From positions 409,193 to 473,192 of the forward strand of contig CANLOW010000003.1 in NCBI GenBank assembly GCA_947493035.1: a stretch of 64,000 nucleotides of DNA, given 5' to 3'. Shown in pieces: positions 1 through 64,000 of the stretch. Numbering within the stretch: the stretch's first letter is position 1; each line of letters starts with the position of its first letter. Source of the DNA: an uncultured Aquimarina sp. Its GTDB lineage: Bacteria > Bacteroidota > Bacteroidia > Flavobacteriales > Flavobacteriaceae. The notes under the pieces were generated by a model that had not been told where the DNA came from, did not search any database, and saw only the letters and a program-made list of their open reading frames with translations. The position numbers were made by a program, and so were the translations under genes.

Positions 1-2
1 TA

Positions 3-2948
3 GGGAATTGGGATGTGAGCCATATTACCATCATGGATAGCATGTTCAGAAGTGCTTATATGGTAGAAAATATAAACTCATGGGATGTAAGTTCAGTACG
101 AAGTATTGATTATATATTTTCGGGTAACGAAGACTTTAATGAACCCTTGGATCAATGGGATACGCGTAATATAGAATCTGCTGTAGGCGCTTTTTCTAAT
201 ATGAAAAATTTCGATCAGAGTTTAGGTGATTGGGATATTAGTAAGGCCTCTGACTTCACCGATATTTTTACAGGATCTGGAAATTTTTCTACTACGCATT
301 ATGATGCTACTTTAAAAGGTTGGGCAACATTAGATGAAGGAGAAACTGCAATACCTACTAATGTTATGTATTCAGATGCCGGATTAACCTATTGTGCAGC
401 TGCTTATGAAAGAAATGAGCTAGATACTACCTATCAATGGAATATAGTGGATAATGCAGAAAGCGCCTGCGAAAACGAATCTGCTTTTATAACCACATGG
501 TCTGTGGCAGATGGGAATTTAAGTATTGAAATTCCAACAACAGGAGACGGTTATTTTTATACGGTAGATTGGGGGGATAGTACTTCAGATACTGCTCAAA
601 CCGCGAATGCTCCACACACCTATACCGCATCAGGAACCTATACCGTAACGATTACAGGGTCTTTCCCTAGAATATATTTCAACAATTCAGGAGATAAAGA
701 TAAAATTATAGAAGTTAATCAATGGGGTACACAACAATGGACTTCTATGGAAAGTGCATTTTATGGCTGTACCAATTTAATTATTGATGCAAGTGATACT
801 CCTGATTTAGCCAACGTGACAAGTCTAAGAGCGATGTTTAGAGATAATACAAACTTAATAGATGTACAAGGAACTATTGCTAACTGGGATGTAAAAACAA
901 TTGTTGATCTTGGGCAAATGTTTATGAATACAGACAAGTTTAATACAACTTTAAAGTCTTGGTTTTTCAGGGCTGCAGAAGATCTCTCAGAAATGTTTCG
1001 TGGAGCCAAGATGTTCAATCAACTTATTGGTTTTCCATATTTTGCAAAAACCTTCGAAGGAATGTTTAGAGATGCTATTGCATTTAATCAACCCATATAT
1101 TGGACCACACCCGAGGTAATTACGTTGAAAGATATGTTCAACGGTGCTACCAGTTTCGATCAGAATTTAAGACTCTTTAAAATACAATCTGTAACAGATA
1201 TGACAGGAATGTTTAGTAATGCAGGATTATCTACGCAGAATTATGACCAAACACTTTCGGGTTGGTTTTTAAGTGATTTACGTCCAAGTGATGTCACCTT
1301 TGATGCTGGAAATAGCAAGTATTGTTTGGCTGGTGACATTAAAGAACAATTAACCAATACATATGGGTGGCAAATTACAGATGGTGGTTCAGATTGCGAT
1401 GAGAATGACGTATTTGTAATGACATGGGATCTTAGTACGGAGAGAAGCTTTAATATGCCAACTTCTGGAGATGGATACGATTATACCGTTCACTTATCAA
1501 CTGGGGATATTTATCATATAACCAGTGATGGATTTGGCATAGGCCGTAGCGAAAATCTCGGAATGTTAACAGTTCGCATTTACGGAGATTTCCCAAGATT
1601 TGACTTTGATAAACGATTAGTTGATAAAGAAAAATTAGCCACTATCGAACATTGGGGAAGCCTTCAACTTTTAGAAGCTGATGGCGCTTTTGATGGTTGT
1701 ACGAACTTAGTATTGAATGCTGATGATGTTCCAGATTTATCTCAATTATCTAGCACTGCAGCGATGTTTAGAGGCTGTACAAGTTTAGTAGATTCAAAAG
1801 ATACAATGAAGGACTGGGATGTGAGTACGATTCAAAATACAAGTTCAATGTTTGAAAACTGTACTGCATTTAATGAGCCTATTGGAAATTGGGCGATGGA
1901 TAGTGTAGAAGATATGGAAGGCATGTTTCAATTAGCAATCGCATTTAACCAAGACATTAGTAATTGGGATGTAAGTAATGTGACTAATTTTGAAGACTTG
2001 TTTTTAGGAGCTACTGACTTTAATCAATCCTTAGCCAACTGGGATATCAGTGCCGCTAACGACATGGATGATATGCTGGTAAATTCAGGAATGACTCAAG
2101 AAAACTATGATGCTACCCTAATCGGTTGGGCAACGTTGGATACTGCTTCAGGTGAAACACAAATTCCAGAAAACCTAACTTTAGACGTAGATGCTACTTA
2201 TTGTTTGGCGGAAGACGCAAGAGCTTTACTTACAAGTGATACTTATAAGTGGACCATTAACGATGGAGGTTTACATTGTACCGAAGAAGCAAATATTAAT
2301 GTGTATCTACTAGGAGCAGCACTAAACCCGAAAACTGGAGAAGAACAGCTAATGCGTGACGATCTTCGTCGTACGGCGGTAATGCCAACTACTTCTCCAT
2401 ATGCAGACGCTATACGTACTAGGGAATCTATTTTAGACAACACCAGCAATACTGAGGATACTATCGTAGATTGGGTATGGGTAGAATTACGTGATCCCAA
2501 CGATAGTACTATCCTTATCGAAGGCCGCTCTGCCCTACTCCAACGTGATGGCCATGTGGTTGATATTGAAGGGAATTCTCCTATTGATTTTGTAGTTGAT
2601 CCAGGTGCTTACTATGTAGTCGTAAATCACAGAAATCACTTGGCAATTCGTTCTAAAGATCCTATAATTTTTGATGGGGTGCCTGTTCCAATTGACTTCT
2701 CTTCTAGCCCATCCACTATTGAAGGAGGATTAAATGCGGTTACACAATTACCCAACGGAAAATATGCCATGTATGCAGGTGATGTAGATGGTAATGGTCA
2801 AACACAGAATAGTGATATTACTAATGCCAGAAATCAAATGGGAACTAGTGGTTATAACAATAGCGATGCCGACATGAATGGGCAAATACAAAATACGGAT
2901 ATCAATAGCATTATTCGCCCATGTGTAGGGAAAGCGCAACAATTTTAA
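3..2948 (+). CDS. BspA-family DUF285 leucine-rich-repeat surface protein with PKD-like segments and dockerin-like C-terminus (5' truncated by window)
   Basis: Frame is open to the window edge (reads GNWDVSHITIMDSMF upstream of the listed GTG). Repeated MFxxCxxFNxxIxNWDVSxVxxMxxMF units. C-terminus AGDVDGNGQTQNSDITN...DADMNGQIQNTDINSIIRP looks like paired Ca-binding dockerin-type loops. Confidence 0.85.
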   Translation, partial: GNWDVSHITIMDSMFRSAYMVENINSWDVSSVRSIDYIFSGNEDFNEPLDQWDTRNIESAVGAFSNMKNFDQSLGDWDISKASDFTDIFTGSGNFSTTHYDATLKGWATLDEGETAIPTNVMYSDAGLTYCAAAYERNELDTTYQWNIVDNAESACENESAFITTWSVADGNLSIEIPTTGDGYFYTVDWGDSTSDTAQTANAPHTYTASGTYTVTITGSFPRIYFNNSGDKDKIIEVNQWGTQQWTSMESAFYGCTNLIIDASDTPDLANVTSLRAMFRDNTNLIDVQGTIANWDVKTIVDLGQMFMNTDKFNTTLKSWFFRAAEDLSEMFRGAKMFNQLIGFPYFAKTFEGMFRDAIAFNQPIYWTTPEVITLKDMFNGATSFDQNLRLFKIQSVTDMTGMFSNAGLSTQNYDQTLSGWFLSDLRPSDVTFDAGNSKYCLAGDIKEQLTNTYGWQITDGGSDCDENDVFVMTWDLSTERSFNMPTSGDGYDYTVHLSTGDIYHITSDGFGIGRSENLGMLTVRIYGDFPRFDFDKRLVDKEKLATIEHWGSLQLLEADGAFDGCTNLVLNADDVPDLSQLSSTAAMFRGCTSLVDSKDTMKDWDVSTIQNTSSMFENCTAFNEPIGNWAMDSVEDMEGMFQLAIAFNQDISNWDVSNVTNFEDLFLGATDFNQSLANWDISAANDMDDMLVNSGMTQENYDATLIGWATLDTASGETQIPENLTLDVDATYCLAEDARALLTSDTYKWTINDGGLHCTEEANINVYLLGAALNPKTGEEQLMRDDLRRTAVMPTTSPYADAIRTRESILDNTSNTEDTIVDWVWVELRDPNDSTILIEGRSALLQRDGHVVDIEGNSPIDFVVDPGAYYVVVNHRNHLAIRSKDPIIFDGVPVPIDFSSSPSTIEGGLNAVTQLPNGKYAMYAGDVDGNGQTQNSDITNARNQMGTSGYNNSDADMNGQIQNTDINSIIRPCVGKAQQF

Positions 2949-3053
2949 ACCCACATTGTGGGTCGAATATAATGGATTAAATTTTCAACTATATCTAGCA
3001 AATGCATTGAGGTAGTTGATTAATAAAAATATTAAACTAAGAAATCATATAAA

Positions 3054-4154
3054 ATGAAACTTATTTATAACAACATCACCATCATACTGGTTTTGATCAC
3101 CAATTCACTACTTGGACAAAATATTCAGTTTACTATTGAAAACGCCAACAATACTTTTGACGGACAAGATTGGTGGTATAATGCCGATGTATTTATACAA
3201 GCGATTGATGGACAAGCTGACTTCAAATTAGGATCTGGTCAATTATACCTCAATTACAATACCGCTGCTTTTGGCGAAAATGTATTTGATGGGCAAAATC
3301 AATCGACCGATAATTTTGACTTTTTACAACCTACAGGTTCCGTTTTAAATCAAAACAATACTTCTGGAAATCCTATTTATAGCTTTTTTATTCCTCAAAA
3401 TAACACCCCTTCTAGAGTTTCCTTATTTTTTGAACAAATCACCAGCAGTGGGTCATTTGCAGAAAATGTAACGAGTACGGCACAGCACTTGCTTAGTTTT
3501 AGGTTTCGTTATGTAGACTCTAACAAGCCTTCTAATATTTCTTTTGAAACCAATATTAGCCAAGCCAGAGATCAGTTTTATACAGCTTGTGGACCAGATA
3601 ACCAAACATCCTCTCCTGATTGTACTAATCTCCCAGGAACACAATTTGTAGGAGCTTCGTTTGATAGTTCAAATGCAGCTGATACCATGGTACCTGTTAT
3701 AACTTTAACAGGTGATAACCCTCAAGAAATAATTATAAACGATCCATACAATGAGCTGGGGGCAACTTCTGACGATGGAGGCAATGTGGTAATTGATGCG
3801 AGTCAATTGGATACCAGTATTCCCGGAATATATGAAGTTTTATACGATATTACTGATTTTGCAGGGAATATGGCAAACCAAATAATCAGAACTGTAAATG
3901 TGGTAGATCAAACATTAAGTATTGAAGGCCAATTCGACTCTGAACTTACTGTTGCTGTATATCCTAATCCTGTTGTTGATATCTTACATATCGATGTTGA
4001 ATTTGATACAGCTGTTTTATATGACATTACGGGAACACTTATAGCAACTACAAATTCTAAAGAAATGAATGTTTCTAAAATTTCAGGGGGAGTTTATCTT
4101 TTAAAAGTAACTGCTGCAAATAGAACAAAAATGGTAAAAGTAATTAAGAAATAA
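3054..4154 (+). CDS. Secreted T9SS-sorted protein with cohesin-like N-terminal domain and DUF5011-like Ig domain
   Basis: Signal peptide; N-terminal ADVFIQAIDGQADFKLGSGQLYLNYNTAAF...LLSFRFRYVD; ITLTGDNPQEIIINDPYNELGATSDDGG...; C-terminal VAVYPNPVVDILHI...GGVYLLKVTAANRTKMVKVIKK sorting domain. Confidence 0.75.
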   Translation: MKLIYNNITIILVLITNSLLGQNIQFTIENANNTFDGQDWWYNADVFIQAIDGQADFKLGSGQLYLNYNTAAFGENVFDGQNQSTDNFDFLQPTGSVLNQNNTSGNPIYSFFIPQNNTPSRVSLFFEQITSSGSFAENVTSTAQHLLSFRFRYVDSNKPSNISFETNISQARDQFYTACGPDNQTSSPDCTNLPGTQFVGASFDSSNAADTMVPVITLTGDNPQEIIINDPYNELGATSDDGGNVVIDASQLDTSIPGIYEVLYDITDFAGNMANQIIRTVNVVDQTLSIEGQFDSELTVAVYPNPVVDILHIDVEFDTAVLYDITGTLIATTNSKEMNVSKISGGVYLLKVTAANRTKMVKVIKK

Positions 4155-4208
4155 ACTAAAGCTCCTAATAGTACACATAATGACTGTTATCTAAAAACAC
4201 TCATCATA

Positions 4209-4262
4209 TAAAGTAAATGAACCACTACGGATCTTCCTATCCAAAATGGTTCGTTTACTTTA
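4209..4262. terminator. Hairpin terminator between convergent genes
   Basis: AAGTAAATGAACCA ... TGGTTCGTTTACTT arms (one mismatch) with inner GGAT/ATCC pairing, between convergent CDSs. Confidence 0.7.
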
Positions 4263-4278
4263 TTTATCACAAAATTCA

Positions 4279-6102
4279 TTAATTTTTAATAATCTTAAAC
4301 GTATTTATCACTTTACCATTTTCTTGAAGTTGTAGCAGATAAACACCTTCACTAAATGCTCTAATATCAATTATCTCATCATTTACATTGATTCCTTTTT
4401 TAGAAAAAACAGTTTGTCCTATGTAATTGAACATTTTAACATCAATGTTATGTTTTCCTTCCTTAATGTGTATGTTTATATAATCTGTAGTGGGATTTGG
4501 TGACACATAAATCCTTTCTTCCTTTATATTAAAATCCGAAGACGATAATGTTTTACTATTTACAGTACCCATAAATAGTGTTTCTACTATTTGCTTATTG
4601 TTTTCTATTTCACTCCCTTTATAACCGAAATAATGTATTATTCCATCATTTGCTATAATTACATCTGATACTGAAGAAAACGATGTCTCCTTTATTTTAC
4701 CTACTGTCCCCCAGTTTCCATCAGTATCGATAACAGCTATAAAAGGATTGGTGACAGTCGAATTTAGCACCGCATCACCTATATTTATTGTTCCTTTAAA
4801 TTCTCCTCCTAAAACTATCTTATCATTTTTGATGGCCATGTCTCTTACTCTGGAGAAGCTTCCTCCTCCTATAGTTTTTACCCAATGTAAACTTCCATCT
4901 AAAGCATTATATTTTGCGATAAAAGCAACATCTCCTGAAGATGCATTTACAATATCTGTTGTCAAGTTTTTATGTATATCAAAATCAACTGATGAACCAT
5001 TTATATAACCTGAAACATATACATTTTCATTTTTATCTATCATTATTTCTTGTACACGATTTCCCGAGACAGAACTAATCGTATTAACCCATAAAATTTC
5101 ATTAAGATCATTATTATATTTTGCAATAAAAATGTCATTGTTTTGAGCTGGAAGATTGAAATCACCCTTGCTAAAAATATGAGTTGGGTTTTTACTGTTT
5201 TTAAATAGAGCTAAACCATCAAAAAAATCTGATTTATTTGCACTGAACGTACCTGAAGCATAAGTATTATTCAATGAATGTTTAACATTCAACTCATCTA
5301 CCGTTCCATTACCATCAATTCCGGTGGCGTTTATATAATTACCATTCTTATCATATTCAGCAATAAAACTAAGTCTGAGATATCTATTTTGAATAATATC
5401 CCTATCATCTAAATATTCTTTTGAGGTATCAAAATCAATATAATTACCTGTTATTCCATCTAGATACCCTGTAAAGAAAACATGATCATTAGCATCCACT
5501 ATTAACTTTAAAGAAACTCCATCATATCCATCAAAAATTTCCTTATGCCATAGCAGTTTTCCAGTAGGAGAATACTTTATCAAAAAAACATTTAGATTTC
5601 GGGTAGTAAACGGGTCATTTCGATTTGTATCAATTATTGAATTTGTTGTTTCGTGTTCTGGGTCTAGATCGACCAACTCTGTTGTCGCTACATCAATAGT
5701 AGCTAATGTATAAATGTTATTTTCGCTATCTATTGCTACATCAGTAGCAAAATCATAAGTGATAACATCTTTTGATACTTCTGATAAATCATAAATAGAT
5801 CCTCCTAAGTTTTTCAGCCATAATAGTTCATTATTTTTATCATATTTAGCGATATAAGCATTTGCATTTCCTTCTGCTGAAATGAAATTTGCATTTCCAA
5901 AATCTACATCACTCCCATCATATCCCCCAACGATGATCTTATTATCTTCATGATCTAAAGCAAATCCTGATTTTAAATATTTTCTGATAAAGAAATCACT
6001 CTCTCTGTTTAGAGTAATAGTTTTGTCTTCATTAAAATTCATCTCTTGTGAAAAGACATGAAATGACAATAGAAGTAGTATAATGTTTGTAATTTTTCTC
6101 AT
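4279..6102 (-). CDS. T9SS type A sorting domain protein with SBBP/beta-propeller-like repeats
   Basis: Repeated AYIAKYDKNNELLWLKNLGG-type motifs; C-terminal IYVSPNPTTDYINIHI...GVYLLQLQENGKVINTFKIIKN. Confidence 0.75.
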   Translation of the reverse strand: MRKITNIILLLLSFHVFSQEMNFNEDKTITLNRESDFFIRKYLKSGFALDHEDNKIIVGGYDGSDVDFGNANFISAEGNANAYIAKYDKNNELLWLKNLGGSIYDLSEVSKDVITYDFATDVAIDSENNIYTLATIDVATTELVDLDPEHETTNSIIDTNRNDPFTTRNLNVFLIKYSPTGKLLWHKEIFDGYDGVSLKLIVDANDHVFFTGYLDGITGNYIDFDTSKEYLDDRDIIQNRYLRLSFIAEYDKNGNYINATGIDGNGTVDELNVKHSLNNTYASGTFSANKSDFFDGLALFKNSKNPTHIFSKGDFNLPAQNNDIFIAKYNNDLNEILWVNTISSVSGNRVQEIMIDKNENVYVSGYINGSSVDFDIHKNLTTDIVNASSGDVAFIAKYNALDGSLHWVKTIGGGSFSRVRDMAIKNDKIVLGGEFKGTINIGDAVLNSTVTNPFIAVIDTDGNWGTVGKIKETSFSSVSDVIIANDGIIHYFGYKGSEIENNKQIVETLFMGTVNSKTLSSSDFNIKEERIYVSPNPTTDYINIHIKEGKHNIDVKMFNYIGQTVFSKKGINVNDEIIDIRAFSEGVYLLQLQENGKVINTFKIIKN

Positions 6103-6262
6103 GATATTTTAGTTTAAATATTTGTTTATATTCATCATAATAGAAACGAATACCAACTAATAAACCCTACCTTAAAAAAGGAAAAATCGACAAACAAAAA
6201 ACTAATTTAGGTACTATTTAAAATTTTATCTAAATATTTCTACAAATCAGAATATAAAACCC

Positions 6263-8602
6263 TTAAAAAGATATCTTGTAGCTTAGATTAGGAATAATCA
6301 AAGCTTCCTTATGTTCATCAACAGAATTGGCACTAATGTTATACCTATGCCCCATAAATTCTCTATAACCTGACGCATTTAATATTTTCAAGGACAATTT
6401 CTGTGTGGTTTTACTTCTATACCATTCATAATTTATTGTAAAATGTGTAATCAATGAACTCTTTGTTTGTTCTGTAAAAGGCGTACTTTTATCATATACC
6501 ACTTCCTTTTCGAGGATTGAATTAGTTGTGTCTATTTTAGAATACCGATCACCTCCTTGTACATTAACTCTAACATTTAACCCCAATAAACTCTGATTTT
6601 TTCTACCTATTTTAAATTCTTTCCCTACTAAAAAATTTAAAAGAAAGTTTTTATTAAATCGTGTATCATACCAAACATCAGTATCTGTTTTGTATTTAGA
6701 ATTAAACAAAGAAGCAGAAATTAAATAATAAAAACCTTTGTTTATATATTGCTCTAAAGTCAAATCGACACCATAGTTTTGTCCTTTCCCTAAATTGACA
6801 TAAGTATCATTAATAAACCAATCATTTTGTAAATTCAAAAGAGAAGAGGTGCTATTTCTAATAATTGGAATACTAAATAGGTATTGAAAATAAGGTTCAA
6901 TTTTCAAATGTGTTTTCGACGAAATATTCCAGTCATATGCAAACACAAAATGATGAGCTTTAGAAAAATCTAATTTCTGATTAGCTCTAGGAAATTGGGA
7001 ATTAATGGTATTTGCTAAATAAATATTTAAAGCTTCAATCCTACTATGTAACCCATACCCAAAACTAACCTTGTGGGTATTATCCATTTTATAACTTACC
7101 CCCACACGAGGTTCTATAGTTATTTGTTCATTTAATGTAAAGAATTGTGTATTGATTCCAATATTCAATTTTACCTTCTTGAATGAAAAAGATGAATTAG
7201 AATATGTAGAAAATAAAGTACTATATCCACGCTCTGAAACTAAATTTTTTAAATCACTTGTTAAGCCATTTGCCTCTTTTAAATTTAGGCTATAGTACAT
7301 ACCTCTTATTGTAATCCCTGTACGATTAGTATGCTTTGAACTAAATTTCTCATTGTAAAAAGTTTTAAATGTAACATTGGTATTTGTGTTATCAATCTTA
7401 TTTTGGGGCTGTAATATTGATAAAGAAGTGAGTCTATTTGTTTTTAAATCTATGCCATTAGTAGAAGCTGTTATTGTTGAATTTAAATAAGCTGAATTAT
7501 TAAAAACCAACCTATGGTTTACACCTAATGCACCCATAAATTGTTTTACATCTTGTTTTTCGATATCTGTGTAATAATTACGATTCTCTGTATCGTCTTT
7601 AGGGGTACTACCAGACCTATCGATTAAACCAATTCCCCAAAGAGAAAACACTCCTGCATTTTGGGTGGGAATTTTTATCTTAAAAGATAGATCTTGGTAG
7701 TTTATACCTTGTGATTCTTCGGGTAATAGAGAAGAAATAAGACCTAATGTTGAATATCTATAATTTATTAAATATGATGCCTTTCCTTTTTTTCCAATAG
7801 GGCCTTCAGAAGCCAAATCAATACCAAGAGTACCTACTTCAAACGTATGTTCATATTCAGAATCGTTCCCCTCTCTCATTCTGATGTCGAAGACACCCGA
7901 AAGCGCGTTATTATACTCTGCAGGGAAAGCTCCTGTAAAAAAATCTGAGCTTGCTAATAGGTTACTACTTAACGCTGTTAAGCCTCCTCCTCCAAAAACT
8001 CCTAAATTGGCAAAGTGATTAGGATTTGGAATCTCTACATCTTCAATTTTCCATTGTAAAAACTTAGGTGCGTTTCCCCTAATCACTATAGCATTACTTC
8101 CAATACTACTAGAAACCCCCGGAAAAGATGCCGCTAAACGTGCTGGGTCATCGAAACCACCAGCATACCGATTAGCTTCTTCAATACTTAACTTTCTTGC
8201 ACTAACGGTGGCCATTCGATTAATAGGCATGTTTTTAGTACTTCGAGGACTAATTATAGTCTCTTCTAAAGAATTAATATTTTCTACTAAAGAAATATTA
8301 AGTATTACTTTTTTAGATGAGGTTACTACTACCTCTGGTTTAATCACTGTTTCATATCCAACAAAATCAATTTTTAAATCATACCTCCCTACTGGAACAT
8401 CCTCTATGATAAAATTACCTTCGAAATTTGATATCGCACCAATAAGAGGGTCTGAGCCTATAATAACAATAGAGGCATTAGTTAAAGGTTGTTTAGAATC
8501 GTGATCTAAAATTCTGCCTGTGACAGTTTGAGTGATTTCTTGTGAATGGCTTAAAAAAGCTATCAAAAGAAAACAAATACAGAACACTTTTTTAACCAAC
8601 AT
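6263..8602 (-). CDS. TonB-dependent receptor with carboxypeptidase regulatory-like N-terminal domain
   Basis: Signal peptide; VTGRILDHDSKQPLTNASIVI...; plug-like GFDDPARLAASFPGVSSSIGSNAIVIRGNAPKFLQWKIEDVEIPNPNHF; long beta-barrel C-terminus. Confidence 0.85.
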   Translation of the reverse strand: MLVKKVFCICFLLIAFLSHSQEITQTVTGRILDHDSKQPLTNASIVIIGSDPLIGAISNFEGNFIIEDVPVGRYDLKIDFVGYETVIKPEVVVTSSKKVILNISLVENINSLEETIISPRSTKNMPINRMATVSARKLSIEEANRYAGGFDDPARLAASFPGVSSSIGSNAIVIRGNAPKFLQWKIEDVEIPNPNHFANLGVFGGGGLTALSSNLLASSDFFTGAFPAEYNNALSGVFDIRMREGNDSEYEHTFEVGTLGIDLASEGPIGKKGKASYLINYRYSTLGLISSLLPEESQGINYQDLSFKIKIPTQNAGVFSLWGIGLIDRSGSTPKDDTENRNYYTDIEKQDVKQFMGALGVNHRLVFNNSAYLNSTITASTNGIDLKTNRLTSLSILQPQNKIDNTNTNVTFKTFYNEKFSSKHTNRTGITIRGMYYSLNLKEANGLTSDLKNLVSERGYSTLFSTYSNSSFSFKKVKLNIGINTQFFTLNEQITIEPRVGVSYKMDNTHKVSFGYGLHSRIEALNIYLANTINSQFPRANQKLDFSKAHHFVFAYDWNISSKTHLKIEPYFQYLFSIPIIRNSTSSLLNLQNDWFINDTYVNLGKGQNYGVDLTLEQYINKGFYYLISASLFNSKYKTDTDVWYDTRFNKNFLLNFLVGKEFKIGRKNQSLLGLNVRVNVQGGDRYSKIDTTNSILEKEVVYDKSTPFTEQTKSSLITHFTINYEWYRSKTTQKLSLKILNASGYREFMGHRYNISANSVDEHKEALIIPNLSYKISF

Positions 8603-8686
8603 TCACCTAGTTTAGTTTATAATTAGATTACATAACAAAACTATAGTTGGTTATAACAATTTACTATACTGATTTATCAGTATTTT

Positions 8687-9448
8687 TCACACTAAGTTTA
8701 GGTGCTTAGCAAATTTAATAGCTTCTAAGGAACTATTAGCCCCTAGTTTTTTTAGTATATTCTGCCTATGAGTATTTACGGTATGTATACTAATAGATAA
8801 TTCATTTGAAATCTCTTTACTAAGCATCCCATCATTTACAAAATGTAGAATTTGATTTTCTCGATGAGATAATTTCATTTTCTTTTCATCAATCAAATTT
8901 ATAACACTAATTTCTCCAGTATTTACATTTATCAGTTGGCTTCTAATACCATCATATTTTTTTTGATTAGGAGAAATATCCATAGTACTTAATGCTAACC
9001 ATACATTCCCTTTAGCATCTAATTCGAGTACTTGAAATTGTTCTATTACCCTTATATATTCATTATTAGAATTCAAAATTCTATATTCATTTTGCAATTT
9101 ATAGTCTTTCTTTTCTTTCTCAGAAAAGCTATTAAATTTTTTAAGCATATAAACTCCAATATTCATTAACGATATAAAATCTGAAGGGTGAATTTTAGAG
9201 TTGTAATAATTAGTATCAATATCATTTAGATCGTAGCCAAAAAGATTGGTCAAGTTAAAAGAGTTATAAACATGTTCTTTCTTACATAAATCAAAAACTG
9301 TTAATCCACTGTTTTTAACATTAGCCATTTGATCTAAAAACGGAATTTGATTCTCTAAAATAGTGTAATCTAGTTCAGATTTATTAAAAACTTGTTTGCT
9401 CAATTCTGTAAAATATTCTTGCTCAATTTTTCGTAAACTATCTATCAT
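8687..9448 (-). CDS. PAS-like sensor / LuxR-type HTH transcriptional regulator
   Basis: C-terminal LSHRENQILHFVNDGMLSKEISNELSISIHTVNTHRQNILKKLGANSSLEAIKFA (GerE HTH); N-terminal PAS-like region. Confidence 0.85.
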   Translation of the reverse strand: MIDSLRKIEQEYFTELSKQVFNKSELDYTILENQIPFLDQMANVKNSGLTVFDLCKKEHVYNSFNLTNLFGYDLNDIDTNYYNSKIHPSDFISLMNIGVYMLKKFNSFSEKEKKDYKLQNEYRILNSNNEYIRVIEQFQVLELDAKGNVWLALSTMDISPNQKKYDGIRSQLINVNTGEISVINLIDEKKMKLSHRENQILHFVNDGMLSKEISNELSISIHTVNTHRQNILKKLGANSSLEAIKFAKHLNLV

Positions 9449-9780
9449 TGACTTTATAATTTAATTATTTTAAAGATGAATATTTATGTATAATACACCT
9501 AATCATTATGATAACTTTAAGGTGTTAATTTCTTAGTAAGTTTAATACTAAAACTATAAAAAAATACATAATTGAATGCTTGCATATATTACTAACAAGA
9601 ATTGTATTACCCTAAACTTGTTTCGATATCTCATCAAGAATTTAAAATAAATAGATGAGGTTAACTATCAGACTAGGAGCAACAAATTTTTTACGACATT
9701 ATTGACTGCAAATTTTCATATTTTAAGATCTGTAATATAAATTCAAAATATAAGACTAATAGTCTGTACAAATATCTCTA

Positions 9781-10386
9781 ATGAAAACACTACACCTTTA
9801 CAAAGACAAAGAACTTCATGGTAGTTACAAACAAGAAAAGTTAAATCTATTACTCACTTTCCAAGTAAATTGTCCTGGATGTTTTCTCTATGCCTTACCA
9901 ATATTTAATCAACTATATAAAAAATACAACTCTAATGTAGGCTTTATTGCTTTATCTACTGCCTTTGAAAACTTTGATTTAAATACAACTAACAATACCT
10001 CAGAACTGATTAAAAATGGAACTTTAGTCGGTCATACTAAACACGCTTTAGCCGAACATGGTTTTGATTCTTTCCCTATAACTCCATTATTCCCCATTGC
10101 AATGGACAAAATAATGACTGAAAAGGAAAAGCCTGAGCTAGTAACTCAAATTTGTCTTTTAAACCCAAACTTTTTGACTTGGAATACTAATGATCGTGAA
10201 TTATTAGCATCTAGAGTTATAGCATACCTAAATGCTCAAGAAAAAGTATCTATGACATTTACTGTAAATCAATTTAAAGGTACTCCAACTATTGTTCTAT
10301 TTAACGATAAGAATGAGATCTTACAATCTTGGTTTGGACATACAGCAAAGTCCGAAATTGAAGAGGAAATTGAAAAGTTTCTTTAA
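9781..10386 (+). CDS. Thioredoxin-like/TlpA-type protein (cytoplasmic, CPGC motif)
   Basis: LLLTFQVNCPGCFLYALPIFNQLYKKYNSNVGFIALST ... GTPTIVLFNDKNEILQSWFG; no obvious signal peptide. Confidence 0.65.
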   Translation: MKTLHLYKDKELHGSYKQEKLNLLLTFQVNCPGCFLYALPIFNQLYKKYNSNVGFIALSTAFENFDLNTTNNTSELIKNGTLVGHTKHALAEHGFDSFPITPLFPIAMDKIMTEKEKPELVTQICLLNPNFLTWNTNDRELLASRVIAYLNAQEKVSMTFTVNQFKGTPTIVLFNDKNEILQSWFGHTAKSEIEEEIEKFL

Positions 10387-10395
10387 GCAAATAAT

Positions 10396-10415
10396 CCTCG
10401 AGGCAAGCTTCGGAA
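10396..10415. repeat. Small hairpin after thioredoxin-like stop (TCGAGGCAAGCTTCGGA)
   Basis: CGAGG/CTTCG stem around CAAG loop; same core as 13861-13879. Confidence 0.45.
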
Positions 10416-10633
10416 TATTATACCTTTAGCGGTGCTAATAAAATGAATTAACATTTCAATCATAAAAAATATGGATTCATTATAAGTTAGTTACTTTAAC
10501 TTACAAATACACAACTAACTTTAATTGAGCGATTTACCTAAAATGTTAAATTTATCGACAAAACACATAAAAACAAAGATTAAGTGTGTTTATTTCATAT
10601 ATTTGTACAGTAACCCCTTCAACACCAACCTAT

Positions 10634-11155
10634 ATGAAAACCTTTGTAAATTTCTTTTTGATACTGATTGGGATAGTATTTAGCAGCAAAGCGCAGGAAA
10701 TACAACATGTTTTCAAATGGGAAGCATCAACTATTTCGGGAGGGGTATTCATTGGTATTACCAATAAGCGAATGGAAGCTCTGTTAATAATAGAGCATTT
10801 AATGTCAGAAAAAAATGGCGATCAAGACATACTTGATTTCGATATTCGCTTTTCTCCTGTTAAAACATCCAACAATAATGACGTATTCGATGAGTTTTTA
10901 ACTTTAACTCCAGAAAACAATAACTATGCCTATTTAACTAGAGAAGATTTTGAAGCCATTAGAGTGAATAAACAATGGGGAAAGGCTAATTGTATTTCCT
11001 ATTACGAAAACAATAATACCTTTAAAAACAAAAAAAGTATGTTGCAGCACTTAAATAATCAAGTCCTAACATATGAAAAGTTTTTATTCTTAAGTAAGAA
11101 TGATAGATCTAGAGAGATTTACACCCTTACCACTAATCAGAAAGCTAGAGAATAA
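10634..11155 (+). CDS. Secreted hypothetical protein
   Basis: Signal peptide MKTFVNFFLILIGIVFSSKAQE from an internal ATG at 10634 (listed ORF starts at 10586); no family recognised. Confidence 0.6.
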   Translation: MKTFVNFFLILIGIVFSSKAQEIQHVFKWEASTISGGVFIGITNKRMEALLIIEHLMSEKNGDQDILDFDIRFSPVKTSNNNDVFDEFLTLTPENNNYAYLTREDFEAIRVNKQWGKANCISYYENNNTFKNKKSMLQHLNNQVLTYEKFLFLSKNDRSREIYTLTTNQKARE

Positions 11156-11256
11156 TTTTTTAATTTTCTAACTATCAATTATCCATTCCACTTTATTTTG
11201 CTCAATACCAATTTAGTTATTATACGAATGCTTTTTTAAAAAAATAGCATCATTAA

Positions 11257-12390
11257 TTAAAAAGATACTACTTCTAATAATTCTAGATAAGTATCTGATC
11301 TATACATTCCTTTCACATTAAATATTGCTGTAAAATATATTTTATCATCAAGAAGTTTTGTAAACTTCTTGATTTTTTTTTCTGTTGTAAAATATTTTAT
11401 ACAAGCACCTATTCCCATATCATGATTTGAAAAAAACAAAATTTGATCTGAATTATTAGGCCCTTTAATCTTCGACACAATGGCTAGCTCATCATTCAAG
11501 ACGCGATAGGGGAATCGATATACAGTATCTTTTAATCTAGGGTGATGCTCTCTTAATAATAAACTGTCCTTTAAAGTAAAATATGGATTTGCTTCATTAA
11601 AAAAATCTACAAATACCGTCTTGGTTTTAATGGGACCAATATAAATCGTATTGTTTTCTTTTAATTCATCAATAGAAGTGCGACTAGTATATCGAACTTG
11701 TATACCTTTTTTATACGTTGAAAAAAAACTAGCCAATTGTAATGTTCCCTCTACAGCCATTTGATTTACGTAACTATAGGGTGACGGCACAAACGAATCT
11801 TTCAATTTTGGATATTGCTCTATTAATGCATAGTAATCTTTTACCGAATTAATAGAGTAATCTCTTGTCCAACCATAGTTACCTGTAGCTGTATTTCCTA
11901 ACATTCCAAATACATCACCAATTACTAATGAAGTAGCGTTTATGTTAGATAAAAAAGGCCTCCAAATTTCAGGCTTCTTCTTGGGAATTAAAGTCAATAA
12001 AAAACCGATAATAAGAACGCTTATGATTCCCCAATATACACGCTTGTTAAAAGATTTAGAAGGTAATTTTTGAGATATAGGATTTTTATATTTTTTAAAA
12101 GTGACTTTATACTGCCCCTTTTCAATAACTACTCTTATTTGATCATCTTTACCTTCGTTTTCATAATACTTATCTAGTTTTTTTCTAAGGTTGTAGACAT
12201 TTACACGAACCTTAGCTCCTACTTCTTTCTTACCAAAGAAATCTATTGCAATTAAGCTTTCATTAAGATCTATATCATTTATTGTTGCTTCTGTCAAAAA
12301 TTGCAGCAGAGCAATACTTGTAGGAGCATTAACAAAAGTCTCACTTTTACAAATTTCGTTTATTATTAATTTTTGTTCCTTTAAAGTCAT
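11257..12390 (-). CDS. Membrane-anchored OmpR/ToxR-like winged-helix regulator with large C-terminal domain
   Basis: N-terminal wHTH-like ...GKKEVGAKVRVNVYNLRKKLDKYYENEGKDDQIRVVIEKGQYKVTFKKY; single TM YWGIISVLIIGFLLTLIP; about 240 aa C-terminal domain; divergent from the GH117 operon. Confidence 0.65.
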   Translation of the reverse strand: MTLKEQKLIINEICKSETFVNAPTSIALLQFLTEATINDIDLNESLIAIDFFGKKEVGAKVRVNVYNLRKKLDKYYENEGKDDQIRVVIEKGQYKVTFKKYKNPISQKLPSKSFNKRVYWGIISVLIIGFLLTLIPKKKPEIWRPFLSNINATSLVIGDVFGMLGNTATGNYGWTRDYSINSVKDYYALIEQYPKLKDSFVPSPYSYVNQMAVEGTLQLASFFSTYKKGIQVRYTSRTSIDELKENNTIYIGPIKTKTVFVDFFNEANPYFTLKDSLLLREHHPRLKDTVYRFPYRVLNDELAIVSKIKGPNNSDQILFFSNHDMGIGACIKYFTTEKKIKKFTKLLDDKIYFTAIFNVKGMYRSDTYLELLEVVSF

Positions 12391-12426
12391 TTTCCAGTAA
12401 AATCAATGATTTAGACGTCTACTTTA

Positions 12427-12457
12427 ACCGTTATAGATACCGTTAAAGCTAGGTTAA
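12427..12457. promoter_or_regulatory. Candidate operator in divergent regulator/GH117 intergenic region
   Basis: Direct repeat ACCGTTA-N5-ACCGTTA (12427-12433, 12439-12445) plus TTTAACC...GGTTAAA inverted arms. Confidence 0.4.
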
Positions 12458-12562
12458 AAGTACTTAAATCAAAAAAAATACAGTTAATTGCTCTTGTTAT
12501 TTTTAAAATCTATTCTGATTTTACGAAAACGTTGTACCAATACATCATCTAAAATTTACACC

Positions 12563-13855
12563 ATGCTAAAAAAGCTTTCCATTGCTTTCATATTGTCCTT
12601 TATTTTTTCATGTAATAGTGATAAAAACGTGCACGTATCTAATAAAGAAGAAAACACTAAAAAAGCATTCCCTCTTTACTTAAAAGATTTAGACCCAAAC
12701 AAACCTTTAAGTAGTGCAATTAAAAGAAGTTTTGAAAATTACGAAGCTCCTAGACTTTTGGATAATGAATTGTACACAAATTTTAAGTACTCAGAATTAA
12801 AAGGATTTGATTATCACAATGGGGATGGAACCATATCTAGAAGAGATCCTTCTAAAATTATTAAAGAAAACGGAAAATATTATGTGTGGTATACCCATCG
12901 AGAGACTCCTACTGAACCAAAAGGTTTTAAAGGCGCTACGGATGTAATCCCTTCTCAGGACTGGGATTTAGCAGAGATTTGGTATGCAACTAGTACAGAT
13001 GGATTTACTTGGAAAGAACAAGGAGTTGCAATTCCCAGGCCTCCAGAACCAAAACCTGGGTGGCGTTCTGTTGCTACTGCTGATATCCTAAAATTCAAAA
13101 ATAAATACTACCTCTATTATCAAGCTTTTGATGCTCCAAGTGGTAAATACAACAAGAAAAGGGATGCCTATGATATTTGTCCTGTAGCCATGTCTTGGGC
13201 TGATTCTCCTGAAGGCCCATGGACTCCTTTAGATAATGTAGTTATTCCTTTCGGGAGTGAAGATGAATGGGATTATAGAGTCATCCATGATCCAAACCCT
13301 CTAGTTCATAATGGGAAAATTTATATCTATTATAAATCTGGAATGGATAAACGAGATGAAAATCGTAAATTTTGGGATACTTGGGGAGTTGCTGTAGCTG
13401 ACAAACCTGAAGGGCCATTTGTAAAACATGAGTTAAACCCAATCATGAATTCAGGACATGAAACTATTATTTTCCCTTTTAAAGAAGGTGTTGCCGCTAT
13501 TGTAAATACAGATGGGATCGAGCACTATACTATTCAATACGCAAAAGATTGGGTTAATTTTGAAATTGCTTCTGTAACACAATTATTACCTACTGCAGCT
13601 GGTGTATACTCTCCCGATGCATTTGATGATGATCATGATGGTGATGGCATTACCTGGGGATTATCACATTTTATTAACGCCGGAAATAATTGGAATAAAA
13701 TGTATACAAAACTTGGAAGATTCGATTGTGACTTAAGTCAAAAAGTACATGATCCTAGTTTAAAACAATCTAATATTTTATTACCCAATGATTGGTATTT
13801 CAGACAAGGCCTTAGCGCTGAACAACGAAAGAGAATCGAAGAAAGAAATCAGTAG
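12563..13855 (+). CDS. GH117-like family glycoside hydrolase (lipoprotein)
   Basis: From recall of GH117 (alpha-1,3-(3,6-anhydro)-L-galactosidase) sequences: FDYHNGDGTISRRDPSKII, IPSQDWDLAEIWYATSTDGFTWKEQGVA, PGWRSVATADIL, HDPNPLVHNGKIYIYYK, NSGHETIIFPFKEGVA, FDCDLS. Lipobox SFIFSCNS. Confidence 0.8.
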   Translation: MLKKLSIAFILSFIFSCNSDKNVHVSNKEENTKKAFPLYLKDLDPNKPLSSAIKRSFENYEAPRLLDNELYTNFKYSELKGFDYHNGDGTISRRDPSKIIKENGKYYVWYTHRETPTEPKGFKGATDVIPSQDWDLAEIWYATSTDGFTWKEQGVAIPRPPEPKPGWRSVATADILKFKNKYYLYYQAFDAPSGKYNKKRDAYDICPVAMSWADSPEGPWTPLDNVVIPFGSEDEWDYRVIHDPNPLVHNGKIYIYYKSGMDKRDENRKFWDTWGVAVADKPEGPFVKHELNPIMNSGHETIIFPFKEGVAAIVNTDGIEHYTIQYAKDWVNFEIASVTQLLPTAAGVYSPDAFDDDHDGDGITWGLSHFINAGNNWNKMYTKLGRFDCDLSQKVHDPSLKQSNILLPNDWYFRQGLSAEQRKRIEERNQ

Positions 13856-13860
13856 ACTAA

Positions 13861-13879
13861 TTCGAGGCAAGTCCACGAA
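13861..13879. repeat. Small hairpin after GH117 stop (TTCGAGGCAAGTCCACGAA)
   Basis: TTCG-a-GG-CAAGT-CC-a-CGAA stem; shares core TCGAGGCAAG with hairpin at 10396-10415. Confidence 0.45.
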
Positions 13880-13986
13880 GTATATATAAAAATAAGATTT
13901 TAATTTAATGGCAAATCTTGGAGTATTACTCCCTTTGATAATGACAATAAATTGAAACTTAATTACTCTAGAAAACAAAAGATAAT

Positions 13987-14811
13987 TTGATGAGCTTAAA
14001 AGATAAAGTTATTGTAATCACTGGTGGATCGGGTGTTTTGTGTAGCGAAATGGCAATTCACCTTAGTAAACTAGGTGCAAAAATAGCTTTGCTAGGGAGA
14101 ACACTTAGCAAGCTAAAAACTATCGAAAGAAGAATTAAAACAGAAGGAGGGATTGCTCTTAGCTTTTCTGTTGATGTATTAGACAAAGAAGGTTTACTAA
14201 AAGTAAATGGTGAAATAACTAAACAATTTGGGACTTGTGATATTTTGATTAATGGAGCCGGAGGAAATCATCCTGATGCGACAACACCAAATACTCGTTT
14301 TGGTGAAAATGAAGTTCCTAATAAAGGGTTCTTCGATCTTGATCACAATGCTGTTGGGAAAGTTTTTAACATCAATTTTCTAGGCTCTTTTCTCCCTTCT
14401 CAGATTTTCGGGAAAGATATGAATGGTAAAAAAGGCTGTACTATTATTAACATTTCATCAATGAGTGCCTATTCTCCTATGACCAAGGTAATGGCATATA
14501 GTGCCGCCAAAGCAGCAATTTCTAATTTTACAGAATGGATGGCTGTTCATTTTGCTTCTGCTGATATTCGCGTAAATGCAATTGCTCCAGGTTTTTTCTT
14601 AAGTGAACAAAATAGAACATTACTGACCAAAGATGACGGAAGTTTAACAGATCGAGGAAATACAATAATAAGTCAAACCCCTATGAGACGCTTTGGAAAG
14701 CCTGAAGATTTATTAGGAACATTGGAGTGGTTATGTGGAGATGCTTCTCAATTCGTAACGGGTATTATAGTACCTGTTGATGGTGGGTTTAACGCTTTTA
14801 GTGGAGTTTAA
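13987..14811 (+). CDS. SDR-family oxidoreductase, likely D-mannonate oxidoreductase/fructuronate reductase
   Basis: GGSGVLCSEMAIHLSKLGAKIALLGR Rossmann; YSAAKAA active site; directly upstream of uxuA and uxaC. Confidence 0.8.
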   Translation: MMSLKDKVIVITGGSGVLCSEMAIHLSKLGAKIALLGRTLSKLKTIERRIKTEGGIALSFSVDVLDKEGLLKVNGEITKQFGTCDILINGAGGNHPDATTPNTRFGENEVPNKGFFDLDHNAVGKVFNINFLGSFLPSQIFGKDMNGKKGCTIINISSMSAYSPMTKVMAYSAAKAAISNFTEWMAVHFASADIRVNAIAPGFFLSEQNRTLLTKDDGSLTDRGNTIISQTPMRRFGKPEDLLGTLEWLCGDASQFVTGIIVPVDGGFNAFSGV

Positions 14812-14814
14812 AAA

Positions 14815-16023
14815 ATGGATAAATTCGAACAAACTTGGAGGTGGTATGGGCCTACAGATCCCGTTACTCTTTTAGATATAAAACAAGCAGGAGCAACAGG
14901 TATTGTTTCTGCACTACACCACATCCCAAATGGAGCTATTTGGCCTATTGAAGAAATTTTAAAAAGGAAACAAACCATTGAAGAATTTGGTCTTACATGG
15001 AGTGTCGTTGAAAGTGTACCTGTACACGAAGATATAAAGAGACAAACAGGTGATTTTAAAATTTATATTGAAAATTACAAGCAAACACTAATTAACTTAG
15101 GAAAGTGCGGTATAGACACGGTTTGTTACAATTTCATGCCCGTAGTAGACTGGACTAGAACTAATCTAGACTATCCTTCTGAAGATGGATCTACTTGCCT
15201 AAGCTATAGTAAATGGGATATGGCAGCCTTTGAATTATTCATCCTTAAACGCCCTGGAGCCTTTAAAACCTACTCTAAAAGTGAAATCGAAAAGGCAAAA
15301 ACACATTATGAAAGCTTGAGCGATAAACAGCTAAAACAAATTACTGATAGTATAATTGCAGGTTTACCTGGCTCATCAAAAGGATATGAGGTCGATGAAA
15401 ATTATGCATTAGAGAATTTCCAAAAGCTTTTAAATACCTATGAAGGCATTGATGTCGATAAAATGAAAACTCATCTTTTTTATTTTCTATCGGAAATTAC
15501 TCCTACTGCTGCTGAAGCTGGTATTAGACTATGCATACACCCAGACGACCCTCCTTTCATTATATTAGGATTACCGAGAGTTCTAAGTACTACTAAAGAT
15601 ATTAGAGACTTATTTCAAGAAGTAGATCATCCAAATAATGGACTCACATTTTGTACGGGCTCTTTTGGAGTTCGCGAGGATAATGATCTAATTGAAATGA
15701 TTAAAGAGTTTGGTTATAGAATTCATTTCGTACACTTACGCGCTACTAAACGAAATCATGAAGGTAGTTTTTATGAAGCTGACCATTTAGATGGTGATGT
15801 GGACATGTTTGAAGTAATGAAAGCCCTAATTGAAGAGCAACAGCGTCGCAAATTAAATGGAAGAAATGATCTTCGCATGCCTTTTAGACCTGATCACGGA
15901 CATCGAATGTTACATGATTTGAAAAATGAAGGAAACCCAGGATATATGGCGATTGGTCGATTAAGAGGATTAGCAGAATTAAGAGGGTTAGAACTAGGAA
16001 TTAGAAAATCAATACAATCATGA
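14815..16023 (+). CDS. uxuA: Mannonate dehydratase
   Basis: [63 protein letters not shown]. Confidence 0.95.
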
Positions 16024-17411
16024 AAACATTTTTAGGTGCTGATTTTTTATTAACAAATAGTATTGCTGAAAAGCTATACCATGAAGTTGCTGCCAATTTA
16101 CCTATTATTGATTACCACAATCACCTACCCCCTAATGAAATCGCAGAAAACAGGCAATATGATAATATTTCACAAGCTTGGTTGAACGAGGATCATTATA
16201 AATGGCGTGCTATGCGTGCCAATGGAATCAATGAACATTATATCACTGGAAATGCTTCTGATAAAGAGAAATTTTTAAAGTGGGGAGCAACGGTTCCATT
16301 TACCTTACGTAATCCTTTATATCACTGGACTCATCTAGAGCTAAAAACCTATTTTGGAATTGATAACTTATTAAATCAGCATAGTGCAGAAAGTATCTAT
16401 GAGGCAACCTCTATAATGCTTCAAAATCCTGAAATGAGTTGTCAAGGGTTATTAAAATTTAAAAATGTTGAAGCACTATGTACTACTGATGATCCCATAG
16501 ATAACCTTGAACATCATAAATCAATAAAAGACTCCAACTGCAAGACTAAAGTTTTCCCAACATTTAGACCAGAAAAAGCGATAAGTGTTAATGACCTATC
16601 TTACCTAAATAAGTTATCAGAAGTCGTCAAAATAGAAATTAAAACGACAGATGATTTACTAGAAGCACTGAAACAAAGAATCGATTATTTCCACAAACAT
16701 GGATGCAGACTATCTGATATAAGCTTTGAAAAATTCCCAGAACTTTTAAATGAAAAAGAAGCTATAGAAGATTTCAAAAAATTCTTAGCGGGAAAACCCT
16801 TATTACCATATAAGCGCGAAAATGTTCAGGCATATTTACTTGTAGAAGTTTGCAAATTATACCATGCTAAAGGATGGACACAACAATTTCATGTTGGAGT
16901 TCTACGAAATAACAATACACGAGCTAAAAATCTATTAGGAGCTGATACTGGTTTTGATTCTATGAGTGATGTCTTACAAGGCAGTGCTTTACTTCGATTC
17001 TTAGACCATCTAGATATAACGGATCAGCTTACTAAAACTATTATTTATAATCTAAATCCTAGAGATAATGATTTGTTTGCCAATGCAATTGGAAATTTTC
17101 AAGGCGGTGGTATCGCTGGAAAAATTCAATTTGGATCAGGTTGGTGGTTTCTAGATCAAAAGTCTGGAATCGAAAATCAATTGAACACCTTATCCTATAT
17201 GGGATTATTAAGTCGATTTATCGGTATGTTAACGGATTCAAGAAGTTTCCTTTCCTTTTCTAGACATGAATATTTTCGTCGCATTTTATGTAACCTTATT
17301 GGTACTGATGTTGTCAATGGTGAATTACCTAATGATATGAATCTTTTAAAAGAATTGATAGAAAACATCTGTTATTACAATGCTAAATCTTATCTAAAAC
17401 TAGACTACTAA
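16020..17411 (+). CDS. uxaC: Glucuronate isomerase
   Basis: [43 protein letters not shown]; overlaps uxuA stop by 4 bp (ATGA). Confidence 0.95.
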
Positions 17412-17425
17412 AGATTCCACAAAAC

Positions 17426-18463
17426 ATGAGACATACAACATCTATATTTTATTCCAAATCACACTTCCTTATTAAGGTTATATTGATTTGCTTTGTTATG
17501 TTGTTAGAATCATGTACTTCAAAACAATCTGTCAAAACTTTAAAATTAGCACACGCTCTTAATGAGGAACACCCCGTACATATTGGGATTTTAGAAATGG
17601 CTAGGCTGCTCAATGAATATTCTGAAGGAAAAATGCAGCTAAAGATTTTCAGCAATGGTCAATTAGGACAAGAGCGAGATTTATTAGAATTAATTCAAAT
17701 AGGGAGTTTAGATATTACTAAAGTATCTGCTAATACATTAGAGAATTTCGTCCCAGAATACAAAGTATTCATTACTCCCTATATTTTTAAAAATAAGATA
17801 CATACTTGGAATGTTCTTGAAGGATCTATTGGTAAAAAAATACTACAACAAGGAGAACCCTATAAACTGAGAGGGCTTTGTTATTTCGATGCGGGAAATC
17901 GAAGCTTTTACAGTACTAAAAAACCCGTCAATAGTCCAATTGACTTAAAAGGCTTAAAGATTAGGGTTATGAATAGCCAATCTTCATTTGACATGGTCAA
18001 TGCTTTAGGAGGCTCTCCTACCCCTCTTTCTTTTGGAGAACTCTATACAGCCTTACAACAAGGTGTCGTTGATGCTGCTGAAAATAACCCTCCTAGTTTC
18101 TATACTTCCAAACATTATGAAGTATGCAAATACTATACTATTGATGAACATCTGACTGTCCCTGATGTCATTATTGTAGGCACCTACCTATGGAATAGTC
18201 TAAATGATCAAGAAAAACAATGGCTACAAAAAGCCGCTGACGATGCTTCTACTTATCAACAAAAAATTTGGGCTCAATCGGTCACTGAAAGTTTAGAGAA
18301 AATCAAAGAAGCTGGTGTTCAGATAATATACCCTGACAAACTGCCTTTTCAACAAAAAGTAGAATCGCTATATAAAACTTATGACAAGCAACCTTCGCTA
18401 AAAAAGCTCATAAAAAAAATACAAGCTACTTCCTCAAAAAATAATATTCATGATACGAACTAA
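17426..18463 (+). CDS. dctP: TRAP transporter substrate-binding protein (DctP family)
   Basis: LKLAHALNEEHPVHIGILEMARLLNEYSEGKMQLKIFSNGQLGQERDLLELIQIGSLDI; LKGLKIRVMNSQ. Confidence 0.9.
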   Translation: MRHTTSIFYSKSHFLIKVILICFVMLLESCTSKQSVKTLKLAHALNEEHPVHIGILEMARLLNEYSEGKMQLKIFSNGQLGQERDLLELIQIGSLDITKVSANTLENFVPEYKVFITPYIFKNKIHTWNVLEGSIGKKILQQGEPYKLRGLCYFDAGNRSFYSTKKPVNSPIDLKGLKIRVMNSQSSFDMVNALGGSPTPLSFGELYTALQQGVVDAAENNPPSFYTSKHYEVCKYYTIDEHLTVPDVIIVGTYLWNSLNDQEKQWLQKAADDASTYQQKIWAQSVTESLEKIKEAGVQIIYPDKLPFQQKVESLYKTYDKQPSLKKLIKKIQATSSKNNIHDTN

Positions 18464-18911
18464 TTTAGATCGCATATTAGAAAAAGGGTTGACCATACTT
18501 TTAATAATTATGGTAACCAATGTATTATGGCAAGTAGCCTCTAGATATATCTTGGGTAACCCTAGCGTTTTTACAGATGAATTAGCTCGATATTTATTGA
18601 TATGGATTGGTCTCATTGGCGCTGCCTATGGATCTGGAAAGAACACACATGTAGCCATCGATTTATTGAAGAAAAATCTAAATCCAAAACAACAATATAT
18701 TCAAACCATTATTATCAATATCATTGTAGCCTTTTTCTCTGTACTAGTATTAATTGTTGGAGGCATACGCCTAGTACTCCTTTCTTTTGAATTAGGACAA
18801 ACCTCTTCTGCAATACAATTACCTATTGGATATGTGTATTTAGCATTACCCATCAGCGGTAGCTTGATTACTTTTTATGCTATTGATAACCTAATACAAC
18901 ACAAAAAGTAA
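18450..18911 (+). CDS. dctQ: TRAP transporter small permease (DctQ)
   Basis: Four-TM protein with WQVASRYILGNPSVFTDELARYLLIWIGLIGAAYG; between DctP and DctM. Confidence 0.9.
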   Translation: MIRTNLDRILEKGLTILLIIMVTNVLWQVASRYILGNPSVFTDELARYLLIWIGLIGAAYGSGKNTHVAIDLLKKNLNPKQQYIQTIIINIIVAFFSVLVLIVGGIRLVLLSFELGQTSSAIQLPIGYVYLALPISGSLITFYAIDNLIQHKK

Positions 18912-20206
18912 TGGAATATATAAATGTTTTAATATTAGCAATTAGTTTCATAGGATTATTAATCATAGGAGTACCTGTAGCATACAGTGTAGGAATTGCT
19001 TCCTTATGTACTTTATTATTTAGTCTTGATACTTTACCAGCATTAACGACAATTGCCCAACGAATGGCGACAGGTTTAGATAGCTTTTCATTATTAGCCA
19101 TTCCGTTCTTTGTGATTGCCGGGCAGATTATGAATGAAGGAGGAATCGCTAAACGGTTAATTGCCTTTACAAAAGTACTTGTTGGTAGACTTCCTGGAGG
19201 GCTTGCCTATGTTAACATCATAGGAGCAATGCTTTTTGGGGCAATATCTGGTTCGGCTATGGCTGCAGTATCTGCCATTGGAGGTACGGTAGGCTCTCAA
19301 ATGGAAAAGGAAGGCTATGATAAAGCGTTTAGTGCTGCCGTCAATATTACCTCGTCTACTACAGGATTAATCATTCCTCCATCAAATATTTTAATTGTTT
19401 ACTCATTAGCTAGTGGAGGAGTTTCCATTGCTGCACTATTCTTGGCAGGTTATCTCCCTGGAGCTCTTATGGGATTGGCTTTAATGTTGGTGGCTGCTAT
19501 TTATGCTAAAAGAAAAAAATACCCTAGAGGAGATAAGTCTACATTAAAAGACCTACTAAGTACTTTTATCTATGCACTCCCTAGTTTATTATTACTTGTT
19601 ATTGTCATTGGAGGTATTGTAATGGGAATTTTTACAGCCACTGAAGCTTCTGGAATTGCGGTACTTTATGCTTTATTGTTATCCTTTATATACAAAGAAT
19701 TGAATTCGGAAAAATTACAACGAATTGCTTTAAATTCAATAAAAACAACAACTGTAGTAACCTTACTAATTGCATGCTCAATGAGTATGTCATGGGTAAT
19801 GGCATTCGAAAATATTCCTCAAGCTATTACAGAGGCACTATTACACTTTTCATCAAATAAAATAATACTCCTATTATTGATCAATATTCTTTTATTAATC
19901 GTTGGAGTTTTTATGGATATGACTCCTGCTGTACTTATTTTCACTCCTATCTTTTTGCCAATAGTTACTAGTATAGGGATTGATCCTATTCACTTCGGAA
20001 TCATTATGGTAATGAATCTTTGCATTGGTCTTTGTACTCCTCCTGTAGGTTCTGTACTTTTTGTAGGAATGGGCATTGCAGATGTATCTTTATCTAAAAT
20101 TTTAAAGCCCCTTACCCCTCTTTTTGCTATTATGATTTTAGTACTACTTCTAGTGAGTTTTATCCCCGAGATCAGTTTATGGCTACCAAGACTATTTAAT
20201 AATTAA
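18911..20206 (+). CDS. dctM: TRAP transporter large permease (DctM)
   Basis: Multi-TM; IPFFVIAGQIMNEGGIAKRLIAF; ITSSTTGLIIPPSNILIVYSL; LCTPPVGSVLFVG. Confidence 0.93.
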   Translation: MEYINVLILAISFIGLLIIGVPVAYSVGIASLCTLLFSLDTLPALTTIAQRMATGLDSFSLLAIPFFVIAGQIMNEGGIAKRLIAFTKVLVGRLPGGLAYVNIIGAMLFGAISGSAMAAVSAIGGTVGSQMEKEGYDKAFSAAVNITSSTTGLIIPPSNILIVYSLASGGVSIAALFLAGYLPGALMGLALMLVAAIYAKRKKYPRGDKSTLKDLLSTFIYALPSLLLLVIVIGGIVMGIFTATEASGIAVLYALLLSFIYKELNSEKLQRIALNSIKTTTVVTLLIACSMSMSWVMAFENIPQAITEALLHFSSNKIILLLLINILLLIVGVFMDMTPAVLIFTPIFLPIVTSIGIDPIHFGIIMVMNLCIGLCTPPVGSVLFVGMGIADVSLSKILKPLTPLFAIMILVLLLVSFIPEISLWLPRLFNN

Positions 20207-20221
20207 AAACACTCTTTTCAA

Positions 20222-22288
20222 ATGCAATTTGATTTTATCAATACTCCTGCAGTGAAATACTGCTTATTATTTTTCTTATCATTTACCATAATAAGTCATG
20301 CTCAGCACCCTATTCTAAGACATCGTAAGTCAATAGATTTACAACAATGGAAATTCAAAAAAGGAATTATCTACAATGCGCAGAATAGTACATTCAATGA
20401 CTCTAATTGGGAATCAGTAAGCATACCGCACACTTATTCTATGGATGCCATTAATGATGTTGGATATTACCGAGGGGTAGCCTGGTATCGTACTACTCAA
20501 AAAATTTCTGAATCCATGAAAGGGAAACGAATCTATCTAAGATTTGAAGGGGTTGGACAGGAAGCTGAGATTTACGTAAATAACAAACGTGTAGAAAAAC
20601 ATATGGGTGGATATGCCGCTTTTTGTGTTGAAATCACTGAACATACAAAAATAGGGTTAGAAAATAATATTGTCGTAAAAGTTACTAACGAACCTAACTT
20701 TAAACGTATTCCTGTTAATGATAAATTATTCAATCACTATGGAGGTATCTATAGACCTGTACAATTATTTGCAACAGAAAATACCAATATAAAACCTGAT
20801 TATTTTGGATCATCTGGTGCTTTTATCACTTTAAAAGAACAGCACAAAGAAAAAGCAACTATTGAAATCAAAACTCATATTTCTTCCATAGCGACTTCTA
20901 ATACCTACAAGCTATTATTTAAAATAAAAGATAGTCAAGGAAAAGTGATTGCTACAAAAGAAAAACAGCCTGTACTTGATCAGAAAAACAATATAATTGT
21001 CTCACAAATAGACATTAATGCCCCTCAGTATTGGCAAGCAAGATCAAATCCTTATTTATATACTGCAGAAATTAGTATATCCAATGGAAACTCGACAGAC
21101 CTTATAGAACAATCTTTTGGGTTAAAGTCATTTACCGTTGACCCAAATAATGGATTTGTCTTAAATAATGAACCTTATAGACTTTACGGTATTTGTATGC
21201 ACCAAGAATGGAAACAAGTTGGCCCCTCTTTAACTGCTCAGCATCATCAAAAAGACATGAACATGGTAGAAGAAATTGGAGCCACAGCAGTTAGACTTTC
21301 TCATTATCAACACTCAGATTTAACTTATCAATTAGCCGATGAAAAAGGATTATTGGTTTGGGCTGAAATTCCATTTGTCCATGATTATAGTGGTCGAGAA
21401 GGGGAAAATGCAAAACAACAGTTGAAAGAATTGATTTTACAAAATTATAATCATCCTAGTATTTATGTTTGGGGACTATGGAATGAAGTTAGAGCATATG
21501 ATAGCCCAGAGGAAGCTTGTGTGATACTTACTAAAGAATTAAACGATTTAGCACATCAATTAGACCCAACACGCTTAACAACTTCTGCAAGTGACCGTGG
21601 CATGGAATCGAATATGGGAAACATTTCAGACCTTCAAGCTTGGAACAAATACTATGGCTGGTATTATGGGGAATATCCTGATATGGGGAAATGGTTAGAC
21701 GATTATCACCAAAAATACCCCGAACGCCCTGTAGGCATTAGTGAGTATGGTATTGGGGGGAATATTTTTCAACAAGACATCACAAAACTAGAGAAACCAA
21801 GTGGTAATTATTTCCCAGAACCAGAGCAAACCAAATACCATGAAATCACTTGGAATATTTTAAAAGATCGCCCTTTTATATGGAGTTCATTTATATGGAA
21901 TATGTTCGACTTTTCTGTTGCAGGATGGAATCGAGGGGGAACTCCAAATCTTAATCATAAAGGGTTAGTAACCTTTGACCGATCTACAAAAAAAGATGCT
22001 TTCTATTTCTATAAGGCTAATTGGTCTAAAGATCCTATGATTCATATTGTTGATAAAAGAATTGATCAACGAGAAAAAATTATTCAAAAAATAAAAGTGT
22101 ATTCTAATATCTCTGATTTGATCTTGTGGGCTAATGGTCAAAAAATCATTTGTAACAATTGTACTTCTGAAAATAATAGAATTGCTGAGTTTGAAGGAGT
22201 ATTACTAAAACGAGGAAAGAATGAGATTAGAGTAACTAATTTAGATGAAACGGTAAATGATACATTTATCCTAACAGTTAAAAATTAA
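20222..22288 (+). CDS. Glycoside hydrolase family 2 (beta-glucuronidase/beta-galactosidase-like)
   Basis: Signal peptide; SIPHTYSMDAINDVGYYRGVAWYRT; HPSIYVWGLWNE (acid/base) and VGISEYG (nucleophile) motifs. Confidence 0.88.
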   Translation: MQFDFINTPAVKYCLLFFLSFTIISHAQHPILRHRKSIDLQQWKFKKGIIYNAQNSTFNDSNWESVSIPHTYSMDAINDVGYYRGVAWYRTTQKISESMKGKRIYLRFEGVGQEAEIYVNNKRVEKHMGGYAAFCVEITEHTKIGLENNIVVKVTNEPNFKRIPVNDKLFNHYGGIYRPVQLFATENTNIKPDYFGSSGAFITLKEQHKEKATIEIKTHISSIATSNTYKLLFKIKDSQGKVIATKEKQPVLDQKNNIIVSQIDINAPQYWQARSNPYLYTAEISISNGNSTDLIEQSFGLKSFTVDPNNGFVLNNEPYRLYGICMHQEWKQVGPSLTAQHHQKDMNMVEEIGATAVRLSHYQHSDLTYQLADEKGLLVWAEIPFVHDYSGREGENAKQQLKELILQNYNHPSIYVWGLWNEVRAYDSPEEACVILTKELNDLAHQLDPTRLTTSASDRGMESNMGNISDLQAWNKYYGWYYGEYPDMGKWLDDYHQKYPERPVGISEYGIGGNIFQQDITKLEKPSGNYFPEPEQTKYHEITWNILKDRPFIWSSFIWNMFDFSVAGWNRGGTPNLNHKGLVTFDRSTKKDAFYFYKANWSKDPMIHIVDKRIDQREKIIQKIKVYSNISDLILWANGQKIICNNCTSENNRIAEFEGVLLKRGKNEIRVTNLDETVNDTFILTVKN

Positions 22289-22333
22289 CAATCTATTCTA
22301 TTCCAAAAGGAAAAACCTATAAATCGATTCTAA

Positions 22334-23404
22334 TCAATAATCAAAAACCTCATTTTCATTATGCGTTAAGTATGTTTTTTTAACAAAATCAAAACCTGTT
22401 TCTAGAATTTCTCCCATGGTTTTACACCTTTTAAACTTGGTATTGTAAGAAAAATTAAATAAATCATTTTTTAAATGTTCTATTTTCTCTAGACTAGAGA
22501 TTTCATCTTTCTTCATACAATCAATCAAACGTTCTGTTCTTTTGTGAGTGTTTAATATACGTCTTGCTAAAATGGAACGTTCTTCTTTTTGATATTGATG
22601 TACAGAAGATAAATCTAATCGATCCTGAACTAATTGCACCATTTCGATATTATCTTTAAAAAACTGAGGCTGATATACCTTCAATTTTCCTTCATAAGAC
22701 TGCTGATCAAAATCTATTGCTCTTATCTTATATTCTACATGGTCGAAATCATGTGTAGGAATGATAACATAATTGTACGCGCGCATATCCCCTAACAAAC
22801 GTAATTGACATCGCTCATTAAATTTCACAAACTCCTTTGCTATTTGAGCCTTAGATGGACTATCTAATGAAGGAAGATATTTTTCAATAAACAAATCTCC
22901 TGGAATTCCTGCAATATGTGCTTCAATCAACGTGTTGCCACAAATTAAAAAATTGATACGATGCGGAGAAAAAATATGTTCCAATTCTAATCCATAAACA
23001 CGAGATGCATCTGTTTTTTTAACATAGAAATAAGTGAAGTTATCATTTAAGATATTCCTTATTTTAACTCTAAAAGGTTTAGAATTTCCAAATGTGCAAA
23101 AATCAATAGCATCTATACTCAAAAAATCGGAAGTATCTGAATTACCATCGGAATGTAGAATCGTATATACATGCTTCAAATTTTCATCAATCTCACGACG
23201 TTCGTGTTCTTCATAATACACGCTTACCCATAAGGTATCATTTTCATCTTTATCTAAAACAGGTATACAACCAGAGAAACGAAGTAAATCATCATAAAAC
23301 ACAGGAATCTTTAAAGCACGATTGTACTTTTTCAAATATTTATTCAGCTTTTCATTAATTGGAAATGCAGGTTTTTTCTTAGATAATAGGCGTTCCTTCT
23401 CCAT
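22334..23404 (-). CDS. Conserved hypothetical protein with protein-kinase/APH-like motif
   Basis: LGDMRAYNYVIIP...IRAIDFDQQS resembles the GDxxxxN...IDFD catalytic/metal motifs of kinase-like folds. Confidence 0.55.
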   Translation of the reverse strand: MEKERLLSKKKPAFPINEKLNKYLKKYNRALKIPVFYDDLLRFSGCIPVLDKDENDTLWVSVYYEEHERREIDENLKHVYTILHSDGNSDTSDFLSIDAIDFCTFGNSKPFRVKIRNILNDNFTYFYVKKTDASRVYGLELEHIFSPHRINFLICGNTLIEAHIAGIPGDLFIEKYLPSLDSPSKAQIAKEFVKFNERCQLRLLGDMRAYNYVIIPTHDFDHVEYKIRAIDFDQQSYEGKLKVYQPQFFKDNIEMVQLVQDRLDLSSVHQYQKEERSILARRILNTHKRTERLIDCMKKDEISSLEKIEHLKNDLFNFSYNTKFKRCKTMGEILETGFDFVKKTYLTHNENEVFDY

Positions 23405-23451
23405 AACTACAAATATAAGGGGTTAAAACGTCTTCATATACCAACTATGCA

Positions 23452-23652
23452 TTAATCCTGCTCCTCTAATTGAAATATTTCGTTTACACTTTTTTCAAAT
23501 ACTTCAGCTATTTTTAAGGCTAAAACTGTTGAAGGTACATACCTGTTTTTTTCGATAGAATTGATTGTCTGCCTAGAAACCCCTATTTCTTTTGCCAAAG
23601 CTTCTTGCGTTAAACCTTTAATAGCTCTTTGTATTTTAATTGTATTGGTCAC
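23452..23652 (-). CDS. XRE-family HTH transcriptional regulator
   Basis: IQRAIKGLTQEALAKEIGVSRQTINSIEKNRYVPSTVLALKIAEVFEKSVNEIFQLEE. Confidence 0.9.
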   Translation of the reverse strand: MTNTIKIQRAIKGLTQEALAKEIGVSRQTINSIEKNRYVPSTVLALKIAEVFEKSVNEIFQLEEQD

Positions 23653-24053
23653 TATCTTTTATATAACATGAAACGAAAAGTGATAAAGTACCAAAAAAAC
23701 ATGTTAAATAACATACTAAATGCTTTGTTAGTAATATGTAAAACTTCACTATCTAAGAGGTTAAAAACTGAAGAAATAATAAAACATATTATACTGAAAA
23801 TAAAAGAAGATGCAAATGCTTGTAACCTTATTTTTGAAATTAATTCATCTTCAACTTTATTCTTGGTTATCATTAACAAAAGTAACCCTGTTAAAATACC
23901 TATTTCTAGAATCTTCGTTGATATACTCCAATCAATAGATAGGTTATAACTTATTGCAACTTTTTGAAAAATAAAACTAGAAATAATAATTCCCCAAGCA
24001 ATTTTTTTAAAGTAATTGGGCAGTAAACGTAATTCATATTGATCTTTAGACAT
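23652..24053 (-). CDS. Small multi-TM membrane protein partner of XRE regulator
   Basis: Hydrophobic segments; start region abuts the XRE gene on the same strand. Confidence 0.6.
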   Translation of the reverse strand: MSKDQYELRLLPNYFKKIAWGIIISSFIFQKVAISYNLSIDWSISTKILEIGILTGLLLLMITKNKVEDELISKIRLQAFASSFIFSIICFIISSVFNLLDSEVLHITNKAFSMLFNMFFWYFITFRFMLYKR

Positions 24054-24215
24054 TTTATTGATTTTGAATTGTAAAACAACCTGTACTATTTGTCAAAAAT
24101 ACTTTACATTTTGAAATAAACCAAATGTGATTAGAATATTTCTTTTTAACATGAATTTAAAGCACATTGATAGCAGATCTTAGATAAGCGACTTTTTCTT
24201 TTCTATTTTTGCGAT

Positions 24216-26216
24216 ATGGAATTTCAACTTGTTTCTGAATACACGCCGACTGGAGATCAACCTCAAGCTATATCCGAAATCGTATCGGGTATCGAAAATG
24301 GAACACGCTACCAAACATTACTAGGGGTAACAGGTTCTGGTAAAACCTTTACAGCAGCAAATGTTGTGGATTCTGTACAGCGCCCTACTTTGGTATTAGC
24401 ACATAACAAAACCCTTGCAGCGCAACTATACCAAGAATTCAAGCAATTTTTCCCTAATAATGCTGTCGAATATTTTGTTTCTTATTATGATTATTACCAA
24501 CCTGAAGCTTTCATTCCGACGACTGGTACTTACATCGAAAAAGATTTATCTATTAATGATGAATTAGAAAAGTTACGTTTAAGTACTACCTCTTCCCTAC
24601 TTTCTGGAAGAAGAGATATATTAGTGGTAGCATCTGTATCTTGCCTATATGGTATTGGAAACCCTGTTGAATTTCAAAAAAATGTTATTCAATTAGAACA
24701 AGATCAAGTTATCTCTAGAACACAATTGTTACAACAATTAGTTCAAGCCTTATATTCTCGGACTGAAGCAGATTTTTTACATGGTAATTTTAGAATCAAA
24801 GGTGATATTGTAGATGTATTTCCTAGCTATGCTGATCATGCTTTTAGGATACATTTTTTTGGAGACGAAATAGAACTTATAGAATCTTTTGACCCTCAGA
24901 CTAAGGCCATACTCGAAGAATATGAAAAACTAACTATTTACCCAGCAAATATGTTCGTTACTTCTAGAGATGTCTTGAATAACGCTATAGATCAGATTGC
25001 TTTAGACCTTGGTAAACAGGTTGAATATTTTAAAGATGTTGGTAAACCGCTAGAGGCAAAACGCCTAGAAGAACGTACTAATTTTGATTTAGAGATGATT
25101 AAAGAACTTGGTTATTGTTCTGGTATTGAAAATTATTCTCGATATCTGGACGGACGTGCTCCTGGCACAAGGCCTTTCTGTTTACTAGATTATTTTCCTG
25201 ATGACTTTTTAATGATCATTGATGAAAGTCATGTTACAATTCCTCAAACACATGCAATGTATGGAGGCGATCGTTCTAGAAAAGAAAATTTAGTTGAATT
25301 TGGTTTCCGCCTTCCTGCTGCTATGGATAATCGTCCCTTAAAATTTGAGGAATTTGAAAATCTTCAAAATCAAGTACTATACATTAGTGCTACTCCTGCC
25401 GATTATGAATTACAAAAATGTGAAGGAGTTTATACAGAGCAAATTATACGCCCAACTGGGTTACTCGATCCAATCATTGAAGTAAAACCTAGTCAAAATC
25501 AAATCGATGACTTAGTAGAGGAAATGCAATTACGCATTGATAAAGATGAGCGTATTTTGGTTACCACTCTTACCAAACGAATGGCTGAGGAATTGGCTAA
25601 ATACTTAACAAAAATTAATGTTCGTTGCCGTTACATTCACAGTGATATTGATACTCTAGAACGAGTAGAAATTATGCAAGATCTTCGTAGAGGGCTTTTT
25701 GATGTTTTAATAGGAGTAAATCTTCTGCGTGAAGGATTAGATTTACCCGAAGTGTCCCTCGTAGCTATATTAGATGCTGATAAGGAAGGTTTCTTAAGAA
25801 ATGTACGTTCACTAACACAAACTATTGGCCGAGCTGCAAGAAATGTAAATGGAAAAGCTATTATGTATGCTGATAAAATAACCAATAGTATGCAGAAGAC
25901 AATTGATGAAACAGAATATCGTCGTGCCAAACAAATAGCTTACAACACTAAACATAATCTAACACCACAGGCACTAAACAAACCAATCGATGATAGTTTA
26001 AAATCAAACAAATCTGAGCCTTATGAGTATGAAGCTGCAGCAACACTAAAAGCAGCCGAAGATGAAGTTGCTTATTTTACAAAAGATCAGATTCAGACTA
26101 AAATAAAACACTTAAAAAAGAATATGGAAAAAGCAGCTAAAGATCTAGATTTTATGCATGCTGCCAAGTTGAGAGATGAAATTAAAATGTTACAAGAAAA
26201 AGTAAAGAAAGACTAA
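24216..26216 (+). CDS. uvrB: Excinuclease ABC subunit B
   Basis: FQLVSEYTPTGDQPQAISEIV; GVTGSGKTFTAANV; YYDYYQPEAFIPTTGTYIEKD; C-terminal UVR motif. Confidence 0.98.
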   Translation: MEFQLVSEYTPTGDQPQAISEIVSGIENGTRYQTLLGVTGSGKTFTAANVVDSVQRPTLVLAHNKTLAAQLYQEFKQFFPNNAVEYFVSYYDYYQPEAFIPTTGTYIEKDLSINDELEKLRLSTTSSLLSGRRDILVVASVSCLYGIGNPVEFQKNVIQLEQDQVISRTQLLQQLVQALYSRTEADFLHGNFRIKGDIVDVFPSYADHAFRIHFFGDEIELIESFDPQTKAILEEYEKLTIYPANMFVTSRDVLNNAIDQIALDLGKQVEYFKDVGKPLEAKRLEERTNFDLEMIKELGYCSGIENYSRYLDGRAPGTRPFCLLDYFPDDFLMIIDESHVTIPQTHAMYGGDRSRKENLVEFGFRLPAAMDNRPLKFEEFENLQNQVLYISATPADYELQKCEGVYTEQIIRPTGLLDPIIEVKPSQNQIDDLVEEMQLRIDKDERILVTTLTKRMAEELAKYLTKINVRCRYIHSDIDTLERVEIMQDLRRGLFDVLIGVNLLREGLDLPEVSLVAILDADKEGFLRNVRSLTQTIGRAARNVNGKAIMYADKITNSMQKTIDETEYRRAKQIAYNTKHNLTPQALNKPIDDSLKSNKSEPYEYEAAATLKAAEDEVAYFTKDQIQTKIKHLKKNMEKAAKDLDFMHAAKLRDEIKMLQEKVKKD

Positions 26217-26334
26217 ATTACTACAGTAATATGGTTATGAAGCTATGGAAATATGTGTTTTGAATATTTTAGCACAAAAAGCATATAGATGCCTATTTTC
26301 AATCAGGAGAAAACTGAGACGATTCTCCAATTAT

Positions 26335-26560
26335 TGCCAATAGAGCTTCTGACTTATTCTTCTCTGAACAACAAGCATTAATAATTGGATAATTAGGCCA
26401 CACCATATCTGAATTTCAATAACATTTTGGCTGTCTCCAAGAAAATATTTTAAAGGGAAGTTTTGTTTAAGTCGTTTAAACATAGTTTCTATTTGCCATC
26501 TGCGTTTATAAATATCACATATTTTGATAGGACTGATAAGAAAATTGTTAAATAGAAATC
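26335..26560 (-). pseudogene. Degenerate IS4-like transposase fragment
   Basis: Minus-strand translation FLFNNFLISPIKICDIYKRRWQIETMFKRLKQNFPLKYFLGDSQNVIEIQIWCGLIIQLLMLVVQRRIS, with stops at both ends; typical C-terminal IS4 DDE signature (YKxRWxIExxFKxLKQ). Confidence 0.85.
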
Positions 26561-26996
26561 ATTGGTGTCCGGTTAAAATTTTTTAAAATTCTGAAAAGGC
26601 TTTTAAACATTGGTCTTATGGTGTTTTTTGAAATTTAAAGCATGCTTTCGGCTTGTATCACAGAAATTAAGTTTGTTATTAGAATGAAAAATAGCAATCC
26701 TTTATTTTCAGTGTATTATCAGTGTAATCTTGACTACTGTATAATGAAGAGAAGTGATCTTGAATCTTTATCGGACAGTAATGATTTCAAATAATAAATA
26801 CTCTTATCTCATAATTTTTCATTCTCATTTACTTTTACTATCAGCAGTTCAACTAAAAGTATACTATTGTTAGCTTTTAGCCTATTGATTAAGTTTTAAA
26901 ACTAGGTGTAAAATCAATACAATTCTATATGTGTAATTCATTGGCTCATCTTTAAAACAATCAAACTAGATATATATCTTTTTTCCAGCAAAAAAG

Positions 26997-27023
26997 AAAG
27001 CAACCTAAAAATTAGGTTGCTTT
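26997..27023. terminator. Perfect 12-bp hairpin terminator
   Basis: AAAGCAACCTAA-AAA-TTAGGTTGCTTT. Confidence 0.75.
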
Positions 27024-27070
27024 ACTTTTGAAAAAACTTAAAAAAATCAGCGCGTGTTATAAAACAAACA

Positions 27071-27138
27071 ATCCTCGCAAGCCACAACACTAAACTCTTT
27101 TATTATGAAATAAGGATATCAAAAATGGCTGCGAGGAT
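27071..27138. repeat. Imperfect inverted repeat downstream of nrtD
   Basis: ATCCTCGCAaGCCA (27071-27084) and TGGCTGCGAGGAT (27126-27138). Confidence 0.55.
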
Positions 27139-27163
27139 ATGCCTTTATAATACATGACTATTC

Positions 27164-27985
27164 TTAATGTTCTAAGAAATTAATCAAGTGTTCTCTATAC
27201 TTGTAATAATCTGGGTGCTCTATGAGTTCCGCTCTATTTCTAGGACGCTCAAAATCGATCTCTAAAATATCTCCCACTTTAGCTCTCGGTCCAGATGTCA
27301 TCATAATCACACGATCTGCAAGCAAGATAGATTCATCAACATCATGCGTAATCATAACGGCAGTAATCTTTTCTTGATTCCATACCTCTACCAATACATC
27401 TTGTAATTCTCCTCTTGTTAGCGAATCTAGCATTCCAAAAGGTTCATCTAATAGTAATACTTTAGGTTTCAACGCAAATGCTCGTGCAATACCAACACGT
27501 TGTTGCATTCCTTGCGAAAGGTCTCTAGCACTTTTGTGCATAGAATCTTCTAAGCCTACTTTAGCTAAATAATATTTTACAATATCATCACGATCTTTCT
27601 TTGTTCCGTGAGCAAAAACTTGCTTCACGCCTAACATTACATTGTCGTAAGCAGAAAGCCAAGGCAATAAACTTGGTGATTGAAATATTACCGCTCTATC
27701 AGGCCCCGCACCTCTAACCGTTTGGTTATCGGCTATAATAGTACCTCTAGAAATTTCGTTTAATCCTGCAATCATAGTCAATAGCGTAGATTTACCACAA
27801 CCTGAATGACCGATAATTGATATAAATTCTTCTCTTTTTACTTTTAAATCTAAGTCATCTAAAACTACGTAATCTCCTTTAGGAGTAGGGTAAATTTTAG
27901 TAACCTTATTAAGGTCTAACATCACGTCATCACTGAACAATCCGTTATCCACACTTTTATTTAGGGTAGTGTCCATAGGTTTCAT
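27164..27985 (-). CDS. nrtD: Nitrate ABC transporter ATP-binding protein (NrtD-like)
   Basis: GHSGCGKSTLLTMIAGL; LSQGMQQRVGIARAFALKPKVLLLDEPFGMLD; at the end of the nrt operon. Confidence 0.85.
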   Translation of the reverse strand: MKPMDTTLNKSVDNGLFSDDVMLDLNKVTKIYPTPKGDYVVLDDLDLKVKREEFISIIGHSGCGKSTLLTMIAGLNEISRGTIIADNQTVRGAGPDRAVIFQSPSLLPWLSAYDNVMLGVKQVFAHGTKKDRDDIVKYYLAKVGLEDSMHKSARDLSQGMQQRVGIARAFALKPKVLLLDEPFGMLDSLTRGELQDVLVEVWNQEKITAVMITHDVDESILLADRVIMMTSGPRAKVGDILEIDFERPRNRAELIEHPDYYKYREHLINFLEH

Positions 27986-28054
27986 TTTATTTCAGCAGCA
28001 TTATTCATTACCTACTGAATGTTAATGGAAAATAAATTCATCCACTAAGTGGAA

Positions 28055-28915
28055 TTACACTTGTGTTCCTTGGAACAATTTAGATTTCAAAACAGGTTTT
28101 AATTCTGGTAAATGATATTCCTTCGTCAAGCCCTTTGCTCTTTCCGCTCCAATTTGGATTAGATAAGCTGTAATCGAATTTCTCAATTTCTTGAAATTGT
28201 CATCACTATTTAATTCTGTTTTTATTCTTGGGCGGTCAATATTCACTTCGAAAGTAGGACCCAAAGTCGCTTTTGGCCCTGGACGTAAAGGAATAATACG
28301 ATCGGCCATATAGATACCTTCATCTACATCATTTGTAATTAACAAAGCTGTTCTTTTATCTTTACTCCAAATACTCAAGATTTCATCTTGAAGATCTCCA
28401 CGCGTTAAAGCATCCAATGCACTCAATGGCTCGTCCATTAAAATTACATCTGGACTCATTGAAAGAGCTCTTGTAACAGATACACGTTGTCTCATTCCAC
28501 CAGAAAGTGCTTTAGGAAGTTTGTTAATTGCATGAGATAATTTCACCATACCAACATAATCCTCTACCCTCTTTCTAAGTTTATCTTTTGACCAATCTTT
28601 AAAACGTTCTTTAACTGCCATACCAACATTATTTCTAACATTTAACCATGGTAATAATGAATAGTTCTGAAAAATTAGTCCTCTTTCATGACTAGGACCT
28701 GTAACTGGTTCTCCTTTATATAATACTTCTCCTTCATCAGGAAATTCTAAACCTGCAAGCATTTTGATAAGTGTTGTTTTTCCACTTCCTGAAAATCCTA
28801 CAATAGCTACAAATTCTCCTTCTTCTATTTTTAAATTTATATTCTTAAGTATTTCGACACGGTCTTTACCCGTCCCATAAGACTTTGATACGTTTTTTAA
28901 TTCAATATGTGCCAT
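28055..28915 (-). CDS. nrtC: Nitrate ABC transporter ATP-binding protein (NrtC-like, without fused binding domain)
   Basis: GFSGSGKTTLIKMLAGLEFPDEGEV; LSGGMRQRVSVTRALSMSPDVILMDEPLSALD. Confidence 0.8.
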   Translation of the reverse strand: MAHIELKNVSKSYGTGKDRVEILKNINLKIEEGEFVAIVGFSGSGKTTLIKMLAGLEFPDEGEVLYKGEPVTGPSHERGLIFQNYSLLPWLNVRNNVGMAVKERFKDWSKDKLRKRVEDYVGMVKLSHAINKLPKALSGGMRQRVSVTRALSMSPDVILMDEPLSALDALTRGDLQDEILSIWSKDKRTALLITNDVDEGIYMADRIIPLRPGPKATLGPTFEVNIDRPRIKTELNSDDNFKKLRNSITAYLIQIGAERAKGLTKEYHLPELKPVLKSKLFQGTQV

Positions 28916-29025
28916 AATTCTTTAGTTTATGGTTGTGAGTTGTGAGTTATAAGCTGACAGAAAAAGTGATATTATAACTAATATTTAATACTGACAACTG
29001 ACAACATGAAACCGACAACTAATTA

Positions 29026-30111
29026 TTACTGCTCTGTGAATGTTACTAATTTCTGTACAGAAAACATGATACGATCTAACATGAAACCGATAATACCAAT
29101 CACAAACATGGCAGCGATTATCTTAGCATTAGAATCATTTGCTCCATTCTGGAATTCTTCCCATACAAACGTTCCTAATCCTGGACTTTGCGATAATAAT
29201 TCAATCGCAATCAATACCATCCATGCTACAGACACAGTGATTCTTAAACCTGTAAATATTAATGGGAAAGCTGATGGCAATACAATTTTAAATACTTTTT
29301 GACCAACACTTAAATTCAATACTTTAGCCACATTAATAAAGTCATTATCTACAGACGAAACTCCTAAAGTTGTATTTACTAAAGTTGCCCACATAGCACA
29401 TAATCCTACTGCAATAAATGATATGATAAAAGACACATCTCCATCATATGTTAATGTTAATGTCTTTACAATCATGTATACTAAAAGAAACCAAACAACT
29501 GGCGATACTGGTTTAAATATTTGAATTAACCAGTTTACCGAAGACCTAAGTGTTTCACTTAGTCCTAAAAGCATACCAATAGGTACTGCTAAAAATAATG
29601 CTAAAATAAACCCACAGAATACTGTCCAAAGACTTGTTTTAATTTGATCTACAAATGACGGACGACCTGTGTATGTAATTTCTTTTAACCCTTGTGCCTT
29701 ACGCTTTTCATTTGTTTTAGCTACACGTTCTTTAAATTCCTTTTTCTTAACACTAATAGCTTTATGATCGGCAAGTAAGTTTTTAAATGCACTCCATACC
29801 GCAGCTGGTGCTGGTAATGAGTTAACGGTACTTTCACCTGATTCTATTCTTGCTAATTCGGCTGTTACTCCTGCCTCACCACCTGAAGCTTTAGCCGTTT
29901 CTATTTTGAAATCTTTTTCTACGTTATATAATTTCTTTGCTCCTACATTCCAAAGAATCATGAACAAAAAGATAGAGATTATAGGAAAAAATACTTTTTG
30001 AAATAAGGCTGTTAAATTTTTCTTGACATCCTCTCCTGCAGCTAAACGTACAGCAGGCTCAAAAAAACCTAGACCAATAAATCTTAAAACATTAATAATT
30101 TTATCCTTCAT
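29026..30111 (-). CDS. nrtB: Nitrate ABC transporter permease
   Basis: IKTSLWTVFCGFILALFLAVPIGMLLGLS; KIVLPSAFPLIFTGLRITVSVAWMVLIAIELL; LGTFVWEEFQNG. Confidence 0.88.
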   Translation of the reverse strand: MKDKIINVLRFIGLGFFEPAVRLAAGEDVKKNLTALFQKVFFPIISIFLFMILWNVGAKKLYNVEKDFKIETAKASGGEAGVTAELARIESGESTVNSLPAPAAVWSAFKNLLADHKAISVKKKEFKERVAKTNEKRKAQGLKEITYTGRPSFVDQIKTSLWTVFCGFILALFLAVPIGMLLGLSETLRSSVNWLIQIFKPVSPVVWFLLVYMIVKTLTLTYDGDVSFIISFIAVGLCAMWATLVNTTLGVSSVDNDFINVAKVLNLSVGQKVFKIVLPSAFPLIFTGLRITVSVAWMVLIAIELLSQSPGLGTFVWEEFQNGANDSNAKIIAAMFVIGIIGFMLDRIMFSVQKLVTFTEQ

Positions 30112-30304
30112 AACTATAATATTTTTTTAGGGATTGTATAGTGTTGATTTTAACAACTATTAAATAAATGAGTAATAAAAAAGTAAGTAGTAATTTGTAA
30201 TCTTTAAATAAGTTAAGTCGTGAGAATTTTGAAGAAGTAAAGAAATGGGGAGCATCTGACCTCTCCCCAATTTCCCGTGTTAAAAAAATTCAACACTCCC
30301 TAAA

Positions 30305-31681
30305 TTACTTGTCTTTGTTTCCAATCTTGAAACTATTGATATATCCGATTGGATCTTTACCATCATATTTTGTTCCATCAATAAAGTCAGCAGTAGCAGG
30401 CTTGTATCCATCTGTTGAAGGAATATCGCTAGCTGGTATCTTACCTTCTTTCACTAGCAATTCAGCAGCTTTCTTCCAAATACCTGGCTTATAGATATCT
30501 TTTGCTTTTGAAGCATACCAATCAGCAGGCTTTGCATCAGGAATTTGTCCCCAACGACGCATTTGAGTTAAGAACCATACAGCATCTGAGTAGAATGGGT
30601 ATGTTGCATTGTAGCGATAGAATACGTTAAAGTCTGGCATAGCACGCTTGTCACCTTTTTCGAACTCAAAAGTACCTGTCATTGAATTTGCTAATACATT
30701 TACTGGAGCACCTACATACTCAGGACGAGATAAAATCTCTACAGCTTCTTTTCTGTTTCCTGGAGCATCTAACCATTGTCCAGCACGGATTAATGCTTTA
30801 GTAATAGCGATTGTTGTATTTGGGTACTTCTTAGTAAACTCATCAGTTAATACAAATACTTTTTCAGGATTATTTTTCCAAATATCATAGTTAGTAGTTA
30901 CTGGAACACCGATCCCCTTAAATACAGCTTGTTGATTCCAAGGCTCTCCCACACAATATCCGTAAATAGTACCCGCTTCTAAAGTAGCTGGCATCTGTGG
31001 CGGAGGAGTTACAGATAATAATACATCTGCATCTACTTGACCTTGAATATTCTGCTTAGTATACATCCCAGGGTGAATTCCTGAAGCAGCTAACCAATAA
31101 CGAATCTCGTAATTATGTGTAGATACAGGAAATACCATACCCATTTTGAATGCTTTACCATTCTTTTTATAATCATCAATCACCGGCTTTAAAGATTCCG
31201 AAGAAATTGGATGAACTGGCTTCCCATCAGCACCTTTCTTAACATTTGGCTTCATTTTCGCCCAAACATCATTAGAAACAGTAATACCATTACCATTTAA
31301 ATCCATTGAATATGGAGTTACTAATTTAGCCTGACGACCGAAACCTGCCTGAGCAGCAATTGGCTGACCTGCCAACATATGCGAACCATCTAATTGACCA
31401 TCAATTACACGATCTAATATATTTTTCCAGTTAGACTGTGCTTCTACAGAAACAAATAAGCCCTCATCTTCAAAAAACCCTTTTTCTTTAGCAATCGCTA
31501 AAGGAGCCATATCTGTTAATTTAATGAAACCAAATTTTAATTGTGGTTTCTCTATTTCTAATATTGGAGTTGCCGGAGCAGCAGCTGCCTCAACAGGAAC
31601 TTCCTTTTTCTTACCTCCTCCACAAGAAACTAAGATCGCTGCAGTAGCAGCTGTAGCTAGTTGTAAAAACTTATTTTTCAT
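30305..31681 (-). CDS. nrtA: Nitrate ABC transporter substrate-binding lipoprotein
   Basis: Lipobox [38 protein letters not shown]...[29 protein letters not shown]. Confidence 0.9.
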
Positions 31682-31731
31682 AAAACAAAAGTTTAGTTAT
31701 TCAATCTTACATGGCAAATATAAGTATTATC

Positions 31732-31747
31732 TACGTATCAATACTTA
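31732..31747 (-). promoter_or_regulatory. Putative NarL-type site upstream of nrtA (minus strand TAAGTATTGATACGTA)
   Basis: Matches 16-mer TAAGTATTNATACKTA; followed on the minus strand by ATACTTATATTTG (31715-31727), a half-site overlapping -7 TATATTTG. Confidence 0.65.
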
Positions 31748-31940
31748 GTTTTAGAATAAATTTCTAAGTATTTCACTAAGCACTCATCTAAAACCTTAAA
31801 AAACAAGTACTTAATTCTGTTTTTTTTATTTAAAAAATAAAATAGAATGAATAACCTATATGTAATGAGACACAACTACGTAGTCGAAAGAAGTGATTTA
31901 GTAGACCTATAACATTTTCGGTAATTATTTTATCTTTTTT

Positions 31941-31956
31941 TAAGTATTAATACTTA
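31941..31956 (+). promoter_or_regulatory. Putative NarL-type palindrome upstream of P-box protein
   Basis: TAAGTATTAATACTTA perfect 16-bp palindrome; downstream half-site plus -7 ATACTTACATTTG. Confidence 0.65.
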
Positions 31957-32043
31957 GTTAATTTGAAATAATACTTACATTTGTAAGACGAAATACATAG
32001 AATAATAGACAAAAAGAGGTTTTTGTCACAACACGTAAGACTT

Positions 32044-32871
32044 ATGAGAACATTTATTTCAACTCTGGTTATTTTTTTAATATCTATTAACCTACACGCA
32101 AAGAATTTTACATTTGGCAATATTAGCTACGGGAAGGCTACTAATATATCAGGAAAGCAAAGAATGTTATCACAACGTATTACTAAATTATACCTACTTA
32201 AGTTAGCAGGGTCACATGGTCCTGAATTAACAAAGGAATTTAACTCTAGCATTCAGCTATTCGAAAGAAACTTAGCCATCCTAGAATCTAATAGCAAAGA
32301 AACTTCTATTAAAGTCAAAACAACATTAAAAAAAGAGAAGGTTCAATGGGAAGTTTTCAAAAAAACACTTAGAGAGCATTCGCTACATAAAGTAGCAGCA
32401 GTTATGGACAACGCATCTCAACTACTTACAAAATGTCATCAAGTAGTATTAGCTATAGAAGAGGAATCTAAGTATACACATGAATACGAAAACCACAATC
32501 CTCAAGAACAATTAAAGGTTGAAACTGTTAACATTGCAGGAAAACAAAGAATGCTATCTCAAAAACTATGTCTTTACTATACCGCTTGCCGTCTTTATAG
32601 AAAAGAAAATTTAGATTCAAAACCTATATGCCACAATGTAGAAGACATATATAAAGAAATGAATGAATCGTTAAACTGGTTGCTAATAAACGATTTAAAC
32701 ACTTTCGCTATTGAAGAAAATATAGGTAAAATACTTGGGTTGTTTCAACAAATTGAAGAAGACAAAAAGGCTTTCTTAAACAACAAACTCCCACTAGTTA
32801 AAATAATGGGACTAGCAAACAGCATTACCAGTTTATACAATGTTATTACTGGTCAATACACTGCCTTATAA
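32044..32871 (+). CDS. Periplasmic protein with two PilJ/NIT-like (type IV pili MCP N-terminal) P-box domains
   Basis: Signal peptide MRTFISTLVIFLISINLHAK; KATNISGKQRMLSQRITKLYLLKLAG and VNIAGKQRMLSQKLCLYYTACRLY. Confidence 0.8.
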   Translation: MRTFISTLVIFLISINLHAKNFTFGNISYGKATNISGKQRMLSQRITKLYLLKLAGSHGPELTKEFNSSIQLFERNLAILESNSKETSIKVKTTLKKEKVQWEVFKKTLREHSLHKVAAVMDNASQLLTKCHQVVLAIEEESKYTHEYENHNPQEQLKVETVNIAGKQRMLSQKLCLYYTACRLYRKENLDSKPICHNVEDIYKEMNESLNWLLINDLNTFAIEENIGKILGLFQQIEEDKKAFLNNKLPLVKIMGLANSITSLYNVITGQYTAL

Positions 32872-32984
32872 ACTAACTTAGCTAATTTAAAACTACCTTC
32901 CGATAAAACCATACAAGGAATGTAGCTGAAAATTATTTTTTAAATGCTAGGTAAGACACAGAGAATTTACCTCACAATATGGGA

Positions 32985-33024
32985 TTAAAAAAGGTTCATT
33001 TGATATCAAATGAACCTTTTTTAA
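32985..33024. terminator. 40-bp perfect palindrome, bidirectional terminator
   Basis: TTAAAAAAGGTTCATTTGAT/ATCAAATGAACCTTTTTTAA, between convergent P-box gene and narL-like gene. Confidence 0.85.
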
Positions 33025-33044
33025 TTTCAATTTTATGATATAAA

Positions 33045-33746
33045 TTATATTAAACCATACTTACGAGCCTTATTACTTAGGTCTAAAATATTTTTTACAT
33101 TTAATTTCTTCATCAAATTAAAACGGTGCACCTCGGTTGTTCTTTTACTAATACCTAAAGCTTCTGCAATCTCTTTATTACTGTAACCTGCTACAGCTTT
33201 TTCTAATATTTGACGCTCTCTTTTGGTCAAATTGAAATTCACATTTACAGGAGGCTCATCAGTAAAAACTACTTCTTCTTCTTTCGTTGGGGTATCTAAA
33301 ATATTATTAGAAGGGGTTGATCCTCCCATAAGGCTATTCACAAGTATAGAAGAAACATCTCCACTATAATACTTACCTCCTTCTTTAACTGTTTGTATTG
33401 CTTTTAAAAATTCCTCTTTACCAGCATCCTTTAACAAATATCCATGCGCGCCTGCTTGCACGGACTGCAGTATGTACTCTTCCGAATCATGCATCGACAA
33501 CATAATAAACTTTGTAGCCAAAAACTCTTTTGACAACTTTGATACCGCCTCTATTCCTGTCATGTTAGGCATTCTAATATCACATATCAATAAATCAGGG
33601 TTCAATTCAGCAGTAAACTGTATCGCCTCTTCCCCATCAGAAGCTTCACCAATAACTTCCAAGCCCACTTGATCTGCTAATAATGACTTTATACCGTCTC
33701 TTACAAGAGAATGATCGTCAACAAGAAGTATTTTAAATTTATCCAT
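33045..33746 (-). CDS. NarL/FixJ-family response regulator
   Basis: ILLVDDHSLVRDGIKSLLADQ; DLLICDIRMPNMTG; LTKRERQILEKAVAGYSNKEIAEALGISKRTTEVHRFNLMKKLNVKN. Confidence 0.95.
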   Translation of the reverse strand: MDKFKILLVDDHSLVRDGIKSLLADQVGLEVIGEASDGEEAIQFTAELNPDLLICDIRMPNMTGIEAVSKLSKEFLATKFIMLSMHDSEEYILQSVQAGAHGYLLKDAGKEEFLKAIQTVKEGGKYYSGDVSSILVNSLMGGSTPSNNILDTPTKEEEVVFTDEPPVNVNFNLTKRERQILEKAVAGYSNKEIAEALGISKRTTEVHRFNLMKKLNVKNILDLSNKARKYGLI

Positions 33747-33861
33747 ATATCTTTACACTTACATTACAAAAATAACTAAGTACATTAATTTAACAAAAAA
33801 CTTTTACTTAAGTCTTCATAACTAATGATTTATTTATTTTTTTAAAAAACTAAGTAATACT

Positions 33862-33877
33862 TAAGTATTAATACTTA
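33862..33877 (+). promoter_or_regulatory. Putative NarL-type palindrome upstream of porin
   Basis: TAAGTATTAATACTTA; -7 TATATTTG (33876-33883) overlaps its last two bases. Confidence 0.7.
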
Positions 33878-33917
33878 TATTTGTCATGTAATCATTAGAT
33901 AACTACAACTATTTAAT

Positions 33918-35222
33918 ATGAAAAAATCACATTTACTTACTGGAGCCTTAGCTGTATTAGGATTATACAGTGTAGGTGCACAAGAATTATCGATTGACGC
34001 TGAAATCAGACCTCGTGCTGAAATCTTAAACGGGTTTGGAGCTCCTATTGCTTCAAGTGCAGAGCCAGGTGCTTTTATCTCTCAAAGATCTGCTATTAAA
34101 TTCAAATACAAAACTGAAAAAATCACAACCTATTTATCTATTCAAGATGTAAGTGTATGGGGAGACAGACAACAAATTAGCCCTGTCGGTGGTGAATCTA
34201 CACGTATCCAAGAAGCTTGGGCACAATTAGACTTAGGAAAAGGGTTTTCTGCCAAAATTGGTCGCCAACCTTTATCTTACGATGATCAACGAATCTTAGG
34301 TGGTTTAGGATGGGCACAACAGGCAAGAACTCATGATGTTGGTGTATTGAAATTTGTTGATAACGGACTAAAAATAGACGCAGGTTTCGGATGGAATCAA
34401 AATAGAGCCTCAAATGTAGGTAATCAATTTACTCCAGTAGGTGGAGGATCTCCTGTATTTAGATATAAAGGCTTAGGTTTTTTACACATAAATAATAAAT
34501 TTTCTGACTCATTCACTGGAAGCTTTTTATTTTTAGGTAATAGCTTTCAAGACACATCGGGACCTACAGGTGGAGACTCATTCCCAGGGACTACAAGAAG
34601 ATACACTTCTGGAACACATTTAAAATATAAAAAAGGTGCATTTGGCGCAAGTGCTAATGCCTACTACCAATTTGGTACTATTGGTAATGACAATACAGAT
34701 GTTTCTGGTTTCTTAGGAGGAATAGATTTAACATATAAACCAGGTAAAACTTTATTTGGCCTAGGGTACGAATATATTAGTGGAAACGACCCTTCTACAG
34801 GAGACGAAAACGAAGCCTTTTTCCCTTTATTTGGAACAAACCACAAGTTTAATGGATTTATGGATTATTTTTATGTAGGTAATCACGCAAATCAAAATGG
34901 ATTACAGGATATAAATGCTAAAGTAGTATTTAAAACTGGAGCAAAATCTACCCTATTGGTTAAAGCTCACCAATTCTTAGCTGCAGAAGACAACGATTCT
35001 CTTGCTGACACTTTCGGTACTGAAATTGATTTAGTATTTAAAACACCTATCGTAAAAGGAGCAACATTATTGGTTGGTTACTCTCAAGCATTCTTAGATG
35101 ATGACTTTATCAATGACAGAGGTATTGCGAATGCAGATTTAGCAAGCGATTTCCAAGCTTGGGCATGGACTATGTTAGTGATCAAACCAAACTTATTCAA
35201 GTGGAAAAAAGAAGCTAAATAG
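33918..35222 (+). CDS. Outer-membrane porin (alginate-export-like barrel), candidate nitrate/nitrite porin
   Basis: Signal peptide; SIDAEIRPRAEILNGFG...; IGRQPLSYDDQRILGGLGWAQQARTHDVGVL; shares the nitrate promoter motif. Confidence 0.75.
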   Translation: MKKSHLLTGALAVLGLYSVGAQELSIDAEIRPRAEILNGFGAPIASSAEPGAFISQRSAIKFKYKTEKITTYLSIQDVSVWGDRQQISPVGGESTRIQEAWAQLDLGKGFSAKIGRQPLSYDDQRILGGLGWAQQARTHDVGVLKFVDNGLKIDAGFGWNQNRASNVGNQFTPVGGGSPVFRYKGLGFLHINNKFSDSFTGSFLFLGNSFQDTSGPTGGDSFPGTTRRYTSGTHLKYKKGAFGASANAYYQFGTIGNDNTDVSGFLGGIDLTYKPGKTLFGLGYEYISGNDPSTGDENEAFFPLFGTNHKFNGFMDYFYVGNHANQNGLQDINAKVVFKTGAKSTLLVKAHQFLAAEDNDSLADTFGTEIDLVFKTPIVKGATLLVGYSQAFLDDDFINDRGIANADLASDFQAWAWTMLVIKPNLFKWKKEAK

Positions 35223-35265
35223 TAAATATTATTAATTAGTTCGATCATAAATAATTGTTAGAGTT

Positions 35266-35299
35266 AAAAGCCTCAGTCTTCGGATTGAGGCTTTTTTTT
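35266..35299 (+). terminator. UUCG-tetraloop terminator
   Basis: AAAAGCCTCAGTC-TTCG-GATTGAGGCTTTTTTTT. Confidence 0.88.
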
Positions 35300-35306
35300 A
35301 TTAAAA

Positions 35307-35322
35307 TAAGTATTAATACGTA
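35307..35322 (+). promoter_or_regulatory. Putative NarL-type site upstream of narK
   Basis: TAAGTATTAATACGTA followed by TGTATACGTA; possible -7 TATATTCG at 35341-35348. Confidence 0.6.
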
Positions 35323-35392
35323 TGTATACGTAGATTTTTATATATTCGCACCCTCGTAATACGTACAAATACTTATTTAATACTCCCTAATT

Positions 35393-36745
35393 ATGAATTC
35401 ACTAAGTACTAGTAAGGCTACTAAAATTAACCTTACCGATTTTAAAAGCGTCCAAATGCGAACTTTTCATTTGAGCTGGATTGCTTTCTTTTTATGTTTT
35501 TTCGGATGGTTTGCACATGCACCATTAATGAAATCTACTATTGCTCCTGATTTAGGACTAACTAAAGAACAAACTACAATAGCTTTTATAGCTTCTGTTG
35601 GTGTAACTATTTTTGCTCGTCTAATTATCGGATCTCTTTGTGATAAAATTGGCCCTAGAAAAAGTTACGTTTACTTATTAATTTTTGGAGCCATAGCTGT
35701 TGCTGGTTCTTCTTTTGCAACAACTTGGGAAACTTATTTAATTTCTAGATTAGCTATAGGTGTTATCGGTGCTTCTTTCGTGATCACTCAATACCACACT
35801 TCTGTAATGTTTGCACCAAATGTTATTGGTATCGCAAATGCAACAACAGCTGGTTGGGGTAACCTGGGTGGAGGTGTTACTAACGCCGTTATGCCAATGA
35901 TTGCTTCTGGTGTATTAGCATTTGGTTTAGCCGAAGCTAATTCTCACTGGAGAATAGCAATGTACGTCCCTGCAATCATTATGTTAGTCGTTGCATTCTT
36001 ATACTGGAAATACACTACCGATTCACCAAAAGGAAATTATACTGACTTACCAGAAGAAAGACCACAAGTTAAAAAAGGAGAAAAAGGCCTATTCTTAACT
36101 GCTGCATCTGACAAAAGAGTATGGATATTATTCTTTATGTATGCTGGATGTTTCGGTATGGAGTTATTCGTAACAGGTAAAGCTTCTACTTATTATCAAG
36201 AAAAATTTAGTTTAAGTCAAGAGGCTGCGGGTCTTGTAGTACTTTTCTTCGGAGCTATGAACCTATTTGCGAGGTCTACCGGCGGATGGATTGCTGATAA
36301 ATTTGGTAAAAACTCAGGACTAAATGGACGTGTTAAAATTTTGGTTTACGTAGTTGTAGCTGAGGGTATTGCCTTATTATTATTCTCTCAAATGAATGTA
36401 CTTGGCTTAGCCATTGCATCTATGGTATTTTTCTCTCTATTTGTACAAATGGCAGAAGGAGCTACATACTCTGTAGTACCATTTATCAACCGAAAAGCTT
36501 TAGGTGCCGTATCTGGTATTGTAGGTGCTGGTGGTAATGTAGGTGCTGTATTATACGCACAATACTTGCTAAGAAGTGGATCAAGTCTACAAGAGGCTTT
36601 CTTCGCCTTTGGTTTCATCGTAGCGTCAGTAGGTTTCTTAGGGTTACTTGTAAAATTCACACCTGAAGAAGAACAAGCTGCTAAAGATGAACAACAGAAA
36701 TTAGAAGACTTACAAAAACAAATCGATGCAACTGAAGCCGCTTAG
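35393..36745 (+). CDS. narK: MFS nitrate/nitrite transporter
   Basis: Multi-TM MFS; FLCFFGWFAHAPLMKSTIAPDLGLTKEQ; GWGNLGGGVTNAVMPMI nitrate-signature-like; GAGGNVGAVLYAQ. Confidence 0.92.
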   Translation: MNSLSTSKATKINLTDFKSVQMRTFHLSWIAFFLCFFGWFAHAPLMKSTIAPDLGLTKEQTTIAFIASVGVTIFARLIIGSLCDKIGPRKSYVYLLIFGAIAVAGSSFATTWETYLISRLAIGVIGASFVITQYHTSVMFAPNVIGIANATTAGWGNLGGGVTNAVMPMIASGVLAFGLAEANSHWRIAMYVPAIIMLVVAFLYWKYTTDSPKGNYTDLPEERPQVKKGEKGLFLTAASDKRVWILFFMYAGCFGMELFVTGKASTYYQEKFSLSQEAAGLVVLFFGAMNLFARSTGGWIADKFGKNSGLNGRVKILVYVVVAEGIALLLFSQMNVLGLAIASMVFFSLFVQMAEGATYSVVPFINRKALGAVSGIVGAGGNVGAVLYAQYLLRSGSSLQEAFFAFGFIVASVGFLGLLVKFTPEEEQAAKDEQQKLEDLQKQIDATEAA

Positions 36746-36809
36746 ATATTTTTGATTAGATATTACCAATAATAAATATTTTTACAGTTATCTGTTAACT
36801 GTAAAAACC

Positions 36810-36841
36810 AAAACCCGGAGAATAATCGTTCTCAGGGTTTT
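36810..36841 (+). terminator. Terminator hairpin after narK
   Basis: AAAACCCGGAGAATAATCGTTCTCAGGGTTTT; preceded by a second hairpin TTTACAGTTA/TAACTGTAAA at 36781-36805. Confidence 0.8.
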
Positions 36842-36969
36842 GTCTTTAATAACTAATTCATAAGTGAATTCAATAATTCATAAAATAATTAAATAAAAGA
36901 TAACTCAAACGCTTAAAAAATAGCAACTACTTAATAATTATTCTAAATACGTATAACTAGTTACACACC

Positions 36970-36985
36970 TAAGTATTTATACGTA
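36970..36985 (+). promoter_or_regulatory. Putative NarL-type site upstream of nirB
   Basis: TAAGTATTTATACGTA; -7 TATTTTTG (36984-36991) at the same offset as in the porin promoter. Confidence 0.7.
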
Positions 36986-37011
36986 TTTTTGTTCCGAATA
37001 AATACATCCCT

Positions 37012-39534
37012 ATGAAGCATATAATCGTTATTGGTAATGGAATGGTGGGATACAAATTTTGCGAAAAATTAGTAGCCCTTCCTAACTATTCAGATTTTAA
37101 ACTAACTGTTTTTGGTGAAGAACCACGTAGAGCTTACGACCGTGTTCACTTAAGTGAATTTTATGACGGTAAAACAGCTGAGGATTTGAGTATGTCCACT
37201 GCCTCTTGGTACGAAGAAAATAATATTGATCTTCATGTATCTGAAATGATCACTGAAGTTGATCGCGAAAATAAAACCGTAGCAAATCATAGAGGTGATA
37301 AATACAATTACGACACATTAGTATTCGCATCTGGCTCTTCGGCTTTTGTTCCTCCAATACAAGGGATTGAAAAAGAAGGTGTATTCGTGTATCGTACTAT
37401 AGAGGATTTAGAAGCTACTGAAACTTATGCTAAAAAGTTAAAAGCTGAAGGTAAAACTGAGGCTGCTGTATTAGGTGGAGGTCTTTTAGGACTTGAAGCT
37501 GCTAATGCTGTTAAAAACTTAGGATTAAATGCTCATGTAGTAGAGTTTGCTCCTAGATTGATGCCAAGACAATTGGATCAAGGAGGTAGTGATATGCTAC
37601 AATCTAAAATTGAAGATCTTGGTTTAAAAGTTCACCTATCTAAACAAACTCAATTTTTACAAGGTGATAAAGCTATCGAAGGATTACAATATGTTGATGA
37701 CACTGAACTAAAAGTTGATATGCTAGTGGTATCTGCTGGTATTCGTCCTCGTGATGAAGTTGCTAAGGAATGTGGATTAGAAATTGGGACACGTGGTGGT
37801 ATTGTAGTTAACAATAAAATGGAAACTAGTGATCCCAACATTTATGCTATTGGAGAGTGTGCTTTGTTAAACAGTATGATTTACGGTCTTGTAGCTCCTG
37901 GTTACGATATGGCTGAAGTTGTCGTGCAACAAATCAATGGAAATGCTGAAGCAGAAATGCCTTCTGCTATAGATATGTCTACAGTACTTAAACTGATAGG
38001 TACAGATGTAGCAAGTTTTGGAGACGCCTTAAATTTTGCTAAAGAAGAGGTTGACGAAATTACTTTCGAAAACAAACGTACTGGAATTTATAAAAAAATT
38101 AATGTAACTAAAGATGGCTCTAAGCTTTTAGGAGGAATCTTAGTTGGAGACTCATCTGATTACAACTCTTTATATCAAATTTACATTAACGGAATGAAAC
38201 TTCCTGAAAACCCTGAAGACCTTATTTTAGGATCTCGTGGAGGTGAAGATGGAGGTTTATTAGGTGATGTTATGGATCTTCCTGACGATGCCCAAATCTG
38301 TTCTTGTGAAAGTGTTACCAAAGGTCAAATTTGTGGCGCTATCGAAAGTGGTGAAGCTAATGATCTTGCCGATGTTGTTTCTTGCACAAAAGCTGGTACT
38401 GGTTGTGGTGGTTGTAAACCAATGGTTAAAGACCTTGTTGATGCAACATTGAAATCTTTAGGACGTGAAGTTAAAGATTCTGTTTGCGAGCATTTTGATC
38501 AAAATCGTCAAGAATTGTATAGCCTTATTCAGGTTAAAGGTTACACAGCTTTTGATGAAGTATTAGATAATCATGGAAATGGTGGACATGGTTGTGAATT
38601 ATGTAAGCCTTTAGTTGCTTCGTTAATGGCAACAATACATGCTGATACAGCCAATAAAGAAGATACTATCCAAGATTCTAATGATAGATTTCTTGCTAAC
38701 ATTCAACGTAATGGAACTTATTCAGTAGTACCTCGTATTCCGGGAGGAGAAATTACCCCGGATAAGTTAATTGCACTTGGTGAAATTGCTAAAAAGTACG
38801 ACTTATATACTAAAGTTACTGGTGGTGTTCGTATAGATATGTTCGGTGCTACATTAAATCAATTACCACTAATTTGGAAAGAATTAGTAGAACACGGTTT
38901 TGAAAGTGGTCATGCTTATGGTAAATCATTACGTACTGTAAAGACTTGTGTAGGTTCTACATGGTGTCGCTACGGAATGGACGAAAGTGTTAGTTTTGGT
39001 ATTGAACTAGAAAACAGATATAGAGGAATGCGTTCACCTCATAAGATTAAGGGAGGAGTTTCTGGATGTATCCGCGAATGTGCTGAGGCACGTGGTAAAG
39101 ATTTCGGATTAATTGCTGTTGATGGTGGTTGGAACCTTTATGTTGGTGGTAATGGTGGTGCTACTCCAAGACATGCTGAATTATTAGCAGAACAAATCGA
39201 TAACGAAACTGTAATAAAATATTTAGACCGTTATTTAATGTTCTATATGCGTACTGCAAAACCTTTACAACGTACCGCTGCTTGGCAAGATCGTTTAGAA
39301 GGAGGTATAGAATACTTGAAACAAGTAATTATTGAAGATTCTTTAGGAATCGCCGATGATTTAGATAAAGAAATGCAAACTCTTGTTAATAAGTTTGAGT
39401 GTGAGTGGACTCAAGCAATTAATGACCCTGAGATGATGAAGCGTTTCAATCATTTTGTAAACTCAGAAGACGATGATGATAATTTAGTTTTCGTTCCTCT
39501 AAGGGATCAAAAAATGCCAGAACCTTGGAAGTAA
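37012..39534 (+). CDS. nirB: Assimilatory nitrite reductase (NAD(P)H) large subunit
   Basis: FAD/NAD domains, BFD-like CSCESVTKGQICGAI...CGGCKP, siroheme/4Fe-4S CVGSTWCRYG...GGVSGCIRECAEARGKDFGLI. Confidence 0.97.
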   Translation: MKHIIVIGNGMVGYKFCEKLVALPNYSDFKLTVFGEEPRRAYDRVHLSEFYDGKTAEDLSMSTASWYEENNIDLHVSEMITEVDRENKTVANHRGDKYNYDTLVFASGSSAFVPPIQGIEKEGVFVYRTIEDLEATETYAKKLKAEGKTEAAVLGGGLLGLEAANAVKNLGLNAHVVEFAPRLMPRQLDQGGSDMLQSKIEDLGLKVHLSKQTQFLQGDKAIEGLQYVDDTELKVDMLVVSAGIRPRDEVAKECGLEIGTRGGIVVNNKMETSDPNIYAIGECALLNSMIYGLVAPGYDMAEVVVQQINGNAEAEMPSAIDMSTVLKLIGTDVASFGDALNFAKEEVDEITFENKRTGIYKKINVTKDGSKLLGGILVGDSSDYNSLYQIYINGMKLPENPEDLILGSRGGEDGGLLGDVMDLPDDAQICSCESVTKGQICGAIESGEANDLADVVSCTKAGTGCGGCKPMVKDLVDATLKSLGREVKDSVCEHFDQNRQELYSLIQVKGYTAFDEVLDNHGNGGHGCELCKPLVASLMATIHADTANKEDTIQDSNDRFLANIQRNGTYSVVPRIPGGEITPDKLIALGEIAKKYDLYTKVTGGVRIDMFGATLNQLPLIWKELVEHGFESGHAYGKSLRTVKTCVGSTWCRYGMDESVSFGIELENRYRGMRSPHKIKGGVSGCIRECAEARGKDFGLIAVDGGWNLYVGGNGGATPRHAELLAEQIDNETVIKYLDRYLMFYMRTAKPLQRTAAWQDRLEGGIEYLKQVIIEDSLGIADDLDKEMQTLVNKFECEWTQAINDPEMMKRFNHFVNSEDDDDNLVFVPLRDQKMPEPWK

Positions 39535-39574
39535 ACCGATAGCTATCGGAACGAGGTATAGTTAGTAGTACCTT

Positions 39575-39631
39575 GTAGTGTTGCACTTTACTGATTTCAG
39601 CGTATATAAAACAGCAACAGTGTAGCACTAC
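39575..39631 (+). other. Candidate structured nirB-nirD intercistronic RNA
   Basis: GTAGTGTTGCAC (39575-39586) pairs with GTGTAGCACTAC (39620-39631) over 12 bp with two G-U wobbles. Confidence 0.4.
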
Positions 39632-39672
39632 TTTTCCAAGATTATTGTTCATTATATTAGTACTCAAAAAAC

Positions 39673-40050
39673 ATGGAAAACATTTTAGATAATTATAAGA
39701 CAGTAGATACCAATGACGTAAAAGTATGGTTTGAAGCTGCAAAAGCATCAAATTTCCCTAAAGATGGAGGGGCTTGTATCAAATACAAAAACAAACAAAT
39801 TGCTGTTTTTAACTTTGCTCGTGAAGGTAAATGGTATGCTTGTCAAAACCTTTGCCCACACAAAATGGAAATGGTATTAAGTAGAGGTATGATCGGAGAC
39901 GATAAAGGGATTCCTAAAGTTGCTTGTCCTTTACATAAAAAAACATTCTCTTTAGAAAATGGAGAAAACTTAAATGGTGATATGGATGCCATTGCTACAT
40001 ATCCTGTAAAGATAGAAAACGACGTTGTTTATGTAGGTTTTACTGAGTAA
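39673..40050 (+). CDS. nirD: Nitrite reductase small subunit (Rieske-type)
   Basis: KYKNKQIAVFNFAREGKWYACQNLCPHKMEMVLSRGMIGDDKGIPKVACPLHKKTFSLENG. Confidence 0.95.
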   Translation: MENILDNYKTVDTNDVKVWFEAAKASNFPKDGGACIKYKNKQIAVFNFAREGKWYACQNLCPHKMEMVLSRGMIGDDKGIPKVACPLHKKTFSLENGENLNGDMDAIATYPVKIENDVVYVGFTE

Positions 40051-40107
40051 GTAAAATAATCAATAACACTGTTACCAACTATTTATTTACATAAATATTG
40101 ATATCTA

Positions 40108-40133
40108 AAAGGTTGCCTTACGGCAGCCTTTTT
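40108..40133 (+). terminator. Terminator after nirD
   Basis: AAAGGTTGCC-TTAC-GGCAGCCTTTTT. Confidence 0.8.
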
Positions 40134-40219
40134 ACTTTCCACTTAACAAGGTTTTCTCTAAAATAAAACAAAGCTTTACCGCTAAAAGCCTTTAAACAAA
40201 AGATTCTTAAATTTGTATT

Positions 40220-40804
40220 ATGGATATGGAATTACTTAAAAAGACTTTTGTAGCTATAGATGCAGCAAATAGTAAAGACCCTAATAAAGAGATTATAGAT
40301 AATAAAGAATTACCAAAAGAACTTATCTATGGTCAACGCATGAGTGAAATGCTAGATATGTTCAAACCAAATGCAACCGATATTTTAAAAATTGCTGTAA
40401 GAGCTCAACATATTTGCCGATGGGAAAGCCCTCGCTCTAATTACCCAATGAATCGAAAAGGCTACCTTTTATGGCGTTCCGAATTAAAGAAGTTTCACGC
40501 AGTAAAAACAGGAGAAATCATGACCGAACTCGGTTATGACCATAAGTCGATAGAAGCTGTTAGTTTTTTACTTCAAAAAAAACAGTTAAAGCGTAATGAG
40601 GAAACTCAGTGCCTGGAAGATGTTGTATGCCTTGTTTTTTTAAAACATTACTATGAAGCTTTCCGTATTAAACATACGGATGAAAAAGTAATCGATATTG
40701 TACAAAAAACTTGGAAAAAAATGTCTAAAAAAGGTCATGCCGCAGCATTACAAATACAATATACAGAAAAAGGTCTTTCTTTAATTCAACAAGCACTCGC
40801 TTAA
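40220..40804 (+). CDS. DUF4202-like protein
   Basis: AIDAANSKDPN...LIYGQRMSEMLDMFKPNATDILKIAVRAQHICRWESPRSNYPMNRKGYLLWRSELKKFHA; directly upstream of the P-box kinase. Confidence 0.8.
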   Translation: MDMELLKKTFVAIDAANSKDPNKEIIDNKELPKELIYGQRMSEMLDMFKPNATDILKIAVRAQHICRWESPRSNYPMNRKGYLLWRSELKKFHAVKTGEIMTELGYDHKSIEAVSFLLQKKQLKRNEETQCLEDVVCLVFLKHYYEAFRIKHTDEKVIDIVQKTWKKMSKKGHAAALQIQYTEKGLSLIQQALA

Positions 40805-40807
40805 ACC

Positions 40808-42601
40808 ATGACAGAAACTTTAGATAAAAAGACATTTAACTCCATAAGAAAGATCTATATGATCGCTTTGGGATTAATTGCTTTCTTAGTACTTCTTAGC
40901 CAAATATTCATACAAGGCGCATTGTCTAGAAATGATTATGATGCAACTATCATCAATATTGCAGGTAGGCAACGTATGCTAAGTCAAAAAATTAGCAAAA
41001 CTATTTTACTTTGGAATTCTCCTTTAGAAATCACACGTGACAACAACAAAGAACTGGAAGAAGATACTAATCAATGGAAACAAGCTCACTTTTTACTAAA
41101 AAATAACCTTAAAAGTTTAGATCATTCACCAGGAAAAAGACAACTACAAGAGAAGTTCGAAAAAGTCGATATTCAAATCAATCGACTAGTAGATCTTTCT
41201 CAAAAGATTCAAGATAAGATTGGTTCAGACGAAGTCGAAACGAAGAAAAACATTAAAGAATTCTTACTTGCTGAACCTGAGTTTCTAAAAAACATGAACG
41301 ATTATGTTAATATTTATGAAACTTATGCTGAGGATAAAGTAGGCCAAATAAAAACTCTAGAGCTAACTACATTTGCTTTAGTCCTTTTTATATTAATAGC
41401 TGAAATATTCCTTCTCTTCAAACCTGCAGCTAGAAAAATGCAAAATACCTTGAAGCAGCTTATCAATAGTAATGAAAAGGCAGTTACTATGGCTAATCGA
41501 GCTAATTTAGCGGTAAAACAAAAGAACGAAACCTTAGAAGAATTACAACTACTTCAAAAAGCAATCAACCAAACGCTATTATTTGCACGTATTGATAAAA
41601 AAGGGGGTATTATCTCTGCAGGAAAACGCATGAATGATATGATTGCCAAACAGCCCAATCAAAATCATGTGATTTATGAAAACCTAGGACTATCAGAAAG
41701 TAACTTAAGAGAGCTTCAAGGGCTTATTGATTCAAAAAAAGGAAATATACTGAATCATGAATATGCTGTTTCCATAAAGAACAGTGATATAAAGTGGTTA
41801 GATATATCTGTTTTCCCGATAATCAAAAATGAAGGTGTTACTGAATACCTTATGGTATGTTTAGATATCTCGAAACGAAGAAAGGCTCAAGAAAATATTG
41901 AAGCTCTTAGAGAAGAAAAATTGAAAAACGAAACTGCTTTACAAAAATCTAAAGCAAGCCTTATCGTCGAAGCACAAGAAGAAGAAAGAAAGCGTATTGC
42001 TAAAGATATCCATGATAGTATTGGTCAAATGTTAACTGCTTTAAAATTCAATATAGAATCTTTAAACCTCAACAATACAGAATCGTTACCTGATAAAATA
42101 AATATTTTAAAAGAACAGACTCGAAATATAATCTTAGGAGTGCGTATGGCTACTTTTAACCTTACTCCTCCCGAATTATTAGATTATGGAATTGTAACTG
42201 CTATCAATAAAATGGTAACTCAACTAAATAAATTCAGCAAAGCTGAAATTATATTTTCTAATGATGCTTCGAAAGAGCTACGCTTTGACACATTAGTTGA
42301 AACAAATCTATATAGAGTTACTCAAGAAAGTATAAATAACGCCATAAAGTATTCTAAAGCTCCATATATCATAGTATCTATGAAGACTAGTGAAGAAATG
42401 TTGAGTATTACTGTTACTGACAATGGTAAGGGCTTTGACAAAAATAAAATAGCCAAAAAACCTAAAGGTGGTTCTGAAGGCGGTATGGGACTATTCTTTA
42501 TGAAAGAACGTATGGAATATATTAACGGCCGTATTTTTATTAATTCGCAACCTGGTAATGGTACCCGAGTAGTTATCAATATGCCTTTAATTAATATTTA
42601 A
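40808..42601 (+). CDS. NarX-like sensor histidine kinase (P-box sensor, PAS, HisKA_3, HATPase)
   Basis: ATIINIAGRQRMLSQKISKTILLW; RKRIAKDIHDSIGQMLTALKFNIESL; GMGLFFMKERMEYINGRIFINSQPGNGTRV. Confidence 0.92.
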   Translation: MTETLDKKTFNSIRKIYMIALGLIAFLVLLSQIFIQGALSRNDYDATIINIAGRQRMLSQKISKTILLWNSPLEITRDNNKELEEDTNQWKQAHFLLKNNLKSLDHSPGKRQLQEKFEKVDIQINRLVDLSQKIQDKIGSDEVETKKNIKEFLLAEPEFLKNMNDYVNIYETYAEDKVGQIKTLELTTFALVLFILIAEIFLLFKPAARKMQNTLKQLINSNEKAVTMANRANLAVKQKNETLEELQLLQKAINQTLLFARIDKKGGIISAGKRMNDMIAKQPNQNHVIYENLGLSESNLRELQGLIDSKKGNILNHEYAVSIKNSDIKWLDISVFPIIKNEGVTEYLMVCLDISKRRKAQENIEALREEKLKNETALQKSKASLIVEAQEEERKRIAKDIHDSIGQMLTALKFNIESLNLNNTESLPDKINILKEQTRNIILGVRMATFNLTPPELLDYGIVTAINKMVTQLNKFSKAEIIFSNDASKELRFDTLVETNLYRVTQESINNAIKYSKAPYIIVSMKTSEEMLSITVTDNGKGFDKNKIAKKPKGGSEGGMGLFFMKERMEYINGRIFINSQPGNGTRVVINMPLINI

Positions 42602-42605
42602 ATTA

Positions 42606-43781
42606 CTAAAACAAGATAACCTCAACGGAGTCATTTTTCTTTAGCTCCTCACTAAATTCAGGAAGATAGATATATGCATTCGCATCTATAAATGCTGAAA
42701 TCATAGCAGAACTTTGCTGATGCATTACTGTCACCTCTTTACCTTCAACAACTGCTTTTAAAAATTGAGCTCTAATTCCTTTTACCATATAATCATGAGA
42801 AATAGATAGATGCTTTCTGTTTAAATGAATATCGCTATATCCTATATACTTCTTAAGTAATGGAAGAACATACATGTAATAGCAAGTTAATGCCGAAGCT
42901 GGATTACCCGGTAATCCAAAAACAAAACTGTTATTGTTTTTACCAAAAAATAAGGGTTTACCTGGCTTTTGCTTGATTTTGTAGAATAATTCTTTTGTAC
43001 CTAGAGATTTCAAAGCTTTCCCAACAAAATCGTAATCACCAACAGAAATACCTCCACTAACTAAAACTACATCATTAACACTTAAAGCATTTTGTAAAGT
43101 TTTCTTAGTAGCTTCATAATTATCTTCTACCTTTAAAACAGTAATGTCTTTAATACCAAGTTTAAGAAGCTCTGATTTTAATAAAATAGAATTACTCTCA
43201 TATATTTTCCCATCTTGATAAGGAGTATTTATATCTATCAGTTCACTGCCTGTTACGACTATAGCAACCTTTGGTTTACTATATACCTTCACCTCATTTA
43301 CCCCTACACTAACTAAATAACTTAAGGCAGCTGGATTAAGATATGTCTTAGGCAATACTACTTCTTGTCCCACGGTACACTGTTCTCCTTTGGGTCTTAT
43401 GTTTTGTTCTATAATTGGCGATTCTTGTAAAGAAATTTTAGCATCATCAAGGCGATTGACTTTTTCTTGCATAACCACAGCATTAGCTGTTTTAGGGACT
43501 GAAGCCCCTGTAAAAATACGAATAGCCTCTCCTGGTTTCAATTCGTAACTATGCGAATCACCTGCTTTTATTTCTCCTTTAAGTATATACTTATCAATAT
43601 TCGGCAAGATATTTATAGCATATCCATCCATTGCAGATTGACGAAATGGCGGCATGTTTATCTTCGAAATAGCCGTTTCTGCTAAAACGTAACCTAAAGC
43701 TTCTGTAATTGGTATCGATATAACATCACCACACACAGCATTACCTTCAATAATTTGTAATGCCTCTCCTACTGATATCAT
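42606..43781 (-). CDS. moeA: Molybdopterin molybdenumtransferase
   Basis: PPFRQSAMDGYAI; GEAIRIFTGASVP; VVVTGSEL-like IVVTGSELID; VLVSGGISVGDYDFV; GLPGNPASALTCYYMYVLP. Confidence 0.95.
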   Translation of the reverse strand: MISVGEALQIIEGNAVCGDVISIPITEALGYVLAETAISKINMPPFRQSAMDGYAINILPNIDKYILKGEIKAGDSHSYELKPGEAIRIFTGASVPKTANAVVMQEKVNRLDDAKISLQESPIIEQNIRPKGEQCTVGQEVVLPKTYLNPAALSYLVSVGVNEVKVYSKPKVAIVVTGSELIDINTPYQDGKIYESNSILLKSELLKLGIKDITVLKVEDNYEATKKTLQNALSVNDVVLVSGGISVGDYDFVGKALKSLGTKELFYKIKQKPGKPLFFGKNNNSFVFGLPGNPASALTCYYMYVLPLLKKYIGYSDIHLNRKHLSISHDYMVKGIRAQFLKAVVEGKEVTVMHQQSSAMISAFIDANAYIYLPEFSEELKKNDSVEVILF

Positions 43782-43793
43782 CGGTTTATATCT

Positions 43794-44687
43794 TTATTGT
43801 TTTGATAAACAGTCTGCAAACTTTAACGCAAACTTCTCTGCTATTTCATTTACACGATCCACATAAAATGTTTTAGTATCAGATAAATTTTCACTGTTAA
43901 TATCTTCAATTTCTCGATAAAAATTAACGCGTAACTCATTCAAGTTTACATCGCAACCTATAGAGTGTAAAAGCTTTTCGTAGTTCTTCTTTATATTATT
44001 AATTGCCGTTTCAGCATTAATCTTTACTTTTTTCTGACGTAACAATTCAGTTTCTCTTTCTCTTCTCAGCTTTTCTTCTAACAACTTCTGTTTAGCAAGT
44101 TGTTGTTGAATACGTCGTTGTTCTTCTAATAACGTTTTTTGTTTATTTAATAGATCTTGTTTTTGTTGTTCTATCTCATTATTCTGAATTTGTCGCTCTC
44201 CGTAAGTGGAATAGTTATCATTGCTAGAAGAACGATTAGATGCTTCATAATCGTTATCATATTGATTGGATCTAGCGGCGGCTCTACTTTCCCCCTTAAA
44301 GTTCATTATATCGTCTACCGACATATTACTACATAGAGACAATGCATTCATCATTTGTTTAGCACTTTCCATAGCTCGTTTTGAATAAAATCTTGCTTCT
44401 TCCCATGAACTTTGATCTAAACATTTTTCTGCTGCTGAATACCCTTTATAAGCATAATCTGCTGCTTCGTTACATTCACAATCGATAGTTATAGATTCTA
44501 CTTCAGAGAAAGTTTCTAACGCTTTTTCCGACCATTCTTGAACGTGCTCCATATTGGTAGACTCGTATGCATTTTCAGTATGAGCTATACTATAACTTGC
44601 AGGACTGAAAGCATCATCACATGAAACTTGCGCTTGGACTTTTACGATTAAAATAAGGCTACTAAGTAGTAAAAATTGCTTGTACAT
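43794..44687 (-). CDS. Secreted hypothetical protein with coiled coil
   Basis: Signal peptide; QQKQDLLNKQKTLLEEQRRIQQQLAKQKLLEEKLRRERE coiled coil; 12 bp upstream of moeA. Confidence 0.65.
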   Translation of the reverse strand: MYKQFLLLSSLILIVKVQAQVSCDDAFSPASYSIAHTENAYESTNMEHVQEWSEKALETFSEVESITIDCECNEAADYAYKGYSAAEKCLDQSSWEEARFYSKRAMESAKQMMNALSLCSNMSVDDIMNFKGESRAAARSNQYDNDYEASNRSSSNDNYSTYGERQIQNNEIEQQKQDLLNKQKTLLEEQRRIQQQLAKQKLLEEKLRRERETELLRQKKVKINAETAINNIKKNYEKLLHSIGCDVNLNELRVNFYREIEDINSENLSDTKTFYVDRVNEIAEKFALKFADCLSKQ

Positions 44688-44833
44688 AGGGGATTTTTAA
44701 GTTTAGAGCACTCCAAATATAGAAGTATTACTTCACAAAAGCAATTCCTAGATTAGACAAACGACTCAAAAATATCGATATAAATCATGAAAGTATCCTA
44801 GGATGCTAACGACATTAATGTATATTTAATGAT

Positions 44834-45343
44834 ATGAATAAAGAAATAATCGCTGCCGTTAACTATAACTTAAACCAAGCTAACGAACTTTTAACACAAA
44901 TCGATGTAGAAACGTATGTCAACGAATCTGTTGGTCCTTTCTTTTCTAGTATAGGATCTCACCTTAGACATACTTTGGATTTCTTTAATTGCTTGATCGA
45001 CGGATTGGATGGAAATAAAATCGATTTAACCGCAAGAAAAAGAGATAATACCATTGCTACTAATATTGATGCAGCAAAAGACTTAATTCAAAACATACAA
45101 GAAACACTTTTTCGTTTTAAAGACATCAATACAAACTATCTTGTTCATGTCACAGATAATCTTGGACAAGGTAATACAGAGATTAACTATACATTAGAAA
45201 GTGTATTATCTCATGCTAATAGCCATATGATTCATCATTTCGCTATGATAGGATACATCCTTCATAGTTTAAACATTAATGTAAATATTGAAGGTTTTGG
45301 GTACAACGCCTCTACTCCTGAAGAACAAAGAAAAAGTAAGTAA
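44834..45343 (+). CDS. DinB-like protein
   Basis: NLNQANELLTQI...IGSHLRHTLDFFNCLIDG...SHANSHMIHHFAMIGYIL His pattern. Confidence 0.65.
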   Translation: MNKEIIAAVNYNLNQANELLTQIDVETYVNESVGPFFSSIGSHLRHTLDFFNCLIDGLDGNKIDLTARKRDNTIATNIDAAKDLIQNIQETLFRFKDINTNYLVHVTDNLGQGNTEINYTLESVLSHANSHMIHHFAMIGYILHSLNINVNIEGFGYNASTPEEQRKSK

Positions 45344-45477
45344 GCTTTATCTAAAACACACCTTATTAAACATTATTTAGGCGATAAACTAATTTTCATA
45401 AAAGGTCACATTTCACTATAACCTAAGGTCTGTTTAATATCATATTATAGCCTACCTTTGTATTCAAATTTTTTCTA

Positions 45478-46833
45478 GTGAATTTTTCTGATTTAAATTT
45501 AAATACACCTCTTCTAAACGCTTTAGATGATTTAGGGTTTAAAACTCCTACACCTATCCAAAAGGATTCATTTCCTGTGATCATGTCTGGGAAAGATGTA
45601 GTAGGTATCGCCCAAACAGGTACTGGTAAAACATTAGCCTATTCGTTACCCATCTTACGTATGTTACCCTATAGTGATAAACGCTTACCTCGTGTTTTGA
45701 TCATGGTCCCTACAAGAGAACTTGTAAATCAAGTAGTAGATGAAGTAGAAAAACTAGCTAAATACCAAAATCACAAAACCCTAGGTATTTATGGAGGAAC
45801 CAATATCAACACACAGAAAAAAGCCTTAGTAGAAGGTTGTGATATAATTGTTGCTACTCCTGGTCGATTATATGATTTAGCATTAGCAAAAGCTGTTAAT
45901 TTAAAAACGATTCAAAAACTTATCATTGATGAAGTAGATGTAATGCTTGATCTAGGCTTTAAGTTTCAAATAGAAAATATTATTGAATTACTGCCTGTAA
46001 AAAGGCAAAGTATCTTATTCTCTGCTACAATGACTGAAAAAGTTGAGAATATCATTAAAGATTCGTTTGTTAGTCCTATTACCATTTCGGTAGCCTTAAG
46101 CGGAACTCCACTTGCAAATATTACTCAGGAAGGATACCAGGTTCAAAATTTTTATACCAAATTAAATTTATTACAGCACCTACTGGAAGATAAAGAAACT
46201 TTTCATAAGGTTATTGTTTTTGGAAGTTATAAACGCATGGTCGATCGTATTTTCGAAGGAATCCAAATGCATTTCCATGAACAAATTGCTGTAATACATT
46301 CTAATAAAACACAAAACTATAGAGAACGAAGTATTAAACAATTTGAAGCAGGTGAAAAACGTATTCTTGTAGCCACTGACGTGATGGCACGTGGTATTGA
46401 TATAGAAAGTGTCAGTCACGTTATCAATATTGATACACCTACTTACCCCGAGAATTATATCCACAGGATTGGACGTACAGGGCGTGCCGAAAAAAAAGGG
46501 CATGCCATTGTTATGACTACGACGAAAGAAAGTTTGTTCCTGGAAGATATTGAAAAACTAATGCAAATGAAGGTAACTCAATTACCTTTCCCTACAGATG
46601 TTGAAATATCTACAGAACTAACTCCTGAAGAACGTCCTAAAATAAAGGAAATTGATACGACCCGTCGTAGAAAAGGAAGTAAAGGACCTGAAAAAGGAGC
46701 TTCTTTTCATGAAAAGAAAGACAAAAATAAAAAAGAAAATCTGGGAGGTAGTTACCGAAGAGAGATTGCGAAAAAATATAAAAAACCAAAAACTAAAGGA
46801 GATAAAAATTTTAACAAACGATTTAAGAAGTAA
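45478..46833 (+). CDS. DEAD-box RNA helicase
   Basis: AQTGTGKTLAYSLPIL; DEVDVMLDLGF (variant DEAD box DEVD); SATM; HRIGRTGRAEKKG; basic C-terminus; GTG start. Confidence 0.93.
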   Translation: MNFSDLNLNTPLLNALDDLGFKTPTPIQKDSFPVIMSGKDVVGIAQTGTGKTLAYSLPILRMLPYSDKRLPRVLIMVPTRELVNQVVDEVEKLAKYQNHKTLGIYGGTNINTQKKALVEGCDIIVATPGRLYDLALAKAVNLKTIQKLIIDEVDVMLDLGFKFQIENIIELLPVKRQSILFSATMTEKVENIIKDSFVSPITISVALSGTPLANITQEGYQVQNFYTKLNLLQHLLEDKETFHKVIVFGSYKRMVDRIFEGIQMHFHEQIAVIHSNKTQNYRERSIKQFEAGEKRILVATDVMARGIDIESVSHVINIDTPTYPENYIHRIGRTGRAEKKGHAIVMTTTKESLFLEDIEKLMQMKVTQLPFPTDVEISTELTPEERPKIKEIDTTRRRKGSKGPEKGASFHEKKDKNKKENLGGSYRREIAKKYKKPKTKGDKNFNKRFKK

Positions 46834-46955
46834 ATTATCCCAGGATAGGCTCTTAAAACAATTGTAATAATAAACTACTTTGAAGCAAACTATAGGTATA
46901 ATACCCTTTTGTAATACCATTAAAAGTCTCTTCTAAATCCTAATACTTTATTTTC

Positions 46956-47822
46956 ATGACAACAATAGAAAACACTTTTCTAAAAGTAACCATCAAAAAT
47001 TTAGGAGGGGAAATGATAAGCCTTTTCAATAAAGAAACCAATACTGAGATGTTATGGCAAGGAGACCCTACATTTTGGAACGGCCAAGCCCCTATCCTAT
47101 TTCCTACTGTCGGTAATTTAAAAAATAATGCCTATATCCATAACGGAAAAAAGTATAAATTAGGAAGACATGGTTTTGCTCGACGCAGTAATGAGTGGTT
47201 TATTGAAAAAGTAAGTGATTCTCAAATAACGGCTACCCTAGCGGCTACAAAAACTTCCTTAAAGGTTTACCCATTTCAGTTTGTATTAGAAGTAACTTAT
47301 ACTTTAGAAGGGAAAAGTCTAATTATTAATCATAAAGTTACCAATGTAAGTAATGAACCTCTTCCATTTTCTATAGGAGGACACACAGCCTATAATATTC
47401 TTGAAGCAGGAACAAATCATGAAGATTACTTTTTATCATTTTCTGAAAACGAAACGGATAAACGCTATTTTTTAAATAATGATGGTTTAATTACTGGGGA
47501 AACCAAAACGGTATTAGAAAATTCAGACAAACTACAAGTTACTGAAGATTTATTTGAAGAAGATGCATTAGTTTTTAAACATTTAAAATCTAAAACAATA
47601 GGTTTAAATGGTCCTGAAGGCAAACTTTTAGAAGTCTCATTTAACGACTTTCCATTTATAGGTATTTGGGCAGCCCCTAAGGCTCCTTTTATTTGTATCG
47701 AACCTTGGATTGGTCATGCCGACACAGTAGAAAGCACACAAAATTTATTTGATAAAGAAGGAAGTATTTCCTTAGCACCTTCTAATGAGTTTGAAGCTAG
47801 TTATCAAATTAATATTTTTTAA
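46956..47822 (+). CDS. Aldose 1-epimerase family protein
   Basis: FLKVTIKNLGGEMISLFNKETNTEMLWQGDPTFWNGQAPILFPTVG; GRHGFARRSNEW; GGHTAYN. Confidence 0.88.
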   Translation: MTTIENTFLKVTIKNLGGEMISLFNKETNTEMLWQGDPTFWNGQAPILFPTVGNLKNNAYIHNGKKYKLGRHGFARRSNEWFIEKVSDSQITATLAATKTSLKVYPFQFVLEVTYTLEGKSLIINHKVTNVSNEPLPFSIGGHTAYNILEAGTNHEDYFLSFSENETDKRYFLNNDGLITGETKTVLENSDKLQVTEDLFEEDALVFKHLKSKTIGLNGPEGKLLEVSFNDFPFIGIWAAPKAPFICIEPWIGHADTVESTQNLFDKEGSISLAPSNEFEASYQINIF

Positions 47823-47950
47823 GCATTAATAGCTATTTAACTATTATTAGAATCATTATTGCAAAAACTGGTTAAAACTTAGTTAATAGCTGATAGTACT
47901 CTTTATTTAATTCGTCATTTTGTAAATAGAATTTTTCATTATTGTGAACT

Positions 47951-49696
47951 GTGAGTAAAAACATCAATAAAAAATACAACCTAAGCAAAGCTTTTAAAGA
48001 AATCATTTGGCCTAGAAAAAAACTAGTTTTCATAGGTCTATTTTTGATCATCATTAGCAGACTATCCGGTTTGGTTTTACCAATGGCTAGTAAATATTTG
48101 ATTGATGATGTCATTGTTAAAAAAGACATCGAGATGCTTTGGTGGCTTATTGGTGGTGTTATTTTGGCTATTATTTTACAAGCAAGTACCTCTTTCTTAT
48201 TAACACGAATATTGAGTGTACAAGCGCAATACCTCATCCGTGAATTAAGAGTAAAAGTTCAAGAAAAAGTATTATCCCTACCTATTTCCTTTTTTGATAA
48301 TCAAAAATCCGGGGCTCTGGTATCTCGAATTATGAGCGATGTTGAAGGGGTTAGAAATTTAATAGGAACTGGATTGGTACAATTAATCGGAGGGTCCTTT
48401 GCCTCTATTGTCTCATTAATTTTATTGCTTCGTATCAGTGTTTCTATGACACTATTTGTTTTGATACCTGTTTCTATTTTTGGAATTATCGCATTAAAAG
48501 CATTTAAAAAGATTCGTCCTATTTTTAAGAAGCGAACCGTCATTAATGCTCAAGTTAAAGGGCGTTTGACAGAAACCTTAGCTGGTGTAAGAGTGATCAA
48601 AGGATTCAATGCTGAAAAACAAGAACAAAAAACATTCGAAAAAGGAACGCTAGATATCTTTGAAAACGTAAAAAAGAGTTTAACTGCAACGGCTTTAATG
48701 AGTAGTTCTTCTACCTTTCTCTTGGGTGTGGCAACTGCTGGCATTATGGGAATTGGCGGTTATTACATGATGAATGACATAATCTCTAGAGGAGATTTCC
48801 TATCATTTATTATGTTACTTGGTTTTATGGTAGCACCGATTTTACAAATGAGTAATATTGGAAGCCAAATTACTGAAGCATTTGCTGGGTTAGAGCGTAC
48901 TGAAGAATTAATGAATATTACTTCTGAAGATGATTTACCTGAACGTGCTACAGAATTAAATAAGATTGACGGTAATATAAAGTTCAAAAATGTGCGATTT
49001 GCATACGAAGAAGGTAAAGAAGTAATTCATAATATCAATCTAGAAGCTAAAAAAGGTACTGTAACCGCTTTAGTTGGTTCTTCTGGTTCAGGAAAATCGA
49101 CTATTGCTAGTTTAGCTGCTTCTTTCTTAAAACCTACCGAAGGTATTGTAAGTATCGATGAGCATGATATTAGTACACTAAAATTAAGTTCTTATCGAAA
49201 AAATTTAGGTGTGGTTCTTCAAGATGAATTCCTCTTTGAAGGAACTATACTTGAAAATATTATTTTCGGAAAACCTAATGCTTCTAAAGTAGCTATTGAA
49301 AAGGCGATAAAAGCAGCTTATGTTAGTGAGTTTACCGATCGCTTCGAAGATGGCCTAGAAACCTTAATCGGAGAACGTGGTGTAAAACTTTCCGGAGGAC
49401 AACGTCAACGTTTGGCTATTGCCCGAGCTATTTTAGCTGACCCTAAAATTCTAATCTTAGACGAGGCAACGTCTAACCTTGATACTGAAAGTGAATTAAT
49501 GATTCAAAAAAGTTTAGAGCATTTAATGGAAGGGCGTACTACCATTGTAATTGCACATAGACTTAGTACAATTCGCAAAGCAGATCAAATTTTGGTCATC
49601 GAAGAAGGAAATATAGTCGAACAAGGAAGTCATGATTCACTCCTTGATGCCAAAGGTCGCTACTTTGATTTGTATACATATCAGTCAAAAATATAA
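47951..49696 (+). CDS. ABC transporter, TM plus ATPase half-transporter
   Basis: GSSGSGKSTIASLAA; LSGGQRQRLAIARAILADPKILILDEATSNLD; six TM N-terminus. Confidence 0.95.
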   Translation: MSKNINKKYNLSKAFKEIIWPRKKLVFIGLFLIIISRLSGLVLPMASKYLIDDVIVKKDIEMLWWLIGGVILAIILQASTSFLLTRILSVQAQYLIRELRVKVQEKVLSLPISFFDNQKSGALVSRIMSDVEGVRNLIGTGLVQLIGGSFASIVSLILLLRISVSMTLFVLIPVSIFGIIALKAFKKIRPIFKKRTVINAQVKGRLTETLAGVRVIKGFNAEKQEQKTFEKGTLDIFENVKKSLTATALMSSSSTFLLGVATAGIMGIGGYYMMNDIISRGDFLSFIMLLGFMVAPILQMSNIGSQITEAFAGLERTEELMNITSEDDLPERATELNKIDGNIKFKNVRFAYEEGKEVIHNINLEAKKGTVTALVGSSGSGKSTIASLAASFLKPTEGIVSIDEHDISTLKLSSYRKNLGVVLQDEFLFEGTILENIIFGKPNASKVAIEKAIKAAYVSEFTDRFEDGLETLIGERGVKLSGGQRQRLAIARAILADPKILILDEATSNLDTESELMIQKSLEHLMEGRTTIVIAHRLSTIRKADQILVIEEGNIVEQGSHDSLLDAKGRYFDLYTYQSKI

Positions 49697-49774
49697 GTAG
49701 TTTTTAGAGTCTAAAGCATTAAGTCTTTTCTATAGAATCTTTGTACTTTGTAGTCTCACTCAATACTTTTACGA

Positions 49775-51091
49775 TTGAAGAAACTAGCACTACACTGGCA
49801 AATACTTATCGGAATGCTCTTAGGGGTATTATTTGGCTATACGATGACTCTAACTCCCTGGGGTAAAGAATTCACAAAAGACTGGATTGCCCCAATTGGT
49901 ACTATTTTCATCAATCTATTAAAACTGATCGCTGTACCCCTTATTCTAGCCTCTTTAATTAAAGGAATTTCTGACCTTAAAGACATCTCAAAATTCAAAC
50001 GTATTGGAGGTAGAACTATTTTAATATATATAACTACCACCATTATTGCCATCATTATAGGACTAACATTGGTTAATGTTTTACAACCTGGCGCTAATAT
50101 AACGGAAGCTACCGTCGAAAAATTAACCGAAACATATGCTTCTAATTCTAAAATTAGTGCTCGAATTTCGGAAGCCAGTAAACAACAACGACAAGGCCCC
50201 TTACAGTTTTTAGTAGACATGGTACCTCAAAATGTGGTGGCTGCTATGTCAAACAATAAGCTAATGTTGCAAGTAATATTCTTTGCTATTTTTATGGGAA
50301 TCGCTATGCTTTTAGTTCCTGAAAAAGAAAGTAAAACCTTAAAACAGTTTTTTGACAGCCTTAATAGTGTTGTATTAAAAATGGTTGACTTAATTATGCT
50401 AGCAGCACCATTTGCTGTATTTGCACTACTTGCTAATGTTATCGTTACGGCAGATGACCCTGATATTCTATTAGCATTATTACGATATGCTGGTACAGTA
50501 ATACTAGGGTTAGTATTGATGGTTTTAGTTTATATTTCAGCAATTTCTTTATATACCAAAAAATCTCCTATTTGGTTTTTAAAACAATTAAGCCCTGCTC
50601 AATTATTAGCTTTCTCGACAAGCTCTAGTGCCGCTACCCTTCCTGTAACTATGGAACGTGTAGAAGAACATATTGGAGTCGATCAAGAAGTTTCTAGTTT
50701 TGTACTACCTGTCGGCGCTACCATAAACATGGATGGAACCAGTCTATACCAAGCCGTAGCTGCTGTTTTCATTATGCAAGTTCTATGGCCTGAAGGGCTT
50801 ACTTTTTCTAATCAGCTAAATATTATTTTGACTGCCTTACTTGCTTCTATTGGTTCGGCTGCTGTACCTGGGGCTGGTATGGTAATGTTAGTTATCGTTT
50901 TGGAAAGTGTTGGGTTTCCTTCCGAACGCTTAGCGGTAGGTTTAGCCTTAATCTTTGCCATTGACCGACCGTTAGACATGCTTCGCACTACTATTAATGT
51001 TACTGGTGACGCTACAGTAGCAACATTAGTCGCTAAAAGTGTTGGCAAACTTGGAAAACCAAATGTTAAAGATTGGGATGATCATCTATAA
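49775..51091 (+). CDS. Dicarboxylate/amino acid:cation symporter (DAACS)
   Basis: FSTSSSAATLPVTMERVEEHIGVDQEVSSFVLPVGATINMDGTSLYQAVAAVFI; AVGLALIFAIDRPLDMLRTTINVTGD. Confidence 0.95.
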   Translation: MKKLALHWQILIGMLLGVLFGYTMTLTPWGKEFTKDWIAPIGTIFINLLKLIAVPLILASLIKGISDLKDISKFKRIGGRTILIYITTTIIAIIIGLTLVNVLQPGANITEATVEKLTETYASNSKISARISEASKQQRQGPLQFLVDMVPQNVVAAMSNNKLMLQVIFFAIFMGIAMLLVPEKESKTLKQFFDSLNSVVLKMVDLIMLAAPFAVFALLANVIVTADDPDILLALLRYAGTVILGLVLMVLVYISAISLYTKKSPIWFLKQLSPAQLLAFSTSSSAATLPVTMERVEEHIGVDQEVSSFVLPVGATINMDGTSLYQAVAAVFIMQVLWPEGLTFSNQLNIILTALLASIGSAAVPGAGMVMLVIVLESVGFPSERLAVGLALIFAIDRPLDMLRTTINVTGDATVATLVAKSVGKLGKPNVKDWDDHL

Positions 51092-51104
51092 TTAATGTGC
51101 CTAT

Positions 51105-51842
51105 ATGGAAACATCATACAATCAAAATTATAGATTATCCAATCCTACTGAAACAGCCATTTTCAATAGAACAAAAAAAGTGTACTACTCATTGTATCGT
51201 GAGGCTTTTATTGTTTTTATAAGTATGGCTTTAATTATCTTGCCTTTATGTTTTATTGCCTTTCGCAAAAACTTTTTCGCAGGCTCATTAATGCTTTTTC
51301 TTTTAATAGTCACTATTTCCTTTAGCATATTAATAGGTCGAATTCTCAAAAAAAATGCAGCAGAGAAATCTTATAAAATATATGCTGATAAAGGTGAATG
51401 GATTTACCAATTAGAAGGGCATGGTAAAACAGCACAATACGTATCCAGAATAAATGGATATAAAACAGCAATGATTTTATCGCAATTTCATGAAACACCT
51501 ACCATCAAAAAGTCAGAATATATAGAATATGAATACGTTACTATATTCGACCCTCCTCCCACATTTGGTTATGGAAGATTCTTTGTATCTATTGGCGATC
51601 ACAAACTAACGGAAAGACATAAAGAAGTTTTTTTTAAAACAACCCCAACAAGCATTATTTCTATTATACTAAGTGCTGCTTTTGTAGTATCATTAATTTT
51701 TAATGTTGGAATTAAATTTGAATCTATTGAAGTAATCGGTGTTAGCATTTTTACTTTGTATTTCTTTTATAGAACTGTTAGAGGGTTTGTCAACAATAAA
51801 ACATTAGGTAAAACCATTACTAAGAAAAAATTTGACAACTAA
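51105..51842 (+). CDS. Membrane protein of unknown function
   Basis: Several TM segments; overlaps next ORF start by 1 bp. Confidence 0.6.
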   Translation: METSYNQNYRLSNPTETAIFNRTKKVYYSLYREAFIVFISMALIILPLCFIAFRKNFFAGSLMLFLLIVTISFSILIGRILKKNAAEKSYKIYADKGEWIYQLEGHGKTAQYVSRINGYKTAMILSQFHETPTIKKSEYIEYEYVTIFDPPPTFGYGRFFVSIGDHKLTERHKEVFFKTTPTSIISIILSAAFVVSLIFNVGIKFESIEVIGVSIFTLYFFYRTVRGFVNNKTLGKTITKKKFDN

Positions 51843-52546
51843 TGTCTTTAAAAACATATTTCAACTGGAGTTCCGGTAAAGATGCTTCATTGGCTTTATT
51901 TTACCTTTTACAAAATAATGCCTTTTCTATAGAGAAATTACTCACAACTGTAAATGGTCATTTTAACAGAGTTTCAATGCACGGCTTGAGGAAAGAATTA
52001 TTGATAGAACAGGCAAATGCTATAGGAATTCCTCTTAAAGTCATTGAACTTCCTAAGGAACCCTCTATGGAGGAATACAATAAGTTAATGAATCAAGTTA
52101 TTGTTGATTTAACCTCAGAAGGTTATTCAAATTGTGCTTTTGGGGATATTTTCTTAGAAGATTTAAGAATTTATAGAGAAAAACAATTGCAGATACATAA
52201 CATCAAATGCCATTTCCCTTTATGGAAAAAGGACACGAAAGTTATTATTTCTGAATTTATTCGTTTAGGATTCAAAGCCATTGTCGTTTGTACAAAAGCT
52301 AATTTACTGGATGAATCTTTTGTTGGCAGGGAAATCGATGATAATTTCATCAACGATTTACCTGAAAACGTTGACCCTTGTGGAGAAAATGGAGAATTTC
52401 ATACGTTTTGTTACGATGGACCTATTTTTCAACATCCTATAAAATTCACCATTGGAGAAAAAGTATATCGTGAATACAATAACCCTGACAAAGACGCTAA
52501 CAAAGCTGCTTTAGGCTTCTGGTTTTGTGATTTATTACCTCTGTAA
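51842..52546 (+). CDS. Diphthine--ammonia ligase-like ATP pyrophosphatase (DUF71/ATP_bind_4)
   Basis: FNWSSGKDASLALFYLLQ PP-loop; GAFGDIFLEDLR-like CAFGDIFLEDLRIYREKQL; NVDPCGENGEFHTFCYDGP. Confidence 0.93.
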   Translation: MSLKTYFNWSSGKDASLALFYLLQNNAFSIEKLLTTVNGHFNRVSMHGLRKELLIEQANAIGIPLKVIELPKEPSMEEYNKLMNQVIVDLTSEGYSNCAFGDIFLEDLRIYREKQLQIHNIKCHFPLWKKDTKVIISEFIRLGFKAIVVCTKANLLDESFVGREIDDNFINDLPENVDPCGENGEFHTFCYDGPIFQHPIKFTIGEKVYREYNNPDKDANKAALGFWFCDLLPL

Positions 52547-52562
52547 GTTCTTCTTCTCGTTT

Positions 52563-54293
52563 TTATTTAAAGTCAAAATTGTAACGAACGCCAATTAATC
52601 CCTGAGCTGTTTGCACATTATAATTTAGCCAACGTTCATAAGGTTGATTGGTAATATTTTTCCCTTTCACAAAAGCAGACCATTGTTTATTTATCTGATA
52701 ATCGAGCTGAACGTTCAAATCAACATAACTATCTAGTGTTTGCGAACTCTGCGTGATGGTATCAAATGCTTCTCGCTCACCAGTAAAAAACAACTTACTA
52801 CTTGCTTTCCATTGAGGAGTAAAAACATAATATCCTTTTAAGGCTCCTTGCAATTCTGGCAAATACCAAGCCTCTTGCTGTCCAGATACCGAATAGTTAG
52901 AATAATCTACTTCTAAAGCAATACCATATTTTTTATCAATATCAAATTGAAGTGCTCCATGAAAAGTTGTTGTTTTCAAATCTCCATAGTCATACAAAAA
53001 AGCATTTCCATACTCATACCCTTTTTGACTCGTTGTAACTCCTGTTAAATTTGCATTTGGCACAAAAAAAGCAAAATCCTCCTCATTTTTAGCATTTACA
53101 TAAAACTCGAAACCTAATGCATTTAATAAACTGCCATTTATTCCCGCTTTAGCATCATAAACCCTACTCGTCGGAGAAGTTGCTAATGCCGGTGCTACAA
53201 AAACATTTTGCTCACTTGCTGATCTATAGCTGTTTTGATCTAAACCACCTGTAACACTTGCAAACATATTGAAGTCATATTTAAACAACTTGTAGGTTGC
53301 CAAAAAGTTAGGATACACATACAACTTGCTATCGTCTTTCAATTTGTCACTCCCAAAAAAAGCTCCCAAACCTGCTTCTATATCTACACCTGCAAGGTTT
53401 AATCTTATTTTAGGTGATACTCCTCCAATAAAAACACTTTGTTCAATATCCTGAAGATCTGTTTTAAAAGTATTCTGTAAAAACTCTATCCGAACCGGAA
53501 CTTGAATTTCATAATCCTGTCTTCTAGGCTTTGATATAAACACAGGGTTTATTAAAATGTGGTTTTCGGTACTTTCAAAATCATCACGAAAATGACGTAA
53601 TAAAAGCTTACCACCTTCAACATATTCTGAATCTAAAAGTAAATTCCCTTTAAAATTAGCATCAATAAAACTATGTGATGGATCTATCTGATTAATTTGA
53701 TCTTGTGTCAGATTATTCCCTTCTGCTAAACCATACCAATTATACAATTGATGTTTTACCTCTAGTTGTCCATTAAATTGTTTATGTTTTTCAAAACGAT
53801 CAAATCCTAACTTTAATGAAGTATCAAAGAAAGCATCATCTAATCTTACCTCATCAATACCTCCTTGACTAGATTGATGATTCAAGTGTGCTGTAAATTG
53901 ACTTTTTTTATCTGTTGGTACTACTATAAAAGCTTCGGCTTCTACATTGGTAAAGTTACCAGCTCCCAATCTTGCATAATTAGCCGTTCCTCTTTCTTGT
54001 TCAGACTTTTTAACTTCAATAGCTTTGGCTTTTTTGGGGACAAATGTACTTGCTACTGGAACTGAATGTATACGATAATTGGTCTTTTGCTTAGCTTCTT
54101 TATTAGGATCTTCAAAACTTGGTGAGCCTTCTATTTTGAAAGCATCATTAATTGTAGGGTTGTAAGACTTTACAATAATTACACTTTCAGCTTTCAAAGT
54201 ATCGTTAACAATATTACGCTCTTGAGACCACCCCAATAGAGTAACAAAAAAACTAAAAAAAATGATATATCTAGATGATGGTATTAACTTCAT
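52563..54293 (-). CDS. TonB-dependent receptor-like beta-barrel protein lacking a recognisable plug
   Basis: Signal peptide; C-terminal KQWSAFVKGKNITNQPYERWLNYNVQTAQGLIGVRYNFDFK; no plug signature in the first 150 aa. Confidence 0.7.
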   Translation of the reverse strand: MKLIPSSRYIIFFSFFVTLLGWSQERNIVNDTLKAESVIIVKSYNPTINDAFKIEGSPSFEDPNKEAKQKTNYRIHSVPVASTFVPKKAKAIEVKKSEQERGTANYARLGAGNFTNVEAEAFIVVPTDKKSQFTAHLNHQSSQGGIDEVRLDDAFFDTSLKLGFDRFEKHKQFNGQLEVKHQLYNWYGLAEGNNLTQDQINQIDPSHSFIDANFKGNLLLDSEYVEGGKLLLRHFRDDFESTENHILINPVFISKPRRQDYEIQVPVRIEFLQNTFKTDLQDIEQSVFIGGVSPKIRLNLAGVDIEAGLGAFFGSDKLKDDSKLYVYPNFLATYKLFKYDFNMFASVTGGLDQNSYRSASEQNVFVAPALATSPTSRVYDAKAGINGSLLNALGFEFYVNAKNEEDFAFFVPNANLTGVTTSQKGYEYGNAFLYDYGDLKTTTFHGALQFDIDKKYGIALEVDYSNYSVSGQQEAWYLPELQGALKGYYVFTPQWKASSKLFFTGEREAFDTITQSSQTLDSYVDLNVQLDYQINKQWSAFVKGKNITNQPYERWLNYNVQTAQGLIGVRYNFDFK

Positions 54294-54300
54294 TCGACTA

Positions 54301-57300
54301 TTATTGTGCTTTGATAGATGAATTTACTTTTGCTTCCTTTTCTTTTATCTCTTGCAATAAAGTACTCGCTTCTTGTACAACATTGGGGAAGTCCTTAAAA
54401 TTTGTAGTTACTGATTCTAAAATATAAGTCGCTTGATACACATCGTTCAACCCATAAAAATTTTGAGCCATAACTACTAGACCTTTTGCTCCATAAGTCC
54501 TGTAAGCAGAAAAATCTTTTGCTAATTGTTGCACTAATACATTAGATGCTTCATAATGCTTAGCTTCATTTTCAAATAATGCTAAATGATACACCGCTTC
54601 AGCCCCTATTTTACCTTGCGATGATTTCGCTACTTCTTTATAAGCGTTCTTTGCAACATCCTTTTTACCTGTTATTAAAGATGCTCTAGCCTCATATATT
54701 TTAGCATCTCGCTTTACCTCTGCATTAACATTTGGTCTTGACAACACCTTATTTACATATTGTAATGTTTTAGAATAATCTTCTTTCTCATAGAAGCTTT
54801 TCATCAAATTCATTTCAGCAAAACGCTTATTCTCATCAAAATCTGCTTCTACTTCCAACCTTTTCAAATAAGGAATAGCAGCTTGATAATCATTTTTCTT
54901 TAGATAAATTTCTGCTAATGTAGACATCGAGGTTTCTGAAAATTCACTTTTAGGAGCATCTGCTACATAAGCATAATGAGAAATTGCTTTTTCTCCTTGT
55001 TGTGTTTTGTAGTAACTCTGTGCTAAATAAAAATGACTTTGAAGACTACTTAAGCCTTGAGGGAATTGTTTTAAATATTTTTCGAAACCAGTAATTGCAT
55101 CTCTTAACTGATTATTAAGATAAGGCTTCTCGGCAGCAGCATAAGTCGTTATATCTAACTCTTCATTCGTTATTTCTACAAAATCTAAAGTATTAACCCA
55201 AGTAGCATATTCATCTGGTTTTCCCATGTCGATATAGACCAATCTAGCTGACTGTACTGCTTGTAAAGCTTCAGCAGTTTTTGGGAACTGAGCTACTACT
55301 TTCTTAAAACGATCAATCGCCTTATCATTTTCGTCTTGATTATAATAAATCAAACCTTCTTTCAAAATACTTTTAGATACTAATGGGCTCTTAGGCAATT
55401 CAGTTTGAATTTTTTTATAATTAGCAATGCCTTTTACAGTATTACCTTCAGCGATATAAACATTTGCAAGTGCATAATACACATCATCTAAATAAGTAGA
55501 AGCCCTATACTTTGTGACAAAAGATTCTAACCCTTCAATTTTCTCGTCATTTCTTCTTATGAACCCATAACATAGAGATTTTTGATACAATGCATATGGA
55601 GCCCCTTTAGGAAATTGTTTAATTACATTATTATAAACATCTAATGCTTTCCAATAATCTGCATTTACAAAGTAACTATCTCCCAATCTAACCGTAGCAT
55701 CATTTACGTAAGACGAATTTTCATTAGTACTTAGAAATAATTTAAAATGCTCTATGGCATTTCCGTAGTCTTTCAATTTAAAATAGCTGTACCCTAAATG
55801 GTATTCTTTCAATTTTAAACGTTTCCACTTGTACGGTAAGGTAATTCCTTGAAAAGCATCAGCAGCAATCTCATACTTACCTATTCGGTAATTACTTTCT
55901 CCTAGCCAGTAGTATGCACGTTTTGTGATCTCATCATCCCCATTAATACCTGTAGCTTTTCCTAACAAAAAATTAGCATCTTCATACTTTCCTTGATCAA
56001 AGAGCTCTTGCCCTCTAAACAAAAGTACTTTCTGATAAATTGGTTGATTTTTAGCTAACTGTATTGGGTCACTTTCTAACTGTTCTAATGCTTCTTTATA
56101 GTTTTTTGAACTTAAATACGAATCTACTAGTAATTCGGACATTTCTACACTATGAATTGAATTAGGATAAGCATTCAAGAAGTATTTCAATACTGAAGAA
56201 ACAGGTTCAAATGAATTCCCTAATTCATAACTTAATTTAGCATAATTGTAATAAGCATCTTCTTTAATTTCAAGTTCAAACTGCATTTCAGAAGCATTTT
56301 TAAATGCAGCAAAGGCTTCTTGCTTTTTATTCAACTTTAGATAAGTATCCCCTAAATGATAATATGCATTTTGTGCTACTTTATCCTTTCCTGCAACGAT
56401 CTTATTGAATTGTGTTAATGCTTTTTCGTAATCTTTTTCTTTGTAATAGGAATATCCTAATAAATAATAATCAGTGTTACTCCATTTTCCTTTATTTCCT
56501 TTATAATCTTCTAAATAAGGAATAGCCTTCTTATATTTTTTTTGATTGAAATAACTCTCTCCTATAATTTTATTAAGCTGAGATTTCTCCTTTGAGTCAG
56601 CTTTTGGCAATTGCTTTTCCGCATTTTCTATGGCTTTTTGAAATTTCCCTTTTTTAAAATTTCGATCTGCCTTGTAATATGCCAATCCCTTATCTGTCGA
56701 AAGACTATCAGATACTTCTTCAAAAAATTTATCGGCAGTGTCATAATCATCATTTTGATAAGCTATATATCCTAAGTAGTATTTTGCTTGCTCCCCGTAA
56801 TTTTTAGAATCTTTGGCTAAATCAAAATATTTCTTAGCTTCTTTAAAACGCTCTACTTTATAAAAACTATATGCTTTATTAAAATTAAACTGTTCTCCTT
56901 CTAATTTAGTTAATCGAACTTCATCTACTTTATCATACCATTTTCTTGCTCTAGCATAATTTCCTATCGAATAAAAATAATTTCCTACATCGAAAAAAGC
57001 ATTGTTACGCTTAGGGTGAGAAGGATGCTTTTCTACAAAATGTAACATTTTCTTTTCAGCTCCTTTTTGTTTTAAGCGTATAGCACATTGAGCATCATAA
57101 TATTTTATATAACTTTTCTTCGTGAAATCGAGATCAGAGACCTCTATATCATTGAATATTTTTTGTGAAGCTTCAAATTGTTTTCCAACATAAAGCCTCA
57201 ATGCTTTTTGAAATTTTTTATCTTGATCGAAATCTACATTGGAAACTTGCGAAAAAACCCCTGAAATAGAAGTGATTGTAATTATAATATATAAATAGAT

Positions 57301-57309
57301 ACTCTTCAT
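54301..57309 (-). CDS. Large tetratricopeptide-repeat protein
   Basis: Signal peptide and many TPR-like repeats (YYLGYSYYKEKDYEKALTQFNKIV, AYYHLGDTYLKLNKKQEAFAAFKNA). Confidence 0.9.
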   Translation of the reverse strand: MKSIYLYIIITITSISGVFSQVSNVDFDQDKKFQKALRLYVGKQFEASQKIFNDIEVSDLDFTKKSYIKYYDAQCAIRLKQKGAEKKMLHFVEKHPSHPKRNNAFFDVGNYFYSIGNYARARKWYDKVDEVRLTKLEGEQFNFNKAYSFYKVERFKEAKKYFDLAKDSKNYGEQAKYYLGYIAYQNDDYDTADKFFEEVSDSLSTDKGLAYYKADRNFKKGKFQKAIENAEKQLPKADSKEKSQLNKIIGESYFNQKKYKKAIPYLEDYKGNKGKWSNTDYYLLGYSYYKEKDYEKALTQFNKIVAGKDKVAQNAYYHLGDTYLKLNKKQEAFAAFKNASEMQFELEIKEDAYYNYAKLSYELGNSFEPVSSVLKYFLNAYPNSIHSVEMSELLVDSYLSSKNYKEALEQLESDPIQLAKNQPIYQKVLLFRGQELFDQGKYEDANFLLGKATGINGDDEITKRAYYWLGESNYRIGKYEIAADAFQGITLPYKWKRLKLKEYHLGYSYFKLKDYGNAIEHFKLFLSTNENSSYVNDATVRLGDSYFVNADYWKALDVYNNVIKQFPKGAPYALYQKSLCYGFIRRNDEKIEGLESFVTKYRASTYLDDVYYALANVYIAEGNTVKGIANYKKIQTELPKSPLVSKSILKEGLIYYNQDENDKAIDRFKKVVAQFPKTAEALQAVQSARLVYIDMGKPDEYATWVNTLDFVEITNEELDITTYAAAEKPYLNNQLRDAITGFEKYLKQFPQGLSSLQSHFYLAQSYYKTQQGEKAISHYAYVADAPKSEFSETSMSTLAEIYLKKNDYQAAIPYLKRLEVEADFDENKRFAEMNLMKSFYEKEDYSKTLQYVNKVLSRPNVNAEVKRDAKIYEARASLITGKKDVAKNAYKEVAKSSQGKIGAEAVYHLALFENEAKHYEASNVLVQQLAKDFSAYRTYGAKGLVVMAQNFYGLNDVYQATYILESVTTNFKDFPNVVQEASTLLQEIKEKEAKVNSSIKAQ

Positions 57310-57438
57310 TAATACTAAACTTGGACTTCAAATGTTAAAAATACTATATTAATAACGTAAAAAAGAAAGCTTTAATACAACAAATAAAGTTTCGAATAGA
57401 AATATTATAGTTTTTACTTTTACCTAAAATTCATTTTC

Positions 57439-58122
57439 ATGAGCCAAACGGTTTTACAACTTCAAAATGCGACAATATCTCAACGTGAAACAGATATCTT
57501 AAATGATATCTCACTTACTGTAAATAAAGGAGAGTTTGTATACTTAATTGGGAAAACAGGTTCAGGTAAAAGTAGTTTCCTAAAAACACTTTATGCCGAT
57601 CTTCCCCTTGAAAAAGGAAATGGAACTATTGTAAATATTGACCTGAATGGTTTAAAAGAAAAAGAGATTCCTTTTTTAAGAAGAAAACTAGGAATTGTTT
57701 TTCAAGATTTTAAACTATTGAATGATCGTACGATATATAACAATTTGCTATTTGTTTTAAAAGCTACAGGTTGGAAGGACGCAAATGAAATCAAAGAAAA
57801 AATAGACGAAGTACTGACTAAAGTCGGAATGATTTCTAAAAAAGAAAAATACCCTTATCAGCTTTCTGGGGGAGAACAACAACGTATCGCCATTGCTAGA
57901 GCATTATTAAATGATCCCGAATTAATACTTGCTGACGAGCCAACAGGTAATCTAGACCCTCAAACTTCTTTAGAGGTAATGGCTTTATTAAAAGAGATAA
58001 ATGCGCAAGGAAATACAATCCTTATGGCGACTCATGATTACGCTTTATTATTGAAGTACCCTTCGAAAACATTAAAATGCGATCAAGGAAAAATATTTGA
58101 AGTAGTACAACGAAAAAAGTAA
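57439..58122 (+). CDS. ftsE: Cell division ATP-binding protein FtsE-like
   Basis: [67 protein letters not shown]-like. Confidence 0.85.
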
Positions 58123-59001
58123 TTAATACTTCGTCGAAGTCGTTTTATAAAAAGGACTTAATAATAATAAAGGTATTATAGTATAAATCGTTTGGAAGAA
58201 ACCTATATGCATTACCCACATGATACCGGTGTGCAATAATATAAGTATGATTCCTGCAATTGGGTGAGCTTTTGCTCGAAAGAAGAAAAATATCGGAGTC
58301 AATTCTATCAAAACACCCATCCATAAAAAACCAAAACCTAATGGTTCATGTTGCACAAAATACTCGGCTATTGGAGTTATTTCTTTATGTCTAAATTCAA
58401 ATAACAAATGATTTGTCATACTTGACATATCAAAAATGCTTATTTCACCAGAAATTGCTTGTTTAATTCCACGAGCAACTTTCCAAAAGCCTGTTAAAAA
58501 ATATAAAGACAATTGTGCGAAAATAGCACTAGCAAACCATAACTGATTTTGATTTACCCCTTCTTTTTTGAAATCAAAAAATATAAAAAAGAAACTAGGA
58601 ATCAATAATCCATGATAACTGTGATTAATCTTCCCATTTGAGTTTAAAAGAGCTATTAAAAAAAATAAACAACCAAATACACCAATCCTTAACCAGCGCT
58701 TATGGTAAGAAAACAATACCGTAAAAAGTAATATAAATAATACTATTATACATAAGGGAATGATTGGGAAATCAGGAAAATAATTCACCCATTTTACTGG
58801 CCACAATGGAAGAGCCAACGATTCTTTTACAAAAGGACTAAAGTCAAGTAATAACGAATAAGATAACACTAACAAAAGCACGTAAAACGTGCGCATTGAA
58901 AAAACGATAGCAGTGTTGGTTTTTTCTAAATCTAAATTGTCGAATAAACGATTTTTTCGAAAAGCATATTTCCAAAAAAAATGATCTCTTAGATTATTCA
59001 T
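58123..59001 (-). CDS. Multi-TM protein, HTTM/DoxX-like
   Basis: Many TM helices; GFWKVARGIKQAISGEISIFDMSSMTNHLLFEFRHKEITPIAEYFVQHEPLGFGFLWMGVLIELTPIFFFF. Confidence 0.55.
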   Translation of the reverse strand: MNNLRDHFFWKYAFRKNRLFDNLDLEKTNTAIVFSMRTFYVLLLVLSYSLLLDFSPFVKESLALPLWPVKWVNYFPDFPIIPLCIIVLFILLFTVLFSYHKRWLRIGVFGCLFFLIALLNSNGKINHSYHGLLIPSFFFIFFDFKKEGVNQNQLWFASAIFAQLSLYFLTGFWKVARGIKQAISGEISIFDMSSMTNHLLFEFRHKEITPIAEYFVQHEPLGFGFLWMGVLIELTPIFFFFRAKAHPIAGIILILLHTGIMWVMHIGFFQTIYTIIPLLLLSPFYKTTSTKY

Positions 59002-59410
59002 TGGTATAACTTTTAAAAAAATGATTATTGATTTCTCCTAGTATTTCAACTTTGTCTTTTGATATCTTCTTTATTAAAACCATTTGGTTTGATGGTATAT
59101 GCTTTAGAAGTTGAAATAAATACTCAGATTCTTTCTCTGTACCGATGTGTCTAACAAAACCATCCAACATATTATAGAATACAACCCTTGATACCTTTTT
59201 TTCAATAGTTGTGAATAATCGATATTCATTTTGATTTTTGTCGACTATAAATACATCATTCTTACTGATATCTTGTGGAACTTCAGAATACAATCCCCAA
59301 TGAAAAAACGGAAAAACCTCTCCTTTAATAGTCACCTTAGGACCAACAATAGCAATCATTACATATACTAAAGGAACTAACCAAACCGCATTAACAGCTA
59401 ACTTTTTCAT
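58994..59410 (-). CDS. Small membrane-anchored hypothetical protein
   Basis: N-terminal TM segment; overlaps both neighbours by a few bp. Confidence 0.6.
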   Translation of the reverse strand: MKKLAVNAVWLVPLVYVMIAIVGPKVTIKGEVFPFFHWGLYSEVPQDISKNDVFIVDKNQNEYRLFTTIEKKVSRVVFYNMLDGFVRHIGTEKESEYLFQLLKHIPSNQMVLIKKISKDKVEILGEINNHFFKSYTNE

Positions 59411-60222
59411 TTCTTTTTATACACATGCGGATTGTCTATGATCCCTTTTTTAAAAAACTTTCTTGCCTGATTTCTTAAAAAAGCATCTGCTTGTAATACT
59501 CTATCTTTTAACTTTTCCTCTGGCCTTCCTCTAAAAGTCGTCACATGAAATTTAGAATTATCTAGCCATGGTGTTTTAGAAAAATAGTAATTAGAAACAC
59601 AACACCTTGTTTTAGGCACATTCACTTTACTAACAGAGTGCCAAGAATGATTATGTGTTGCCATCATCACCAATCTATTAAATTTAGAGACTATGGTGAT
59701 ATGTTCTCCTTTAGGACCTTCAGGCCACAATTCTAAATTCCCTCCATTCTCTAGCTTCCAATCAGGACTCACGTAATATAATAGGTTTAAAACCCTCCAT
59801 TGCTTTCGCTCTTTATCATGAGAATTATCTAAGTGCGGATTTAAAAAATGCCCTTCACTCATCATCGATAGTCCCCCAGCATATAAGTTACTATCTGGCT
59901 GAAACCCTTTACTTCTACATATATCTTCTATAAAAGATACCACTTCCTCATCTTGAAAGGCATATATCACTTCTTCTAACAAAGGATTATAAATATCCAT
60001 TTGAACAGCAATATGCTTATATTCTTTCAAGCTTTTCTTTAAAACTGTTTCCGAATGACTTGGGTAAACACTGTATACTTGTGTTGCAAGATCTTCAGGA
60101 AGTAAATCGTCAATAAAAAAGTAACCTATATGAGATTTGCTATCATTAAATTGTTGCTTTAATGTAGCTTGTTCTTTTTTTAAACGTTCTAAGATTAAAC
60201 TAGAAATTTGTTTTCTATTCAA
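59407..60222 (-). CDS. 2OG-Fe(II) oxygenase (prolyl 4-hydroxylase-like)
   Basis: HFLNPHLDNSHDKERKQWRVLNLLYYVSPDWKLENGGNLELWPEGPKG...NHSWHSVSKVNVPKTRCCVSNYYFS; HxD...H and R signature. Confidence 0.85.
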   Translation of the reverse strand: MNRKQISSLILERLKKEQATLKQQFNDSKSHIGYFFIDDLLPEDLATQVYSVYPSHSETVLKKSLKEYKHIAVQMDIYNPLLEEVIYAFQDEEVVSFIEDICRSKGFQPDSNLYAGGLSMMSEGHFLNPHLDNSHDKERKQWRVLNLLYYVSPDWKLENGGNLELWPEGPKGEHITIVSKFNRLVMMATHNHSWHSVSKVNVPKTRCCVSNYYFSKTPWLDNSKFHVTTFRGRPEEKLKDRVLQADAFLRNQARKFFKKGIIDNPHVYKKK

Positions 60223-60273
60223 CAGGAATGTATTTAATTTACGTTAACCTAAATCTATGATCCTAAATTCGTA

Positions 60274-61158
60274 ATGATTTCGATACTTATTCCTACTTAC
60301 AATTACCAAATCAATACACTAGTACAAGAAATACATAGGCAAAGTAAGGATTTAAATATTGATTTTGAAATTATTTGCTTGGATGATTGTTCTACAATAC
60401 CACAAAAGGATGATAGTTTCAAAGACCTAAAAAATACCGAACTATCTTATAATCAATTAAATATAGGAAGAACTGAAACCCGACAATTACTAGCAAAAAA
60501 AGCATCTTTTGATTGGATTTTATTTTTAGATGCCGATGTACAACCGTTGAATAAGAATTTCATCTCTTCATATGTAAAAGCAATACAACATTCAGCTTTC
60601 GATGTTTGTTTTGGAGGCTTCTATTATTCAGATCAATTAGAGTCTAACAAATTTTCATTACGTTGGAAATATGGACGTAAAAAAGAAATGATTAATGCCA
60701 AAGAAAGGGCTAAGGACCCTTACAAGATTATTATTTCTGCAAATATTTTATTGAAAAAAGCACTTTTTATTGACATCAACAGTCAGTTAAAAGGAAATTT
60801 CTATGGTTTTGACCCTATTTTTGGATTACATCTCAAAAAACGAAATGCTACTATACATCATATTGAAAACCCTGTATTGCACCTTGGTTTAGAAGACAAT
60901 GAAACTTATTTGAGAAAAAAAGAGAAAGCTGCTGAAGTTGTTTATCATCAACTGATCAAAGCCAAGTCTTTTAATGTTGAAGGACATGATTTAATTCAAG
61001 CTTATTCAACATTAAAAACATTCAACCTTTTAAAAGTTAGTGCCAGCCTCTTTCAATTTTTCAAACCTATTTTAAAGAAGAATTTACTTAGTCCTTCTCC
61101 TTCTATCTTTTTATTAAACTTATACCGACTAGGATATTTAACTTCTATTAAAAAGTAA
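60274..61158 (+). CDS. Family 2 glycosyltransferase
   Basis: ISILIPTYNYQINTLVQEIHRQ...EIICLDDCST...WILFLDADVQPL. Confidence 0.9.
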   Translation: MISILIPTYNYQINTLVQEIHRQSKDLNIDFEIICLDDCSTIPQKDDSFKDLKNTELSYNQLNIGRTETRQLLAKKASFDWILFLDADVQPLNKNFISSYVKAIQHSAFDVCFGGFYYSDQLESNKFSLRWKYGRKKEMINAKERAKDPYKIIISANILLKKALFIDINSQLKGNFYGFDPIFGLHLKKRNATIHHIENPVLHLGLEDNETYLRKKEKAAEVVYHQLIKAKSFNVEGHDLIQAYSTLKTFNLLKVSASLFQFFKPILKKNLLSPSPSIFLLNLYRLGYLTSIKK

Positions 61159-61162
61159 AAAT

Positions 61163-62125
61163 ATGAATAACGATATTCCTTTTTTTTCTGTTGTTATTCC
61201 TCTATTTAATAAAGAAGCATTTATTGAAGAAACGTTAACATCTGTTTTAAATCAAGATTTTAACAACTTCGAAATTATCATTGTTGATGATGGAAGTTCA
61301 GACAACAGTGTCGAAATTGTCTCTGTAATCTGCAAAAATGATAGTAGAATATCATTACATAGACAGCAAAACAAGGGAGTATCATCTGCTCGTAATAAAG
61401 GTATTGAAATAGCTAAAGGAGAGTATATAGCCTTTTTAGACGCCGATGATTACTGGTACCCTAACCATTTATTAAATTTCAAACTAAGTATAGACAAATT
61501 TAGCAACCATGCTGTATTTTGTAATAATTATAAAATTGAAATAGCTGTAGGTGCTTTTAAAGAACCCCAATACACACACCTTCCAAAAATTTTAAAATCC
61601 GATATTGTTGTAATTGACAATTATTTTAAGTGTAGTCTAAAAAATAGTATTGCCTGGACATCAGCAGTATGCCTAAAAAGAAAAGTAGCTAAAGCTTTTT
61701 TATTTGATGAAACAATGAAATCTGGGCAAGACACTGATTTATGGATTCGATTAGGAATTAAACTTGCTTTCATTTTTAACAATAACGCAAGTGCTATTCA
61801 TAAAAAATATATTGAAAATAGTTTATCAAAATCAAAGTCTATAACTGATCGATTAGCAATCACTGAAAAATATATCGAACAAGAAAAAAATGATCCTTTC
61901 TTAAAAAAATTTATTGATCATAATCGTTTCAGTTTAATCATAACTTTCAAAAGGCTTAATAACAAAAAAATAGTCTTACAGTTAAAAGAAAGCTTAAACT
62001 CGGATAACATTAATAAAATTCAAAGAGTTTTAATTAATTCCCCTAAATGGGTATTAGAATGCCTATTATCTATCAAAGAAATTAGCAAAAAGTATTATAA
62101 GAACTTGACTATTTTTTCTGCTTAA
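61163..62125 (+). CDS. Family 2 glycosyltransferase
   Basis: FFSVVIPLFNKEAFIEETLTSVLNQDFNNFEIIIVDDGSSDNSVEIV; SSARNKGIEIAKGEYIAFLDADD. Confidence 0.95.
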   Translation: MNNDIPFFSVVIPLFNKEAFIEETLTSVLNQDFNNFEIIIVDDGSSDNSVEIVSVICKNDSRISLHRQQNKGVSSARNKGIEIAKGEYIAFLDADDYWYPNHLLNFKLSIDKFSNHAVFCNNYKIEIAVGAFKEPQYTHLPKILKSDIVVIDNYFKCSLKNSIAWTSAVCLKRKVAKAFLFDETMKSGQDTDLWIRLGIKLAFIFNNNASAIHKKYIENSLSKSKSITDRLAITEKYIEQEKNDPFLKKFIDHNRFSLIITFKRLNNKKIVLQLKESLNSDNINKIQRVLINSPKWVLECLLSIKEISKKYYKNLTIFSA

Positions 62126-62528
62126 ATGCTAAAAAACCTTCATAATTTCTTAAATAATCTGACTCATCATAATAATCTGATGCTAAAACTAAGCACACAG
62201 CATCTTTAGAAAAATTTTCCAGTTCACTCCAAATACCAGGTTTTATAAGTAACCCTTCATTTGGTTTGGACAATGATAAAGTAGTTTGGCTTTGACCATC
62301 CTTAATAATAACCTCAAAAGACCCTGTGATAGGAATCAGGAATTGAAAAAGTTCTTTATGCGCATGAACTCCCCTTTTTGCCTTATCAGGAATGTTGTAT
62401 AAGTAAAAAACACGCTTAATTTCAAATGGCACAATATCTTTTTCTACTACTGACAAACTACTATCATTCTCAGCATCAATTTTAGGTATATCGATAATGT
62501 AACAATCAGAAATTAATGTATCTCTCAT
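62109..62528 (-). CDS. FdtA/QdtA-like dTDP-sugar ketoisomerase (cupin)
   Basis: VFYLYNIPDKAKRGVHAHKELFQFLIPITGSFEVIIKDG...GLLIKPGIWSELENFS...CLVLASDYYDESDYLRNYEGFL. Confidence 0.9.
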   Translation of the reverse strand: MRDTLISDCYIIDIPKIDAENDSSLSVVEKDIVPFEIKRVFYLYNIPDKAKRGVHAHKELFQFLIPITGSFEVIIKDGQSQTTLSLSKPNEGLLIKPGIWSELENFSKDAVCLVLASDYYDESDYLRNYEGFLAFKQKK

Positions 62529-63619
62529 ATTTCTTTCAAAAATTTAATCCATTTTTCACTTACATTGGTAAAACTAAACTTTTCAACACTAAGTTTGCTT
62601 CCTTCTACACATTTTTGATAAAAAATTTCATCTTCACACATTTTGTTCATCGCAGAAGAAAAATTTTGAATACTTTTCTCTTCAATCAAAATTCCATTTT
62701 GTCCAGGTATTACAATTTCTGATGGCCCTGAAATAAAATTTGTAGTGATTACAGGACAGCCTACAGATAAAGACTCTATCAATGACATTGGCATTCCTTC
62801 GTAAAAACTAGCCATTACAGAAAATCTAGCTTGTTTGATATAATGTAATGGGTTTACGACAAAAGGAATAAATATCACTTGATCTTTGATATCTAATTCT
62901 TGTACTAATTGCTTTAGTTTTTCTTCGTCTTTACCTGAGCCTAATATCAAGAACTTATAGCCTTTTTTATAAATTAATGACTCTTTATAAGACCTAATTA
63001 AAAAACTAATATCCTTTACATCATCTACAAGCCTTCCAAAAAACAAAATATAATCACTCTTCAACTCGTCTTGGTCACATGATATCAAATCATTTCTTTG
63101 TGGTAAAGCATTTGGTATGAAGGTCACTTTTGAAAAACCATAATAATCTGAAACCTTTTCTTTTATATCTTTAGATACCGTAACTAATAATTGATTGCTA
63201 TACAAATAACGGCTTAACAATCGGTTACTTAGTAAGTAATTCTTCGTATTACTACTATGAATGAGAAATACTTTTTTAAAATTTCTATATACTATTTTCT
63301 GAAGTATCAATTCTTTTAAAAATACTCCGCGCGTTCTACCATCTATTACTATATCATAATCAGTTTTATTTAATTTATCTAATAATATCTTAGGCTTAAA
63401 AATTTTCTTGTAGAATAGTGACCCCTTGCCTTCATCTAAATAAACAATTGGCAGCTCCTTTGTTAGTATTTCTTTGTTTACAGAACTTAAAAAACAAAAT
63501 GTGTCTACTTCATGACCTATAGACCTTAGCATTCTAATAATAGTTAAATTAGATTTCTCGGCCCCTCCTCCATATAAGCGAATAGTAATAAAAGCTATCT
63601 TCAAAATGTTTCTTTTCAA
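62525..63619 (-). CDS. Family 4 glycosyltransferase
   Basis: GGGAEKSNLTIIRML; ILFFGRLVDDVKDISFLIRSYK; MASFYEGMPMSLIESLSVGCPVITTNFISGPSEIV. Confidence 0.93.
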   Translation of the reverse strand: MKRNILKIAFITIRLYGGGAEKSNLTIIRMLRSIGHEVDTFCFLSSVNKEILTKELPIVYLDEGKGSLFYKKIFKPKILLDKLNKTDYDIVIDGRTRGVFLKELILQKIVYRNFKKVFLIHSSNTKNYLLSNRLLSRYLYSNQLLVTVSKDIKEKVSDYYGFSKVTFIPNALPQRNDLISCDQDELKSDYILFFGRLVDDVKDISFLIRSYKESLIYKKGYKFLILGSGKDEEKLKQLVQELDIKDQVIFIPFVVNPLHYIKQARFSVMASFYEGMPMSLIESLSVGCPVITTNFISGPSEIVIPGQNGILIEEKSIQNFSSAMNKMCEDEIFYQKCVEGSKLSVEKFSFTNVSEKWIKFLKEI

Positions 63620-63700
63620 TATGTCTCTAAGTAAACATATAGTTTGTCAACTGAATAAAAAAATATAATTTAGTCAAAATAATAAGAACCTTTCGAATCA

Positions 63701-64000
63701 ATGTCTTTAATCAATAGCCAAACTTGCCAATTAGAAATAGATAACAAACCTTTTTCATTTGCTGTTGATGGTGTTTTTTTTACAGAAGATTCGGGTATTT
63801 TATTTGAAGCCAAAGATAACATCATAGAGCATACAGATTGGTTCGAACAAGGATATTCTATTATTGATACTTTTTCTAACGAAGCATTTGAAAAACTTAA
63901 TTTATCAATAAAAAAGCAAGTAATTATTGGCCTACAAAAAGCTGGTGTACATATTAATGATATTGATAATTTCGACTTAGATAAATACCACTTATATGCT
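63701..64000 (+). CDS. Hypothetical protein, 3' truncated by window
   Basis: ATG at 63701 opens 100 uninterrupted codons (MSLINSQTCQLEIDNKPFSFAVDGVFFTEDSGILFEAKDN...) to the window end. Confidence 0.65.
   Translation, partial: MSLINSQTCQLEIDNKPFSFAVDGVFFTEDSGILFEAKDNIIEHTDWFEQGYSIIDTFSNEAFEKLNLSIKKQVIIGLQKAGVHINDIDNFDLDKYHLYA

Follow-up and report, generated by a model that had tools for sequence, protein, structure and literature searches.

PilJ-type domains are usually read as the sensor input of kinases and chemoreceptors. Nitrate recognition by such a domain has been described for McpN, in which a single nitrate on the dimer axis is gripped by R61 from both chains, and the nitrate N-box was published as [IVL][ND]xAGxQRML[ST]Q (PMC6381276). 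In the tandem domain of Pseudomonas aeruginosa PilJ, the N-boxes are not conserved and nitrate is not bound (PMC6381276). Nitrate binding by the NIT domain of NasR has been described as similar to that of NarX and McpN (PMC8199190, PMC7496416).

Here we describe a gene from an uncultured Aquimarina sp. that encodes two PilJ units without an output domain. It is located in a nitrate-assimilation cluster on a 64,000-nucleotide stretch of DNA, which is referred to as the window. We found no description of stand-alone tandem PilJ proteins in nitrate operons in the open-licence literature.

The 275-aa tandem PilJ protein

The gene and the features of its predicted product are as follows.

32044..32871, + strand: gene for the stand-alone tandem PilJ protein, 275 aa, ATG at 32044, stop at 32871
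32044..32100, + strand: signal peptide MRTFISTLVIFLISINLHA, residues 1-19, Sec type without a lipobox, from the sequence, with a putative cleavage site
32128..32481, + strand: PilJ unit 1, four helices, residues 29-146 (AlphaFold model and Pfam)
32140..32175, + strand: N-box/P-box 1, TNISGKQRMLSQ, residues 33-44, containing R40 (sequence)
32500..32865, + strand: PilJ unit 2, four helices, residues 153-274 (AlphaFold model)
32527..32562, + strand: N-box/P-box 2, VNIAGKQRMLSQ, residues 162-173, containing R169 (sequence)
32981..33028, + strand: strong stem-loop terminator separating the gene from the convergent regulator gene

By every test run, the product is a PilJ-domain protein. PF13675 (PilJ) matched it in two stretches and scored 59.4 bits (cut-off 26.6; E 4.4e-16), and both units open with a GKQRMLSQ box. 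PilJ was the only Pfam family above the cut-off, and kinase and MCP signalling domains were absent. The protein lacks a transmembrane segment, as no hydrophobic stretch was found beyond the signal peptide. Tandem GKQRMLSQ boxes behind a signal peptide, with no transmembrane or output domain, had been noted in the preliminary description, and the open reading frame and the Pfam match (E 4.4e-16, far above chance) confirm them. An NMT1/SBP domain was detected neither by Pfam nor by fold search, NrtA being encoded by the adjoining gene. The NIT profile gave zero matches in the 275-aa protein at E values up to 1, and NCBIfam holds no name for it. Because of the terminator at 32981-33028, the gene is regarded as a single-gene unit.

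The AlphaFold model, built with a 49-sequence alignment, had a mean pLDDT of 90.5 and a pTM of 0.83. Eight long helices, at residues 29-54, 60-83, 89-109 and 114-146 in unit 1 and 153-187, 193-214, 221-245 and 251-274 in unit 2, form two four-helix bundles. For each half, the nitrate-bound McpN domain was the best solved match (TM 0.75-0.78 by target length, rmsd 2.0-2.5, Foldseek E of about 0.02), and the sequence profile matched McpN (E 4e-10) and PilJ (E 8e-8). Structure prediction, named earlier as a way of checking for a paired four-helix bundle, thus returned two McpN-like bundles at a pLDDT of 90.5. The whole chain overlaid poorly on the extended PilJ tandem (TM 0.27) and gave a loose fold match to the NasR NIT domain (TM 0.48, rmsd 7-8).

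Box 2 fits the published N-box exactly (PMC6381276), and box 1 departs from it at two positions (T for [IVL] and S for A) and keeps G..RM. R40 and R169 of one chain are the equivalents of R61 in two McpN chains. The N-box helices of the two units probably pair in one chain like the subunits of the NarX, NarQ and McpN dimers, and each chain would then hold one nitrate between R40 and R169 as an intramolecular site.

The nitrate cluster and its shared palindrome

The gene is surrounded by the following features of the window.

27164..30111, - strand: NrtB permease and two NrtC/D-type ATPases
30305..31681, - strand: NrtA-type nitrate-binding lipoprotein (NMT1_2, Pfam)
31732..31747, + strand: second palindrome copy, on the nrtA side
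31941..31956, + strand: perfect regulon palindrome TAAGTATTAATACTTA, no mismatch to TAMGTAN4TACKTA, 103 bp upstream of the ATG
31976..31983, + strand: TACATTTG, which we take to fit the Bacteroidota -7 promoter element TAnnTTTG
33045..33746, - strand: NarL-type response regulator, convergent with the tandem PilJ gene
33918..35222, + strand: alginate-export-type porin, with a palindrome 41 bp upstream
35393..36745, + strand: NarK-type nitrate/nitrite transporter, with three palindromes upstream
37012..40050, + strand: NirB and NirD nitrite reductase, with a palindrome upstream
40220-40804: DUF4202 gene, between nirD and the kinase gene
40808..42601, + strand: sensor histidine kinase with one periplasmic PilJ domain (IINIAGRQRMLSQ)

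The nrtABCD-type uptake genes (27164-31681) are divergent from the tandem PilJ gene, and the order past the NarL-type regulator is porin, narK, nirB, nirD, DUF4202 gene and single-PilJ histidine kinase. The place of the DUF4202 gene between nirD and the kinase was conserved in the relatives read.

The consensus TAMGTAN4TACKTA occurred at 19 sites in the 3.34 Mb genome, compared with 3 for a reversed control. Seven of the 19 lie in the nitrate cluster, upstream of nrtA, the tandem PilJ gene, the porin gene, narK and nirB. Four of the sites outside it lie 44 bp before a nasA-like nitrate reductase gene, 71 bp before the glutamine synthetase gene (glnA), 51 bp upstream of a globin gene and near nitrilase genes. 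It marks a nitrogen regulon of the source genome (window 31732-36985; L229, L230, L231, L232).

In the nitrate loci of 13 relatives, the palindrome was found between the same genes, and 20 control loci gave 3 sites in 372 kb. The exact palindrome lay 160 bp or less upstream of 9 of 15 nitrate-locus tandem PilJ genes versus none of 35 off-locus paralogues. In G019, a genome of another genus, the tandem PilJ gene lies outside the nrt locus, yet it carries the palindrome at -54, and nrtA of this genome has one too. From this distribution, including G019, it follows that the tandem PilJ gene belongs to the nitrogen/nitrate regulon and is a regulated component of nitrate assimilation. The nitrate-type promoter proposed in the preliminary description is supported, as the perfect palindrome is common to the other nitrate promoters, though it also precedes glnA.

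Occurrence in the genus, the phylum and Betaproteobacteria

Relatives of the tandem PilJ protein were present in 51 of 55 genomes of its own genus and in only 3 of 61 genera of the family. In 32 of the 36 nrtA-bearing genomes of the genus, the gene adjoins nrtA on the same contig; in a 33rd (G101) it starts its own contig, and its adjacency to nrtA would lie across the contig break. The nrtA-bearing genomes without the gene at nrtA were G100, G084 and G063. Among the 19 genomes of the genus without nrtA, none had the gene in the nitrate slot, apart from one fragmentary genome, and it was absent from nir loci without nrt in G083, G098, G062 and G088. On the uvrB tree, 3.7 of 4 independent pairs showed the gene and nrtA changing in concert and none showed opposite changes, although so few pairs do not reach significance (p 0.125). 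We preferred tree-based pairs because the sampled genomes are kin; the raw Fisher test of co-occurrence (3e-11) ignores this kinship and was not relied on. The NrtA proteins of relatives are about 80% identical while the tandem PilJ protein falls to 35-39%.

PilJ domains were found in 34 of 297 Bacteroidota genomes, nearly always within longer, kinase-sized proteins. Of eight other NrtA-bearing genera in the family, seven lacked the tandem PilJ protein, so transport does not require it and the protein is an accessory.

The source genome encodes six more stand-alone tandem PilJ proteins, of which one has degenerate boxes and none lies close to nitrate genes; some are adjacent pairs away from nitrate genes (L009 8400-10064 and L010 8406-10940). 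The AU test rejected a single clade uniting all of the genus's nitrate-slot copies, among which the dispersed paralogues nest. These paralogues would most simply be copies that left the slot, and given this nesting we do not claim several independent recruitments to it within the genus. In G066, a divergent tandem PilJ gene (L072 8157-10460) lies outside the nitrate cluster, beside a porin gene whose product is 44% identical to the nitrate-cluster porin.

A scan with the single 275-aa protein as the query returned no relatives, but one using an alignment headed by a Cupriavidus relative succeeded. In 85,462 species genomes, it detected 337 relatives, of which the best 80 were kept; because a Cupriavidus protein led the alignment, they were mostly from Betaproteobacteria. 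Thirty-six of these best 80 lie in nirB clusters, a biased sample that gives no unbiased frequency. The usual order was nirB, tandem PilJ gene, nirD and nasA. The gene started less than 300 bp from the end of nirB in 31 of the 36 loci, nasA was downstream in 32, and the transporters were NarK or Nrt. All 36 leaders contain a twin-arginine pair, versus 19 of 42 elsewhere, and on this basis these proteins are probably exported by Tat. In the family tree, the nitrate-locus groups of the two phyla are far apart, with non-nitrate members between them. The preliminary description had named a lack of co-occurrence with nrt and nir genes in other species among its refuting conditions; such co-occurrence was clearly present, with nrtA in the genus and in nirB clusters of Betaproteobacteria.

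Some betaproteobacterial nirB clusters encode fusions of receiver-like, ANTAR and tandem PilJ parts (L203:3809-5155 on the - strand, L188, L191, L194, L199, L156, L202 and L169). They are apparent NasR analogues in which PilJ units replace NIT. Their presence in the same clusters suggests that the tandem PilJ unit is a portable nitrate-responsive module. A fold search with an ANTAR fusion was dominated by matches to the receiver and ANTAR part and was uninformative for PilJ packing. Small cytosolic proteins (227-262 aa) in which a single PilJ unit precedes a helix pair resembling an MCP hairpin are encoded beside tandem PilJ genes in Cupriavidus and Ralstonia (L121 8193-8981; L134-L136) and, in one Bacteroidota genome, next to the genes for a NarK-like transporter and a globin (L123 887-1570).

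Both GxxRM arginines were retained in all 52 nitrate-locus copies (16 of 16 in Bacteroidota and 36 of 36 in Betaproteobacteria) versus 66 of 77 other copies, and most of the N-box was likewise retained across the 52. This retention bears on a second reading, in which the protein is a nitrogen-regulated periplasmic PilJ-fold protein for another ligand, such as nitrite, an NO-derived species or another anion, and possibly protects from nitrite or reactive nitrogen during assimilation. Such a role would suit the betaproteobacterial gene position between two nitrite reductase genes and the palindrome upstream of the globin gene, and nitrate specificity is not universal among PilJ-family receptors. 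However, the nitrate-contacting residues are kept in every nitrate-locus copy, and the gene is associated with nrt and nasA besides nir; we consider this reading unlikely.

The lack of an output domain could also mean that the protein is the sensor region of a kinase or chemoreceptor which lost its output and survived by chance. Signs of decay do occur: the G063 copy, which lies in a nir locus lacking nrt, is interrupted between its two units by a single in-frame stop, and in two relatives a second copy directly 3' of an intact one has lost both nitrate boxes (L057 4475-5323 and L058 10582-11403). Against this, the protein is full length and has kept both boxes in dozens of species from two phyla, and the gene has its own promoter and terminator in a conserved slot. 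Long conservation refutes decay for the family, and it is highly improbable for this gene. As tandem versions are found inside nitrate-assimilation clusters of two phyla, the protein is probably an overlooked periplasmic nitrate-binding helper and not a stray sensor fragment.

Function and comparison with known systems

The PilJ kinase of the cluster raises a further possibility, that the protein is a soluble nitrate co-sensor which modulates this kinase or another membrane sensor, as in TorT-TorS or NreA-NreB, and tunes expression. The cluster encodes a kinase with the same kind of domain together with a NarL-type regulator, PilJ units are sensory modules elsewhere, and cytosolic regulators of Betaproteobacteria carry the same tandem unit in fusion with ANTAR. 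However, the protein and the PilJ kinase can occur apart. In 5 of 55 genomes of the genus (G105, G076, G100, G088 and G062), the cluster kinase has no periplasmic PilJ domain and is about 445 aa long with two hydrophobic helices (loci L060, L066, L125, L129 and L130); G105 and G076 nevertheless keep the soluble protein. Conversely, PilJ kinases occur without it in the loci of G083 and G098, as they do in almost every sampled genome of the phylum that has PilJ, and the 36 betaproteobacterial nitrate loci yielded no PilJ kinase. The palindrome that drives the effector genes also drives this gene. In tree pairs, it went with the kinase PilJ domain in 3.2 of 6 and with nrtA in 3.8 of 6; it follows nrtABCD at least as closely as it follows the kinase. 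The evidence leans against a dedicated partnership with the cluster kinase, and a co-sensor role is doubtful. Of the roles given in the preliminary description (nitrate-binding co-sensor, buffer or uptake chaperone), the nitrate link is well supported by the conserved neighbourhood, the shared regulon motif and the two retained arginines; the co-sensor part is weakened by G105, G076 and Betaproteobacteria.

We favour the reading of the protein as an inducible periplasmic nitrate-binding accessory of nitrate uptake and assimilation, to which we assign a probability of roughly one half (0.48). Its production would accompany that of the uptake and reduction proteins, and it would be exported in soluble form. 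As the output domain is absent, it most likely handles nitrate, and it may capture and pass on, or buffer, periplasmic nitrate between the outer-membrane porin and NrtA or NarK. The departure of box 1 from the strict N-box, the P. aeruginosa PilJ tandem that binds no nitrate (PMC6381276) and the many paralogues away from nitrate genes count against the accessory reading.

We also propose, more tentatively and with the odds leaning against it, that the tandem PilJ unit is a self-contained nitrate receptor, a fused pseudo-dimer used both as a soluble periplasmic form and as an ANTAR-fused cytosolic regulator. The soluble form would then be a class of nitrate carrier of the periplasm distinct from all substrate-binding proteins, and a regular component, without a name so far, of the nitrate-assimilation operons of at least two phyla. 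Its presence in nitrate operons of Bacteroidota and Betaproteobacteria implies a step in periplasmic nitrate handling, and we know of no model of nitrate assimilation that includes such a step. The protein is a concrete soluble object for asking whether fused units bind one nitrate per chain, and annotators would have a meaningful name to use in place of 'type IV pili chemotaxis transducer N-terminal domain'.

The McpN domain (P. aeruginosa PA2788, PDB 6GCV) is likewise a PilJ four-helix bundle with an N-box and an arginine that hydrogen-bonds nitrate. However, McpN is a one-unit membrane chemoreceptor that dimerises around nitrate, whereas the protein described here has two units in a soluble chain without an MCP output. 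NarX/NarQ kinases, of the class described in Bacteroidota (PMC8199190), share the P-box G-x-x-R-M in a periplasmic PilJ-type domain and the nitrate context; the tandem protein lacks their transmembrane, DHp and ATPase domains and has two units where they have one. PilJ of P. aeruginosa (PA0411; PDB 7ZJR, 8WDF) also has two consecutive PilJ domains but is a membrane chemoreceptor of the Chp system. The NIT domain of Klebsiella oxytoca NasR (PDB 4AKK) also has eight helices per chain, but NasR is cytosolic and ANTAR-fused, and the tandem protein has no Pfam NIT match. The betaproteobacterial tandem PilJ-ANTAR regulators carry the same two-unit module, 29% identical across unit 1 and the beginning of unit 2, but are cytosolic, with receiver-like and ANTAR domains in front and GQLRMLSQ as box 1. 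Thus, the tandem PilJ protein is neither a NarX/NarQ kinase, a chemoreceptor, an NrtA-type binding protein nor a NIT protein.
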